A stretch of DNA of 64,000 nt, taken from Dysidea avara (taxonomy: Eukaryota; Porifera; Demospongiae; Dictyoceratida; Dysideidae). The stretch covers positions 27,260,765 through 27,324,764 of the forward strand of contig NC_089281.1 of the NCBI RefSeq assembly GCF_963678975.1, read 5' to 3'. The position numbers and the translations under genes were made by a program. How positions within the stretch are numbered: position 1 is the stretch's first letter; each line of letters opens with the position of its first letter. Below the pieces are notes generated by a model. That model saw only the letters and a program-made list of their open reading frames with translations. It made no database searches and was not told the DNA's origin. Shown here in pieces: positions 1 through 64,000 of the stretch.

Positions 1-752
1 TAATACTAACTAATCTTCACTTCCAGACAGCATACTGACAGCCAACTTCAATTTCCTGGCACACGGAAGCCCTCCACACTTGAGTCCCTTAGTCGGCAAT
101 ACTTCTTTCCAGCTATATACATTATTCTCGGCCGGTCCTCCTGTTGATGGTCAATAACTTCAGACTTGGCTTGTACTCCAATATGTTCGAGACATCACGT
201 GACCACAACATGTAATAAATAAACAAACAATTCATCAGGTAAATATACATCAACAATTCACAGTTCGTGCTAACCTGACACATGTATAACTCGACCACTC
301 AAGTTTAGTAGCTGCTGCCTTAAGCTTGTAATATGTCTCAACCAATCACTGAACTGTCCTTCGCCGTTTCACTTGGGACATTCGTCACGTGCGCAAGTGA
401 TCACGTGATGCAATAGATATGATTTGCAGGGTTCAGCATTTATAATGTGATGTGACCCTCAAGAGTAGTACAGAGGAGCACCAGTTGGAAAGTAGCTACC
501 GGAGAGCTCCAGGGCTGTAAGATTTGGTGTGATTTTTAATTTTTTTAAAATCTGCTTCTGAAGGGGGGTTTGTCCGAACCATCTGAACCCCCCCTGCCTA
601 CGCCCTTGAATGTGTTAGTATTCTAACATTGTTATACTGGAAGAAAGGGATAATGGTTGTGGTGAGGAAGGGAGAGTGCAAGGTGAAAGCCACTTCCATG
701 GCAGTGGGATTGGCCATGGAGGGGAGGAGAGATTATATTTCATTATGGACAA
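1..752. other. Intergenic sequence, no gene recognised
   Basis: No convincing coding exon is visible on either strand. The stretch at about 545-605, a G-run followed by a C-run ending in a CTACGCCC-like terminus, resembles the ends of the MITE family seen intact at 57439-57768 and is probably a decayed fragment of a related element. The rest is unassigned. Confidence 0.5.
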
Positions 753-3286
753 TCAGGTGGGGTTCAAAGGTAGGGTCCGCAACGTGAAATTTCGACCTCC
801 GAGAATCAACTACAAAACCACCCACAAATTCTAGGCTTGGTACCACTTAGAAAATGCCAGATTGGCGTTATTTTTCATTAACGTCTTGTCGTGCAAATCA
901 GCGAATGTGCTTACAAATTACGAGATTTTTTGCTATATCTTTAAGAAAATGTATTTTCAAGCTACAATACGCACTCTCAACCTTTCTTATTAACTGTACT
1001 CTAAACTAAAACCATCAGTGGCCGCATTGTCTGGAGCAATTTCCAGCCGCAGCATTGCGAAAATGAAATTTCGGACTCGAAAAAAGTTTTGATGCCACTG
1101 GAGCCCACAGTAGCGATGCCAAAGTAACCCTCCCAGGCAAAACTGGTCTGGCATGGGTCCAACTACTACCACACCAAATATCATCGAATTCCAAAATTGT
1201 TTGCCATCTGGCTGAGCTCGACGGCTGTCAAAAATTAGTCAAAAATGCCGATTTTATTCACTGACGGGAACTTTTACTAGCCAGATGTGCTAGTTTACTT
1301 CTCAAAAGCTTGCAAGACCCATAGCCAGTAGCTTTCATTCATAGGGTTGGTCTGGCAGCTCTTCTAGCGACCTCAAAATTCGCCAAATGCCGATATCCAC
1401 GAATTTTTCCGATATCGATTAATTTACAACCCGTTAAAGAAATCTTGTACAGCAAACGTGATGCTTTGCCTCTATAAAGTCATGCTGCATCCTTGTTTAG
1501 TTATATTCGTCCATAGAGTGGCAATGGCGGCTCTCTTATCGAGGCCTAAATCCATCGAAATTCCCATCTCGCCATTTGTCATCAGTTTTAGGACGTTTTA
1601 CATTAGTCAAACATGCTTGTTTTCCTCTCTACATCTTTACTGGACGTTTCAATCACCTTCGTCTGTGTAGACACCTTTCTTCAGTCTCTTGAAAATGTCA
1701 GAGCACGCCAATTGGGCGCAACCATCAACATCACTTACTGCTTATTTTGTTTCATTGATTCCACGAAAATCCAGCAGAAATATTACATAAACCAACTGGA
1801 GTTAGTATAGTTCTAAATATCCACCTTCGGAACTCTACACGAATGGAAATTCGATTGTGGTTTTTGATAATCGGCATTTGCATTTCGGTAATCATTTGTA
1901 TAAACATGTAGAGTTTTTTAGAGTACAATATTTAGAGTTAGACTAACTCTATTTGCGCTCTATTACATTTCTGCTGGTTTTCCTGTCATTCTTTCGTGGA
2001 ACCATGCAATGAAACAAAATAAGTATTAACTGGTATTGACGGTTGCGCTCAATTGGCGCGCTCTGACGTTTTCAAGGTACTGAAGAAAGCTGCCTACACA
2101 GACGAAGGTGATATTGAATGGTCTAGCAAGGATGTAGAGAGGTAAACCAGCATGTTTGACTTGTAAAACTTCCGAAAGCTGATGACAAATGGTGAGATGG
2201 GAATTTCGATGGATTTTGGCCTCAATAAGAGAGCTGCCAGTGCCACCCTATGGACGAATATAACTAAACAAGGATGCAGCATGACTTTAGAGAGACAAAG
2301 CACCACGTTTGCTGTGCAAGATTTCTTTAACGGGTTGTAAAGTGGTCGATATCGGAAAAAATTATGGATATCGGCATTTGGCGGAATTTGAGGCCGCTAG
2401 AAGAGCTGCCAGACCAACCCTATGAATGAAAGCTACTGGCTATGGGTCTTGCAAGCTTTTGAGAAGTAAACTAGCACATCTGGCTAGTAAAAGTTCCCGT
2501 CAGTGAATAAAATCGGCATTTTTGACTAATTTTTGACAGCCTTCGAGCTCAGCCAGATGGCAAACAATTTTGGAATTCAATGATATTTGGTGTGGTAGTA
2601 GTTGGACCCATGCCAGACCAGTTTGACCTGGGAGGGTTACTTTGGCATCGCTACTGTGGGCTCCAGTGGCATAGAAACTTTTTTCGAGTCCGAAATTTCA
2701 TTTTCGCAATGCTGCGGCTGGAAATTGCTCCAGACAATGCGGCCACTGATGGTTTTAGTTTAGAGTACAGTTAATAAGAAAGGTTGAGAGTGCGTATTGT
2801 AGCTTTAAAAGACATTTCCTTGAAGATATAGCAAAAAATCTCGTAATTTTTAAGCATATTCGCTGATTTGCACGACAAGACGTTAATGAAAAATAACGCG
2901 CCAATCTGGCATTTTCTAAGTGGTACCTAGCCTAGCATTTGTGGGTGGTTTTGTAGTTGATTTTCGGAGGTCGAAATTTCACGTTGCGGACCCTATCAAA
3001 GGGTTCCATGGAACCCTTCTTTTGAAAGAGTCTCTCTTACTCCAAATACTCTAATAGAGCAGTCAAATCGAGATGCTCTAATAGAGCAGTCACAGTAGTT
3101 TTGAGGAGCAGTGTAGCAAGCTATATCTATAGTTATTAATAAGGAAATATAGTTGATGAGGGCATCTATGGTGAGGGGCAGCCATTGTCAACAGGTGATG
3201 ACTTTTTTGGTCTTCAACTTATAGCTAGGCTGAAGTTGCAATTCCAAAGTGGAACCCCCCTTTTTAAAAGTCTGGATCCACCCCTG
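753..3286 (-). mobile_element. MITE (CAGGGG...CCCCTG family), split by a foldback insertion
   Basis: The right part (2996-3286) is a reversed relative of the element at 57439-57768. It shares the terminal CAGGGGTGGATCCAGAC, the internal TTCCATGGAA palindrome and the repeated CTCTAATAGAGCAGTCA motif. The left end is short and diverged (about 753-770). The two halves are separated by the foldback element at 771-2995. The intact paralogue lets the pre-insertion sequence be read directly. It is non-coding and non-autonomous. The family is inferred as hAT-like from the CAGGGG/CCCCTG ends only. Confidence 0.7.
771..2995. mobile_element. Foldback element with ~1.05-kb inverted arms and 7-bp target duplication
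   Basis: The two halves are near-identical inverted copies. Open frames at 990-1184 (-) and 2580-2774 (+), and at 1458-1670 (+) and 2094-2306 (-), are mirror images whose coordinates all sum to 3764, so the arms have almost no net indels. The ends read TAGGGTCCGC...GCGGACCCTA. TCAAAGG flanks both sides (764-770 and 2996-3002). Only about 100 bp in the middle (roughly 1830-1925) is poorly paired. No transposase is visible, so it is non-autonomous. TAGGG/CCCTA ends recall hAT elements, although hAT usually gives 8-bp duplications. The small mirrored frames are taken to be by-products of the arms, not genes. Confidence 0.85.
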
Positions 3287-5626
3287 AAAATTGTTCTGTT
3301 ATGGCTGATTGATAAGTTGTAAAGCAGAATAAAGTGCATGGTTGGACATATATAGTTAGTTGGTAAAAGGAAAAAAAAATTCTGATTAAAAAATTGACTA
3401 TACTGATTCTGGTGATGCTGAAAGGTGTTTCAAATTTTTTTATGTCACAATTAAACACGGGGAGTTTTGAACTTTTCAGTAATCAAGCTCTATATCAGAG
3501 GCTATAGGCTGCACTCCCATGCAGACCCCTGGTACTCCTAGTAACTCGGTGCTGTTGGAAACCCCTTTGGCTATGCCCCTGCACCAAATACAAAGGTAGC
3601 TGGCTGCTAATTGGTGACAGAATATGAGCCCAGCCTTAAGCTTCATCATGGCTAGAGTCTCTATCCTCCTGAGAGGTTTTTCACTGGTGATGACATGACC
3701 TTTAAAAGTTTGATAATCACCATACAAGACTCGAAGTAAGTCCAGCTTGCTAGACAGCTTGAAGAGCTGCTTTGAATCATGTTCTTATCATTGCCACATA
3801 TCAACAATTTGGCAAAGTATACTGCAGATAGATCAGCTCTGTCCTATAATAGAAATGTTGTCAATGCCACTGTGCACCTAGTTTTGGGAGAGTATTTGAG
3901 CTAAGGTGGCTTCAACTTTTGAGACTGTTTAAAGGTTAAAGGTTTAAGTCTACAACCCTTTTGACATGACCTCCATGTCTGTATACCTGCAGGGTGATGA
4001 CATTTCCACTAATTTGTATCAATATCAAAATGAGTGATCTAGTCGGACAAATCACATTGTGACTCAGATATTACATTCCAGCTATCTGCATGCATGGCAC
4101 CTTCTTGATATGTGTTTGTGTAACAATGTAGCATTCATCACTACTAAAGTCAAAAGTCTTGATCACTTGATTTGTGAAGCAGGGGGAATGTCCCAGACCG
4201 GGTGGTGACTATAGCATTGTTTTAGACACTGTCTGCAAATATAAAATAGTAACAGAAATGTATTGTTCACTGAAATCAGTACAATCAGGATTCAGAAGCT
4301 GTAGCCAACAGTATCCAAATCCAATACAGATACAAAAGTTGGCAGTGCCACAGATATTTGATCTATCCACCTCCATTAAATAAAAATGCTAGTTTGACAC
4401 ATTGTCTATATCTTTTGTATGTTGTGCTTGTCCTTTTTGCAGCTGATGAAAGAGCTACTACTAGCTTCCATACAAATTTTGAAGTCACCCTCAGCAGTGT
4501 AGCTAGCCGGTAACTAGCTATATAAAAATGAATGACCAGATTGACCACACTAACAACATAGAACCAATGCAGCTATTGTACTAGTCCAACTCCACCAGAA
4601 TGGCAAGGTGGTGAAGTTAATTTTACATGTGACTATAATATTATAGTAATATATAATACACTTGTTCTGCATGTGCAACAATTTTTGCAATAATAAACTA
4701 TGATCACAAAATTTAAGCTATTACTCATTGCTAGCAGCAAAAACATAATATTTATACTGATTGGACAACTACAAACATTAAGAATACATAACGCACAAGA
4801 ATTTAAGTGCTGACCTGAAGATTGATAATTGAGACTTCTAAATGACCAATTCTTTGTTAGTATTAGGGTAAATTTTTTTATGGCAGTGTACAGCTATACT
4901 CATTACCATAATTGGACTACAGTATAGTGACATGCAAGGAGAGGAGGTATGCAGGGGAGAGCCTTTTATGGAGTCTGATATCTGGCTGCTTACTGGCTAT
5001 TAAGAGTTCATGAACTTTTTTGATACAAGAAATGTCATAGCCTTGCTCTCTAAACAATCCTCCCCCATTCTCTTGTCTGCGTATGAATTTTTATTCTTAT
5101 CAAAAGCAACACATGATAATAAAACCTGCTGAGCTCAAATTCACACACAGACCAGCATAAAGTGGTGACCTATACAATAATACTGCACAAGAGGGACCTT
5201 TGGGTATGGAACCTGTGAGATGGAGCTGCAAAATAGTATTCTAAGTTGTTAGACAAAATGCTCTCATGCTGGTACAACAATGACAGGACAAAATTGTGGG
5301 ATTCAGTTGGTCTCAATTAAGAGCCACCACATGTACAGTCTCAATTGTAAGCCACAGGAGACCACAATGTGATCATGAGTTACACTGAGAAGCCTATCTT
5401 AAGCAATACCTAAAGAGATTATGAAACACAACCTATTGATTTTCATGTATAGAAAATGGTAAATATATCAAATTCGATCAGCTAAGTGGGTGAATGTTGA
5501 GTCTGTCACTACCCTGTCTATATATAGCTCAAATTTCTACCTCTGCAGTTACTAAATATAGCTCATATTACTGCAAGTATTGTTCATAGCTTTTGGCTAT
5601 AATAAAAAAATATACAAACTTCTAAA
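3287..5626. other. Intergenic sequence, no gene recognised
   Basis: The sequence is AT-rich. It has only short open frames without domain signals and no splice-connected coding series. It lies downstream of the F-box gene, which is transcribed toward it, and contains that gene's 3' UTR. No RNA gene was recognised. Confidence 0.5.
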
Positions 5627-6691
5627 TCACATAGTTATAGCATTGCATATAGGAATTTTATTTCGGATCTTGTAAGCTAACAGTTTCCACTGTTCAGTCA
5701 ACACAGTGAGACATGGCTGAGCTTGGAGCAACTGATCCAACATATCTTTACTGATATCATGGCCAACAAGGCCAAGAACCTTCAAACATGGGAGGGCAAT
5801 GATTAAAGACACAAATTCATCAAGTGTGGACAAAGAGATGCAATAATCACAATCTGAAAGATCTAAGAATATCAAATTTGGTGACACTCGGGCAATTGAC
5901 TGAATGTCTCTTGTTGGGTTACGCACAACCTTTGCCTTCGCTCCACCAATCACAAGTGACTTCAGTTTAAGGAGTTTCGTACTAGCGTAAACGTCTAGCA
6001 ATGCAGAGAAAGGAAGAGAGAGATATTGTAAATCTTTGGCATCAGTAATATCCCTCAGTGCTGTGTTCCATATGTTAGTACATTCAATCAAATTGAGGCT
6101 AACCAAGCCAGGCAACTTAGCAACACCGACTTGAAATAACGAGCCTCCAGAAAATGAAAGACCTTTTAGCTTTGGAAGTTGCTTAAAATCAACACAATCA
6201 AAAAATCTGGTGCCATTAAAATCACACCTCTCTATGCCTAAATATGCCAGATGGGTGAATTGTACTAAATCAGTCCAAGCTAGAGATGTTAGCGTACACC
6301 CAGTGAATGATAGAGAAGCAATTTGTGGACATTTTGCATTTAACAATTTTAAAGTGTTATTTGTAAGGTTAAAATGTGACTTGCTAGCATACACACTGAT
6401 CTGTTCCGTACTGGGTTTCAATACATGGTGGATTATCCTCTGTAGTTTACGAATATTCATACTCTTGGCAACCAAGGATAGGTCTACGGTTTTCCACAGA
6501 GTGGGGTCGTTAGAGAAACGACAGAGGCGACGGCACACGGCTCCAGCCCGCTTCAATGACACCGCATCAAGGTACCCGAGCACACACAAAAGAACATTGT
6601 CTGGTAGAAGCTCCAGGCGATTGGTAGCTGAAACAAAAGTGACCGTGTCAACTTTTCTTCGCTTTTTTGGTGGAAGGTTACCGTCAGCCAT
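5627..6691 (-). CDS. F-box / leucine-rich-repeat protein (single exon)
   Basis: An uninterrupted 354-residue frame. I chose the ATG at 6691 (MADGNLPPKKRRKVD) because it starts right before a basic nuclear-localisation-like cluster, PPKKRRKV. An upstream in-frame ATG at 6763 would add 24 residues. Residues about 26-70 form an F-box (LELLPDNVLLCVLGYLDA followed by AGAVCRRLCRFSNDPTLWKTV). The remainder has recurring leucine-rich units of the LxxLxLxxC type, as in FBXL proteins. F-box proteins bind SKP1 and bring substrates to the SCF ubiquitin ligase; the LRRs usually select the substrate. The specific orthologue is not recognised. It is divergent from the receptor kinase that starts at 7377. 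The lack of introns is unusual beside its neighbours and may indicate an old retrocopy or simply intron loss. Confidence 0.78.
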   Translation of the reverse strand: MADGNLPPKKRRKVDTVTFVSATNRLELLPDNVLLCVLGYLDAVSLKRAGAVCRRLCRFSNDPTLWKTVDLSLVAKSMNIRKLQRIIHHVLKPSTEQISVYASKSHFNLTNNTLKLLNAKCPQIASLSFTGCTLTSLAWTDLVQFTHLAYLGIERCDFNGTRFFDCVDFKQLPKLKGLSFSGGSLFQVGVAKLPGLVSLNLIECTNIWNTALRDITDAKDLQYLSLPFSALLDVYASTKLLKLKSLVIGGAKAKVVRNPTRDIQSIARVSPNLIFLDLSDCDYCISLSTLDEFVSLIIALPCLKVLGLVGHDISKDMLDQLLQAQPCLTVLTEQWKLLAYKIRNKIPICNAITM

Positions 6692-7376
6692 CCTATCGGG
6701 CAATACACTATTACGATTGCAGTACAGAAACGATACCTTACCTAGCAACGGATGTTGAAACATCAACAAGTGTGCATTAATTAGAGATGGACCACAAAAA
6801 TCTAATTGAAGTTGTATAAAATGTAATTTCGGACTAGATCATCAGTGTACGCGTGACTGTTTCCGAGTGCTGCCTTTGTGGTTCTTTTTACGTTAAGGAA
6901 ATCAACAGGGGCCGTATCTTCTCACATTGGTGAACACTTGGGTGAGCGGTATAAAGATATGTTTGTGTTTTCAATATTCATGACTGTGTACGCCAAATAT
7001 TGTTGGAACAAAGTTCTCGCGAAACGAATAACGTGTAAATTGGGTCGAGTTAACACGTTTTCACGCGGCACTAGACATGTTTGCCGCGAACATTAGGATT
7101 GTTGCACAACATTGAACTTCTGTTATAGTTTCGCGTACTTTTAGTTCCACGAACTGTTCATCACCGCTGTACATACATGCACAAGTACACATTCAAATAT
7201 ATTGTTATTTCCGTTGTGTTTATGCTGTTGTAATAAGATAAATACTCAGTTAACTGGTAACAATTAGCTAGCCTACTTGTAAGTGTAGTTAATTTTGTCC
7301 ATTTAAGGACTTGGGTAGTACTTAATTGACAATATTTTTACTTGTTTGCGTACATGTTTTATACAGATCAGACAAG
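6692..7376. promoter_or_regulatory. Divergent intergenic region between F-box gene and receptor kinase
   Basis: 685 bp separate the two start codons, so both promoters should lie here. A 72-codon open frame at 6878-7096 has no recognisable domain and no splice partner, and I treat it as non-coding. No clear TATA or Inr element was assigned. Confidence 0.4.
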
Positions 7377-10300
7377 ATGTTGGCTGTGCTGTTGGTTATC
7401 TGTATTTCCGTAGTGGGAGCTGATATCAGTGACAATATCGGTATGTGGTCAATGTATGCTTTATTGTATTCAGATATGTAATTGTTATTTATTGTCAGCG
7501 ATTCATACTGTATGGAGTGTTTGTTATTTCCCTTCTTTGTGTAAATCATTATTTTTGTATACAAATTATCCTAATAAACAGTTGGTAGCATTTTTGTAAT
7601 GCAATAGGCCACCTACAATATAATAAACTTAATATGAGAAAAGAAACACTTTAATAGTGATGAAAAGGGGCTCAGAATGAACTACAGATTTGTAGTAGTA
7701 AAATATTTTGTTTAATTAATCGTAATCATGTACTATAATTACTTGTTTTTAGTAAGTAATTTAAATCAATTGTCTTGGTTTGGTTAGTGTTGCCATGGTA
7801 GCTAAAAGTTTTAATGATGCAACCTGGTTGTTTGCACTGAGGTGTTAATACTTGAATGACCACTAATTGCTAATTACTTAGACATTTTTTTAACAACTTG
7901 TGTCACTAAGTAATGTTTGCATACTTGAACATTCCAATAAATGCCTTCTACACACTTTTTCTGCTATGTAGTGGTAAATGTTACTCCAGTTCAACGAGTT
8001 CAACTTGATAAACAGGTTCTACTTGAATGTAACATGACCAGTAGTGATACCAGCAAAGTGTTAAGTGGTCTTGGGCTGGTCTGGTATGACGGGTTTATCC
8101 CCTTGACTCCTGTTATCAAGAGTATCACCAACCTGAAACATCGGATTGTTGTCAATGTATCAGTCAGTTCCTGGCTACATTATGGTCGCTATGTTTGTAA
8201 GGTTGAGAGTGAGACAGGGACCCTAGTGAAAAAGACTGCTATTCTACCACCAGGTAATAATAATAATAATATTGTTGACTGTATAACAGGCTTTATACAT
8301 GTAACATGATATGCTGGCTTCAATGCTAGCCTTGAAATCACAATAATAGTAGTGTAAATAGTAAATAGAGTGATGACTAATGTGTTAGATTGTGTTACTG
8401 TGTATCTGTTGTTTGGATGTGTATGGCATAATATATACGTGGTCACTGCATGTGTGAGGTTATCTATACTAGGCTTGTGCTATATATATACATGATGTAC
8501 TGGCACATGCACTTATTACACATACACATACTCACTATGTGACATGCACACGCAGACATACACACACGCGTGCACACACACACACACACACACGCGTGCA
8601 CACACACACACACATGTACACATAGATACTTACTGATTCATCTATTGATATAGGTATTGAAGAGGAACAACTAATACAAGAAAGTGGTCCATCTGACCCT
8701 GGGGAGTATATCATATCTTGTCCACTTACTTCCCATGACATCACCTGGTCTCTTCTAACAATAAACTACACCGAGCTAACACTGGAGCACCATAATTCCA
8801 GCTTTACACATGATCTGACATCCTATGAGAAATCTATTAAGGCATTGTGTTTTGGTGGAGGACACTACTCTATACAGTACATTTATCCTAAAGGTAAGCA
8901 AGTAACATGGTCTGATTTGTTGTTAATAGTGTATCCTTTAGATTATGAACCTGTGAGGTTTATCTTCCCTGCAGAAGAGAATTCCACCACTATATTCCCC
9001 AGTTTAGATCCAAAGTTAATAGAGTGCAGAACAACAGGCTCATTGCGTCCCAACATTACCTGGTTTCACGATGGGATGAAAGTAGAGAGTGACATAGTGC
9101 GACGCCTTCACATTGTCGAAGTGTCATCTAACCACCCACCCTATGTGCTGCAACTAAATATATTCAGCCCTGTACCATATGTTGATAGCGGTGAATATGT
9201 GTGTATGGTAGAAAACAAGTGGGAAGTAGTGAATCGTTCCTTACACATTCGGTTTTATATCCGTACTAAAGGTATGTGGTTTGTTGGTATTTTGTATTAG
9301 TTTTATATTTGTTATTATTTTGCAGACCATCTTATCATTACTACTTATTCTCCATTCCATTATTTATATGATGGAGTACAGTTTAAAGCCACATGTATTG
9401 TGCAAGCAAGTGTCTCCAACAATGGAGGGATCACTATGGCAATTACATATAAAAATCATACAACTGATTTAACTCCAACATGGACAGTGTCGACTCACAA
9501 GAAAGAACACGGAGACCGAGTTGCTTTTGATGTCCAAACAGAAGTTAAAGAAGGGAGCAGATGGTTTATTGCCACTGTAACAATCTCCAATGTTACCCAA
9601 ACCGATAGTGGCTATTATGATTGTATTGCAGCCAGTTTTGCTGATTCTAAAACAAATACTTCTCATGTGCAGTTCTTTAAAGGTAGCCTTAATGTGATTA
9701 CATCCATGTTTAGTTTACTTGTCTTTTAGTTCCTTTACAGATTATTGATTATGAGCCTGAGATGATTTTTGTGGAAGAGAAAACATCAGTGCTGCTTACA
9801 TGTGATATTAAAGTTGAGGACTTGTTGCTTGAATACGAGTTGTTCTCTATCTCATTTCATTTCTATGCCAAAGAAGAAGTGGCAGAGTTTTTATCTTACA
9901 ACCCTAATCTTCAGTTTTTTGATAACGGTACTATACGTGCTACACTGAATATATCACAGGCAGGCTACCAAGATGAAGGAATTTATGAGTGCTACGTACG
10001 GACATTGCCTGTTGAAAACTTCCTAATAAGTCCAACTGATCATTTTGATTTCTACATAGATGCTAGAAACACGTCTTTGAATGTGACAGCATCAGGTATG
10101 TGCAATGTGTTGGAGTAGGTGTTTGTGTGGATCAGTGAATTAATCTTTGATTAACTTGGCATAACTTAGGTAATGCTTTAGGTATGTGTGTTTATTATTA
10201 CCCAGCCTTAGCCAGTGGTAAGAAGTCAGATGATGCCTCTAATCGTACTACGATCATAGTTGTCAGCATTTTGAGTATCATATCTGTTGTCATCTTTGCT

Positions 10301-12605
10301 TGCATCATATTCCTAACTTGCTACATTGTCCGGAAACAGATGATGTTGTGGCGCTACAAAGCAAAGAGACTTCCTTCATTTACTGAAGATGTTAACCATC
10401 TTCTTCCAGGGTCACCAGAAATTCCTAGTGAAGCTACGCCAGACAAAAAATCTAGTTTGGTATGTTGTTGATTATAGTTTCTTGTTTGAGTTGTGTTTGT
10501 CTCCTTTGTAGTTGATGAAAGAAATAGTGACTAGTGGCTGGTATTTCCCTCATTCTGATCTCAAGTTTGAAGGCACACTTGGCAGTGGAGAGTTTGGCAT
10601 AGTGATGAGTGCCTTGGCCACTAACATAGAGCCCAACAAGCCTGTCTCAAAAGTTGCGGTGAAAATCTTACCAGGTACTAGCTAACAGAATTTGAATTCA
10701 GAATTTAAGCTTATCATTGACAGGACTTGGCAACGATGAGATTGAAGAAGATTTGAGAAAAGAATTGGCAGCCTTAAGTCTTGTTGGTGTCCACAAGCAC
10801 ATTGTGGGTATGATGGGAGCTAGTTACACAGAAGGTAATTAATGATGTTAATTAATTCTTGGTAAATGTCTTGTAAATGTGGGGCTTTGTCTGCGGAAAC
10901 ACTGTAAGTGTATAATTGTATATAGTTCTTCCTTATTGCATGGGTGTGGTTTCCAGAACCGTTCATTATCTTTTTGTGGCTACAGGAAAGCTTGAGATCA
11001 TTGTGGAGTTCTGTGCTAAGGGAAGCCTACTGCATTACCTTCGAGCAAAGAGAAACAGAAAAGAGAAAGAGCTTCATCCTTCAGAAGCTATGGATTATGG
11101 CCATCAAATTGCTCTAGGCATGAAATATTTGGCAGAAAAGAAGGTGACTTCATTGTTATGTTATATGACATGTCTTTATGATCATATTTTGTATCTATAG
11201 TGTGTTCATTGTGATCTCGCTGCCAGAAATGTTTTGATTACTGGAGATAACATCTTGAAAGTGTCTGACTTTGGTCTGGCCCGTAAACTTTATGATGAGA
11301 TATACAAGAAATCTAGGACCAGTAGAGTACGTAGATGTGCTCACCTAGCTGGACCATGTATGATGTTGTGCTATGTTGTTATACAGACACGTCTGCCGGT
11401 ACGATGGATGGCTATAGAGAGTATAAGAGACCTCAGTTTTACTACGGAGAGTGATGTGTAAGTATGCTATAATATGGTAGTGTCTATGTTACCTGTACTG
11501 GTTATGTAGTTGGGCATTTGGAATTGTTTTGTGGGAGATGATTCAACTTGGTGAGTGAAATATGTTGAAATCTCGTGTGTTATTTCATATACTCATTTGA
11601 TATACAGGCAGCAATCCTTATCCAGGTATTGAAAACAGGAAGATTCTTGGGCTGCTGAGACGTGGTTACCGTATGCCCCAACCTCAAGAGTGCCCTGATG
11701 AATTGTTAGTCTTGTTAACAACTTGAATGTGCTTGTTATTATTATTATTTTCTACTATTACTAGCTACCAGATTATGAGACACTGTTGGAAGACCCAGCC
11801 GTCAGATCGACCATCATTCACCAAGCTGGCTGCTCAACTAAAAGACCTCAAAGAGAAGTACAGCTCCTTACCACATGTAAGTCAAATTGAAATGGAAAGA
11901 AGCCAATTTGCTCAGTCTCATCACTTAGCAGCACAGCTGCCACAATTCAATACTCATCTCCCACTTAGATAATTTGTCTATTGTTGAAACGTTATCTACT
12001 ATCTTTAGGGTTATGTCAACTGGTCTAAGGAGTTGCCTATGACTACTGACCCTGCAGAAATGCTCTCATGTGGCAGTGACGTCACAGATGATGAGGGTGA
12101 GGACGAAGCTGAGCAACATGAAACTATTTGTCCTGTGCATGGGAGACTATCGGTGTCTGGTGAAGACTCTAAATTATTAGTCAACGTCCAGCATTCAGTG
12201 GATAGTGGAATCTCCAGCAGCACTGAGAACATACAGAAAAAAACTGAAAAGTCTTATGTGAATGCAACTAATTCCCTGTTCAAAATACATGATAGGTTAA
12301 GGCTGAAAAGTACTGACAGTGGTGTAGCCAGTACTCCATTAAGTCCGACTAACTCATCCTGCCCACTAGCGAAAACGCAGGCCTGCAGGATTGATAGTGG
12401 TATGCCTGATAGTCCCTGTGATATCAAGACTAGTCCACCATACACTAACATCACCGACTCATTCTCTCATTTCACTCCTCCTTCACCAACTGCCAGTGGT
12501 AATGTGTACTGTACAGACCCTACTACTTCTAGTAGAAAGATCAGTGCTCATCCAGATAACCGGCCCATGTTCCCTGCACTTGGCATTGAAGAATCTGATG
12601 TATAG
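7377..12605 (+). CDS. Receptor tyrosine kinase with extracellular Ig-like domains
   Basis: Sixteen exons joined by GT-AG sites in consistent phase: 7377-7440, 7972-8253, 8654-8893, 8942-9271, 9326-9682, 9730-10095, 10212-10459, 10512-10674, 10724-10834, 10986-11143, 11201-11326, 11387-11457, 11510-11550, 11608-11704, 11765-11876, 12009-12605. The product is about 1120 residues. It begins with a signal peptide (MLAVLLVICISVVGA). About five exons with Ig-like Cys/Trp patterns follow (for example DSGEYVCMVE and DSGYYDCIAA). The transmembrane helix is at about 560-586, then the tyrosine kinase: glycine loop LGSGEFG (652-658), VAVK (K680), DFG (796-798), RWMAIES and DVWAFGIVLWEM. The catalytic loop is HCDLAARN (776-783), so the HRD arginine is Cys. 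The Ser/Thr-rich tail carries DSGISS and DSGVAS. All introns bounding the Ig exons are phase 1. Ligand unknown. The gene class is certain but the subfamily is not. Confidence 0.92.
8541..8614. repeat. (CA)n microsatellite in receptor-kinase intron 2
   Basis: An interrupted CA repeat containing CGCGTG variants, located in the intron between 8253 and 8654. Short Val/Cys-rich frames across it are repeat artefacts. Confidence 0.9.
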
Positions 12606-14154
12606 TGTTTCCTTGTTTTAATCTTGTATCTAAACTGTAATTTTAGTAATTTGTACATAACCATCTATGACTATATTTTTGTAATAATGAAAGTGTTTTT
12701 TTTCTAATATATTTGCACATTTCTGTTATCCTGTTGTAACAGTTGATTTTATTACAAGACATTTCAGAAATGTTTACTTTCATACTGAGGAGTGAGTACA
12801 TGACACTCAGTTTAGTCTTAGCTTTGATGTTATATGTAATAGCTATAGTGACTTGCTAAGCATATACTTGATATTGAAGACCACATGACAATGTTGCTGA
12901 ATGCATGTAGCACCGGTATCTACCTCGAGTTACTTTTGCCAGAATTAGGTCAACAAATGAGAACAACCATAGAGATTTCCCAGTTATTCTTAATTGCTGT
13001 GACTATAGCTACGTGGACACAGATTTACTGTATACAGTAGAAACTGAGGAAAAGAATAGCAAATTGCATAATAGTTGGTACATTGTCATGACACTCAATT
13101 GTTTGAAGTATCAACATGATTGCTTTATTAGAGTATCACATACTTGTTCCACTGGTCTGAGTTCAAAACAATGTACTGACAACTAGTCCTGGGATTCCTG
13201 ACTATGTGCCCATGTATTATAATAATAACAATAATTTGTGCCCTTGCTATAATTCAATGCTGTAACATTGCTCCTACAATACCCACTAAAGTTTTATTAT
13301 ATAGGTCGCTAGCAGACCTTCAGTACCAGGGACGGATCCAGACTTTTGGAAAGGGGGCAACTAACCACCTAGGAAATTTTTGAACATAAAACCTATCTGA
13401 AATTGAATGTGTGGATGATTTCAGCAGTTTAGTAAAATAGCTATTAGCTACTGTTACCGAATATTTTCCTGACACACAGACACAGTGCTGTATAATTATT
13501 TGATTATTTGAGTATCTCAATTTTGATGTTATTATAGTATTGTTGATGTGCCTGGGTTTCCAGCTACCCTCCTGCAGCTGTTGAACTATTTTACACAGCC
13601 TGTACAGGAGTTCTGCACAGTACACACCTGTGTGCACTCAATACAATGGTAGTAGCTACGTAGACATGATCTTATATTATTTGAATGCAGTTCAGCTTGA
13701 AAATGCTGACAAACTCTGAATATTGCATTTAACAGATTGTGTAGTTATATAGCTGTTTAGACAACAATCAAAGGAAAGTTACTGTTTGTATTTTGTTTGA
13801 TTATACACTATCACTCGTATATGCACAGCTAACCATACAACACTCAATTGTGGGTTTTAATTAGCATGTATAGGCTGGCTGTTGGGAGTCAGAGTTGGGA
13901 GTACAGTGGCAACTATTTATGCGGCTAAAAATCACAAATGGTAAAATCATTGGAGGAGGTTTTCATGACTGTATTTTGGAAGGTTGGTCAAGAGACCCCA
14001 CCCCCAAAATCCACCACTGTTCTGTTCAGTACAACATATACATAAGTACTACTATCCCTATTTTAATTAGGGTTTATATCATGGTTCATGATAGCACATG
14101 CACAGTGACACAGATACATGAATGCACTTAACTGGCCCACCCTGTACGTATAGT
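12606..14154. other. Intergenic sequence with one MITE end
   Basis: 3' flank of the receptor kinase. At 13327 a CAGGGACGGATCCAGAC terminus matches the MITE family of 57439-57768, but no matching second end was found, so it is a truncated copy. The rest shows no gene. Confidence 0.5.
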
Positions 14155-14162
14155 CCCATCAG

Positions 14163-15368
14163 CAGTGTTGGTAGGGTTTCCAACTCAAAATTGGAAGGTG
14201 CTTCCTTTTGTTGTTTCTGGTGTTTTTCACACAGACTGACCTTTAAGATAAAGCAAACAAGTGCTAATTTATTATTGGATTGCTTGTAGCATTGGGTATC
14301 AGCATAAGTTTAACATACAAAAACATACAAAAAGTAATCACGTGACCAAAAATATCATAATAGGTAAATTGGGCAGCTTAGTAAAAATCACTGTATTTTA
14401 TGGTGACTGAAGTCACAATTAGTATATTTTCTTGCTTACAATGAAGACTTCTACATCCTGTAGTGCTATAGCACATCCTTTATAGCTGTAATGGGATTGC
14501 TGGCCACGTGAATACTTTTTGGGTATTTACAGTTAAAACTGTGAAAGTAATAAACAGTTTAATAGTATATTAGCACTTGCTTGTTTATCTTAAGGTCAGC
14601 CTGCATGAAAATCATCAGAAACAATGAAAAAGGCTGAGGAATAATCTTATTTTGCAGTGGAAATTCTACATGAAGGTATTTTTGATCACGTGACCACTTT
14701 TTGGATATTCACATATGGTAAAATTGTGTTGATAGTGACTGCTGCAAAGATTCCAATAACAAATTAGCACTTGTTTGCTTTATCTTAAAGGTAAATCTGT
14801 GTCAAAATCACGAGAAACAACAAAATGAAGCACCTTCCTATTTTGAGTGGAAACCCTAGTGTTGGGCAAGTTACTTTGTAAAAGTAACTAGTTACATATT
14901 ACATATTACTTGCAACTGAACTATTTAGTTACAGCTACATATTAGCTACCCATAAAATAAAGTAACTATAATAATATTGCATATCATATTACTTTGTGTT
15001 CACAGCCTTAAGCTGTCACGTGTGAAACTACCACCTTATCACGTGACATGATTTTGTTGGACAATGTGCAAATCTTGGTTATAAGTAAGAAGCTGGTGAA
15101 TAAGCTTCATTCAGTAGGCTTCATTACTTCGTTGTGGCTTGGCGTTACTCAGTGGATTACTAACGAGATTAGTAACTTCGTTACTTTTAGTAATAATATT
15201 ACGTAATATTAGATTATAGTTAGCTAGATTCGTTACAGTAACTAATTACTTCGGTAACGCGTTGCATGTGTAAGTTATATTACCTGTTTTTATAGCGTAT
15301 TTCGTTATATTACTTAGATAGCTACCACAAAAGTAATAATATTACGTAACGCGTTACTCCCAACACTG
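14163..15368. mobile_element. hAT-like non-autonomous element with 8-bp target duplication
   Basis: The ends read CAGTGTTGGG and, on the right, CGCGTTACTCCCAACACTG. Both flanks carry CCCATCAG (14155-14162 and 15369-15376), an 8-bp duplication as hAT transposases make. The interior (14866-15360) is rich in GTAACTAGTTAC-like and TAATATTACGTAA-like tracts and has no coding frame. Its left terminus is interrupted at 14172-14858 by another element, so the unbroken copy was only about 510 bp. Confidence 0.87.
14172..14858. mobile_element. Second inverted-repeat element nested in the hAT-like terminus
   Basis: The termini are TAGGGTTTCC...GGAAACCCTA with imperfect inverted arms of roughly 115 bp. 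GTGTTGG flanks both sides (14165-14171 and 14859-14865); this can be read as 8 bp, AGTGTTGG, if the last A belongs to the duplication. A third degenerate copy of the arm lies at about 14575-14660, and a CACGTGACC motif pair lies inside each arm. No coding capacity. The TAGGG/CCCTA ends and 7-bp duplication are shared with the foldback element at 771-2995, suggesting that the same class of transposase moved both. Confidence 0.83.
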
Positions 15369-15554
15369 CCCATCAGTGGAAAGTATTATGCGCACACTGA
15401 ATAGTTATACAACAGGCAGCAGGATTGAAACTCATGCACAAGTGTTACAATCTATAATGCAACCCATGCTTGCAAATCACCCAGCCATGAGCTGTTACAG
15501 CTGCCTGTTGTCCTGTGGTTTACAATGAAATGCTCTGCAGCTCAACATGACCAT

Positions 15555-16196
15555 CAGTGGCGGAGGATTAGAAGTAGTTGATATGAGGGGGGGCTGACCA
15601 GGGGCGGATAAATGAATTGAGGCACTACATTGCCTCCAGCTGGGTGAGACCAAAAAAAAAGGTCACAGCCAGCTGACAATAGCTGATAAACTACATAAAA
15701 ATCCTTACATTGATAGCTCGCTACACACTTTGATTTAGCAGCGTCAATTTCAATATCCTCTTCTAGGAGAATATTTATGGCGAAGAGCTGCCAAGAATGG
15801 TGTGTAGACTTTTGAACATCATATTGGCAAGACATTTTTCATCATTAATTGTGTGTGTGTTTTGTTTTTTGTTAATTGTACTCCTTGCCATGCCCACCTG
15901 TGGGGCTTTTTATGCCCTATTTTTGTGGTAGCATGTGTCCGAGGACATTTGATTATAATTGTTTGTGTCATCAGTAATACTGATGGTTCTTCTCTCTCTT
16001 GGGCGATCTTTATAGTATCTCGATCTCTAGGGAAACACCCTTGTACAGGCTCTGCCTTTTGGTGTCACCCTGTCTCTTTTGACAAATCAGATAAATAATA
16101 AATAATCATGGTTTTCAGCCCCACTCCAAGAAGGATAATTTCAGCATGATATCATTCTGAGGGGGGGCTAGCCCCCCCTTCCACCCACCGCCTATG
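15555..16196. mobile_element. hAT-like MITE with 8-bp target duplication
   Basis: The ends are CAGTGGCGGAGG and CCACCGCCTATG. ATGACCAT is duplicated at 15547-15554 and 16197-16204. It contains internal G-run/C-run hairpin stretches near both ends and no transposase. The central part (about 15850-16110), with a pyrimidine-rich, coding-poor composition, may be a separate older insertion, but I could not define its edges. Confidence 0.82.
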
Positions 16197-16359
16197 ATGA
16201 CCATAAGGCATAATTATGTGTTTGAAACCAGCAGTGATTATTGATTACCTATAGATGGATATTGCTGAAGTTATTAAAGTACACTGAAGATTTCCTGTAC
16301 ACCATGCTGGGTAGCTAGAATGTTGGTCTTAATAGCCTAACCATATATAGTACATTATT

Positions 16360-17641
16360 ATTATTATTAATGGATGGATATACAAACAGGGTTACAAAAA
16401 TAAAGTTTAGGCACTAGGCCTTTGTTCATATCCATATCCTATGTCATTCCAATAATTATCAAGACTTGCTTTGAAAGTATAGATTGTTGGTGCTGAAACA
16501 ACTTCTGCTGGCAGGGAGTTCCATGTATTTATCACTCTCTGGGTGAAAAAATTCGACCTTAAAAGTAGACGTGATGGTTTTTTGAAAAGTTTCAAGTGGT
16601 GTCCTCTTGTGTGATGCACAGAGCTTAGAGTAAAGTACCTTGACCAGTCGATATCATAATAACCGTGTAAAAGCTTGTAAACTTCGATTAGTTCCCCTCG
16701 TTGTCATCGACAGTAAAGAGAATAGAGTCCGAGTTTTCTTAACCTTGACTCATAAGGTAGTTTGACTAGTTCATTCACAAGTTTAGTGGTCTGCCTTTGT
16801 ACATTTTCTAGAGTGTCAATGTCCCGGGCTAGATATGGACACTAAAGCTGGACACAATATTCTAGCTGTGGTCTAACATAAGTTTTATGCAGGAAGATAA
16901 ACAATTCTTTAGAGAATTTTGTAAATGTTCTTTTAAGCATTCCCAGGATTCTGGTTGCAGCAGCTGCAGCTTTATCACAGCGCAAGGAAGGTTTAAGAGA
17001 AGATGTTACCCATACGCCTAGATCTTTCTCAAAATCTGTCTTTGTCAACTCTACAGTAGACCCCAAAGTTTCCATTGTATAATTTGCTCCTGTGCTTTTA
17101 GGTATATGCATCACTTTGCACTTTTCTAAGTTAAGATTCAGTAACCAGATTCCATTCCATTCTTGCATGTTGATCAAGTCTCTTTGGAGTTTTGTCACAT
17201 CACATATGCTTTTAATTATTGAAAATATCTTTGTGTCATCTGCAAAAACACCTAATTCAGACTGGATAGCTTCGGCAATATCATTTATATATAACACAAA
17301 AAGCAGTGGACCCAGTACTGATACTTGAGGAACTCCACTAGTTACTCCAGTCCATTGAGACACACTTCCATTGAGTACTACCCTCTGGAATCTGCCAAAT
17401 AGGAAACTCTTCAACCTTAACAATAGACTCCCACCTATTCCGTATCCCTTCAACTTTCAATGAGCCTAAAATGGGGTACTGAGTCAAAAGCTTTGCTGCT
17501 ATAATCCAAGTAGATTACATCAACATCATAACCAGAGTCCACTGCATCTAGCCGAGTTAGCCGAGTTAGTTCTCTTGCTGCATACATGCCAGCAAGAGAA
17601 CTAACTCGGCTACAAAAAAAGAAAAAATCAGTGATTAACAA
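16360..17641 (-). pseudogene. CR1-like non-LTR retrotransposon fragment, 5'-truncated and disrupted
   Basis: Reading on the minus strand, the order is a reverse-transcriptase core with KAFDSVPH at about 17465, GVPQVSVLGPLLFVLYINDI at about 17335-17280, and the catalytic FADDTK at about 17245. A C-terminal block containing FFTQRVINTWNSLP ends at 16407. The frame is broken at least twice: a shift near 17450 and an in-frame TGA between 16842 and 16620. The 3' end runs into a short TAA/TTA repeat near 16360, as CR1-type elements do. The endonuclease region is missing. It is inactive. Confidence 0.88.
17560..17610. repeat. Perfect 21-bp hairpin at the LINE 5' junction
   Basis: The arms at 17560-17580 and 17590-17610 are exact inverted copies of GCCGAGTTAGTTCTCTTGCTG around a 9-nt loop. 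The hairpin lies where the truncated LINE sequence begins. Confidence 0.9.
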
Positions 17642-19331
17642 CTCTCACTTAGTAAGTTGAAAAGATTCCCTTTGTATACACTATAAGGCAGGTCCTAAGA
17701 TAAAAGTCCATACAACATGTACACTGCAAAGGACATGATACTGGTGTATTACACATATCTAGGCTTTATTTACACAATTTACATGGTCTATTATATTGAA
17801 GCTTACATAATGACATCAAGATATCAACCACGGCGGGTATTTCCCATGGAATTCCCTTCGACCACAATTGGTTTATTGGTAACATTACTTTAAAAACTAG
17901 TGGTTAAAGACTCTGTCGAGAGTCATTGCTTAAGTCTTCTGTACCTCTGTATCTTTGTCCAATCTGTCAAGGTATATAAGCAACAGCTGGACAACTCTAT
18001 ATTAGCTACTCTAGACAGTTTTTGAAGCCGACAATAATTAACCACTTCCACTTGCTCAGTCAATTTTTTCTGACACCATGCATGGAGGCTTAATTAATTT
18101 GTAACAACCATCCTAGCCACTTGGTGCATAGATGTCTAGCCTTCTTGGAATTTGGCCATGTAGCCAGAGATGCTGTGCTTGCTTAGTTTTTTGTCACCCG
18201 GCTCTGTGTACTTGCCTTTATATAGTCAGTGACCATGCACGCATCTCCTGTTGATGCCTTCACAGCGCGTGTATCCATGTGTACGGCTGTATGCCTTGCT
18301 TCTGCAAAATCCTCTACAATGTGTTCTATAACTACAGTGAAACTTGCAAGGATACTTGTGTATTAAGGACAGTCATACGTACCAACCAAATGTGCATGTC
18401 CTGAATATCAAGGTGCCCTGATTTTATAGCTAGGCCAGTTTAAATGCTATAATGGATAATTTGGGACTATTACCAAGTGTCCCGGCAGATTATGCTGGTG
18501 TGCCCATGCAAAGCTAGTAGACCTTCAATACTGTACCCCCAAACCATTGATATGCAGTATATTGCATGTAAAGCTGTGAAGTCATCAAATTAAAACTACG
18601 TATGTATTCAAACTGAATGCCAGAATGGATAGCATTAATACAATACAATACAATACAATACCTTAGCTATATTCAAAGTACTGCACATATAGAACGTGGA
18701 CTGTCACACATGTTCTTGTTCATCATCAGTGCCCCCCACAGTGATGGAGCTTATATCAATCAGAGTTAGCACTGACAGTACTGTAAATTTAGAAGTTAGT
18801 ATGAAGTTCATAATGGTAAGCTCCCTGCGGTCACTTAGTATGATGTACATACTTCCGACTCAGACTCATCATCATTACGGCGTGCATGTACATGTGGTTC
18901 AGTTATGGATTGTGGCAATACAGCTACTAAACTGTTAATACTGATGTGCTATAGTAGCACCTAAAACGCTAAGTAGCACCCACCCAAAAATGCTATGATA
19001 GCCGGCACCTATAGCTAAGTGTTAAATTTTGACTGCTTCGGTCAATAAATAGTGGCACTTCAGTCGAAGTACTACCATAGTGGTTCTGCATGAGCTCATT
19101 GTTGGTCTGTTGGTCTCAAAGAACATGATGAGGGTCAAAAAGAAGTGTAAAACCAGCTAGTAAGTCTGATAACAAAACATGGTCCCTGAGCTGAAGTACA
19201 ATGTTGTAAAATGTCGTTATTTTCCGGATATCTACTCCTTGGGGTACTCCCTAGCTACAAAAGATGTTTTGAATTTCTATGGCTTTCCAGGGAAATGATG
19301 TGGGGAAGAACCTTTCTTTGACGTCAAAACA
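17642..19331. other. Intergenic sequence, no gene recognised
   Basis: No coding series was found. An (ATACA)n tract lies at about 18638-18660. The last few hundred bases are the presumed promoter of the gene starting at 19332; an in-frame TGA at 19296-19298 closes the frame upstream of that ATG. Confidence 0.5.
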
Positions 19332-22300
19332 ATGGTAGAGAAGCACTTTGAATTGTGTTTCGAAGTAGTGAAGGACTCGTATGGTGATACGGAAGGATCA
19401 TGCTTTAAAGAGAACGAACTATCGGCGAAAGTATTCGAGCGATGGAAGGGACACCACGTTTTACTATACGGAAAACCAGGAGTTGGAAAAACCTGTTTAC
19501 TGAATCGACTAATAGTTAATTTTAAATCAGAAGGAACAATAGTCAGTAAAGTTGATGACATCGCTGAAATAAATGACCACAACTCTGACCGCCATTTTAA
19601 TAGTGTCACCACCCACGAGATAATTCTCATAGACAATGTAGAAAATACAACCTTACTAAGACAAGCACCTAACACTACTGTGTTAATGTTCTCTAGAACA
19701 ATGTCCCTAGACCACTGTGACTGTGTGATAGAGATCAAAGGGTTGCACTTGAAAAAAAATCCTACTGAATTATCTTGGAGTGATGGATTAGACACAATTT
19801 GTGTTGTTCCATTCCTAAATAAATTGTCCAGAATTTTGTTCAGCCAAAATAACTCATTGCACAACGTTTATTTGTTACTGTTAGCCAGCTATGTGAATTA
19901 CTGTCAAGCACTTTCCATAACTTTGTATGAATCCCTTTACAAAATTCCACAAGACGTTGAAAAATTTTTACGACAGTTATCGGGTGTTGCTTATACTTGC
20001 TCAAAGAATGATACTGAATTTTTGAATCTTGTTCAGCTACTGACACTATTTGGCTCGAATGTTGACTATGAGAAGTTTGGTGTTGTAACAAAGGTCAAAG
20101 ATGGAAGGTGGAAGTTTGCATTTGAAGGCATGCCACATTACCTGGCTGCATTCAAGATTCACTGGGACTCTGAAGAGCATGAATTTGGCAAGGATACTGT
20201 CCATATCAAACTGCCTAGTAAAGCCATGAAGCTTTTTAAAGGTAAGCTAGTTTCCTACTCTTAAATGCCACAAATCCCCATTACTTTTCCCCTTCACTTA
20301 TTTATGTCTTTTCTGTTTTATGCTGATAAAGCATAATAATATTGTTACATCATTGTATATGTTTGGCTTGTCACATGGAAATGAGGTCAGTCCAGATCAT
20401 CATTTTGTCAGTGTTTAAATGGTAATAATGCTGAGATAGTCATCATTGAGTCTTTATATGTTGTAATAGAAATGGTACCAGATAGCAAACCTGCTGGAGA
20501 TACTAAATGCATCCTTGATATTGATATAACTCAGCAGCCAACAGCATGTGAGGTGACCGAAGGAGGTTCGGTGTCCCTAGTGTGTGGGGCATCCATCTTG
20601 GGCCCACCAGGAATGGCCTTACCTACATTTCTTTGGTTCAAAAATGGCAAACCATTGATTGGAGAAGTATTGAACAAGTTGATAATTAATGATGCTTCTT
20701 CAAAAGATGATGGAGACTATGTGTGTTATGTGGCTGATGTCAATGAGAGGGTGAAAAAGGTGTCAAAGGCGGCAAAACTTTCAGTGAAAAGTTTACGACC
20801 AACTGCTCTATCTACTTCAACCATAAAAGGTACAAATACCCATCGGTTGTTACCATGTGTCCTTATTTTACATATCCACAGAACCGTCTAAGCTAACAAC
20901 GGATTTTCAACTAGTACTGAAAGAACTCGAGATGGATTTCAAAAGATACATTGACCTCGATTCATTGTTACCTCATCTCATGAAGAATGATTTACTGTCA
21001 CAAAGTGATTATTACATTTTTTCTAACCCGATGTTGACACCCACTGATCGCATTGACCGCCTCTTGGCAGCGGTGAAGACAAAAGGCCAAAACGGCTATG
21101 ACAAATTTTTTGCCAGCCTACAAGGGGAATACGAACACTTGGGTCACCACCATCTGTTGACTTTGATCAACAGAAGAGGTCAGTGATTGATGTTGATCCC
21201 ACCTTGATTGTTTTTGATCCCAATTTAATGTTGCTTTGTTTGTTTAACTCTGATTGTTATTATTTTAGGAGTAAGTCAACCATTTCAACATTTCAAATCA
21301 AAGGCAGTACCATCACAGTCTAATACTACTCAGATGTCCTCCATTACAATCACAACACAGCCAGAAGCTCAGGTTGAAGCCAAACCAGGGGAGAGTATTA
21401 TCATAATGTGTGGGGCTAGTGGCATGGGTCACCTACGCTATGAGTGGTACAAAGACGAACGATGTGTTGGCCAAGACCAAGTGCTAGAACTGAAACGCAT
21501 TGATGAAGAAGATACAGGATTATATCGCTGCAAGATCAGCGATACACATAATACTATATGGACTGACCCCACCATTGTAAAACTGAAAGGTAAGGGATTA
21601 TTTTATTTCCATTAATGGTGTCATACTTCCTGTTTACTAATAGCACCTGATCAGCCATTGCCCAAACATGGTAAGGAATGTAGTAGGAGTAATGTTGAAT
21701 CTGCATTAATTATTTATTCCCATTATGTAAAGATTTAGAGTTGACTGATCGCACATTGTCAGAGATAGCTGGCCAACTCACACACATTGGTGACAGATGG
21801 GAGAAACTAGGCTTTTACCTTAATGTTGATCAAAATACAGTGGCCAGAATTCGTTATGAACAACGTAGTACGATGTCCAAGATCTACCAGCTGTTGAGAA
21901 GATGGAGAGAGAAAACAAGAGATGCTTCGTGGGCACAGCTTGAACAAGCCATAAAATGGATTGGTGCATCACTTCAACCTCCACAAGGTGCAGTTGGTAA
22001 CTCAACACCAGAGTATACAAGACCTCCACCAAATGTTGCCAGTAAGTTCATCATCACATATCTGAGTAAATGCGTACACCTTGGCACTTGCCCATAGTCC
22101 CATTTGTGTAAGGTACACACTTTTAGACTCTCGACACCCGTCCATGGTTCCATTAGTATTAGCATACACACTGTGAAATAATCAGTACACCTAGATAAGC
22201 AGGATGGTCCCACCCTGAAATCAGGACACTTGCCCATGGTCTTATTTGTATTAGTGTACACACATTTAAACCTTCAAACTCAGGACATGTTACTAAGGAT

Positions 22301-23347
22301 ACTTACCAGTCCGGTTTGTGTTTACTTTTTTCACAAACAGGTTATGGATCTCCCGTGATATTTGTCCACCCCAGAAACCAGCAAGCTGTGGAGGGCAGCA
22401 CAGTAACATTGGAGGTGAAGGCTGGTGGAAATTCTCCATTGTTTTATCAATGGTATTGTGATAACAGACCCTTATATGGTATGTAAAGCATTGTCATGCT
22501 ACCGCTGACAATGTTACTGTTTATGGGATTGATGTTTTAGGTACAGTTATGCATAATTACTGTTTTCTTGTGTTTTGTATAGGTGAAAGAGACTACTTTA
22601 TTGTTATTCACAATGTGTCTTCAAGAAACACTGGCTCATATCATTGCCAAGTAACAAACATGCATGGTGTTGTCAACTCGGCTGCAGCCAGAGTTATGCT
22701 GATATCTGGAACTACTGGAAGTCAATATTTGATACCCAGAACTGTACCAGATGTGACCCATCATCCTGATATCAGGTATCCACCATCAGTACTTGCTATG
22801 AGCAACCAGCTGTCATCAATGATGGAAGGATCTCAGTCAACTCCTACTTCTTTAGATAAGACTTTTGAAAGAATTGATATTCCTGAGAAAAATATTCATT
22901 CACTTCCACCTAAGGATTCACAAGGTTAGTGATACAATCTTGAGTCAAAATATATTATGTTGACTTCACACACACACACGTGCACATGTGTACACACAGA
23001 CACACACACACGCTACACTCAAACACACATATGTGTACATGCTGAAAGGAAACTTCATGTACTTTTTTTGTCATATAGGTACTGGTAAACCAGTTATTAT
23101 TCAGCATCCAGTTGGTAGTAACCACACTGTGGGAGACCAGGTCACACTAGTATGTTATGCTAAAGGTGAACCTCCACTACGCTACTGCTGGGAGTTCAAT
23201 AAAATGTCATTGTTCTCTGAGAGGAATCCACAACTGATTATACCACAATTAACAACAGAAGACAGTGGATGGTACCAGTGCACAGTATCAAATAAGTACG
23301 GGAAAGTAACTAGTGATGCATGTAGACTGACAGTACGGAAAGTATAA
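19332..23347 (+). CDS. P-loop NTPase / Ig / CARD / Ig / Death / Ig / Ig protein
   Basis: Nine exons: 19332-20241, 20470-20829, 20882-21178, 21269-21589, 21644-21670, 21733-22041, 22341-22478, 22583-22924, 23079-23347; about 990 residues. Exon 1 encodes a STAND/NACHT-like NTPase with Walker A GKPGVGKT (47-54), Walker B IILID (97-101) and a following VLMFSRT strand. Exon 2 is an Ig domain (SLVCGAS...DDGDYVCYV). Exon 3 is a CARD-like helical domain (RIDRLLAAVKTKGQNGYDKF). Exon 4 is Ig (IIMCGAS...DTGLYRCKI). Exon 6 is a Death domain (EIAGQLTHIGDRWEKLGFYL). Exons 7-8 and 9 are Ig domains (NTGSYHCQV; DSGWYQCTV). There is no signal peptide or membrane helix, so it is predicted to be cytosolic. Every intron is phase 1. 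Known relatives: NLRs combine NACHT with CARD/Death, and MALT1 combines Death with Ig. I know of no protein with this full order. A role as an immune or cell-death scaffold is inferred from the domains only. Confidence 0.86.
22042..22340. repeat. Three degenerate repeats in intron 6 of the NTPase gene
   Basis: The unit (CACTTGCCCATRGTC, then ATTTGTRTTAG, then GTACACAC) recurs starting near 22083, 22134 and 22227. A similar stretch occurs near 62680-62760. It is non-coding. Confidence 0.6.
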
Positions 23348-23385
23348 TGAAGTGATTTTTATATTGTCAATATATTTTATACATA

Positions 23386-25549
23386 TCATGTCCATCGTAA
23401 GAAATTGGGTAACAGTCTCTTTTGAAGAATATAGAACACGGTGCCAAAAAATAGTAACAGACCAAGTGACATTAGCACTTTATCTGTGATGTCCCTTCGA
23501 CCATATTTGGTGATCAACTTGTGAGAAGTATTTACAGCTGCAGACACGTTTTTCATCTCTATGTCAGTTCCTTTGATCTTGTTTGAAGATGATACTACAT
23601 ACAGGAGAAAATAATTAAATCTTTTACTGAAGTTTTACACTGTCTTGCTTACCTAGTGCATGCATTGCCTCTTCATTTCTCTTTACCTGAGCAGCAAGGG
23701 TCTGTCTTGCCTCAATCAATCCCTCTGTGATTGTACTAGCTGTTTGTAGTAGACTATCTCTGTTGTCCTTCCTTGTGTAAACATTCTGTCATTTGTGATA
23801 CACACAGACATGTGTACAAGGCACCTGTTTCTGATGCCATCTTTTGTTGAGAATAAATCTTGTCTTTGCTGCTTGTCCATTGCCTTCTTGCACTCCAAGT
23901 TAGCTTGACGAACTGCATTTTGTAGTCTGTTAGGAGGTATCAATGTTACAATGTACAACAGATGGGCTGGGGGGTAACCACTAATCATCAGGGAACTGTA
24001 TGATTGTTTTTGTTGTGTGAAAACTGACTGGGCATACCTGCATTTGTTTGCTGTACAGCTGTGGTGGTACATCTGGAAATATTACATGTGAACAAACTGT
24101 TGCAAATTGTTGAAACTCTTCTGCAACACTCAAAATAAACCTTATTTTTATTATTTGCCACTTCCCAAAATGCAACAGCTGGATTTATTGTAGGAGTTAA
24201 GAAACTCCTGGCAATGGGGAATAGTAAATTCTAGGGATGGGTGATAAATTGATAAGTAAGTACAGGAGGCCAACCCAAAAATGAATATTGATATAATCCA
24301 TTGGGAGATGCCTGTGCCACTTCTGAAATTTTGTATGAAACTTTGAAATCAGAACTTTCACTGATTTCTGGGGAAATATAGTGATTTCAAATTTGACATC
24401 TGACTTAAAAACCTTTACGTGTGTAAGCATTATCAAGTGAATTTTTATTATTGGCAGCCCTAGCAAGTTAATTCATCCATTGTTTCTTTTTCCAGGGTGC
24501 CATCACCTTAGGGATAGCCACAGTGGGGCTTTACATTGACACATACATTATATGTGAAGTTAATACTAGTAACCGAGCCAAATGCACCTAGTAATTGAGC
24601 CAAATGCACCTACGTATAAGCATTTGGCTCAATTACTCAGTGAGAAGTGGAGTTCCCATATTCAGTGGTGATGGGCTGGCTCCGTTACAGTTTGGGGTTC
24701 TCCTTGCTTCGCTCCTCCATCATGTGCATCCGTGGTTCTCGATCACGCTCTAAGCGTCCTGGTGTGCCCCAGGCAGTAGATCTCGCCGTCGCAGAGGGGC
24801 ATCTACCAGTTCACTAACATTCCTTGGGCTTCTGTAGGTTCTTTTAGGTGTCCTTTCTATAGGTAAATTCTTTCTTTTTCCCTTTTTATGTTGTTCTTCT
24901 AGCTTGTTTTCCATAGAGACGTGTGGGTGGAAGGGAGTACCATTAGGGTCAGAGTAAAAAAAAAAAAAAAAAGAAGTAATACTAGTAACCTACTCTTTTA
25001 GTTGTGCTGTATGCCATTCAGTCATGTCCTTGAATTTCATCCTATCTTCCTCTCTCAGCTCTGTCCTGGACAACTGCTCAATAGTCTGCAAAATAACAAG
25101 TTTAAACAGACAATTTTCGTCTTTTTAGTACCTTAATGATCTTGTTGATACCCCCAAGGACTATATACCCCTAATGATTTGCGATTAAGAAAAGGATACT
25201 ACCAGAAACTGATGACAAACATTGACTCGTATAATTTTTCCTTTTTCCACTGTGATTAAACTTTGGAACCCCCCCCACAGTTAATTCCCCTTACCTGGAT
25301 AATTTTTGTAATAACTTAAGTCATTATATCTGTGCGTTATAATCATTTTCTGCACAGTAAACAATATACCTCCAGTTTGCTATTTAGGTTGTCAATGGCA
25401 CGTCTAATTGACTGGTTGTGTTTGTTGACGGAAATATCATCATTAGACTGGCGTAGATCTTGTAAAGCAGCAGTTATCTTAAACTCTAACTTAACCGCAT
25501 CTTCGTGGTGTTTGTCATTAGTGAACGTCTGTTCTTTTCCTTCGTCCAT
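23386..25549 (-). CDS. BNIP1: SEC20 / BNIP1 SNARE
   Basis: Five exons on the minus strand: 25549-25370, 25085-24994, 23926-23825, 23771-23653, 23594-23386; 233 residues, close to the usual ~230. The N-terminal half is coiled-coil. The C-terminal SNARE region ends in LITKYGRRDITDKVLMSLG, then a hydrophobic anchor (LLLFFGTVFYIL) and a short basic tail (KRLLPNFLRWT). This is the diagnostic SEC20/BNIP1 ending. It acts as a Qb-type SNARE in Golgi-to-ER retrograde fusion; BNIP1 is also linked to mitophagy and apoptosis in vertebrates. The start ATG gives MDEGKE; an in-frame GTG upstream is not a plausible start. Its stop is 38 bp from the stop of the NTPase gene. Its start is 116 bp from the NSD start. 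Intron 2 carries a SINE-like insertion. Confidence 0.92.
24556..24990 (+). mobile_element. SINE-like retroposon with poly(A) tail and 18-19-bp target duplication
   Basis: The insert (24575-24972, about 398 bp) ends in 17 A residues (24956-24972). It is flanked by GAAGTTAATACTAGTAACC (24556-24574) and GAAGTAATACTAGTAACC (24973-24990). These are hallmarks of target-primed retrotransposition. Near the 5' end an inverted pair AATTGAGCCAAATGC / GCATTTGGCTCAATT forms a hairpin. There is no open reading frame. A weak GGTTCTCGATC stretch resembles a Pol III B box, but tRNA ancestry is not established. It sits in SEC20 intron 2, antisense to that gene. Confidence 0.82.
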
Positions 25550-25665
25550 AATATTCAAACCCACAATTACAAATTATACATGGGATTTGAAACTACGATT
25601 CCCATTCTACATTCCGGCTGCCGCTTTCAAAAAAGGCGCTAAGTCCAGCGCTACGCTACTTGACT
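25550..25665. promoter_or_regulatory. Short bidirectional promoter, SEC20 / NSD
   Basis: Only 116 bp separate the two divergent start codons, so the two genes must share or overlap core promoter sequence. The interval contains CG and GC-box-like GGCGCTAAGTCCAGCGC. No TATA box is apparent. Confidence 0.6.
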
Positions 25666-28450
25666 ATGTCCAAGGTAAAACATGTTTGTTGTAGTGTTTA
25701 GTTGTGTCAATTTGTTGATATTTTAGGTGCAAACAAATATTTGCCCTGAAAAGTTGGCGGGAGATTTGGTATTAGCCGTGAAAGGAGAAGACCATATTCC
25801 TGCCATTGTAACATTTCACCCGGCGACTGGCGCTCACTACAGAGTATCAGAAAACGAATTAAGCTATCATGTGCGATTTCTGAATGATATGGAGACTTGT
25901 TGGGTGCTGAGCACTACAATAAAACACATGGACTACTCACAGAAAGGAAAGAGCAAGAAGGGGAACAGTGATAGAGTTGCTGACAGAGTTTATCAGCTAG
26001 GTAGAATAAGCAGAAGGAAGAGGTTAGGGCAACTTGAGAAATGGAGTTTGTCTGCAAAGAAGCAACCTGAGCTGCAACTAGATAGCAATATTGTTGTAGT
26101 TAAAAACCATAAAAGGAAGACACTGTCGGAATGTAATGGAATTAAAAAATTCAGGGAGATAGGTGATGATTCAGCTGAGGAATTCTTTACCCCACCATCT
26201 TCAATAGACGATGCAGCATCTGTCGCATCATCTGTGGACATGCCAGAAGAACCTTCTACTAGTAGACTAAAAAGTGGAGTTTGTGCAGTGTGCAATGTCC
26301 ACTCTGACTGTTTAGTCGCTTGTGGAGGAGATTGCCATGAACTCTTTCATTTACAATGTCTTGGTTTACCGTCAGATTTTAACAGCAGTGGTTTTATTTG
26401 TGATGAATGCACAGTAGCATCAAGACAGTGTTTTGTCTGTAAACAAAGCAGTGGGATGCTTGAGTGTTGTACAGTGGCCAATTGTAACAAGTTGTATCAC
26501 ATTAGTTGCCTACAGCAGTACAGCAGGATCTATGACAATACTAAGAAGGCCTTGGTCTGTCCCAGACACAAGTGTGCCTACTGTTTAATGACTGCCAGTA
26601 CATCTAAGAAGTTTCTGTACTGCTTAAAGTGTCCCATTGCATTACACGATAGAGAAACCTGTCTGATTGCTGGCAGTGAGGCAGTTACTAACAATCCCAA
26701 GTACATGATTTGTCACAAGCACGTGGATCCATCAGCATACGCCAAGAGATTGGGGTCGGGTCATTTTAATCTTAATACATGTCTGCACTGTGGAGGGGGT
26801 GGACTGCTACTTTGCTGTGATTTTTGTTCAGCTGCTTATCATACTGAGTGCCTGTCCCAGGAGGTAGCACCTACTGGTAATGATTGGTTGTGTCCAGATT
26901 GTCGAGACTACCAGAACCCTACTTATGGGTCTGTGGTCTGGTGTAAACTAGGTGTATATAGGTAACCTAATTTAATCCATGGTGACACTTGTGTGTACCG
27001 TATCTATTTGTACAGGTGGTGGCCAAGCCAAATTATTCCATCCAAAGAAGTTCCTGATCGTTTATTGAAGCACAAATCACACCGGGGAACATTTTTGGTT
27101 GAGTTCCTTGGGTCTGGTGACCACAGCTGGACCCACCATGGCAGGTGCCTGCCCTTCACTTCGGATAGTATGGATCACCTGAGCTACAATTCTAAACGTA
27201 TTGATCAACAATTTAAAGATGGTATGATCTACACAGTACTGCATTATCCTCATTATATATGTTGTATTGCAGGCTATGCCATTGCAGTAGACTTGTATGA
27301 GGAGGCCAGAGAGAAACTAGAAGAAAAGGAACTTCACAAAAGGCCAAGCAGAAAATTCTCCTACTTGAAGGTAAGCATGTGTGTTAATCAGCTAGCTAAT
27401 TGATATGTCCACTTGCAGTCTAACAAGTACCTAGTGCCAGCCCCTCGTTCTGTCAAGGAAGCTGAACCCTGTCACTGTACTGAGGAACACCCCTGTGATC
27501 TTGATTCCATCTGTGTTAACCGAGCTACCAAGTATGAATGTTCATCAACTTCTTGTCCTGTGAAGCATCTATGCCAAAACCAACGGATGCAGAAGCTACA
27601 GTATGCTGACACAGTAACATTCTTTACGAAGAACACAGGGTGGGGTTTGAAGGCTACCCATGACATAAAAAATGGTGACTTTGTGATAGAGTATGTTGGG
27701 GAAGTGATCAGTAATGAAATGTGTAAGGAGAGGATAGAAAAAGCACAAGAAAATGGAGTGACCAACTTTTATATGTTAACCTTGGAGGCTGGGCTGGTAA
27801 TAGATGCATGTGCAAAGGCTAATAAAGCAAGGTTTATCAATCATAGCTGTGAGCCCAACCTACAAACACAGGCCTGGACAGTGAACAACAAAACATGTAT
27901 TGGTCTCTTTGCCATGACTGATATTCCAGCTGGTACTGAACTGACATTTGATTATCGTTTAGATTATGTTGGTGACAAGAAAGTGAAGTGTTTCTGTGGC
28001 ACATCTTCCTGTTTGGGGTACCTAGGAGCAAAACGAGACAAAAAAGACAAACCACACTCCTCTACAGCAGGAGAGGCAGCGGCAACAACAGTTGTCAAAA
28101 AGAAGAAATCAAAAAAGAAGCCCAAGAAAAGGCAAAAGAAATTCCGGACGCCAATTGGTGCAGCTGCCCTCCACGATGACATCTGCTTTTGGTGTGGAGA
28201 TGGAGGTGAATTGGTTATGTGTGATGAGAAGCTATGTCCCAAGGCTTACCACTTAGAATGTTTAGAAATTGATGATATCCCTAGACGCAGGTGGAGTTGT
28301 CCATGGCATTTTTGTGATGAGTGTGGAAAAAAATCATACAAGAGTTGTCCAAAATGCCCCACATCATTTTGCAAACGACATGGTGAAGGAGAACTACTAG
28401 AAGGATGTGACGGAGTACTGTACTGCGTTGATCACATTTGCATTACTTAG
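25666..28450 (+). CDS. NSD: NSD-family histone H3K36 methyltransferase
   Basis: Five exons: 25666-25674 (only MSK), 25727-26961, 27016-27221, 27273-27370, 27419-28450; 859 residues. Order: a degenerate first PWWP-like segment (GDLVLAVKGEDHIPAIVTF, lacking PWWP); a PHD cluster from about residue 185 (CAVCNVHSDC..., CFVCKQSSG, CLHCGGGGLLLCCDFC); a second PWWP with YRWWPSQII; an AWS cysteine cluster (PCHCTEEHPCDLDSIC); SET with GWGLKA, YVGEVI, FINHSCEPN (NHSC 657-660) and LTFDYRLD; a post-SET cysteine cluster (CFCGTSSCLGYLG); a Lys-rich linker; and a final PHD/C5HCH pair (CFWCGDGGELVMC...). This is the NSD1/2/3 layout. One NSD gene is expected in early animals, so it is probably pre-duplication. 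Predicted nuclear. It shares a promoter with SEC20. Confidence 0.95.
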
Positions 28451-28590
28451 TCATGTCCTGAATGTTATTATTACTACCATGTACAGTATTATTGTATATT
28501 ATTTATTATTGTTTAGAGATATTATTGTTCACACAGTAAAATAGTGTATATATATGTATTATGTACATTACTTATTTTATTACTATATTA

Positions 28591-30134
28591 TTAATTAGTC
28601 AGTTTAGCTAGTCTTGCTCTTAGTTCATCGTCTTCTTGGTCATCCACCTCGGGTGTCTGCAGAAAGCATAATTCAACTACTATACACAAGACTTCCACAA
28701 ATTTGGTCCCAAAAAACTATTAGCTACAATACTGCCAATGGTCCCAAAAACTGAACTAGTATGCTTACATCATCCACTGGTAGAGTAGTGCCAATATCTC
28801 CAACACCCCCCAGTTGACCTGATAAGAGAACAGAATTAATGGTACATTTCTTATGTTGAGTCATACCTTTAGTAACTTCAAATAAAATTTTTTCTATTTC
28901 ACTATCAGCATCTTCCTCCAAGTCATCATCTTCCATGCTCTCAAAGGTGTCCTCAATTAGCTCTTCCATGATTCCAGCCTGTGAAACATTATGAGGTCAA
29001 GGTCATGATAGTTATTGAGCACCATACCTTGGTCATCTCCTTTGACAAGTCTCTCATTGTAGCTTGTATCTCTGGTACTCGTACTAAATGGTTCATTGTC
29101 TTCATCACATCTGTACTCTTAGCCAATGCCCCAGACATTCTCAACATTGCTGAAAATGCCATCAGTCAATATAATAAAAAAATCATGCTAAGATACAATA
29201 CAGCTGATACATTAAGGACACTCATTCATCACTTCATTTGCTACTGGTGTCTTTCACAAATAGTTTAAAACTTAAACACTAACAAGTTCCTACCACACTA
29301 TAAAAGCTCTCCTTTTAACTTCACTATGGTTAGACATTTGTGTGTGTGTGTGTGTGTGTGTGCGTGGTGCATGATTTGTATGCATTTGCTAATGGATTTT
29401 GTGTTCATGTGTGAACTTGCATTATCAGTTATCAACAGTATTCTACATGTGAACTATATGAGTTCTTGGTATGACAAAGTACATGCATATACTTTCAGTG
29501 GGGGTATAAGTGTTCTTCATTGACACTCACCAAACTGTAGAACTTACAGGTACGCATACTACAAACATGATAAGAACTGTTGATCACTAACCAAACAATG
29601 ATATGTGTACTATAGTAGAAGAGCTACTTACAACCACTAATAACCATACTGGGATCTGACATGCCTACACTGTAAAACATTCCTCATGCCACAATGATGC
29701 AACAGCCAACAAGGCAGCTAACATTAAGCGTAAACTCCTGTGATAATACTCACATAATTGTTGGTCCATTGACATCATCACAGAGTTGATTTGGGCCTTA
29801 GATGCATACAACTTGTTAACGGCTTTGCGTGACTGAACAACCTCCTTTGCTAAGATCTTACAAACATCTATCTGATTTTTCTTGGCAGCATCTTTTAGTG
29901 ACAGCTTTACTTTTGCCTCCTCTCTTTGAATGGCTACAAAGAGAAACAGTAACGAATGCAATTATGTAGAAGAGTCGTACAGTTAATCTGTCTGTCCATC
30001 TTTCTCTGTTCTGATCTTAATGAGTGTTTCCATTCCCTTACCTAATAAGATTACTATTTGCAAGGGGTCTCTGTCATTCAAATAATGCTGACCTGTTCTT
30101 TAGGGTCCTTCTTCTTCTCACCGAATAGCGGCAT
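28591..30134 (-). CDS. CHMP3: CHMP3 / VPS24, ESCRT-III subunit
   Basis: Seven exons on minus: 30134-30093, 30041-29981, 29933-29754, 29149-29028, 28978-28867, 28818-28769, 28656-28591; 210 residues (human about 222). The basic N-terminal helices (MPLFGEKKKD, then IQREEAKVKLSLKDAAKKNQ and SRKAVNKLYASKAQINSVMM) and the acidic C-terminal half (MEELIEDTFESMEDDDLEE) follow CHMP3. The last residues, DDELRARLAKLTN, fit the MIM1 helix that binds MIT domains such as VPS4. It polymerises with CHMP2/CHMP4 on endosomes and at the midbody for membrane scission. It is divergent from LIN54, with 461 bp between start codons. The alternative small exons near 29660 and 29540 break frame and were left out. Confidence 0.94.
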
Positions 30135-30595
30135 TTTTTAAATCGTGATACAGCAAACCTTTTGGGTGGGCTTTAAATAGAGCATATAGTCCATAACAAA
30201 TGACATCATCATGCGACACGTGACTATCATTTTAAGCGACTATCGCTTAAGCGCCCTGGAAAAGAACTCGGCATTGCTCTGGGTGATTCTTCTGGAAAAA
30301 ATGTAGTTAAAGCTGATAGGCTATCACGCACATTATAAATAGGCACAAACACATAAGTTACTCAGAAGTATAGGTTGGATGGGTGAGCGTTAATTAAAAT
30401 CAAACAAGTGACGTCAGTAACAGCCAATGAAATTTCAAGACCTGGGGGGCGCGTTTTTCTGACATCCTCGCGACCCACGACCCAGCCTCCTCAGAAAAGC
30501 AGTCCACTGCAGCGAAAGAATTCTTGTGGCGTGGGCATCTCTTCGACAAATTTAACCAACACGCGCATCAAGAATTCAAGAGTAATCTCGGAGAC
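30135..30595. promoter_or_regulatory. Divergent promoter region CHMP3 / LIN54
   Basis: 461 bp between two start codons. It contains a perfect palindrome TTAAGCGACTATCGCTTAA (about 30233-30251) preceded by CACGTGAC, and CG-rich sequence nearer LIN54. Open frames beginning at 30408 and 30524 have no ATG start consistent with a longer LIN54. Confidence 0.5.
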
Positions 30596-33500
30596 ATGAC
30601 GGAGAATATGGAAGTGGAAGGGGAAACACAAGGTGAACTGTTGGAGCAGTCATTTATTGACCCAGCCCATGACTACTCAGGACCCCCGTCTTTATTAATG
30701 TCTTCACCAAGTAGTAAGAATACACCTAAAGTTGTACTAGTGAAAACACTGCCTATTGAGGGATCAAGCCAGAGTGTATTAACAACTGCTGCTAATTCTA
30801 CTGCTGCTACTGCTGCGACAACCACGAACAGTAATACTGTCATGGTGTTTAAACTACCAGCCAAGCCTAAAGTAACACCGACAAAGCCAGTAAAGTTAGC
30901 ACTTGTGACATCGTCTCCAGTCCCTATCAAACCCAAATCTGTTTTCACTGCTCCTAAAATGGACACGACTACTCAACTGCTTCAGGTACTTGCAGCCATA
31001 CAACAACAGCCAGTCAAACTACCTTCAGCTAATGCATCACCTTCAAGCAAACCAGGATTATCTATCCCTCCAGTATCAATGTCTTCATTACAAGTATGTT
31101 ATTGTGATGTTTTCTTCTTACATGGGTCGAAACAGAAATTATCTTTGATCTGGCACTTGTATTGTAAACGAAAAGCTTCACTTATGGAAAAAATGCTCTT
31201 GATATATATGTATGTATTTACTGTTTAACAATTTCTGCAATAAAGGACAGGTGTTATAACATCTTGTTGGCACAGCCAAACATGGTGTCCAATTGCATTT
31301 ACATCTTTTTAGCTAGGAAAGCACACATTGTGTTGGGCATGGCTGAAAGATGGTTTATGAAGGCTCTGATAAACATTTGATATTCACATACATTAGAGTA
31401 CTTGGTATCAACCAGGGTTATTTTGGGGGCTCCCTCCCTTTGGAAACTGCTTGCTTTCTCTTGAAATTTAAAGCTATAGAAATACTACTTTTATAGTCAG
31501 CCATTTGACTTGAAATCTTTGACAATATTTTACCTCTCTATTACCCATATAATTATAAACCAAACTTAATTTCTATACTCCCTGGTCATACAATATTACA
31601 CAGAGCTCTAGGTCAAAGCAATTGAACAGTTGAAACAAAAGGATGACCAACTGTGTGTATATATGTGCGCAAAGGGTAGTGGGAGGGTCACAGTGTAAAA
31701 ATGGAACATTTCTGATTCATGCCTTCAAGTATGATCTCAAATATACTTTGGGCCAAATTCAACAAAAGTATATGACTATTGAAGTGTCATGTCAAAAAAT
31801 AAAATTGGTCAGACCTGCTGGAGCACATTGCAGAATAATATTGTAGCCTTTCATGAGGAAGTAGCAGACCCAGATATATGTGATCAAACATCTTATGATT
31901 TATATAAGGTTCAACCAGTCAGCAGTGTTAGAGAGGGTGTATTCAGTAGTATACAGTAAAGTACGTAGATACCACATAGCCTTAATATTTAGAGGGAAAA
32001 TTTTTGCTGATTTTGCGGTTTTGGGAGATACCAGCAAAAATTTTATCCTTGAAATATTTAGACCTCAACAAATCTGCAAAAAAAATTTTTTTAGCAACAT
32101 TGCTCAACCTCAAAAAATTTGCCCCTCGAGTTATTTACGCTATACGCTACTGTCAAGCAGTGAATAGAATACATTTAATTGAACCCATTTGGCTGATCAC
32201 AGCTACCTTTTAGGAGTGCTGAAATGTTGTCACAAGTCACCCAAATGTACAGTAACCCCACCCTTAAAACCAAAAAAATGTCAGTCCAGTAGTATTCCAG
32301 TCCAATTCAGTGATTAGACACTACTGTAAAGGGTTAATGGAGGGAAACATCTGTACTATGTTTCTTAGCTTCCAAAACGGGTGTAACTAATCACTGGACT
32401 GGACTGACATTTGGTTTTTACACATTCTGAGGTTGGTTTTATGAGTCTTGCTATAGTATGTTCACGTTGAGCTGAACCCTCAAAAACATTTAATAACTCA
32501 TGGATGCAATTACACACAATCTTGAAATTTGGCTCATTTGTAGTACTGCTTGACCCGCTAAAAATATTTCAAAATCTTGTTGTTCAGATGTTAGACATAA
32601 TATTTATGGTCAATCAAAATTTTCACAATACATTTCCTATAGGGAAGCCGTATAAGTACAGTGTTCAATGCAGCCCTTTCCCAAACTTGTAATGGAGCCA
32701 AACCGTACGTGTCTGTTGTTGACACCTTTGCTGTTACCAATAATCATCTGGTTGGCTGAAATGTTAACTCTGTTGAGAAAAAATCCACTTTTAATTTCTA
32801 GCTGTTTTTCAGGATTCAGCTCAATGTGAACATACTATAGCCAGCTAAGGGCCTTCAGAAAACTTGCAGTCTGCTACTAAAATGATGAGTATGAGGAGTG
32901 GAGTAAGCAAAAACTGACTTCTCAGTACTTGTTATGCTCTACAGCTTTTATATACTTCTTCTAAAGTATTGTGTTTTGGAGATTGTAATATATAGCAATA
33001 GCTAACCAAAAATCATTATACTATATTTGTGTATCCTTGAACTAAATAGCTCAGACCCCTGGGACACAACCTATCCTTCCTAAGACAATCTATTGTAGCT
33101 AAATTTGTTCCTACATGAAATATACAAACTCATTGCACAACTATAGAGTTTTTCTGCTATCATGATTAGTTCTTACACATGCTGGTTGGTGTACTATAAT
33201 ATGTAACCAAATTTATTAGCATTGTACAAGCTTGTTACTATCTCCAAGACGCTATCATTGGTTAATCATAACTAGCACGTTCCCGGCAGCATACTGATAA
33301 GGAGTTTAGTATATGTACTGTAGAAGAACGTAATAAATAGAGGTGAAATCACTAGAAATAAGTTTTTTTACTAATTCCACTCCTCACACTCATCATTTTA
33401 GTAGCAGACTGCAAGTTTTCTGAAGGCTCTTAGCTAGCTAGACTCAATAAAACCAACTAGTCTCGCGTGCCAGACAGTTTGCGTGGGGGCGGCAAATAAA

Positions 33501-36500
33501 CCGCCTGGTCACTGTTGCACACTTTCCGTGAACTCACTGGAATGCAATTAGATTACATCACGGCATTGTTTTGTGCCAAGGATGATGCAATAATCGTTCC
33601 AATCACCTCTTTGAGCAGACTAAGACAATAATTGTACTGGTAATGTCCTGGTGACGTATTCGAAACATTGCTGAACGTCTTCCTCGACAATTCTGTCATT
33701 TCACAAATCCGTAGCGAACCATGATCGTTCTTATACGAACGCTTTATTAAGAGCCCTGTACTAGGGAAACAAAGATCCTAAGCCATGACGTTGTTAAACT
33801 TTCGAAAAAGTGATCTGTAGCCGAGATTCAGTTCTTTATTACACTAAGAATTTGAATTATTAGTGGTTGTTTTGTCACAGAGTGCGCGAAGCGATCTGAT
33901 TGGCTCTGCCAACATTCCGGCAGTGGTCCCGGAATGTGTGCAACAGTGACCAGGCGGTTTATTTACCGCCCCCACACAAACTGTCTGGCACGCGAGACTA
34001 AAAACCAACCTCAGAATGTGTAAAAACCAAAAATATGTCAGTCCAGTAGTGTTGTACTGATATGGGATTTTGCCGATATTCCGATAACCGATATTGGATA
34101 ATATTTTCAAGCCGATAAAGGTAGCCAATCCGATATAGCACAGCATGTCCACCTTGTAGCAATTTTTACTAGAACTTTGACTATGAAGGGTCAATTTAAC
34201 TTGTTTATAGCAGCAGTATTGCTATAACGACAGCTGACAGTACAATGAAGCAGTAATAACAACATTTTAATGCAGGAATATGCAACTTGATACATTTGTA
34301 AACATGACGAGCATGTATTTCTAAATACATACATGATATCTGTATCTGCTGCTTTTTTCATCATGGCGCCGATCCGATATACAAAAAACACAGCCGATAC
34401 ATGGTTTTTCCGATAACCGATCCGATTATCGGTGCAACACTACAGTCCAGTACTCCAGTCCAGTGATTAGTTACACCCTTCCAAAACTAACAAGCTGATT
34501 GATAGCTGAGTCCAATTGCAACAATCCAACATTTTAAAACTTTCAGTCTGCACAGACAGCTTTATTTTACACCTGGTAACACTTCACTTGTTGAGCCTGA
34601 TCTTTTACATTGTGTTTCAATTATTCTAGGTAAATGTTGTTGTTTTTTCTGAGGATGAATCAGTTTTGTCATATAGAAGCTGTCTTTTTTTAATAGATAA
34701 TAATTTTGGTAGACCCCTTTTAACCCAACTACTACTATACATGGTATGTATCACCCACAGAACGTACTCGCTCCATCTCAGTTTAATATTCCACCACAAC
34801 TGGAGGCCATCTTGAGGCAAGCCAACTTGTCCTTCCCTGTACCACAATCAACTTCAGAGTCAGACACTACCTCTGAAGTAAGTATGTAGTGTTGGTTGAT
34901 GTTGTAGTGTACACAACTTGTATAAGGTTGATCTGAGAACTAATATGGAGCCAGTCAAGCATGTAACATCAGCCGCACCTGCTAGGTATAGTCTCATGTG
35001 TTAAATGTTACCTGGAATCATTGTGTACACTTTCAGTAAAGCTGCAGCTTCTTCGGCTGGTATGGGAGCTAGTAAGCCAAGGAAGCCTTGTAACTGCAAG
35101 AATTCTCAATGTTTGAAGCTGTAAGTTTGTGTGTGTAGTCAGTGGTAGCATGTCGAAAACATTCATTACGTTGGTATGATTTGTGTGATTATTACAGCTA
35201 CTGTGACTGTTTTGCCAATGGAGAGTTCTGCCGTAAGACGTGCTATTGTCAGAACTGTAAAAATAGTATTAAATTTGAAGATGAAAGAGCATTTGCAATA
35301 AAGGTATATATACCAGGCAACAATACTTTACTGTCATAATATTATCGTGTTCTTTCAGACATGCCTTGACAGGAATCCCCTGGCATTCAGACCTAAAGTT
35401 GGCAAGCACAGATCTGTGAGTTTGTCATATCTTTATCACATGTGACTTGTATTTTGTCTCTAGACTGACCCAGAAAGAAGACATATCAAGGGTAAGCTAA
35501 CTAAGGCACACATCGCGCAACTAGTTATTATTTCTCTGTAGGTTGCCACTGTAAGAAATCTGGTTGTGTTAAGAACTACTGTGAATGCTATGAGGTAAAC
35601 ACACTTGTTAATCTGGAATAATGCATAATTATAGAAATCTGCAGGCCAAAATTCCTTGTTCTCACTTGTGCAAATGTGTTGATTGTAAGAACAAGCCAGA
35701 GATGGACCCAGACAGTCAGAGCCTCATGCAGCTAGCAGATGCAGCCGGTATGCATGACGTGGTATCCCTCACACCTTGTAACATGTTGTGTCAATCAGAG
35801 GTACGCACTCAACAGCAACAACAAGCTGCAGTACACTTGTTGGAGCATTTTGAAGGTCCACATGGCAGAGTTGGTGGGAGGATTAAAGCGGGGAGAAGGT
35901 CAGCTTTATGTTGTGTGTGTAAAATGTATGCAACCTACATAAGCAGCCTTAGATGTAGATGGAGCATACATTTACAACTTTGAATGTGCACACACATTAA
36001 TTTTATACAGGGAATGAGAAAAGAATACCAGTAAAGACTTGACTTAAATTGTGTTATCAGAGTACTTTTGTGATTGTTAAAAACTATGGAAATTTTTTGG
36101 CTTTTGAAGTCCACCAGAACAATTCCTTACTTCAAAATGATGAATGTGAAAGTATGAGAGAACTGTTATAATGGAATACAGTATATAGTACATTGCCTCC
36201 TGCTTAATTACTGTGGCTAGTTGTTGTGCATTATCACTAGGTGTTGATCAAATGTTGTAACTTAACAATGTATCCCATTGTAGTAGAGTAATTGAGACCT
36301 GTTCTATTGTACAACAATGCATCTATATGGAGTGTATTAGTACTGCACTGTTGTGTTGATTGTCTTTTTATTCCTTTCTTCAACAAATTCTCATGTGTAT
36401 AAGGCCAACTTACATTTTAAGTCTCATGTAGACAAGACTACTTTTACCTATAATTATACTAATGACAGGGAATAGCACATGAGACTACTCACACTGTACA

Positions 36501-36758
36501 ACCAGGCTATGTGTTCTCTGCTCATCTATTATAGGTTACCTTTTGCTTTCATCAACACTGATGTTGCCAGGGCAGCAATATTGTGTATGTTGGAAGAAGC
36601 CAACAAAGCAGAAATGGTAAGAGAAAAGGGACCACACCCACCTCATGTTACCATACCTTATATAGGCATCATTATCAGCTGCTGATGCAGAAAGAGCAGT
36701 GTTGGAAGAATTCTCAAGATGTCTGGAAGAAATCATTTCTTCAGCTTCACTAACTTGA
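30596..36758 (+). CDS. LIN54: LIN54, DNA-binding subunit of the MuvB/DREAM complex
   Basis: Twelve exons: 30596-31093, 34761-34877, 34927-34985, 35037-35120, 35198-35303, 35359-35415, 35464-35491, 35542-35594, 35645-35747, 35799-35898, 36535-36616, 36666-36758; 459 residues. The N-terminal part is Ser/Thr/Pro-rich and low-complexity. The tandem CXC (tesmin) repeats are clear: [20 protein letters not shown] with CYCQNC from about residue 241, and [18 protein letters not shown] with CKCVDCKN from about residue 316. They are joined by the [11 protein letters not shown] spacer. The KLYCDC and KNYCEC tyrosines that insert into CHR promoter DNA in LIN54 are kept. The C-terminal helices ([28 protein letters not shown]) match the MuvB-binding end. 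Intron 1 (3.7 kb) is by far the largest and is filled with transposable elements. Confidence 0.94.
31975..32155. mobile_element. MITE with TAGCCTAAATATTT-type ends, LIN54 intron 1
   Basis: The ends CATAGCCTTAATATTTAGAGGG and CCCTCGAGTTATTTACGCTATACG are imperfect inverted repeats. The interior (ATTTTATCCTTGAAATATTTAGACC; AATCTGCAAAAAAAATTTT) matches the element at 61423-61618 in the same order, so this is a two-copy family in this window. It is non-coding. Confidence 0.75.
33458..34000. mobile_element. MULE-like element with 9-bp target duplication
   Basis: Long inverted ends: TAGTCTCGCGTGCCAGACAG and its complement, continuing through a GGGGGCGG block and CCAGGCGGTTTATTT for more than 60 bp. 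The 9-bp AAAACCAAC flanks both sides (33449-33457 and 34001-34009), the duplication length typical of Mutator-like elements. There is no transposase in the 543 bp. The unoccupied version of the site is present in inverted form at about 32424-32450. Confidence 0.87.
34047..34442. mobile_element. hAT-like MITE with 8-bp target duplication
   Basis: The ends are TAGTGTTGTACTGATA and ATTATCGGTGCAACACTA. CAGTCCAG is duplicated at 34039-34046 and 34443-34450. The interior is rich in CCGATA / TATCGG units, as in many hAT MITEs. It is inserted 46 bp from the MULE-like element, in the right arm of the larger inverted repeat. Confidence 0.87.
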
Positions 36759-36976
36759 TATGTTTATTACCCTGCTATGGAATACATGATAATATCTATT
36801 GTAACAGTTCGAGTGGATACTATTTTGTTATATGTACTATAGGAATTTTCAATATGTAACAAGTGCACTGGTTGTAATAGTGAATTTTTAAAAATACGTC
36901 ACAAATTTAAGCTTGAATTTAATTATAATTATAGAAATACTGGATTTAAGAAAATACTGCTACGAGGAGCAGTTAT

Positions 36977-38187
36977 TCAGCACGAACAGTTTTGTTTATT
37001 CTGCTTTGAGTGATCGTCCAAGGTTACAACTGGTTCATTTGGATCTGTAAATATTACGCTACATATGCAGCTCACAAACACTGCACCACAAACCTCCTCT
37101 GGCATTAACTTTGGCTTTAGTTTTCTTAACATAATCTTCAGCAATCGTTACAAACAATGTCTCTGGTTTTAAAGACAACAATAAAGTCTGATTATACCTA
37201 GCTGGTTGCTTACCAATGTTGTGGCCTGTTTTGCTAGATGTTTCAATTAATTTAGCTGAGATTTCTGCCAGATTATGAAATAGTTGAATTACATGATAAT
37301 TATACCAATATAGCTTTACCATCTCCATATCTCTCCACTGTAGAAGCTTCAACTTTTCTGGCCTTCTTGTCTTCTTGTACTAAATCATACTTAGTTCCAC
37401 ACAAGTACACAAGGCAGTCCTGCAATGGGTGGGTCCAGCAATGTGTGCATGTAGTGTGGTATGCACATATGTGTGCAGAGGTGTGTACTAGTATTGCTGC
37501 AATACTTACCTCTTCACTGGCACGTAGCTCATTGACCCAAAACTTTGCTCTATCAAAACTTGACACATCAGTAAGATCTAGAGATGTTGCATAATTAATG
37601 TAATTATTACACTTCACAACCACCACCCTCAACAAAGCCATTCCCATACACAATACATTTCTCACCATAGCATACTATTGCTGCCTTAGCCCCTCTGTAA
37701 TAAATTCTGCTCATAGACTCATACCTCTCTGACCCTGCAGTGTCCTGCACAAAGTAATTTTTAACACCAGTGAGTGTTATGTGTGGCATCATTGACTAGT
37801 TACCCATATTCCCATCGTGACTGTCTCTCCATCTACTACCACTTTTTTAGCGCCAAAGGCAGCCCCAATGGTCTACAAAGAATAGCACTAATTAAAGCAT
37901 AGTATTCTAGCCTTATTTTACACCTGAAACCAACACCTTAATATATACTGTTACAGATTGTAAGTGGATACGTACATTAGAGCTGCGAGACAGAGTGTAG
38001 TGTGATTGTATGCATAGTGGCTAGTGATCTAACGACTGCTGAGTAAAGGTGTGACTATATCGAGCCTTACGCTTTGATACGGCGCCGAGGAGTTGAACTT
38101 GCCGTGTATGTACCGCTCTACGAGACTCGTCTTACCACCGTACTCTTTGCCCAATAATACCACCTTCAAATCCACGCGACTCGCCAT
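36977..38187 (-). CDS. RAB24: RAB24 small GTPase
   Basis: Eight exons on minus: 38187-38071, 37872-37804, 37744-37666, 37577-37510, 37419-37320, 37264-37214, 37162-37094, 37044-36977; 206 residues (human 203). P-loop GKEYGGKTS (13-21). G3 is [10 protein letters not shown], with Ser where most Rabs have Gln, as in RAB24. The guanine motif reads GTKYDL (TKxD), another RAB24 mark, and SSKTGHNI is the last base-contact motif. Reading straight through exon 7 would end in a dead-end tail without a lipid site. Splicing 37094 to 37044 gives a tail ending NCSC, a CXC geranylgeranylation signal, so I prefer the eight-exon model. RAB24 acts in late autophagy. Its stop is convergent with LIN54; its start lies 86 bp from the stop of the first SLC49 gene. 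Confidence 0.94.
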
Positions 38188-38273
38188 TTCTATTATAAAC
38201 TAAAAACCACAAGTAAAACTTATTGTGTGATAAACATTCTAAGAATCTTGTAAATAATAAATTATTATTTATA

Positions 38274-41200
38274 TCATGGTTTTGATAGAAGTGTTTGTTT
38301 TTCCGGTTGTTGGCAATGTTGAGTGTTCAGTTTCTCGCTCTGGTGTCTGTGGTTCTTAGGATGGAAGAACAGTATTAATATCACAAATCCAATTGTGGGG
38401 ATTGAAATGTAGAAGATGTTACTATATGTGAAGTCCTTGGGAGCTGCAGCTTGCACCATATGGTGGGTACCATTAGGATAACTCCTTCTGATCTTACACT
38501 GTGAGTGTGATAGTATGTGAGGGGGAAGATCTGTCTCCAGTGACTGAGCTATTAAGGTAAATATGAATCCCATCAGTTGCCTGTAACGGAACAATACTGA
38601 AGGCATATTAAAGGACACTTGTGGCCTCTATTTGGGTCACCCATAGAAATGGTGTCAGCCCAGAACTTTTGGGGAAAGGTTCACTTGAAAGCCATTTATG
38701 TAAAATGAGGGCCTTCAGTCAATTTTTTCAGTGGGTGCGTACATGTATACATGCCACATTCTCTAATTTGATAGCTCAACTTACGCCATGATCCAGAGTA
38801 GCCCAGTGCTCGTGGCCTCTGGTGCAGGGTAGGTCACCTCCACTCCCATCTCTAGAGCAGCTGGTGATTGAGGGAAAGCAAACAACCCCAACAAACAGAT
38901 ACTGATTGTAATGAGAACTTCCTGGTCCTGCATACGAACCATCTGTAATAATAGACTGGGTTAAGTTTGCTGCTGGTTGAGGTTTAAATCTTTCTTAATT
39001 TCTATGGTGCAGTGGTTGTTCTATAATAATGCTATGATAAACATTGTATGCACAAGGGAAAGGCTTTTCAAGTGACTATCTACCAAACATGTCATACTGA
39101 TATACGCAATTCTTACCAGTACAAACCAGATGAGAGTTAATACCATGAATGCATTTAACATTTTAAATATTTCCTCAAAGTATTTAGTTCTATCTGCTAA
39201 TATGCTGACAATGACTGCGCCAACTAATCCAGTGAATATCCACGATGCGACCCACAGTCCAGATAAGCTCTGTGGATATGTCACACATCATATTATATCA
39301 GAAGTGACATCAGCACCATATTATACCTCTGAATATCCATATGGACACAACATTTGAGGGATTAGTAACATCTGAGATGTGAACTGACCCACATTAATGC
39401 CAAAAACTAGAAGCAGAACCAAGTATGTTTTGTTCTGTAAAATCTACACAACAAGACAAATACAACGTAATGTACAGAAATCCTAGGAGCTTGTTGGATG
39501 TACAGGGGAACCTGTCTCAGTGACACTTGTATATAAAGAACAAGCACCTCTCTTGCTAATGGTTGAACAATTTTTAACTGACTGATAGGATCCACTGTAC
39601 TTTAAGGAAAGAATGATATCACCTTAGTGATTCCCTTGTAGACTGGTTCGGTCTTGCGCTCAGCAGATGGGGCTGGGGGTGTAGGTGGTCGGCTACTGCA
39701 GAATCCAAACAAGGCCATGGCACACCCCACAACAGCCAACACAGCAGTAGCTAGCAACTACACAATAAAAAGTCACTTGGAGTAAACATGTCGTACAGCT
39801 AGAAAATTTGGTCATTTTTTGGTATTCAGTATCAGTGACGGTTCTATTAGAGGGTCAAGGACTATTAAATTCTCTTCATCCAAATCTTGATAGTTATGTC
39901 ACTGGACATATATTTAACTCACTAATTTTGGTATGCTACTCTGAAGTTCGCTGTTAACAATATGCGGTGATATCAGAAACAGCACAGCAAATCCCAGTGG
40001 CCGAGCTAGTTAGTACATAAAATAGAAATTATCAAGTCATACTTAAACCTTACCCATACTGGAACACATTGTTGCAAATGTTCGCTCTTTGCCACTGAAC
40101 CAAAATGCAGCAAGTTTGGTGGGTGAATAATAAACAAATGGCTGAGATGTTGCACACAGCACTTGTCCTATCAGTGCCACCCAATAGCCGCTGTGTTGGA
40201 TGTGATAATCAAGAACAAATTCTAGGGTACTCAAGTAACGCAAGATTGCTCCAATGGCATTGAGCACAGCTCCCAGTATAATCTATACATGGACACAAAC
40301 CAAAGTAGCTTATTATTGATGCATGCTCTGTGTATAGAATAAAAAGATAATATAGTTAGTTAACTATAGCTATGAACTTTTGGTTATAATATGAAGGACC
40401 TATGGTACAACTCTTCTCTCTAGTTTTATTATAGCAAAAGCAACTGCAGTACTTCTAAAATGTTGTGTATTAAAAGGACACATCCCCAAGCTATAATTAC
40501 ACTATTCTGATGCTTGCACTAGGAGTAATGCACTGATGAGAGATTTTGCCAATCACCATAATTATATTTACTCAACTGTACATATAGCTCAGGCACACAT
40601 GAATTGATAATGAATGTTGTCTGGCAAGGGTTGTCTAACTAAACAAAGCTGACATGTACCCCCACTCTTATTAATTACTATACAATACTATGGAACTTCA
40701 GTTAACTCCTCCAGAGAATAGAAGATCTATGAAATGCTCACAGTAAAATATTAGTAGATAATGGGATTTAAAACGGTTTCAATTTCCAATTTGTAATGAT
40801 AATTGTCAGGTTGGTACAGACTTGGATGTCTGAAATGCTTCCTATGGTAACCTTTGTGATTTCCCCACCTCTATTGATTAACTACTGTAGATCTTCTGGA
40901 GAGTATAAGTATGTTGATACTGCCAGATAACTCACAGCAAATCTCAGCCCCACATCATCGATGACCATGATGCCTACAAAACCAAACGCAAATCCTATGA
41001 TGAAGTAAGTGATACTGAACCAGTCCACTTGTTGGAGTGAGATGTGGTAGAACTCTGCTGTCTCATTAGGTATAGCAGCAAATGTCAGCCAGAGCTGCAT
41101 AATCAGGAAAAAAGAATTCCATGTAGTTACATGCATACAACAGCGAGCATAACTTTGACATGGCTACTTTACATATAAAGGATACCACACGACAGTTATA

Positions 41201-42407
41201 GCAAATGTTAGTCTCGTGAAACCCAACCCCAGCCCCAAAAGGGTCTAGTGAAATTGTGAAAAAATTTGGCACTACCGGAATGTTGGAGGCTCCAATCAGA
41301 TTGTAATACAGTTATGTAACTGGATCTGGGAAAACTGGTCTTGTTCATGAAAGCAGGTTGATTTTTCATCAAAAACAAAAAAAAATTGCTACCAAATTAT
41401 TAAAGTAGTTGCTGGCTGTTTTTCCCAAGCCCAGTGGCGAGCCCTACAAGCAGTCTGGAGCCTTGGCGAACCACACAGATCTGTGGTGCTGAAAAAGGCC
41501 TATGCTCTAAATTTCCTTCAATTGCCCAATGCCCATAACTGGGTCTAATTCATCCTTATGTATCCCTACTCATTTTGTATACAACCTTTCTGCACCCCCA
41601 CACTTATTGGAGCTTGCCTGATACAGTCAACCTCAAGAGTCTGAAGCAGGGAACTGAGCTCTTGATTGATAAGGCCACTCCAAATAAATTCTCTGTTTCC
41701 CATTCTGGACTCTGGCTTATTTGCATGCGGGCTTCCATTTTAAGATTGGCAGTTCAAGCCATTGTAAGCATGCGTAAGCATGCCACCTTTGTACACAAAC
41801 GTGAATTTGTGCAAGTGAACTGACACTGCTACAAGATGGCTTTCACTGAGTCAGTACAGAATGTAAGGGTAACCGGAAAATAATAGAAGTATACAGAATA
41901 ATGGAATATTTAGAGCTGGACAGTAACCAGATCAGTGCAGGCGGTGAACCTGATAAAAAAGCTGATAATGAAATTTGCACTGTTTTCAACAGAATTGATT
42001 CCATGCATCTTGTAATATGTAGCATGTAATCGTCATCCAATAAACATTCCAGGTTCAAACTTTCTGTAGCAGTTTCCTCAGGGTCGGGTGCCGCGAGACT
42101 TGAGACATCCCATAAAATCTCACACTACCCGTCCATGGCTTCATGAACACCTGTCTCATGTGCTTGGAATCGGAGCTATGCAATCTGTGCTGGAGTAATG
42201 TATACAGTCACTTACCATTCCATTACTGAAGTTCAGGAGACTGCAAGTGGCCAGTATATACCAACGACGCTTGTAGACGCGATATGATGACACCGTACTC
42301 GAAGAGGTACTCGCCTGCGCACTGTCTTCCAGAGGAGGCTGCGTAGCGTTGTCTTGTTTTTGCTGCATGTCTACATTGCACTTTATAATTCTTTGATCGC
42401 TTGTCAT
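38274..42407 (-). CDS. SLC49-family (FLVCR/MFSD7-like) MFS transporter, copy 1
   Basis: Nine exons on minus: 42407-42216, 41094-40936, 40282-40054, 40005-39923, 39757-39623, 39443-39327, 39269-39117, 38942-38785, 38580-38274; 510 residues. N-terminal marks YRVYKRRWYILATCSLLNFS and LWLTFAAIP are SLC49-like. FSPTKLAAxWF-type sequence appears as YYSPTKLAAFWFSGKERTFA. The central cytosolic loop SSRPPTPPAPSAE separates two six-helix halves. SLC49 members carry choline/ethanolamine or haem-related substrates; the substrate here cannot be read from sequence. The PPTPP loop and YRVYxRRW start look nearest SLC49A3 (MFSD7). The start is the first in-frame ATG (MTSDQ); a second is at 42368. It is the most 3' of three tandem paralogues. 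Confidence 0.92.
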
Positions 42408-44936
42408 TGGTAGTTTTATACGAGTGCGGTTGGAGGTGAACTTCACACACGTGACATTATTGAACACGCCCGCCCTGATATTTAGCCCCGTTTTTAGCAA
42501 AGGATTTTGAAAAATGGTGTAAGTGACACAGTGATTTTCGAATGCAGGTCACTCTAGTGAGATCAATGGGCAATGCCAATGGCTCGAATTGCATATTAGA
42601 GTCACCAAAAGCACTGCCACTGCATTTTGAGTACGATAGCTTGTCACTAGCTATCTCTGGATCCATCTGATGATCATGGGCCTCATCATGGACATACAGA
42701 AGAGCAATCCATAGGATCAGATCTCTATCACTGAGTGTAGTTCTGAAATTGTGTGGTTTACTGAAACTGGTCAAGCATTTGGTTTAAATAGCTGATGGAG
42801 CATGCATGCCAATTTCCTCTATAAATCAATGTGTAATATAGTCCAGTAGAACATTGAATCATTTCATCAGTCTGTCCTTGGTATATTATCAGTATGACGA
42901 TAGTCACATAACCTCATTCACCAATTAGTATATTTGCAGAAAGCTATAATTCACCGTCCCATTAATTGTGTCCAAGCTAATTCAACTTTCTGGCTTTTCA
43001 TGCAGGACTCTGCATGTGAACTACAGTCAATGTAGTAGAGCAGCTAAGCGAAAAAATTGTTCATGTTTTGATAAAAGTACCAAATATTTGTTTAATTCAT
43101 ATTAGATATGGTGCCATTAAAATTACCAATCATATCACACTCAAAGAACCTGACAAGTAAAACCAATAGAAAATGTATTGGGGAAGCCATAAAGGTGTTC
43201 AGTAGTAGATATACTGAAACTTTGCATCTGCATAGGGATGCTCATATCCAAAAGTTGATCAATGGAGGTGTCCATCCAGGTCATTAGCTTGCAATTTTAA
43301 GAAGCATGGAGGGTCATGGTGTACAAAGCCATATATGTGCAATATAATTTCAAGCCTGTACTTTTTACACTGAAATATTGGTTCCATTAGCTAGAAGTGT
43401 TTAAAAACAGTACATTTTGAAAGATTTCTGATCAGTTGCATCTGTGAATTTGAAGTATACTCTTGCTGTTTAAGCAAAAAAAAAGATTTTAAATGCACTT
43501 TTGTATGGTTCCTGACCAGCTAGAAAATGGGCTTATAACCTAGTTAAAAGCTTCCAAACATGCCCTAAGGCAATGATTTTGATGTGGCACCATATCTCAA
43601 ATGATTTAGTGTACCTTACTCAACTTCAACAGAAAATTTGGTGCTTTATCACAAAGTGAATGATTTCATCATAATTTGTTGCTTAGCCGCTCTACTAATG
43701 AATGATGTCTACTATTCAATGCTAGCCCATTGCATATTCATGATGTTGCACGTGCATTCTTAAGCTGTTTTAATTAAATTACTGAAAATAGGCTCTGCGT
43801 CCACCAAAATTACCATAGCTCATGGATGGTATACTACTGTACTCCTGCATGTTGCAGTAGAATTACCTTGAAATGGTTTGAAGTTATTGCATAATTTGGA
43901 TCCAGAGCTTGGATGGGGATATAATTAGGCCTAAGTTACAGAATACTCTAATAGAGCAGTCACTTAGTCATCAATAATGTAAAGATAATCTGCCATCACA
44001 ATACACTGTAAAAATTAGTAGTGAATTTCACTACTAATTTCTGCCACAATACTCACTATTTTTAAGTAGTGACATTCACTACTCTTGTGGTCAAAAACTG
44101 TGGAATGCAGAAAAATCCCAGACCCAGTGGTGACTTGATCCTCTATATAGCAACATACAGAACCATAAAAGGATCCACAGCACCACGCAATGTTTACTGA
44201 CAATGGTCATGGTGCCACTGCACAGAAACCAGAAGCAACTGCAGCATGTGCCATCGACATTGTGTATGTCGTAAGTGTAGAGATAAGATGCCATTTCCCT
44301 GGTAGAGACGTTGGTGTGTGCCAAGTAATACCATCATGTACTTGATAGTTGGCACACTATAATCCAACCTTGTGATATCATTGTCAGGCTAATAACCACT
44401 GCCCAGGGGTCACTGCTGACCAAACACTGACTTTTATGCACACAAACACAGACACATAAACAGTTGGGAAATGTCATACGGTTCAGTAAAGGTGAACTAG
44501 CACATATTGGCATTGAACTGATCACAATCCCTAGCAACAAAATAATTTTACTGCAATATGAGCATGCACCCCTTAATACAATGCTTCATACTATATAGTG
44601 GACAGGTATTTCCTGCATATTAGACCACAAACAAAATGTACAAACTATATACTGACCACTCTAATAAAGAAGTCATGCACTGTATGTAATCAAGCTGTGT
44701 GCTGGTGAAAGGAGTATAGCTTGCATGGGTCATAGGTCACAACATACGCTATCACATTTGGTTACGTTAATAGTTGGATCATTGTAACTACATTACGATA
44801 CTTCTTGACTATATCAGACAGAGCAATTAGTACTAACTGTACTGAGTGTTTTTTACTACCATGTTCCCCCTTGACTCCCATGGATTCAACGGTAAATGAT
44901 AACTAATGTACCAACTATTGGTAGACATGATTACAA
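42408..44936. other. Intergenic sequence between SLC49 copies 1 and 2
   Basis: No gene recognised. It holds the TA-flanked element at 43035-43695, a TACTCTAATAGAGCAGTCAC motif at about 43942, and small palindromes at 43985-44100 (TTAGTAGTGAATTTCACTACTAA). Confidence 0.55.
43035..43695. mobile_element. TA-flanked inverted-repeat MITE
   Basis: The ends GTAGAGCAGCTAAGCGA and GCTTAGCCGCTCTAC are flanked by TA on both sides (43033-43034, 43696-43697), compatible with a Tc1/mariner-type event. The arms extend imperfectly inward (GATATGGTGCC near 43110; GGCACCATATC near 43590). It is non-coding. Confidence 0.65.
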
Positions 44937-47900
44937 CTATTTCTCAAGCAACAGTGACTGCCTTTCTGTATCACGCTGTTCACTATGGTATCTATGAGTC
45001 TTTGGGTGGAAGAACACCACCAAACCAATAAAACCAAGTGTTCCTGCTGAGATGAAGAAAATGTTACTGTATGTGAAGTCCTTGGGAGCTGTAGCTTGCA
45101 CCATATGGTGGGTACCATTAGGATAACTTTTTCTAATCTTACACTGTGAATGTGTTAGTAGGTGAGGGGGAAGATCTGTCTCCAGTGACTGAGCTATTAA
45201 GGTCATCACAAACCCACTCAATTGTCTGTAAAAAAAGCAATATTTGTATGCTAAATATCAGTAATAGAAATTCTTACGATGTGATACGAATAAGTCCTGT
45301 ACTGGTCGCCTCTGCAATAGGGTAGGTCACCTCCACACCTAGTTCAAGTGATATCGGCATCTGACTTAGTGACAGCAGACCCCACAGGCAAAGGCTGATG
45401 GCAACCAGAATGGATTGGTTGTGTACTGTAGACATCTGAGGGATGGTAATCACAGAATGACACGTGCAGAAGTTTACAGAAAAGGTTCTAGTAATGTACT
45501 CTCCGGTAGTTTTGAAATTAACACATCAAAATTTTAAGAAGTTAATTTGTTGTTATATAGTTTGATAAGACTATCAAGTCTTTTGAAGAGAGGCTTTAGG
45601 CCTGGCAAACTTGATTACTTGTTTCTCATCCACAAAAATTCATATTTCCATGTGGGCAGGAGGTCATTTTTCATTATTCAAAATACTCCAAATCAAGCTG
45701 TTAAGAACTAGTACTTACGTTTTACTACTGTTTCTGAGGTACAAGTGACATTTGTTGTGCTGTAAAATGGTAGCCAGCCTTTTTAGCATCAAAGTAAGTG
45801 TGCACGTGATTGATAACAGCAATAATGAAATTAGAGGCGGTGGGGTTAAAAGGGATGCAGGCAGGCGAGGATGAGAAACAATTAATCAAGTTTGCCTGGC
45901 CTTATTTTGTTAAGCATACATGAGGAGGAAAAATCTAATAAATTTGGTATTTGCTTTTGTGTAAAAACTACAGCAATCACTTCTAATTACATTACCTGTA
46001 TGGCCAGTATGGGTACTAGGACAGTCTACATTTTATAAAATTTTTACTTATACAATGACAAGTTTACCTGTACAAACCAGATCAGAATTACAATAGATGA
46101 GGCAAATAAGACCTTCAATATTTCATCAAACCGCTTGGTCCGGTCAGCTACACTGCTACTAATAACAGATCCAAGTAGTCCTGAGAATATTGTCATGGAC
46201 ACCCATACTCCAGAGTCATGCTGAGGACTGCATTATAGTGTACAGATATTAGGCAACAATGACTCACTTCTGGGTAGCCAAAGGGGCAGAGCATTTGAGG
46301 AATAAGTGAAAGCATTGCTGTAGCCACACCTACCGAGGAGCCCCAGGTTACAGTTAATGCTAAAAAGGTTCTATTCTGCAACACCTATGCAGTAACGGTT
46401 CATGTAAATGACAGATTAGCATTGTATAACCATCCACCTCGCACCTTTGTAATTCCCTTATAAAATGGCTCAGTTTTATGCTCAGCAGATGGGGCTGGGG
46501 GTGTGGGGGGACGACTACTGCAAAAGCCACACAAGGCCATGCTGCAGCCAACACAAGCTGGAATAGCAGTAGCTAACAGCTAGAGATAACACCATTGATG
46601 ACTATAGTACAAAAACAGTATGCACTCACAAGTCTTGGTATAGTCTCATGTAGGTTACTATCAGCAATGACATGTGGTGATATCAGAAAAAACACTGCAT
46701 ATCCAACTGGATAAGCTAAACAATAATTTTTAATGTTAAGGTGGGTGTCTATGGGTATAGCTTATAATTATCTCACCCATACTACAAACCATGGTGGCCT
46801 TGGTTCGCTCTTTACTGCTGAACCAAAATGCTGCAAGTTTGGTTGAGGAAAACACCAGAAATGGTTGAGAACATGCACACAGCACTTGTCCAAAAATGGC
46901 CACTGCATATCCGTAATGATGAAAATCAAGTAATGAACTGGTGAGGATGAACTCCAAGCTACTAAGGTACCGTAATATTGCTCCAATAGCATTGAACACA
47001 GCTCCCAGGATAATCTATATATAGACAGGACTACAATTACAAACAAATTAGTGGCAACTATGGTGTGTACGGATTGAGCTGGATCCTTAAAAACATTTAA
47101 TAATTCATGGATGGAATTACAGACATCCTTGAAATTTGGCTCATTTGTAACACTGCTTGACCTGTTCATTCAAATGCCTGACACAACATTTACGGTCAAT
47201 TTAAATTTTCAACATACTATGGGAAAGCCTTAAAAGTGTAGTGACTATTACAACCCTCTCCTGACTTTGTAATGTAGCCAAACCACACGTGTCTGTTGTC
47301 GACACCTTTACTGTCACCTTTAATCATCTGGTTGGCTGAAATGTTAATTCTCTGAAAAATCCACTTTTCATTTCTCAACTTATACATACTATAGTTATAG
47401 CCTCACAAGTATAAATCACTGATCAGTCAGTGAAGTTCACTGGAAATTTTCGCACAGTCAATACGATATATTTTATAGTAAATAGAACAAATATCACATA
47501 GCTTACAGCAAATCTCAACCCCACATCATCAATGACTATGATGCCTACAAACCCGAACACAAATCCTACGATGAAGTAAGTGATACTGAACCAGTCCACT
47601 TGTCGTAGTGAGATGTGGTAGAACTCTGCTGTTTCGTTGGGTATAGCAGCAAATGTCAGCCAATACTATGTAGAGGAAACACACTATAATAAGAGTGGAC
47701 AACAGCACTACAGCAAATGAATTTGCAAGGCTTGTTATGCAGAGCAAATTACCATATTTAGCTAAACCCACTTTTAAAAAGCACATTTTAAAACAGGTAA
47801 ATATAGGTACTGTACAGGTAGTGAAGAGCTAGCTATATACTTATATATTACTTGGTCTTCACTAAGTTTTTATAATTAACACATTGCACTAACTAAGTGG

Positions 47901-49934
47901 TAGACCTACATGCAGTATACATCTTATATTTTAATACATCGAGCATGCATTTGGAGCAGCTATTCAGTGATCTCTATAAAACAGCAAGCTTGTTTAAAAT
48001 TAATGGTGGGATTACAGAAGATATATGGGTATAGCTATCACTGCATGCATACTTCTGTGATGTGGTCCAAGTCAACACCTGGTGATATATCAGTTGTCAT
48101 AACAACCATCATGTTATTATAATGAAATGTACTGACGCTCATAACATGTGCATATAACCTGTTTGTATATAATGAAATACAAACTTACATGTATGTACAT
48201 ATTGTTATGCATATCAATGTATAGTAGTTTTTGTATGGCATATGGCATAACTACACAAAGTGAAATACTACACATCTTTAAATTCAGTTTAGAATAGACA
48301 CGATAAGGTCAAAATGGGGCATCATCATCTGCAATCAAATCCCCATCCATGTACCCAGGGTGAATACAACAGAGCAAGGATAATGACACACGTTCAGGCA
48401 ACCATGCACATACAGTTGTAGCTATAGCTATGTTAATTGCAAATTTCACTGTGCTCCCAAAGTCTACAAATGCCCCATGATTGAGGTGTCATTCCACATC
48501 AAATGTTCACTAAATCCTCTATTATATTATTCTTGGGAAGGGGAGGTGGGGGTTGATATATTATTGTTATTAGCGCTTTACAGTAACCAGCACTAAAGGT
48601 CTGACAGCAACATGTGCTGCAGCCTTAGGATTACCTAACCTAATTGAATCAATAGGTCAAGAAGAAACTTTCTTTTTTCTTCCCCAACCCAATGACATAA
48701 GTGACCATAAGCGTAGCAACCTGGGGAGGGGGCAAGGGGGGTGGGCTGGATCCCCCCTTGTGATTTTCCAAGCTCGTGATTTTCTGATTGTAAATTCAAA
48801 AAAGATTGAGATACTCTAATAAAGCAGTCACAGTATTCAGAGAAGCAGTGCAGCAAACTATAAAGTTGTGAACAATGTGCTTTATCAGTGATACAAATAT
48901 TATTTAGTGGAGGACAGCCATTCTTAGCAGGTGTTGAGCTTTTTTTTTTTGCTCTTCAACACCAAACTAGAGCCCCCTATCTAAAAATATCTTGCTACGC
49001 CTATGCATAAGTCAAAGAAGATAAAAATGGTCTAGCCACACAAGACAAAAACAAAATCATCAATTTGATCTGAAATTCTGCCCAGTGGGATGTTTGACCA
49101 CTCAAAATGTCTGGTGTTTGTTTAACTTACAAGAATTAACCTGTTTCCTTAAGTGTACTGTAGCCATGCTACATGGGGATTTGACCACTAGCCATGCCTC
49201 CATCAGTGGAGAATTTGATTTTTAAAGTCAAATCCCCACCATTTACTTGACTGATATAAGTCCATAAACTAAATATGCAAACTACGTATGAAGTTACTGG
49301 CATATAGATTTGGAGCTATACAATCTATGATACTGGTATGACAAAGCCCTAAATGCCTCATAATGACTTCACTGGTAATCCAAAGGCTGCAGCACAAGTT
49401 GCTGTCAGACCTTCAGTGCTGGTCACTGTAAAGCTTTAATAACTGGTAGATTAAATTCCAATAGCTTTAGCTACCCGGCATAGATGACTGTATATTACCT
49501 ATGGTTTTACAGTTGCTGGTCCCTAGCTGGTGGCAAGGTCATTCATCTATCCCCGGGGAAAAATAACCTAGTACTAGTGGGCCCGGGCATATCCAGGCAT
49601 CTAGATCTGTGCATACTGCGGTTCTAAGAGACCTTGCGCGACAACAAAACAAGCGAAAATCACGTGCACATGATTTCGTCCAATCAAATCAATTCATTTT
49701 TGAAGTTCAAACAATAATTACCGCACGTGACGTCTTGTTGCGTGCAAGGTCTCTTAGAACCGCTGTATGATATGTGCACCTGCAAGAGCATCACGTGCAT
49801 GGTACGATGTGGTCACATACCATTCCGTTACTGAAATTCAACAAGCTACACGTAGCCAGGATGTACCATCGACGTTTGTAGACCCGATACGCTGCCACAT
49901 CATCTGATTGGTGTTGTACAGAATTCTCAGCCAT
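44937..49934 (-). CDS. SLC49-family (FLVCR/MFSD7-like) MFS transporter, copy 2
   Basis: Nine exons on minus with the same boundaries and phases as copy 1: 49934-49821, 47665-47507, 47014-46777, 46715-46630, 46579-46445, 46384-46268, 46220-46068, 45435-45278, 45225-44937; 482 residues. Exons 2, 5, 6, 7 and 8 have exactly the same length as in copy 1. Marks: YRVYKRRWYILATCSLLNFS, YWLTFAAIPNETAEFYHISL, SSTKLAAFWFSSKERTKA, SSRPPTPPAPSAE, LIPQMLCPFGYPE, LELGVEVTYP. The start MAENSVQ is the first ATG in a 38-codon exon. Intron 1 (2.2 kb) contains two MITEs; intron 2 contains a dispersed repeat. The last exon is highly similar to copy 1 even at the nucleotide level, pointing to recent duplication or gene conversion there. 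Confidence 0.92.
47060..47385. repeat. Dispersed ~330-bp repeat, second copy
   Basis: Colinear with 32465-32815: AAAAACATTTAATAA, CTTGAAATTTGGCTCATTTG, ACGTGTCTGTTGT and ATCATCTGGTTGGCTGAAAT all recur in order. No coding frame is shared. It lies in intron 2 of SLC49 copy 2. Confidence 0.8.
48692..49012. mobile_element. MITE related to the 57439-57768 family
   Basis: The ends CATAAGCGTAGCAAC and TTGCTACGCCTATG are inverted. Internal GAGATACTCTAATAAAGCAGTCACAGT and GGACAGCCATT...AGCAGGTGTTGA match the order in 3040-3230 and, reversed, 57550-57715. It lies in intron 1 of SLC49 copy 2. Confidence 0.7.
49616..49765. mobile_element. 150-bp TA-flanked MITE
   Basis: The ends CTGCGGTTCTAAGAGACCTT and AAGGTCTCTTAGAACCGCTG are near-perfect inverted repeats directly bounded by TA on both sides. 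It lies in intron 1 of SLC49 copy 2, 56 bp from the exon 1 donor. Confidence 0.85.
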
Positions 49935-50234
49935 TTTACACACACCGGAGGGAGTCACTTGAGAGTCACGGCGTAGCTAGAGAAGGTCCAATGTGGGCAC
50001 GTAGCTACCACTGAGTGAGGCCCTATGTAGTCCAGCTCTTGCAATTGGTCCAACTGGATTCTGCCGTTTTGGTTGCAATTTATAAAAGTGATGAGACGTC
50101 ACGGTATTTGTTATTTCAGTTACAACTATGCAGTACGTGTGCATGAGTGGTTTAACCATATGGTTTGACCAACACGGAGTTCCCAAGCTTGGGATGACGT
50201 AATTTGTCCCTGGGCAATAATAAATTCGGAAGTA

Positions 50235-50777
50235 CCGTACGGAGGGAAACTTTGGAGGGGGGAAAATTTGGCGAATCAAGCAAAATATCACTGTTGGCGA
50301 AATAAAATTTGGCGAATTGTTAGCAAATCGCACGCCGTATTGAATTATTAGATCACTAATCGATGTGCCTGAAGAGAGAACTAGAGTGTCACGCCTCTCA
50401 GCGATTCGCCGCCGCCTGGAGTCAGCTACCAACTAAAAGGTAATACTATATAGACAGTAGATCTACACCATCTGGAATAGCGAATATCGTACTTAACATG
50501 GTAGGACTCGCTATACTTGTCATTCCCGTTTCGAGGTGAAGTTTGAGGATACCACGTGTACAGTAACTAGCTACCTAGTGAGGTAGTCGAGGCAGGCTTG
50601 GCTCTAGCGTAATGCCTGGCCCACCATCCCTTGGTCGAGTAGAAAATTGATTAGCTCGAGGCTTGGTTTGCTATTTTCTTCGCCACCAAAATATTTGGAT
50701 GGGAAAAATTTGGCGAATTCTTGGTCAATCGCCAAATTCGCCAAATTTTAATGGCGCCAAAGTTTCCCTCCATACGG
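50235..50777. mobile_element. 543-bp TA-flanked MITE with GGCGAA-rich interior
   Basis: The ends CCGTACGGAGGGAAACTTTGG and CCAAAGTTTCCCTCCATACGG are inverted (the right arm differs by one base) and bounded by TA. Just inside, repeated TTTGGCGAAT / ATTCGCCAAA blocks form a second inverted pair. An open frame at 49977-50432 crosses the left edge and is not considered a gene. Confidence 0.83.
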
Positions 50778-51069
50778 TAGCTTCCAAGGTTTTTCTGAAC
50801 CCTCCCCTTTGAATGTCAAATTATATTATGATAGCAGCACTGACAGATCATCTCAAAATGTTACAATAGGAAGATATCCATGTTGTACTATAGCAAACAG
50901 TGCATGTCATATACGTATGGGAGATATGCTATGGAAAGAAACTAAGATTTCATAAGATTTTGCCATTTTAGTTGGCTATAGACGAAGTAAATTATCAGGA
51001 TGAGCAGAATATGCTTCTGCAGAGAAACAATCATCTGCACTGAAACCAGCATGCATGCACGCACGCACA

Positions 51070-53100
51070 CACACTGTGTCACCCATATATGCTATGGCTG
51101 AATGTGGGTAGCAAAGCAGTACAGGGAGATCATCACATTTGTACCATAATTGACTGGTGGCTAACAGCAGCAATACACCTCATCTTGCTGTCAGTCTGAC
51201 CATTCTCCAGTACCTTGTTTATGATGTAATATACAGTCCAACCAACAGTCTTGAATATAAGTATCCATTCAATGCATGCAGTGAGTCAATAGTCTATCAT
51301 GTGTCGGAATTGTAAACGTCTACTGGACACCTACTAAATAACACTTGGGTATACAAAATTAAATTTTCATGTGTATATGTACAATAATCATCAGTCTGGT
51401 GAGGGCTGGAACCACTTGCAACAATCTCTACCCATATATATTCATTTTACATGGGAAGCAGCATCATCTACACAATATTCGTCATATTTATCGATTTGAA
51501 TGAATTTGTACTATCACGGTTGTACAAATCAATGGTTCGACCAATATTAGAATACGGAAATGTAATTTGGGGACCCCATTATGTATTAGATCAACGTAAA
51601 CTTGAGGGTGTGCAACGGCGTGCTACAAAACTAGTACCATCTTTAAGAGACAAGTCTTACATAGATCGACTGACATCAATGAATTTACCATCTCTTTTGT
51701 ACAGGCACAGACGTGGTGACTTAATATTTCTTTTCAAGATATTGAACGATTACTTCAATCTGGATCACTCCAACTTTTTTACTTTCTCCCACAATACACA
51801 AACTAGAGGTCATGCATATAAATTACTTAAGCCCCCTGCCCACCTTTCATGTCGGGTCAACTATTTTGGTACTAGAGTAATTAATGATTGGAACAATCTT
51901 ACGAGTGATATTGTAGGAAATTCTTTATTAAATAATTTTAAATCAGCTATAGATAATTACTTTTATGACTATAGATTTATGTTAATGTAATAATTATATT
52001 CATAGTTAATTTTTGTTCATTGCATCTAATTTATGTATGTATATGTATGTAATTGAATGGGTGTACAGGCTTCTAGGCCTCAACCCAAATCACATCATAA
52101 TCATAATCATAATCATAATCATATTGTTGGCCTTTGACACTGATGTATCACCACTCTATATCTTGATCAGTCAGTGATCACATCATTCAAAGCAAAGAGG
52201 GTATCACTGTATCAAGTAATATATAGGAGAAAATAGCTTTAATTGGTATAGGGTCTGAACCTGATCCAGTTTTATGGTTGCATGCAAGCCCACTATACTG
52301 CATGGTATAAGCTGTTTACTGGCATAAGTCGTTGAAATTGATATTATTGTGTTTCCACTGGCTGGTGATAGGGTGACCAACTTACTTGTGCAATTAGGTG
52401 GCCATTTAATCAAACTAGTCAATATTATCTCTTGTTTCACCTCTGCTGCAGCTACCATCTCATGTAGCCCTACTCCAGTGTTGACATTGTACTGTCTTCA
52501 AGAGCTTGGCATACATTCTGTACTGCTGTTTACTGCCATGCAAAACCTCCAGGCAATCCGTTCTTCCTTGCCCAGAGGATTACATCACAAATACAAATAA
52601 ACACAACACTAGAAGCTGTTTTCACTACGTTATTCAAAACTTACAACTGTAACTGATGCAAAGGAAATCACAGTCAAAAGATCAGAGTAAATAAATTTAC
52701 TTTTACATGGTCTTGGTATAATTATCATAGTTATAACATGCATTTACCTTCAGTCATGCATAAAATCACATACCATGCACAGCTGTGGGATTTACTTCCA
52801 ATGGGTGTCCATGTGGTATAGCTGTATAGAATTGAGGATGAAAACTTTATTATCGGCCCCTTCTATATATACCTACATTGCTTACATAATTTGTCGTTTG
52901 AGTATCTAAAAGAGATTGTCACTTCAGTTGGATAGCATAGCAAAATAGCATATACTCTGCTGTATTATCTCCAATGGCATTGTCACCTAGGCACCTACTA
53001 TGACTGAGGTAGATATTGAAGTGGTTCAGGGAGACCATCACATTTCAACCACTGCAGTACCATTCAGTAGTTCAGTGTTAGCTACACTGAGCCAAATGCA
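51070..53100 (-). pseudogene. Kelch-repeat-like coding relics
   Basis: Minus-strand fragments resemble Kelch-repeat proteins: LWYKCDDLPVLLCYPHSAIA near 51150-51070, a KWPPNCTSKLVTLSP stretch near 52400, and TELLNGT followed, after a frame change, by CDGLPEPLQYLPQS near 53070-52990. No continuous splice-consistent gene joins them, and a LINE fragment sits among them. They are interpreted as a decayed gene. Confidence is modest because each piece is short. Confidence 0.4.
51450..52135 (+). pseudogene. 5'-truncated CR1-like LINE, C-terminal fragment
   Basis: A 179-codon frame ending at 51990 encodes the C-terminal region of a reverse transcriptase: LYKSMVRPILEYGNVIWGPH, KLEGVQRRATK, and a final block with YFGTRVINDWNNL. 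After the stop, the 3' UTR ends in a (CATAAT)n tract at about 52095-52120, typical of CR1-type 3' ends. All upstream domains are absent. It is a different copy from the one at 16360-17641: the shared block reads RVINTWNSLP there. Confidence 0.87.
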
Positions 53101-53441
53101 TATAAAACGAATGACTAGCTGTATACTTTGTTATGGAGCTATAGGCATGGTGCAGCTCAAATGCAACTTGACACATATAAACATTGAAACCAAATAACTA
53201 GTTTACCCATTAGAGCAGTCATGATCACTGATGTCACATGCAGACAGATATATATGTAGTACCTTAGTGATTCTGCCACCATTTTTCTTCCTTTTTTCCT
53301 TTATTTTTTAACCCTTTATAATAATTATGTAGTTTAATTCTTTAAATGAATTTTTGATGTATATGAGCTATATAATTATAGTGAATACTGTACAACTGTG
53401 AATGCTGCTGCAACAAAAGTGCTGTAAGCAAGTGTACGTAC

Positions 53442-53620
<179 letters not shown>

Positions 53621-53899
53621 CCATGTACCACGTACCACGTACATGTGTGTACAGGAACCATGCCAGCACCTCCTCATGGTGGTTCCTGGGCAGCAACATA
53701 AGTTGCTGGCGAACGCTGACGGCTGCTTTTTAGAACATGTGGAGTAGGTTCTTTAAGGCGGTTTACTTGCTTCAAGCTTGCAACTTAAGGTTAAGTGTGT
53801 TGTGTTTTTGCACGAGTATGACTAGTGTGTTTAACTTATTTTCAGGGTGCAGTCTTTGCTCTGAGTCCATCTCATTTGCCACTTGGAGCATTTGCACTC

Positions 53900-56800
53900 T
53901 CATGGAGAGCGATGGAGATGATTGAAGGATCTGTAGAGTCAGACCTAATCCCAACTTTTGCCATCTATTGTCCACAGGACCTCATTATGTTGATAGGAAG
54001 TTGTGGCAGTTGCTGGTATACAGGAAACCAAATGGTTTGGTCAGGATGTTTGGAATGCGGATGGATTTACTTTGTTACATTCAGGGTGCACTTTGCCTTT
54101 TGATGGTGAACCACTCTTGAGAAATGAAGGTGTAGGCATTGTGCTTGATCATTGTGCTACTGCTGTATGGAAGAATGCTAGGGAAGCTGTCAGTTCCAGA
54201 ATAGTGACAGCTCGGTTGCAGATTGTGCAGCGTGGACATAGACGATGTGGAGGTTCTAGGTGGACTAGTAGTAGGTATCTATCACTAATATCAGCATATA
54301 CTCCCACAGCCAAGGCTCCTCCAGGTGTTAAGGCAAAGTTTGTTGATAATCTTCAATGCACATTGGATGCTCTTCCTGTTGGTGATATTGTGACAGTGCT
54401 AGGTGACTTTAATGCTCGAATTGGGAAAAGGGAATCTGAAGATGATGTCTGGAGGGAGGTCAGAGGATTGCATGGTATTGGCACTTGTAATGAAGCTGGT
54501 GGAACAGCTCCTGGAGCTGTGTAGTTTGACCATAATGAGCACTTGGTTTGAGAAGAAGCCAATACACTTGGGTACATGGATACACCCTGCTACTAAACAG
54601 ACTCATGTGATTGACTTTGTGATGATGAGGAAGGATCAGCGACAGTTGTGTACTGATGTAAGAGTGTGCAAGAGTGCTTGCAGTTGGACAGACAACTATT
54701 TGGTGAAAGGAAAGTTAATGTAGAACATTTCTAGGAAGCAGAGGAGTAGTGTTACTCATGTGCCTCTGGCAGTCCACCTCTTAAGAAGTTGGGAAGTAAA
54801 GAATAGATACCAGCAATCCCTTGAACAACACTTGCTTCAACATCAATATAACAAGGAAGAGTCGGTGGAGGAGCAGTGGCAGGCATTAAAGGAGTGCATT
54901 ATGATGCAGCTGTTGGATGTGCAAGGGAGAAGCAGCCAGATTGGTTTATTGATGCTACAGATATACTAACACCCCTACTGGATGACAAGGCTAGAACTCG
55001 TCAAAGGTATTTGCAGTTACAGAGTTCTTCTGCCAAGCGTGAATTCCAACTATGCTAGAGGTTGGTGAAAAGGGCTGTGGATGAGGCTAAGGAGACATGG
55101 ATTAGTAAGGTGATCAGTGATGCTGAGCATAGTCGAGATAGTCGAGATGGGAAACTGAGATGGGATTGTATTAAGAAGTTGCTGGCAGCCTTTCATGGAA
55201 GACAGCCTGCTCATTCTGTCAGACAAGATGGTACTACAGGACCTGAAGAGCTTAAACAGCTTTGGTATGGATATTTTAGCCAAGTACTGAACGTAACCAG
55301 TCAGTGTGATCAAGAATTAATTGATGAAATGCCATCCTGGGAAACCGCAATGTAATGTCTTGATGATCCCCCTACCTCTGATGAACTGGTAGATGCTATG
55401 GAGAAAATGAAATGGGGGAAGGCTGGAGGGAGGACTGGTATCTTACCTGAATTAATACTTTGTGGAGGCCCAGAAATACAGCACAGATTATTGGTGTTAA
55501 TGAAGGAGGTATGGAAGGAAGGATGTGTAGTTCAGGACTGGAAAGATGCAGAAATTGTTCCCATACCTCCTAAGAAAGGAGATCTTAGGAATTGTGATAA
55601 CTGGAGGGGAATCAGTTTGTTGGATGTGGTTGGAAAGTTGGTTGGACATATACTGCAAAATAGGCTTCAGTTGATTGCCGAAAAGGTCCTCCTTGAGTCT
55701 CAGTGTGGCTTCCATAAGGGAAGAGGGTCTGTAGATATGATTTTTACAGCTAGGCAGTTATTTGAGAAGAGCAGAGAACATGATGCCTCTTTTTCTGCAC
55801 TCTTTGTTGACCTCCGCCAGGCATATGACTCAGTATCTAGAGAGGCCTTGTGGCAGGTATTGCAGAAATGTAGTGGTCCAGTGATGTCACTGATCAGGTC
55901 ATGTCATGATGGCATGACTGCTGTGTGATGGCACCACTGCATTAGGAATGGGCTGAGATAAGGATGCACCATGGCACCAGTTTTGTTCAATTTGTATTTT
56001 GCAGCAATGGTTGCTTGTTGGAGGAGTCACTGGAGTCACTGTGAAGTATAAGATAGGGAGGAACCTTGTGGGAGATAGAACAGTTAAAGCAAAGCTTGAG
56101 GATACAGAAATTACAGAGTCAAAGTTTGCATTGTATGCAGTCACTAGTCAAGGGGTGAAGAGAGTAGCTGTGACCTTTGTAGCAACAGCAGCAGGATGGG
56201 GACTTACTGTTAGCTTAAAATGATGACAATGGGGTACCCTAAGGACAACATGCCTGTACAGTTGGAGGATGGTGTAATAGCTGCAGTTGATAATTTCACT
56301 TGTCTTGGAAGTAACATCACTAATGATGGTGAAATTGTCAATGAAGTGAGTGCAAGATTGGGCAAGGCTGCGAGAGCATTTGAATGTTTGCGGCCCTCCA
56401 TCTTTGATAATAGGGCTCTTAGTGTACAGATTAAGAGAGGTGTGTATCGTGCTGTAGTGATGTCTACTTTATTGCATGGATCTGAAGAGTCCTAGTATTA
56501 GATGTTTGGAGGGCTTTCACAATCGCTGTATCCGGGTAATTTTGGGTGTGTCTAGAACTAGGCAATGGAAGGAAAGAATAACATCTAAGGAACTGGCTAG
56601 TCAGTTTGGAATGAATGAGAACATGGCTGATATTATTGAGAGATATCGATGTAGGTGGCTAGGGAATTTGGCACGGATGGATAATTATAGAATACCTAAG
56701 CATTTACTTTTTGGTAAGCTGATTAAAACCTGACCAAGACATGGCCATAAGAAACGATGGAGAGATCTGGCAGTGATGGATGTAAGGACACTTGGGATTG

Positions 56801-57100
56801 AGGAAGATTGGTTCAAGGTTGCTCAAGATAGACAGCGATGGTCAACAATTTGCGAACAGATGCATTTTTCTGTTGATGTTGGGGAGGCCTGTGCTGCTAA
56901 CAGACCCTCTCTAACTCAAAGTTTTACTTGTACATGTAGTTGTACCTTTAAGCATCCTGGAGACCTGACAGGACATCAACACTTTTGTGGCAGACACATG
57001 GAAGCCTGGGACCCTCCTCTTTTCACTGTCCCCTGTGAAAGGACCTTTCATAGGAAGGAAGATCTCACCAGGCATTCACATTTTTGCAAAGCAACGTAAC
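53900..57100 (+). pseudogene. APE-type non-LTR retrotransposon, multiply frameshifted
   Basis: In order: an apurinic-type endonuclease (VAGIQETKWF near 54003; LGDFNARIG near 54405); linker coding; reverse transcriptase (VPIPPKKGDLRNCDNWRGIS near 55560, CGFHKGRGSVDMIF, FVDLRQAYDSVSREALW near 55810); a thumb-like region (FTCLGSNITNDGE near 56300); and two C-terminal zinc-knuckle-like motifs of C-x-C...H-x4-C type (56930-57090). Frame changes occur near 54500, 54730, 55050, 55360, 55930, 56220 and 56480. The Asp-Asp of the RT active site is missing: the sequence runs ITESKFALYAVTSQ near 56115. The clade is not assigned (RTE-like or Jockey-like). It is inactive. Confidence 0.87.
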
Positions 57101-57239
57101 CCTAACCCACTAGTCATCTTATCCAGGGGTTTCCCCGAGAATACTGCAATCATCTATGTATGGGCAGCTACAGGCTACAGGTGTGTGTACATTAGCGTCA
57201 GTTACTTCATCACATCACTGAACCACTACTGAAAGGATA

Positions 57240-58100
57240 CAATTCCAATCCACACTTCAGGTATAATCCTGATATAGCATTCCTCCAATCACTACTAGCC
57301 TGGAATTGTTATCACACACCACAGCCGTGTCAGTCACCTCCAATGGGATAGTTGTGGTGAGTGTCCGAGTAGTAGCTGTAGAGTTGAGGATGCAATTTCA
57401 TTAGTAAGTGGCTTCTTTCCACTTTCCTTCCACCTATACAGGGGCGGATCCAGACTTTTAAAAAGGGGGGTTCCACTTTTGAATTGCAACTTCAACCTAG
57501 CTGTAAGTTGAAGACCAAAAAAGAAAGAAGAAAAAAACCTCATCACCTGCTGACAATAGCTGCCCCTCACCATAGATGCCCTCACCAACTACATTTCCTT
57601 ATTAATAACTGTATACATAGCTTGCTACACTGCTCCTCAAAAGACTACTGTGACTGCTCTATTAGAGTATCTCGATTTGACTGTTCTATTAGAGTATCTC
57701 GAGTAAGAGAGGTTCTTTCAAAAAGGGGGTTCCATGGAACCCTTTGAACCCCCCTGGATCCACCCCTGCTATATACTTCTGATACATATAATAGTGCGTT
57801 ATTCACACAAACAATAGTTGAAGCATAATGTGGAGTATCTACAAGATTTTACCACTGTAGGTGGTGACTAGACAAAGCACCAAGAGAAGCAGCATACACT
57901 GCTGTAGAGGGACCATCATCATTGCCCCACACACTACACATACAATGTGTCAACTACACCATGACTGATTCTGGGTGGTGAAGTGGTTGAGGAAGATCAT
58001 CACTTTTGAGCCACTGGCCAGTAGTATCATCTAGTAGTTCAGTGGTACTGAGTGTGGCATCATCAGCAACGCTACCCATCACTATTATATCATCACTGAT
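57240..58100 (-). pseudogene. Second Kelch-like relic, interrupted by a MITE
   Basis: On the minus strand, SVADDATLSTTELLDDTTGQ followed by WLKSDDLPQPLHHPESVMV (58100-57954) has the Kelch pattern. A further stretch, VVCDNNSRLVVIGGM, lies near 57300. The MITE at 57439-57768 separates them. It ends at a stop (57954). It may be related to the relics at 51070-53100 on the same strand, split by LINE insertions. Confidence 0.42.
57439..57768 (+). mobile_element. Intact MITE (CAGGGG...CCCCTG family)
   Basis: 330 bp bounded by CAGGGGCGGATCCAGAC and CTGGATCCACCCCTG. It contains TTCCATGGAA and two tandem CTGCTCTATTAGAGTATCTCGA-like units (57655-57715). CTATA on both sides may be a 5-bp duplication, but this is weak. 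It is the unoccupied paralogue of the element split at 753-3286. Confidence 0.8.
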
Positions 58101-59327
58101 TGGTGGCTAACAGTACTAGTGTACTGTATTTTAAACTTATCTTTGTAAAAGTGGAGGGGGTAGTGTTACAATTACACATTCACCTGAAATTAGTCTTTGT
58201 GCATCTTTTTAAACTATAGTTGGGAAGTACGCCTACAGGCTTGTCCTTTTGTACAACCCGGTCTTTTGACAAAATTGATAATAACAATAGTTTAAAAGTT
58301 GAACATATAGTTGAGCTGTATATTGTATACCTTCAGGTGATGTTGAGCCAGTGGATTACATGGGGGGACCACCTGCATATATGCTGCATGCAGGTCAACT
58401 GTTATAGCTACATGCAGCCACACGTGTAAACAAGGTAAAAGTTATTATCTGCATGCACATGTTTCAGTTTATTGATATTTTCTGTTATAGCTACATGGAC
58501 TGTTTGATGTATATAATTATAAGTAGCTTGTATACCATTCAAAAGGCTGTGGGGTGATAAGTCAGCTGAATACATTCAAAAAAATTGAAAAATGACTAAC
58601 TATATAGTGTGTACCTTTATTACGTCTTTCATTCTTAAACAAATCTGACCCTTTTGGTATTGTAGCTACTGAAAAGAGAGCCTCACACCTATTAAACTAA
58701 TATTTATATATGTAGTTTTAAAAATTGGATTTTTTAATGATGGTTGTTTTAGAGTTCCCCAAAGGCCCTAGACTGAGTTAGCACATGACAGTAATTATTC
58801 ACATGATAAAATCACGACCCAATATATAGCAAGAGCCAATAACACTATAGCCAGTTGCCTACTTATATATACACCATTTTCATTAAGTATCGACTAACAA
58901 GTAGAAGGAAAAATTAGGAAATTAAATTGGATTAGCTGTACTCCAGAGACGGCATTCCCTTTGGAAGTTATCCTTATTTTAGTGGCTTCTGTTGGGCTAG
59001 CTAGCTGGAGTAATAAGGAGTGAACTTCTTTACCACTTCAGTCACTTTGCCATAGGCTCCGTCCTAGTGGCATTTCCATGACTCCACTTGAGATCTAGGA
59101 ATGGTGAGATGACTAAGTACTTCTGAAGCTGCTAACATCAAGGCCATCATCCAAGCCATGCTCCTTGTACACGTACAATGAGTGCACAGGTTCCTCGATC
59201 ACTATGCTATGTATGCATGTGATACATTTAGCCTCTTAAACCATAGTGCTTAAACTTAAAGATGAGCCGCAGTCTTTCATTGTTTAATTGACTTAGTTTA
59301 GGAACATGATGATTACAAAACTAAAAA
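58101..59327. other. Intergenic sequence, no gene recognised
   Basis: Downstream of SLC49 copy 3. It is AT-rich with no coding series on either strand. Confidence 0.5.
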
Positions 59328-62300
59328 TCATGTAGGATTGTCGGCTCTATTAGTAGTGGACGATGTGGCTCCATTAGTAGTGGATGATGTACCAGACTTC
59401 TCAGCCTGTAGTCTCTTGTACACTGGATGTCTTAATCCAATCACCAACAACAAGTAGCCTGCTACTCCAATGGCAGCAAAGAACAGGCCAGTATAGGTCA
59501 AGTCCTTTGGCTTTATGTTGCCGTAGCACTTGCTTCGATCTTTTTGTTCTTCAGAAACGTCTCTCTCCATTACTTCACCAACTGTTGTGAGAAATAGTCC
59601 CATTAATTGCCTGTGAATTGATAAGATAAAAAAGTAATGATACGAAGGTGTATTTGTTTGTGTGTTTGTGTGCATCCAGCATGTGCACATGTAGTGCATG
59701 AGTGTGTATGCATGTATGTGTGTACAAGTCACTTACGTTGCCGACCACAGTAATCCAGAACTGGTTGCCTCAGCAACAGGATACGTCAGTTCCACACCCA
59801 ACTCCAGACATACAGGCATTAGTGCAAACCCAAAGAAGCCAAAAGAGCACAAAGAAAATGCTATTAACACAGGTTCATCCTCCAAACTGAACACCTAAAA
59901 AACAGTAAGGAAACTTCTGTACTATATAAATACATACCATAAGATTTCAAGGGAGCATTACAGATTTAACAGATTTTAAGCATATGATGACACAAGTATC
60001 ATACAAATTTAGCATTAATTTAACCTTTACAAAATCACCATTGACTTATAGATGCCACAAAATCATTTGAAGTGTTTAGGCTACTGCAAGATGGAGATAG
60101 CCTCACTTATAATGATCAATTTGCTAAAGAAAACATAAGAATGGTGACCACAACCAGAAAACAAGACATGGTTACTACACCTTTTACATGATCTATCATG
60201 CAATATACCTCTACCAGAGGCTCACTCAGCAAAATCGAGATACTCTGTCAGCCTAATACAACCGCCATGTATGATATTCTAATAGAAAAGTAAGCTATGC
60301 TATAATTAAAAGAAAAGCAAAAAAAAAACAGTGCATTGATTCTGATTTGAGTGATAAAACAAGATACAGGTGTACAGATTCTAATTTTTTTAGCAGGTTT
60401 TTGTACAGTACTATAGAGTATGTCCGACCACGTAATGGGATTTGTTGGATCATTTCCAAAATATAATTTCAGGCCTTGATATGGATGACATAGCTACGTG
60501 GGAAATCCCATGTTATTGTTCAAGGGACTTTCCCACAAACAAACATGAAGTAGAGATGGGACAACATATCAATACATGGTCATATTGCAATATTCAAGAC
60601 AGTGATACAGGCATTAATACAATTTTAACTGTAATCAGTAAATATTACTACTAGGTGATGTATTGATATAAATATTAACTATGAAATTTATTGAAATGCA
60701 GATAAAATGATATATTTAACCGATAAATAATCTGATACAGAAAGGCACACAAAGCCATCCACAAAGTGTACTTTAAAAAGTTAACGTGACATTATCACTA
60801 AAACAATATTGTATAGCAGGTTTTCTTTGACGGTAGAAAGTTTTATGAATTGGTACCATGCAATGTCTACAAACTTTTACAATGAAAATTTACGATATTG
60901 TGATTGGTTTGATGTTACCCTGTCAATAACAGCATATCAATAGCTAGTTACGTTGCGGTGATGTTTTAAGATGTGCAGCAGTTGGCCACATGATCACAAC
61001 TATCTCAGTGGTGTGTTCAGCTAGGCTGTGACGTGTACAGTTTCTGGCACTAAGTCTACAGTTCTTTATTTACCCTCTCAGAAGGCTGGCCATTTGCCCT
61101 CACAGAAGAAGGCTGGTATTGTGTCCAGCCTCACAGAAGGCCAGCCCCAAAGCTTTAATATAATATTTTGAGGGAAAATTATAGCTGTCAATTCATGAAA
61201 ATCAAGAAAAATTTCTATCATGACAAAATCCCACTACAGTGGAACCTCAGTTATCCAAACCCCATTTATCTGGATTCTTGGTTAACCCAAACTACGGAAA
61301 TGACTGCTCTATTAGAGTAGTGACTGTTCTATTAGGATAGTTGAATGTTGAACAATATTTTAACCAATGTTCTTTATGCTATTTTAGGGTTATTTATACA
61401 CAGTTTCAGAGATACTATATAGCCTAAATATTTTGAGGGGGAAATTTTTTGGCTGATTTCATGGTTTTGGGGGTTACCCAGCGAACATTTTATCCTTGAA
61501 ATATTTAGACCTCCATTAGTCTAATACATTTTGGAAGTGTTTGCAAATCTGCAAAAAAAAATTTAATTAGGAAACATTGCTCAACGTACCTCTCGAAATA
61601 TTTAGGCTATACGGTATGGACTTTTCAGACTTATGGACCACCCCTGGTCCCAAGAGGTTCAGATAGCTGAGGTTCCACTGTATATGCTATATTTACATTA
61701 CAAAAGGAGCATAAGGAGAACATGTTCACTAACATCTTGTAGGTGTCAGTAAGCATGCATTTTCTAAATGAAATTGAATATCTGTATCTGCAGCTTATAT
61801 AAGTACTAAAAGAAATTCTTACCTCTAGGAACCAAATGAAGCAGATTAATGCAAAAGCACACATCACTTTGGCCACACCCTCAAAGTTTTTGGTGACATC
61901 AATGATTACACCAGATACAAAGGCTCCCACGAGTCCAACGAACACCAAGACGCCTCCCCATGTACCGGAATACATCTACAGTGCAGCAAACACAACAATA
62001 CACAATGTCACATCAGTGGAGATGTTCAAGATTAAATGTTTATATTATTATGAGTAGGCCTTGATGAAGCGACTCAAGGACACAGAAAAGTATACATTAC
62101 AGTCTTATACATATCTATCAATAACAATTCTAATAAATTCACTCACTTCAGAGTAGCCGTATGTGCACAGGAATTGAGGCAGGAGAGTTAGGAGACCATT
62201 AAACAAACCTGACCCAGCTCCCCATATTATTATCAGCCACCAGAATGACCGATTACACATGACCTGTAAACAACACAACTACCTAGCAATCCTGCGTATC

Positions 62301-63084
62301 ACGTTATGTTTACTTCTTTTAGTCCACGTAAGAAAGGCACTTTGATGTCATCTGCACAAGGACCAGGTGGTGTGGGTGGTTTGCTGCCGAGTAACAGCCA
62401 CATCAGTGACAGACCAAATCCGATAGCAGCTGAGATGGCACATATCCATAGCTATTAAAGAATAATATGAACACAATGTCAAGTGTAAGGTTAGCATTAC
62501 CAGTGTGGGGATCTGGTGTGCTGGATCATCATTGACTATACGAGGAGCTATCACATAAATTACCCCAATACCAATGGGATTGGCTATGGGGAGAAAAGAA
62601 TGAACTAACTGAATGAGACATAGAGTGCAGTGTGACTACATACAGTGAAATTGAAATGATGCTGAACTGAACTGCCTTACTGGTGAGGTGTCCTGATTTC
62701 AAATTCAGGGGTCTAATATGTGTACACTAACACAAGTGGGACCACGGACTGAGTAATTGTTAAGATGTCCACACTTAAGGAATCATTTTTTGAGGGTATT
62801 CCACTGTAGTTCTAATACTGCTCTCAAAAGACACATTGCTAATGTATGTACAACTCACCCATACTAGTTACCATGGTAGCCACGGCTCTCTGTTTTTCAC
62901 TAAACCATGTGAAAGATAGTTTAGTTGGTGAGTAGAGGAAGAATGGTTGAGCAATGGCAGTGAAAACTTGTCCTGTTAGAGCAACAACAAATGCATAGTT
63001 CCCTTCACTGTGACGCAGTCCACTAATAGTACTGACAACTCTCAAACTAGCACCGACTAAATTTAACAAAGCCCCTAACATGAC
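59328..63084 (-). CDS. SLC49-family MFS transporter, copy 3 (5' end beyond window)
   Basis: Seven exons on minus, equivalent to exons 3-9 of copies 1 and 2: 63084-62859, 62583-62501, 62451-62314, 62263-62147, 61975-61823, 59894-59737, 59610-59328. Three middle exons (117, 153 and 158 nt) match copies 1 and 2 exactly in length, and all phases agree. Marks: LYSPTKLSFTWFSEKQRAVA, SKPPTPPGPCADD, LPQFLCTYGYSE, LELGVELTYPVAEATSSG. The sequence is clearly more diverged than copies 1 and 2 are from each other. Exons 1-2 were not found before 64000 and probably lie to the right. The C-tail ends in a duplicated SSTTNGATSSTTNRA stretch. The intron at 59895-61822 carries nested MITEs. Confidence 0.9.
61237..61680. 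mobile_element. pogo/Tigger-like TA-flanked MITE
   Basis: The ends CAGTGGAACCTCAGTTATCC and GATAGCTGAGGTTCCACTG are inverted, with TA on both sides (61235-61236, 61681-61682). CAGTGGAACC ends are typical of pogo-type mariner elements. It contains a second MITE (61423-61618) and a TGACTGCTCTATTAGAGTAG motif. Confidence 0.83.
61423..61618. mobile_element. MITE nested in the pogo-like element
   Basis: The ends TATAGCCTAAATATTTTGAG and CGAAATATTTAGGCTATA are inverted. It is the relative of 31975-32155. Being inside another element, it dates as the younger insertion. Confidence 0.77.
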
Positions 63085-64000
63085 CTACATTGTCACAAGC
63101 AATAATTAGTATAATATTAAAATACACAGCTTTATAACACTTGCATATCATACAGTACAGTAGTATTGTATACTAGGGATCATGGAGGTTTGCACATTCT
63201 TAATGACCAGAACAATGGACCTTGACAGTATTGGTGAGGTATAAACAAGCCCAAAAATACCTTCAGTATGACCAAAAACACTTCCAACAAGTCGCAACAA
63301 AATTTAAAAATATATCTAGTGGAATTTCTGTTGATTGACTGACTAACTAAATACTACACAGATACTAAAGGGGCTCGAAGCTTGAGCTGCTAATTCAGAC
63401 ATTAAATGTTTGGATTGTTAAACTTTACTGGAGCCATACTAACCACAAGGAAAGAAGCAGATGGACATGACCAGTGTAATATCATCACTATTGTTGTACT
63501 ACGTTTTATTGCTTGAATCCCTACTACATGTAAAATATACTAGTACATATAATATATGTACAGCATTATAGCGAATAGCTGAACTCTAAAGAATTACACA
63601 TTTATACAAATATTTTACAATGATGAAAATTTTACCCAACCAACTTGGTGGCTCAAAAAGGTCCAATATGAGGCATACATTGTACACAAACACCATCAGA
63701 AGTAAAAGTGCAAGTGTGTGTATAATGGTGATATAATAACTTCATGATAATCCTATTAAGCAAGAGAAACAGTCATTGGTAAAATCAAGAGTTAATAATA
63801 GAACAGAGTAGAGTGTCTAATGCTGTATGGTCATGTAACAATTGACTACATGAAAGTTAAATGGCTTCCTTTTGGTGAACTGACCAGTAAAATTTTCCAT
63901 TTAACCACAAATATCATTGCAGACATGAGGGCATGTGATGTGTGCTATATAAGAGTACTGTTGTAAACAGCATGGCTGATAACTGTGAGGATTACCCTGT
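63085..64000. other. Probable intron / 5' region of SLC49 copy 3
   Basis: No exon matching the conserved first two SLC49 exons is visible here. An acceptor site at 63085-63086 implies that upstream exons exist further right. Confidence 0.55.

What the first reader, a model, noticed from the sequence alone, without database searches (positions are those of the whole stretch)
19332..23347. A cytosolic NTPase-Ig-CARD-Ig-Death-Ig-Ig protein: an apparently undescribed immune-type architecture
The spliced frame joins a Walker A/B NTPase to four Ig domains interleaved with a CARD-like and a Death domain, with no signal peptide or membrane helix. NLRs pair NACHT with CARD/Death but use LRRs. MALT1 pairs Death with Ig but has no NTPase. 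A protein with Ig domains in the place of a sensor array would be a distinct class of STAND-type receptor or scaffold.
Basis: partly seen in the sequence, partly recalled or inferred. Interest (0 to 1): 0.9.

Follow-up and report, generated by a model that had tools for sequence, protein, structure and literature searches.

The report
Sponge switch protein with Ig-death domains
A gene, probably from a sponge, appears to join a switch-type ATPase to alternating antibody-like and cell-death-signalling domains inside the cell; the parts and near relatives are known, this combination was not found described.

Summary
Nine GT-AG exons at 19332-23347 (+), all eight introns phase 1, give an unbroken 990-residue frame. 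Pfam finds, over its cut-offs, an NTPase of STAND type in exon 1 (31.9 bits), a CARD (44.8), a Death domain (41.9) and four Ig domains, ordered NTPase-Ig-CARD-Ig-Death-Ig-Ig. Hydropathy shows no membrane helix. Exon 1 resembles NACHT domains of this genome, mostly through its P-loop. The 550.8-Mb genome fits the demosponge Dysidea avara (inference).

The NTPase exon is single copy; part of the rest has one decayed duplicate. Closest kinds: MALT1 (Death-Ig-Ig) and sea-cucumber Ig+NACHT membrane receptors. The same genome also holds a MALT1-type paracaspase behind Ig exons and apparent membrane Ig-CARD-Death receptors. Eight paper searches did not show this architecture; a D. avara transcript with 'Ig domains and a CARD domain', induced by microbial patterns, is in print and could be this gene or another.

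Best reading: a cytosolic, STAND-driven death-fold scaffold with MALT1-like Ig modules. That exon 1 is spliced to the rest needs a transcript. New variant of a known kind.

The parts
19332..20241 (+). Exon 1: STAND/NACHT-like P-loop NTPase (residues 1-303); Walker A GKPGVGKT at residues 47-54 (19470-19493), Walker B-like IILIDNVE at 97-104 (19620-19643), FSR at about 120-122
   Evidence: Pfam nSTAND3 31.9 bits; hhalign to six NACHT frames of this genome, prob 96.8, mostly P-loop; no second copy
20242..20469 (+). Intron 1 (phase 1), the junction on which the fusion claim rests; no AATAAA/ATTAAA inside
20470..20829 (+). Exon 2: Ig domain 1
   Evidence: Pfam Ig_2 33.9, Ig_3 34.1, I-set 31.7 bits, all over cut-off
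20882..21178 (+). Exon 3: CARD
   Evidence: Pfam CARD 44.8 bits, cut-off 23.9; best solved structure CARD11, E 4.5e-5
21269..21589 (+). Exon 4: Ig domain 2
   Evidence: Pfam Ig_3 36.3 bits, cut-off 30
21644..21670 (+). Exon 5: 27-nt micro-exon, phase 1-1 linker
   Evidence: splice sites and phase; 24 of 27 bases the same in the partial copy
21733..22041 (+). Exon 6: Death domain and proline-rich linker
   Evidence: Pfam Death 41.9 bits, cut-off 22.6
22341..22478 (+). Exon 7: first half of Ig domain 3
   Evidence: Pfam Ig_3 31.9 bits
22583..22924 (+). Exon 8: second half of Ig domain 3 and a long linker
   Evidence: I-set 20.9 bits, under cut-off on its own; joined with exon 7 it matches Ig structures
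23079..23347 (+). Exon 9: Ig domain 4 and stop codon
   Evidence: Pfam Ig_3 53.5 bits

Best explanation
A cytosolic signalling protein of a demosponge. Exon 1 is a reduced, divergent NACHT-like STAND ATPase that acts as the on/off and oligomerisation switch. The remainder is a scaffold in which a CARD and a Death domain are held between Ig modules. On activation (trigger unknown) the ATPase oligomerises the chain, so that its CARDs and Death domains come together and seed death-fold assemblies that recruit CARD- or Death-domain partners such as caspases, adaptors or paracaspases; the Ig modules act as protein-binding spacers as in MALT1, rather than as a sensor array. Shown: gene anatomy and domain identities. 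Inferred: expression as one protein, ATP binding, oligomerisation, partners, immune role.
For: Domains, order and phase-1 cassette exons. Canonical Walker A, a Walker B-like strand with a second acid at +3, and FSR where NACHT has TSR (sequence). The two best Pfam matches of exon 1 are nSTAND3 and ATPase_2 (the latter under its cut-off; that it is a STAND relative is recalled). hhalign to six frames that Pfam calls NACHT (6 of 6, 72.5-97.2 bits): score 76.3 against at most 24.2 in 30 shuffles; with residues 1-64 left out, 30.0 against at most 27.8 in 100 shuffles. Ig3 matches a MALT1 Ig (3k0w, E 8.8e-12). For Ig4, after the protein's own Ig3, the best match in a set of 52 Ig domains is an Ig beside this genome's MALT1-type paracaspase, 41% over 58 residues; in the genome search the three such loci rank 3rd, 10th and 12th of 150 scored matches, self included.
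Against: Pfam NACHT is under its cut-off (16.0 against 26.7 bits), and after the top two the matches of exon 1 are a mixture of generic P-loop families. Residues 1-64 alone score 54.7, so most of the NACHT signal is the P-loop; residues 222-303, where a winged helix should lie, gave none (41 of 100 shuffles as good). AlphaFold without an alignment failed (pLDDT 33.5). The Death domain's best solved relatives are RIPK1, ankyrin-3, PIDD and CRADD at E 0.013 and worse; no MALT1 Death domain among 11 matches. Contactin, Fc-receptor-like 5, titin, CEA and tail-protein Ig domains outscore MALT1. For Ig2, ten other Ig domains, and for Ig3 five, score better than the paracaspase Ig, and the Ig tree is unresolved.
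Confidence: 0.42

Rival explanations
1. One reading: an NLR-like receptor whose Ig domains are the ligand-sensing array, replacing LRRs.
For: Ig domains of a sea-cucumber Ig+NACHT receptor bind microbes directly (PMC8699970, abstract and passages). Sponge TLR-like receptors use Ig in place of LRR (PMC12909245 passages). Three of four Ig domains keep the usual cysteine pair, Ig3 lacks the first (positions, pairing by eye).
Against: The Ig domains are interleaved with the signalling domains rather than forming one C-terminal array; no membrane helix; no second copy of exon 1, unlike an expanded receptor family.
Confidence: 0.2
2. Two genes: exon 1 is a single-exon NTPase gene with its stop at 20262-20264, and an Ig-CARD-Ig-Death-Ig-Ig gene starts at the ATG at 20472.
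For: The exon 1 frame runs only about 20 nt past the donor to a stop; exon 2 has an early ATG with A at -3 and G at +4. No transcript was available.
Against: The intron 1 donor AAAG|gtaagc scores 9.58 on a matrix of the seven other donors; only 8 sites on the + strand of the 64-kb window reach that, itself and four other donors of this gene among them (the four helped to make the matrix); phase matches all seven other introns; no AATAAA or ATTAAA between 20242 and 20469.
Confidence: 0.14
3. A pure scaffold: the NTPase no longer hydrolyses or binds nucleotide and only holds the chain.
For: Short module (303 residues), no support for the winged-helix part, Walker B-like strand with N after the first D.
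Against: Walker A fully canonical; open frame with no decay.
Confidence: 0.12
4. A secreted or membrane protein whose first exon (signal peptide or anchor) lies upstream and was missed.
For: Three Ig domains keep cysteine pairs (by eye); the same genome has apparent Ig-TM-CARD-Death receptors.
Against: No membrane helix in 990 residues; CARD and Death between Ig domains would sit outside the cell; the exon 1 frame opens at 19299, and I saw no good acceptor between there and the ATG (by eye).
Confidence: 0.05

Closest known systems
MALT1 / type 1 paracaspases (Death-Ig-Ig-caspase-like-Ig)
   Same: Death domain directly followed by two Ig domains; no membrane helix; Ig3 and Ig4 match MALT1 Ig among others, Ig4 an Ig beside the genome's own MALT1-type paracaspase
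   Different: No caspase-like domain seen, an NTPase, CARD and two further Ig domains in addition; Death domain not nearest to MALT1
NLRs (CARD- or Death-NACHT-LRR), including sponge NLRC/NLRD
   Same: STAND/NACHT-like switch plus death-fold signalling domains in one chain
   Different: NTPase is N-terminal, no LRR, both CARD and Death present, Ig domains interleaved; Pfam NACHT under cut-off, so a NACHT survey at that cut-off would miss it
Sea-cucumber AjNLRC4 and AjNLR-new (Ig + NACHT; PMC8699970, PMC13133943)
   Same: Ig and NACHT in one protein
   Different: Described as membrane receptors, AjNLRC4 without CARD; here no membrane helix and two death-fold domains
Oyster HEPN-Ig-DED-TRADD-N proteins (PMC8195603)
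   Same: Lineage-specific immune-type proteins combining Ig repeats with death-fold domains
   Different: HEPN RNase, DED and TRADD-N instead of NTPase, CARD and Death
Apparent Ig-TM-CARD-Death receptors of the same genome (C11:20.69-20.84 Mb; no dedicated paper search made)
   Same: Ig, CARD and Death in one apparent gene
   Different: A hydrophobic helix, CARD and Death together in one open frame, no NTPase seen (splicing not worked out)

Membership tests
STAND NTPases | P-loop with Walker A, Walker B and sensor motif of STAND type | tested here: met
   GKPGVGKT, IILIDNVE, FSR by eye; nSTAND3 31.9 bits over cut-off, but that profile also rings in 14 of 14 controls
STAND NTPases | Helical and winged-helix domains after the nucleotide-binding fold | tested here: inconclusive
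   Aligned to NACHT over residues 43-221; residues 65-303: 0 of 100 shuffles as good, residues 222-303: 41 of 100
NLR | NACHT domain by Pfam | tested here: inconclusive
   16.0 bits, cut-off 26.7; six other frames of the genome score 72.5-97.2
NLR | C-terminal leucine-rich repeats | tested here: not met
   C-terminal exons are Ig; no LRR among the 25 shown of 40 Pfam families
NLR | N-terminal death-fold effector domain | tested here: not met
   NTPase is N-terminal, CARD and Death lie behind it
MALT1 / type 1 paracaspase | Death domain followed by Ig domains | tested here: met
   exons 6-9
MALT1 / type 1 paracaspase | Caspase-like peptidase domain | tested here: not met
   No C14 among the 25 shown of 40 families; the gene ends after Ig4 and the next gene is Sec20 on the other strand
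MALT1 / type 1 paracaspase | Death domain of MALT1 kind | tested here: not met
   11 PDB matches up to E 10, none MALT1
CARD-CC (CARD9/11) proteins | CARD followed by coiled coil | tested here: not met
   CARD's best solved relative is CARD11, but an Ig exon follows, and the CARD shares the EHxGH tail of many CARDs of this genome
Ig+NACHT membrane receptors of sea cucumber | Transmembrane helix | tested here: not met
   hydropathy at most 1.43

The most novel reading that the evidence does not exclude
A single-chain signalosome: one cytosolic protein that carries its own ATPase switch, its own CARD and Death nucleation domains and MALT1-like Ig modules, and works with the sponge's Ig-bearing paracaspases. 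It would be a one-protein counterpart of the CARD-BCL10-MALT1 complex in a lineage for which PMC5978004 lists type 2 paracaspases, and a class of STAND protein with interleaved Ig and death-fold domains.
Probability: 0.12. Interest if true: 0.85.

Novelty: new variant of a known kind. Interest (0 to 1): 0.55.

Why it matters
If expressed as one chain, it shows that an early-branching animal joined an NLR-type switch to MALT1-like Ig/Death modules and used Ig domains inside the cell for immune or death signalling. It is one concrete gene on which to test whether CARD/Death/Ig scaffolds of the CBM type existed before the cnidarian-bilaterian ancestor. The MALT1-type peptidase behind Ig exons in the same genome bears on the same question: PMC5978004 (passage read) lists type 2 paracaspases, without Ig, for porifera and dates type 1 to before the cnidarian-bilaterian ancestor.

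Tried and rejected
CARD11/CBM membership: the CARD's best PDB match is CARD11, but 'TKG..GY' and the EHxGH tail occur in other CARDs of this genome, so no orthology is claimed.

nSTAND3 as a precise family name: rejected, since the profile rings in 14 of 14 controls and also matches six NACHT frames of this genome at 25.6-30.3 bits.

Structure of exon 1: single-sequence AlphaFold gave pLDDT 33.5; no fold search was run on it, and the second structure job was not used.

Relatives elsewhere: the search for related loci confirmed none in viral contigs (exon 1) nor in prokaryote genomes (spliced protein). PADLOC and NCBIfam gave generic P-loop matches for exon 1, none near an NCBIfam cut-off among the 25 shown of 29. 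No other animal genome is held, so conservation in other sponges is untested.

Second copies: of 149 other scored Ig4-like places in the genome (150 scored of 1158 candidates), 0 lie within 20 kb of 149 other Death places or 149 other CARD places (126 and 23); one lies 43.6 kb from a Death place; 3 lie within 25 kb of a caspase-like peptidase place, for which 43 distinct of the 89 places were entered. These lists are capped and missed the Ig of the membrane Ig-CARD-Death family, so they do not prove uniqueness.

The confidence of the best explanation was lowered from 0.45 to 0.42 and that of the two-gene rival raised from 0.12 to 0.14 on re-reading (after the top two, exon 1's Pfam matches are a mixture; most of the NACHT signal is the P-loop).
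Full report
Check of the observation. The region was re-read and spliced by script. Nine exons with GT-AG borders, all eight introns in phase 1, give 990 residues without a stop. Pfam places, over the curated cut-offs, nSTAND3 on exon 1 (31.9 bits, cut-off 27.2), CARD on exon 3 (44.8; 23.9), Death on exon 6 (41.9; 22.6) and Ig domains in four stretches (Ig_3 151.9 bits for the chain; frame by frame). Phase-1 domain cassettes are a classic mark of exon shuffling (established knowledge). Hydropathy shows no membrane helix (maximum 1.43 over 19 residues) and the N-terminus is polar.

Is exon 1 part of the gene? The intron 1 donor scores 9.58 on a matrix made from the other seven donors; only 8 sites on the + strand of the window score as high, and five of these are donors of this gene, itself included (the other four helped to make the matrix and are not independent). 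Its phase agrees with all the others, and no AATAAA or ATTAAA lies in intron 1. Against this, the frame of exon 1 reaches a stop about 20 nt beyond the donor, and exon 2 has an early ATG, so two adjacent genes are not excluded.

What the NTPase is. Walker A is canonical, the Walker B-like strand reads IILIDNVE, and FSR stands where NACHT proteins have TSR. After nSTAND3 and ATPase_2 the Pfam matches are a mixture of P-loop families, and NACHT stays at 16.0 bits (cut-off 26.7). Searching this genome with nSTAND3 gave seven places; the window's was the best, and the six others are long frames that Pfam calls NACHT (6 of 6, 72.5-97.2 bits), three of them with a NOD2 winged-helix match and one with an LRR match at its cut-off. 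Compared with an alignment of those six, exon 1 gives hhalign probability 96.8 and score 76.3 over residues 43-221, against at most 24.2 in 30 shuffles. Residues 1-64 alone give 54.7; residues 65-303 give 30.0 against at most 27.8 in 100 shuffles; residues 222-303 alone give nothing. A reduced, divergent NACHT-like module is the best reading, not a proven one. Structure prediction without an alignment failed.

Surroundings. Upstream lies an Ig-bearing gene at about 7.9-12.6 kb whose downstream frames read like a receptor tyrosine kinase (by eye); a reverse transcriptase fragment lies at 16845-17456 on the minus strand; downstream are Sec20 on the minus strand and an NSD-type methyltransferase at about 25.7-28.4 kb. 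The window is G000:C10:27260765-27324764 of a 550.8-Mb genome in 108 contigs. From the contig lengths (C2 not shown, at least 54.2 Mb) I reckon an N50 of 40.5 Mb, with fifteen contigs of at least 9.7 Mb. This fits Dysidea avara as published (575 Mb, N50 41 Mb, 162 scaffolds, 15 chromosomes; PMC12909245, abstract and passages).

Copies. Exon 1 has no other match in the genome up to E 1 except one at E 0.129 with stops. The CARD has 89 other matches up to E 0.01, the best-scoring at 34% identity. The Death exon has one close copy 1.9 Mb away on the same contig and the other strand, covering window 21647-22934, with exons 89-98% and introns 5-7 91-94% identical, a 26-nt insertion in the Death exon and loss of the exon 7 donor: a decayed partial duplicate. 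Death and CARD domains are common in this genome (at least 150 and 127 matches).

Kinship of the Ig and death-fold parts. Among solved structures Ig3 matches an 'immunoglobulin-like domain protein', a 'tail protein', titin, Fc-receptor-like 5, CEA and then MALT1 (3k0w, E 8.8e-12), so MALT1 is one of several. Within the genome Ig2 finds two and Ig4 three Ig places on C11 (25.43, 25.89, 25.97 Mb) that lie 4.1, 4.3 and 24 kb from caspase-like peptidase places; the second peptidase match holds six stop codons and the third one. At the first, the peptidase frame matches only MALT1 among solved structures (10 of 10 matches up to E 1, best 1.2e-22) and is preceded by two Ig domains in one frame (Pfam); a third Ig there is seen only by my own Ig profile. 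No Death domain was found in the five frames scanned of the 6 kb further upstream (the rest by eye). In a set of 52 Ig domains the paracaspase Ig is the best match of Ig4 after the protein's own Ig3, but stands behind ten others for Ig2 and five for Ig3; the tree does not resolve who is nearest. The CARD's best solved relative is CARD11 (E 4.5e-5), the Death domain's is RIPK1 (E 0.013).

How it most likely works. Shown: the anatomy. Inferred: the STAND module switches with nucleotide and oligomerises the chain; CARD and Death are thereby clustered and seed assemblies; Ig modules bind partners or keep spacing, as in MALT1. The trigger is unknown.

What is known. Eight paper searches were run; none of the listings or passages that I read describes this architecture. 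Passages were read in PMC12909245, PMC8699970, PMC5978004, PMC8195603 (section 10 whole), PMC6321704, PMC11797021, PMC8242945, PMC13133943, PMC6208332 (first of two parts of section 14), PMC2575513 and PMC11229196; supplements could not be read. Known neighbours: Ig+NACHT membrane receptors in sea cucumber; HEPN-Ig-DED-TRADD-N proteins in oyster and death-fold/TRADD-N expansions in Amphimedon; sponge NLRs with CARD or Death; NACHT genes of D. [quoted passage not shown]). PMC6208332 Table 5 lists a D. avara 'gene containing Ig domains and a CARD domain' (TR154561_c0_g1) up at 1 h (log2 fold change 10.5, FDR 4.3e-4) after microbial patterns, beside a CRADD-like Death-domain gene and TRAF2. Whether it is the window gene, the membrane Ig-CARD-Death family or another cannot be told without its sequence.

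Verdict. A well-formed gene model with the stated domains; most likely a STAND-driven death-fold scaffold with MALT1-like Ig modules; new variant of a known kind. Interest 0.55, because conservation, expression and the exon 1 fusion are untested, and lineage-specific shuffling of death-fold domains is well documented in marine invertebrates (PMC8195603).

Noticed in passing
L084 (G000:C11:25424500-25431500, minus strand); also L082 (C11:25.89 Mb) and C11:25.97 Mb: A caspase-like frame whose 10 solved-structure matches are all MALT1 lies behind two Pfam Ig domains and a third Ig-like stretch; two more Ig places lie near peptidase matches that hold stops. PMC5978004 lists type 2 paracaspases, without Ig, for porifera. 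No Death domain was found in five frames scanned of the 6 kb upstream.
   Followed up: partly
L083 7259-9900 with L044 (G000:C11:20.69 Mb); L046, L035, L058 (to 20.84 Mb): Apparent membrane receptor: Ig (Ig_3 31.6 bits), a hydrophobic helix by eye, then CARD (35.3) and Death (28.9) in one frame. L046 and L035 look alike (L035 Death 18.0, under cut-off); L058 shows CARD and Death by my own profiles.
   Followed up: partly
L068 (G000:C10:25344500-25354400) about 3955-5242, minus strand: Decayed partial duplicate of window 21647-22934 (micro-exon to exon 8), 1.9 Mb away, with an insertion in the Death exon and a lost splice donor.
   Followed up: yes
window 7941-12602 +: Gene with Ig domains followed by frames that read like a tyrosine kinase (HCDLAARN by eye).
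   Followed up: no
G000:C9:3.10-3.50 Mb: Dense cluster of caspase-like peptidase (C14) matches, 31 of the 89 in the genome, some with stops.
   Followed up: no
window 16845-17456 - and 55356-55925 +: Reverse transcriptase fragments of retroelements.
   Followed up: no
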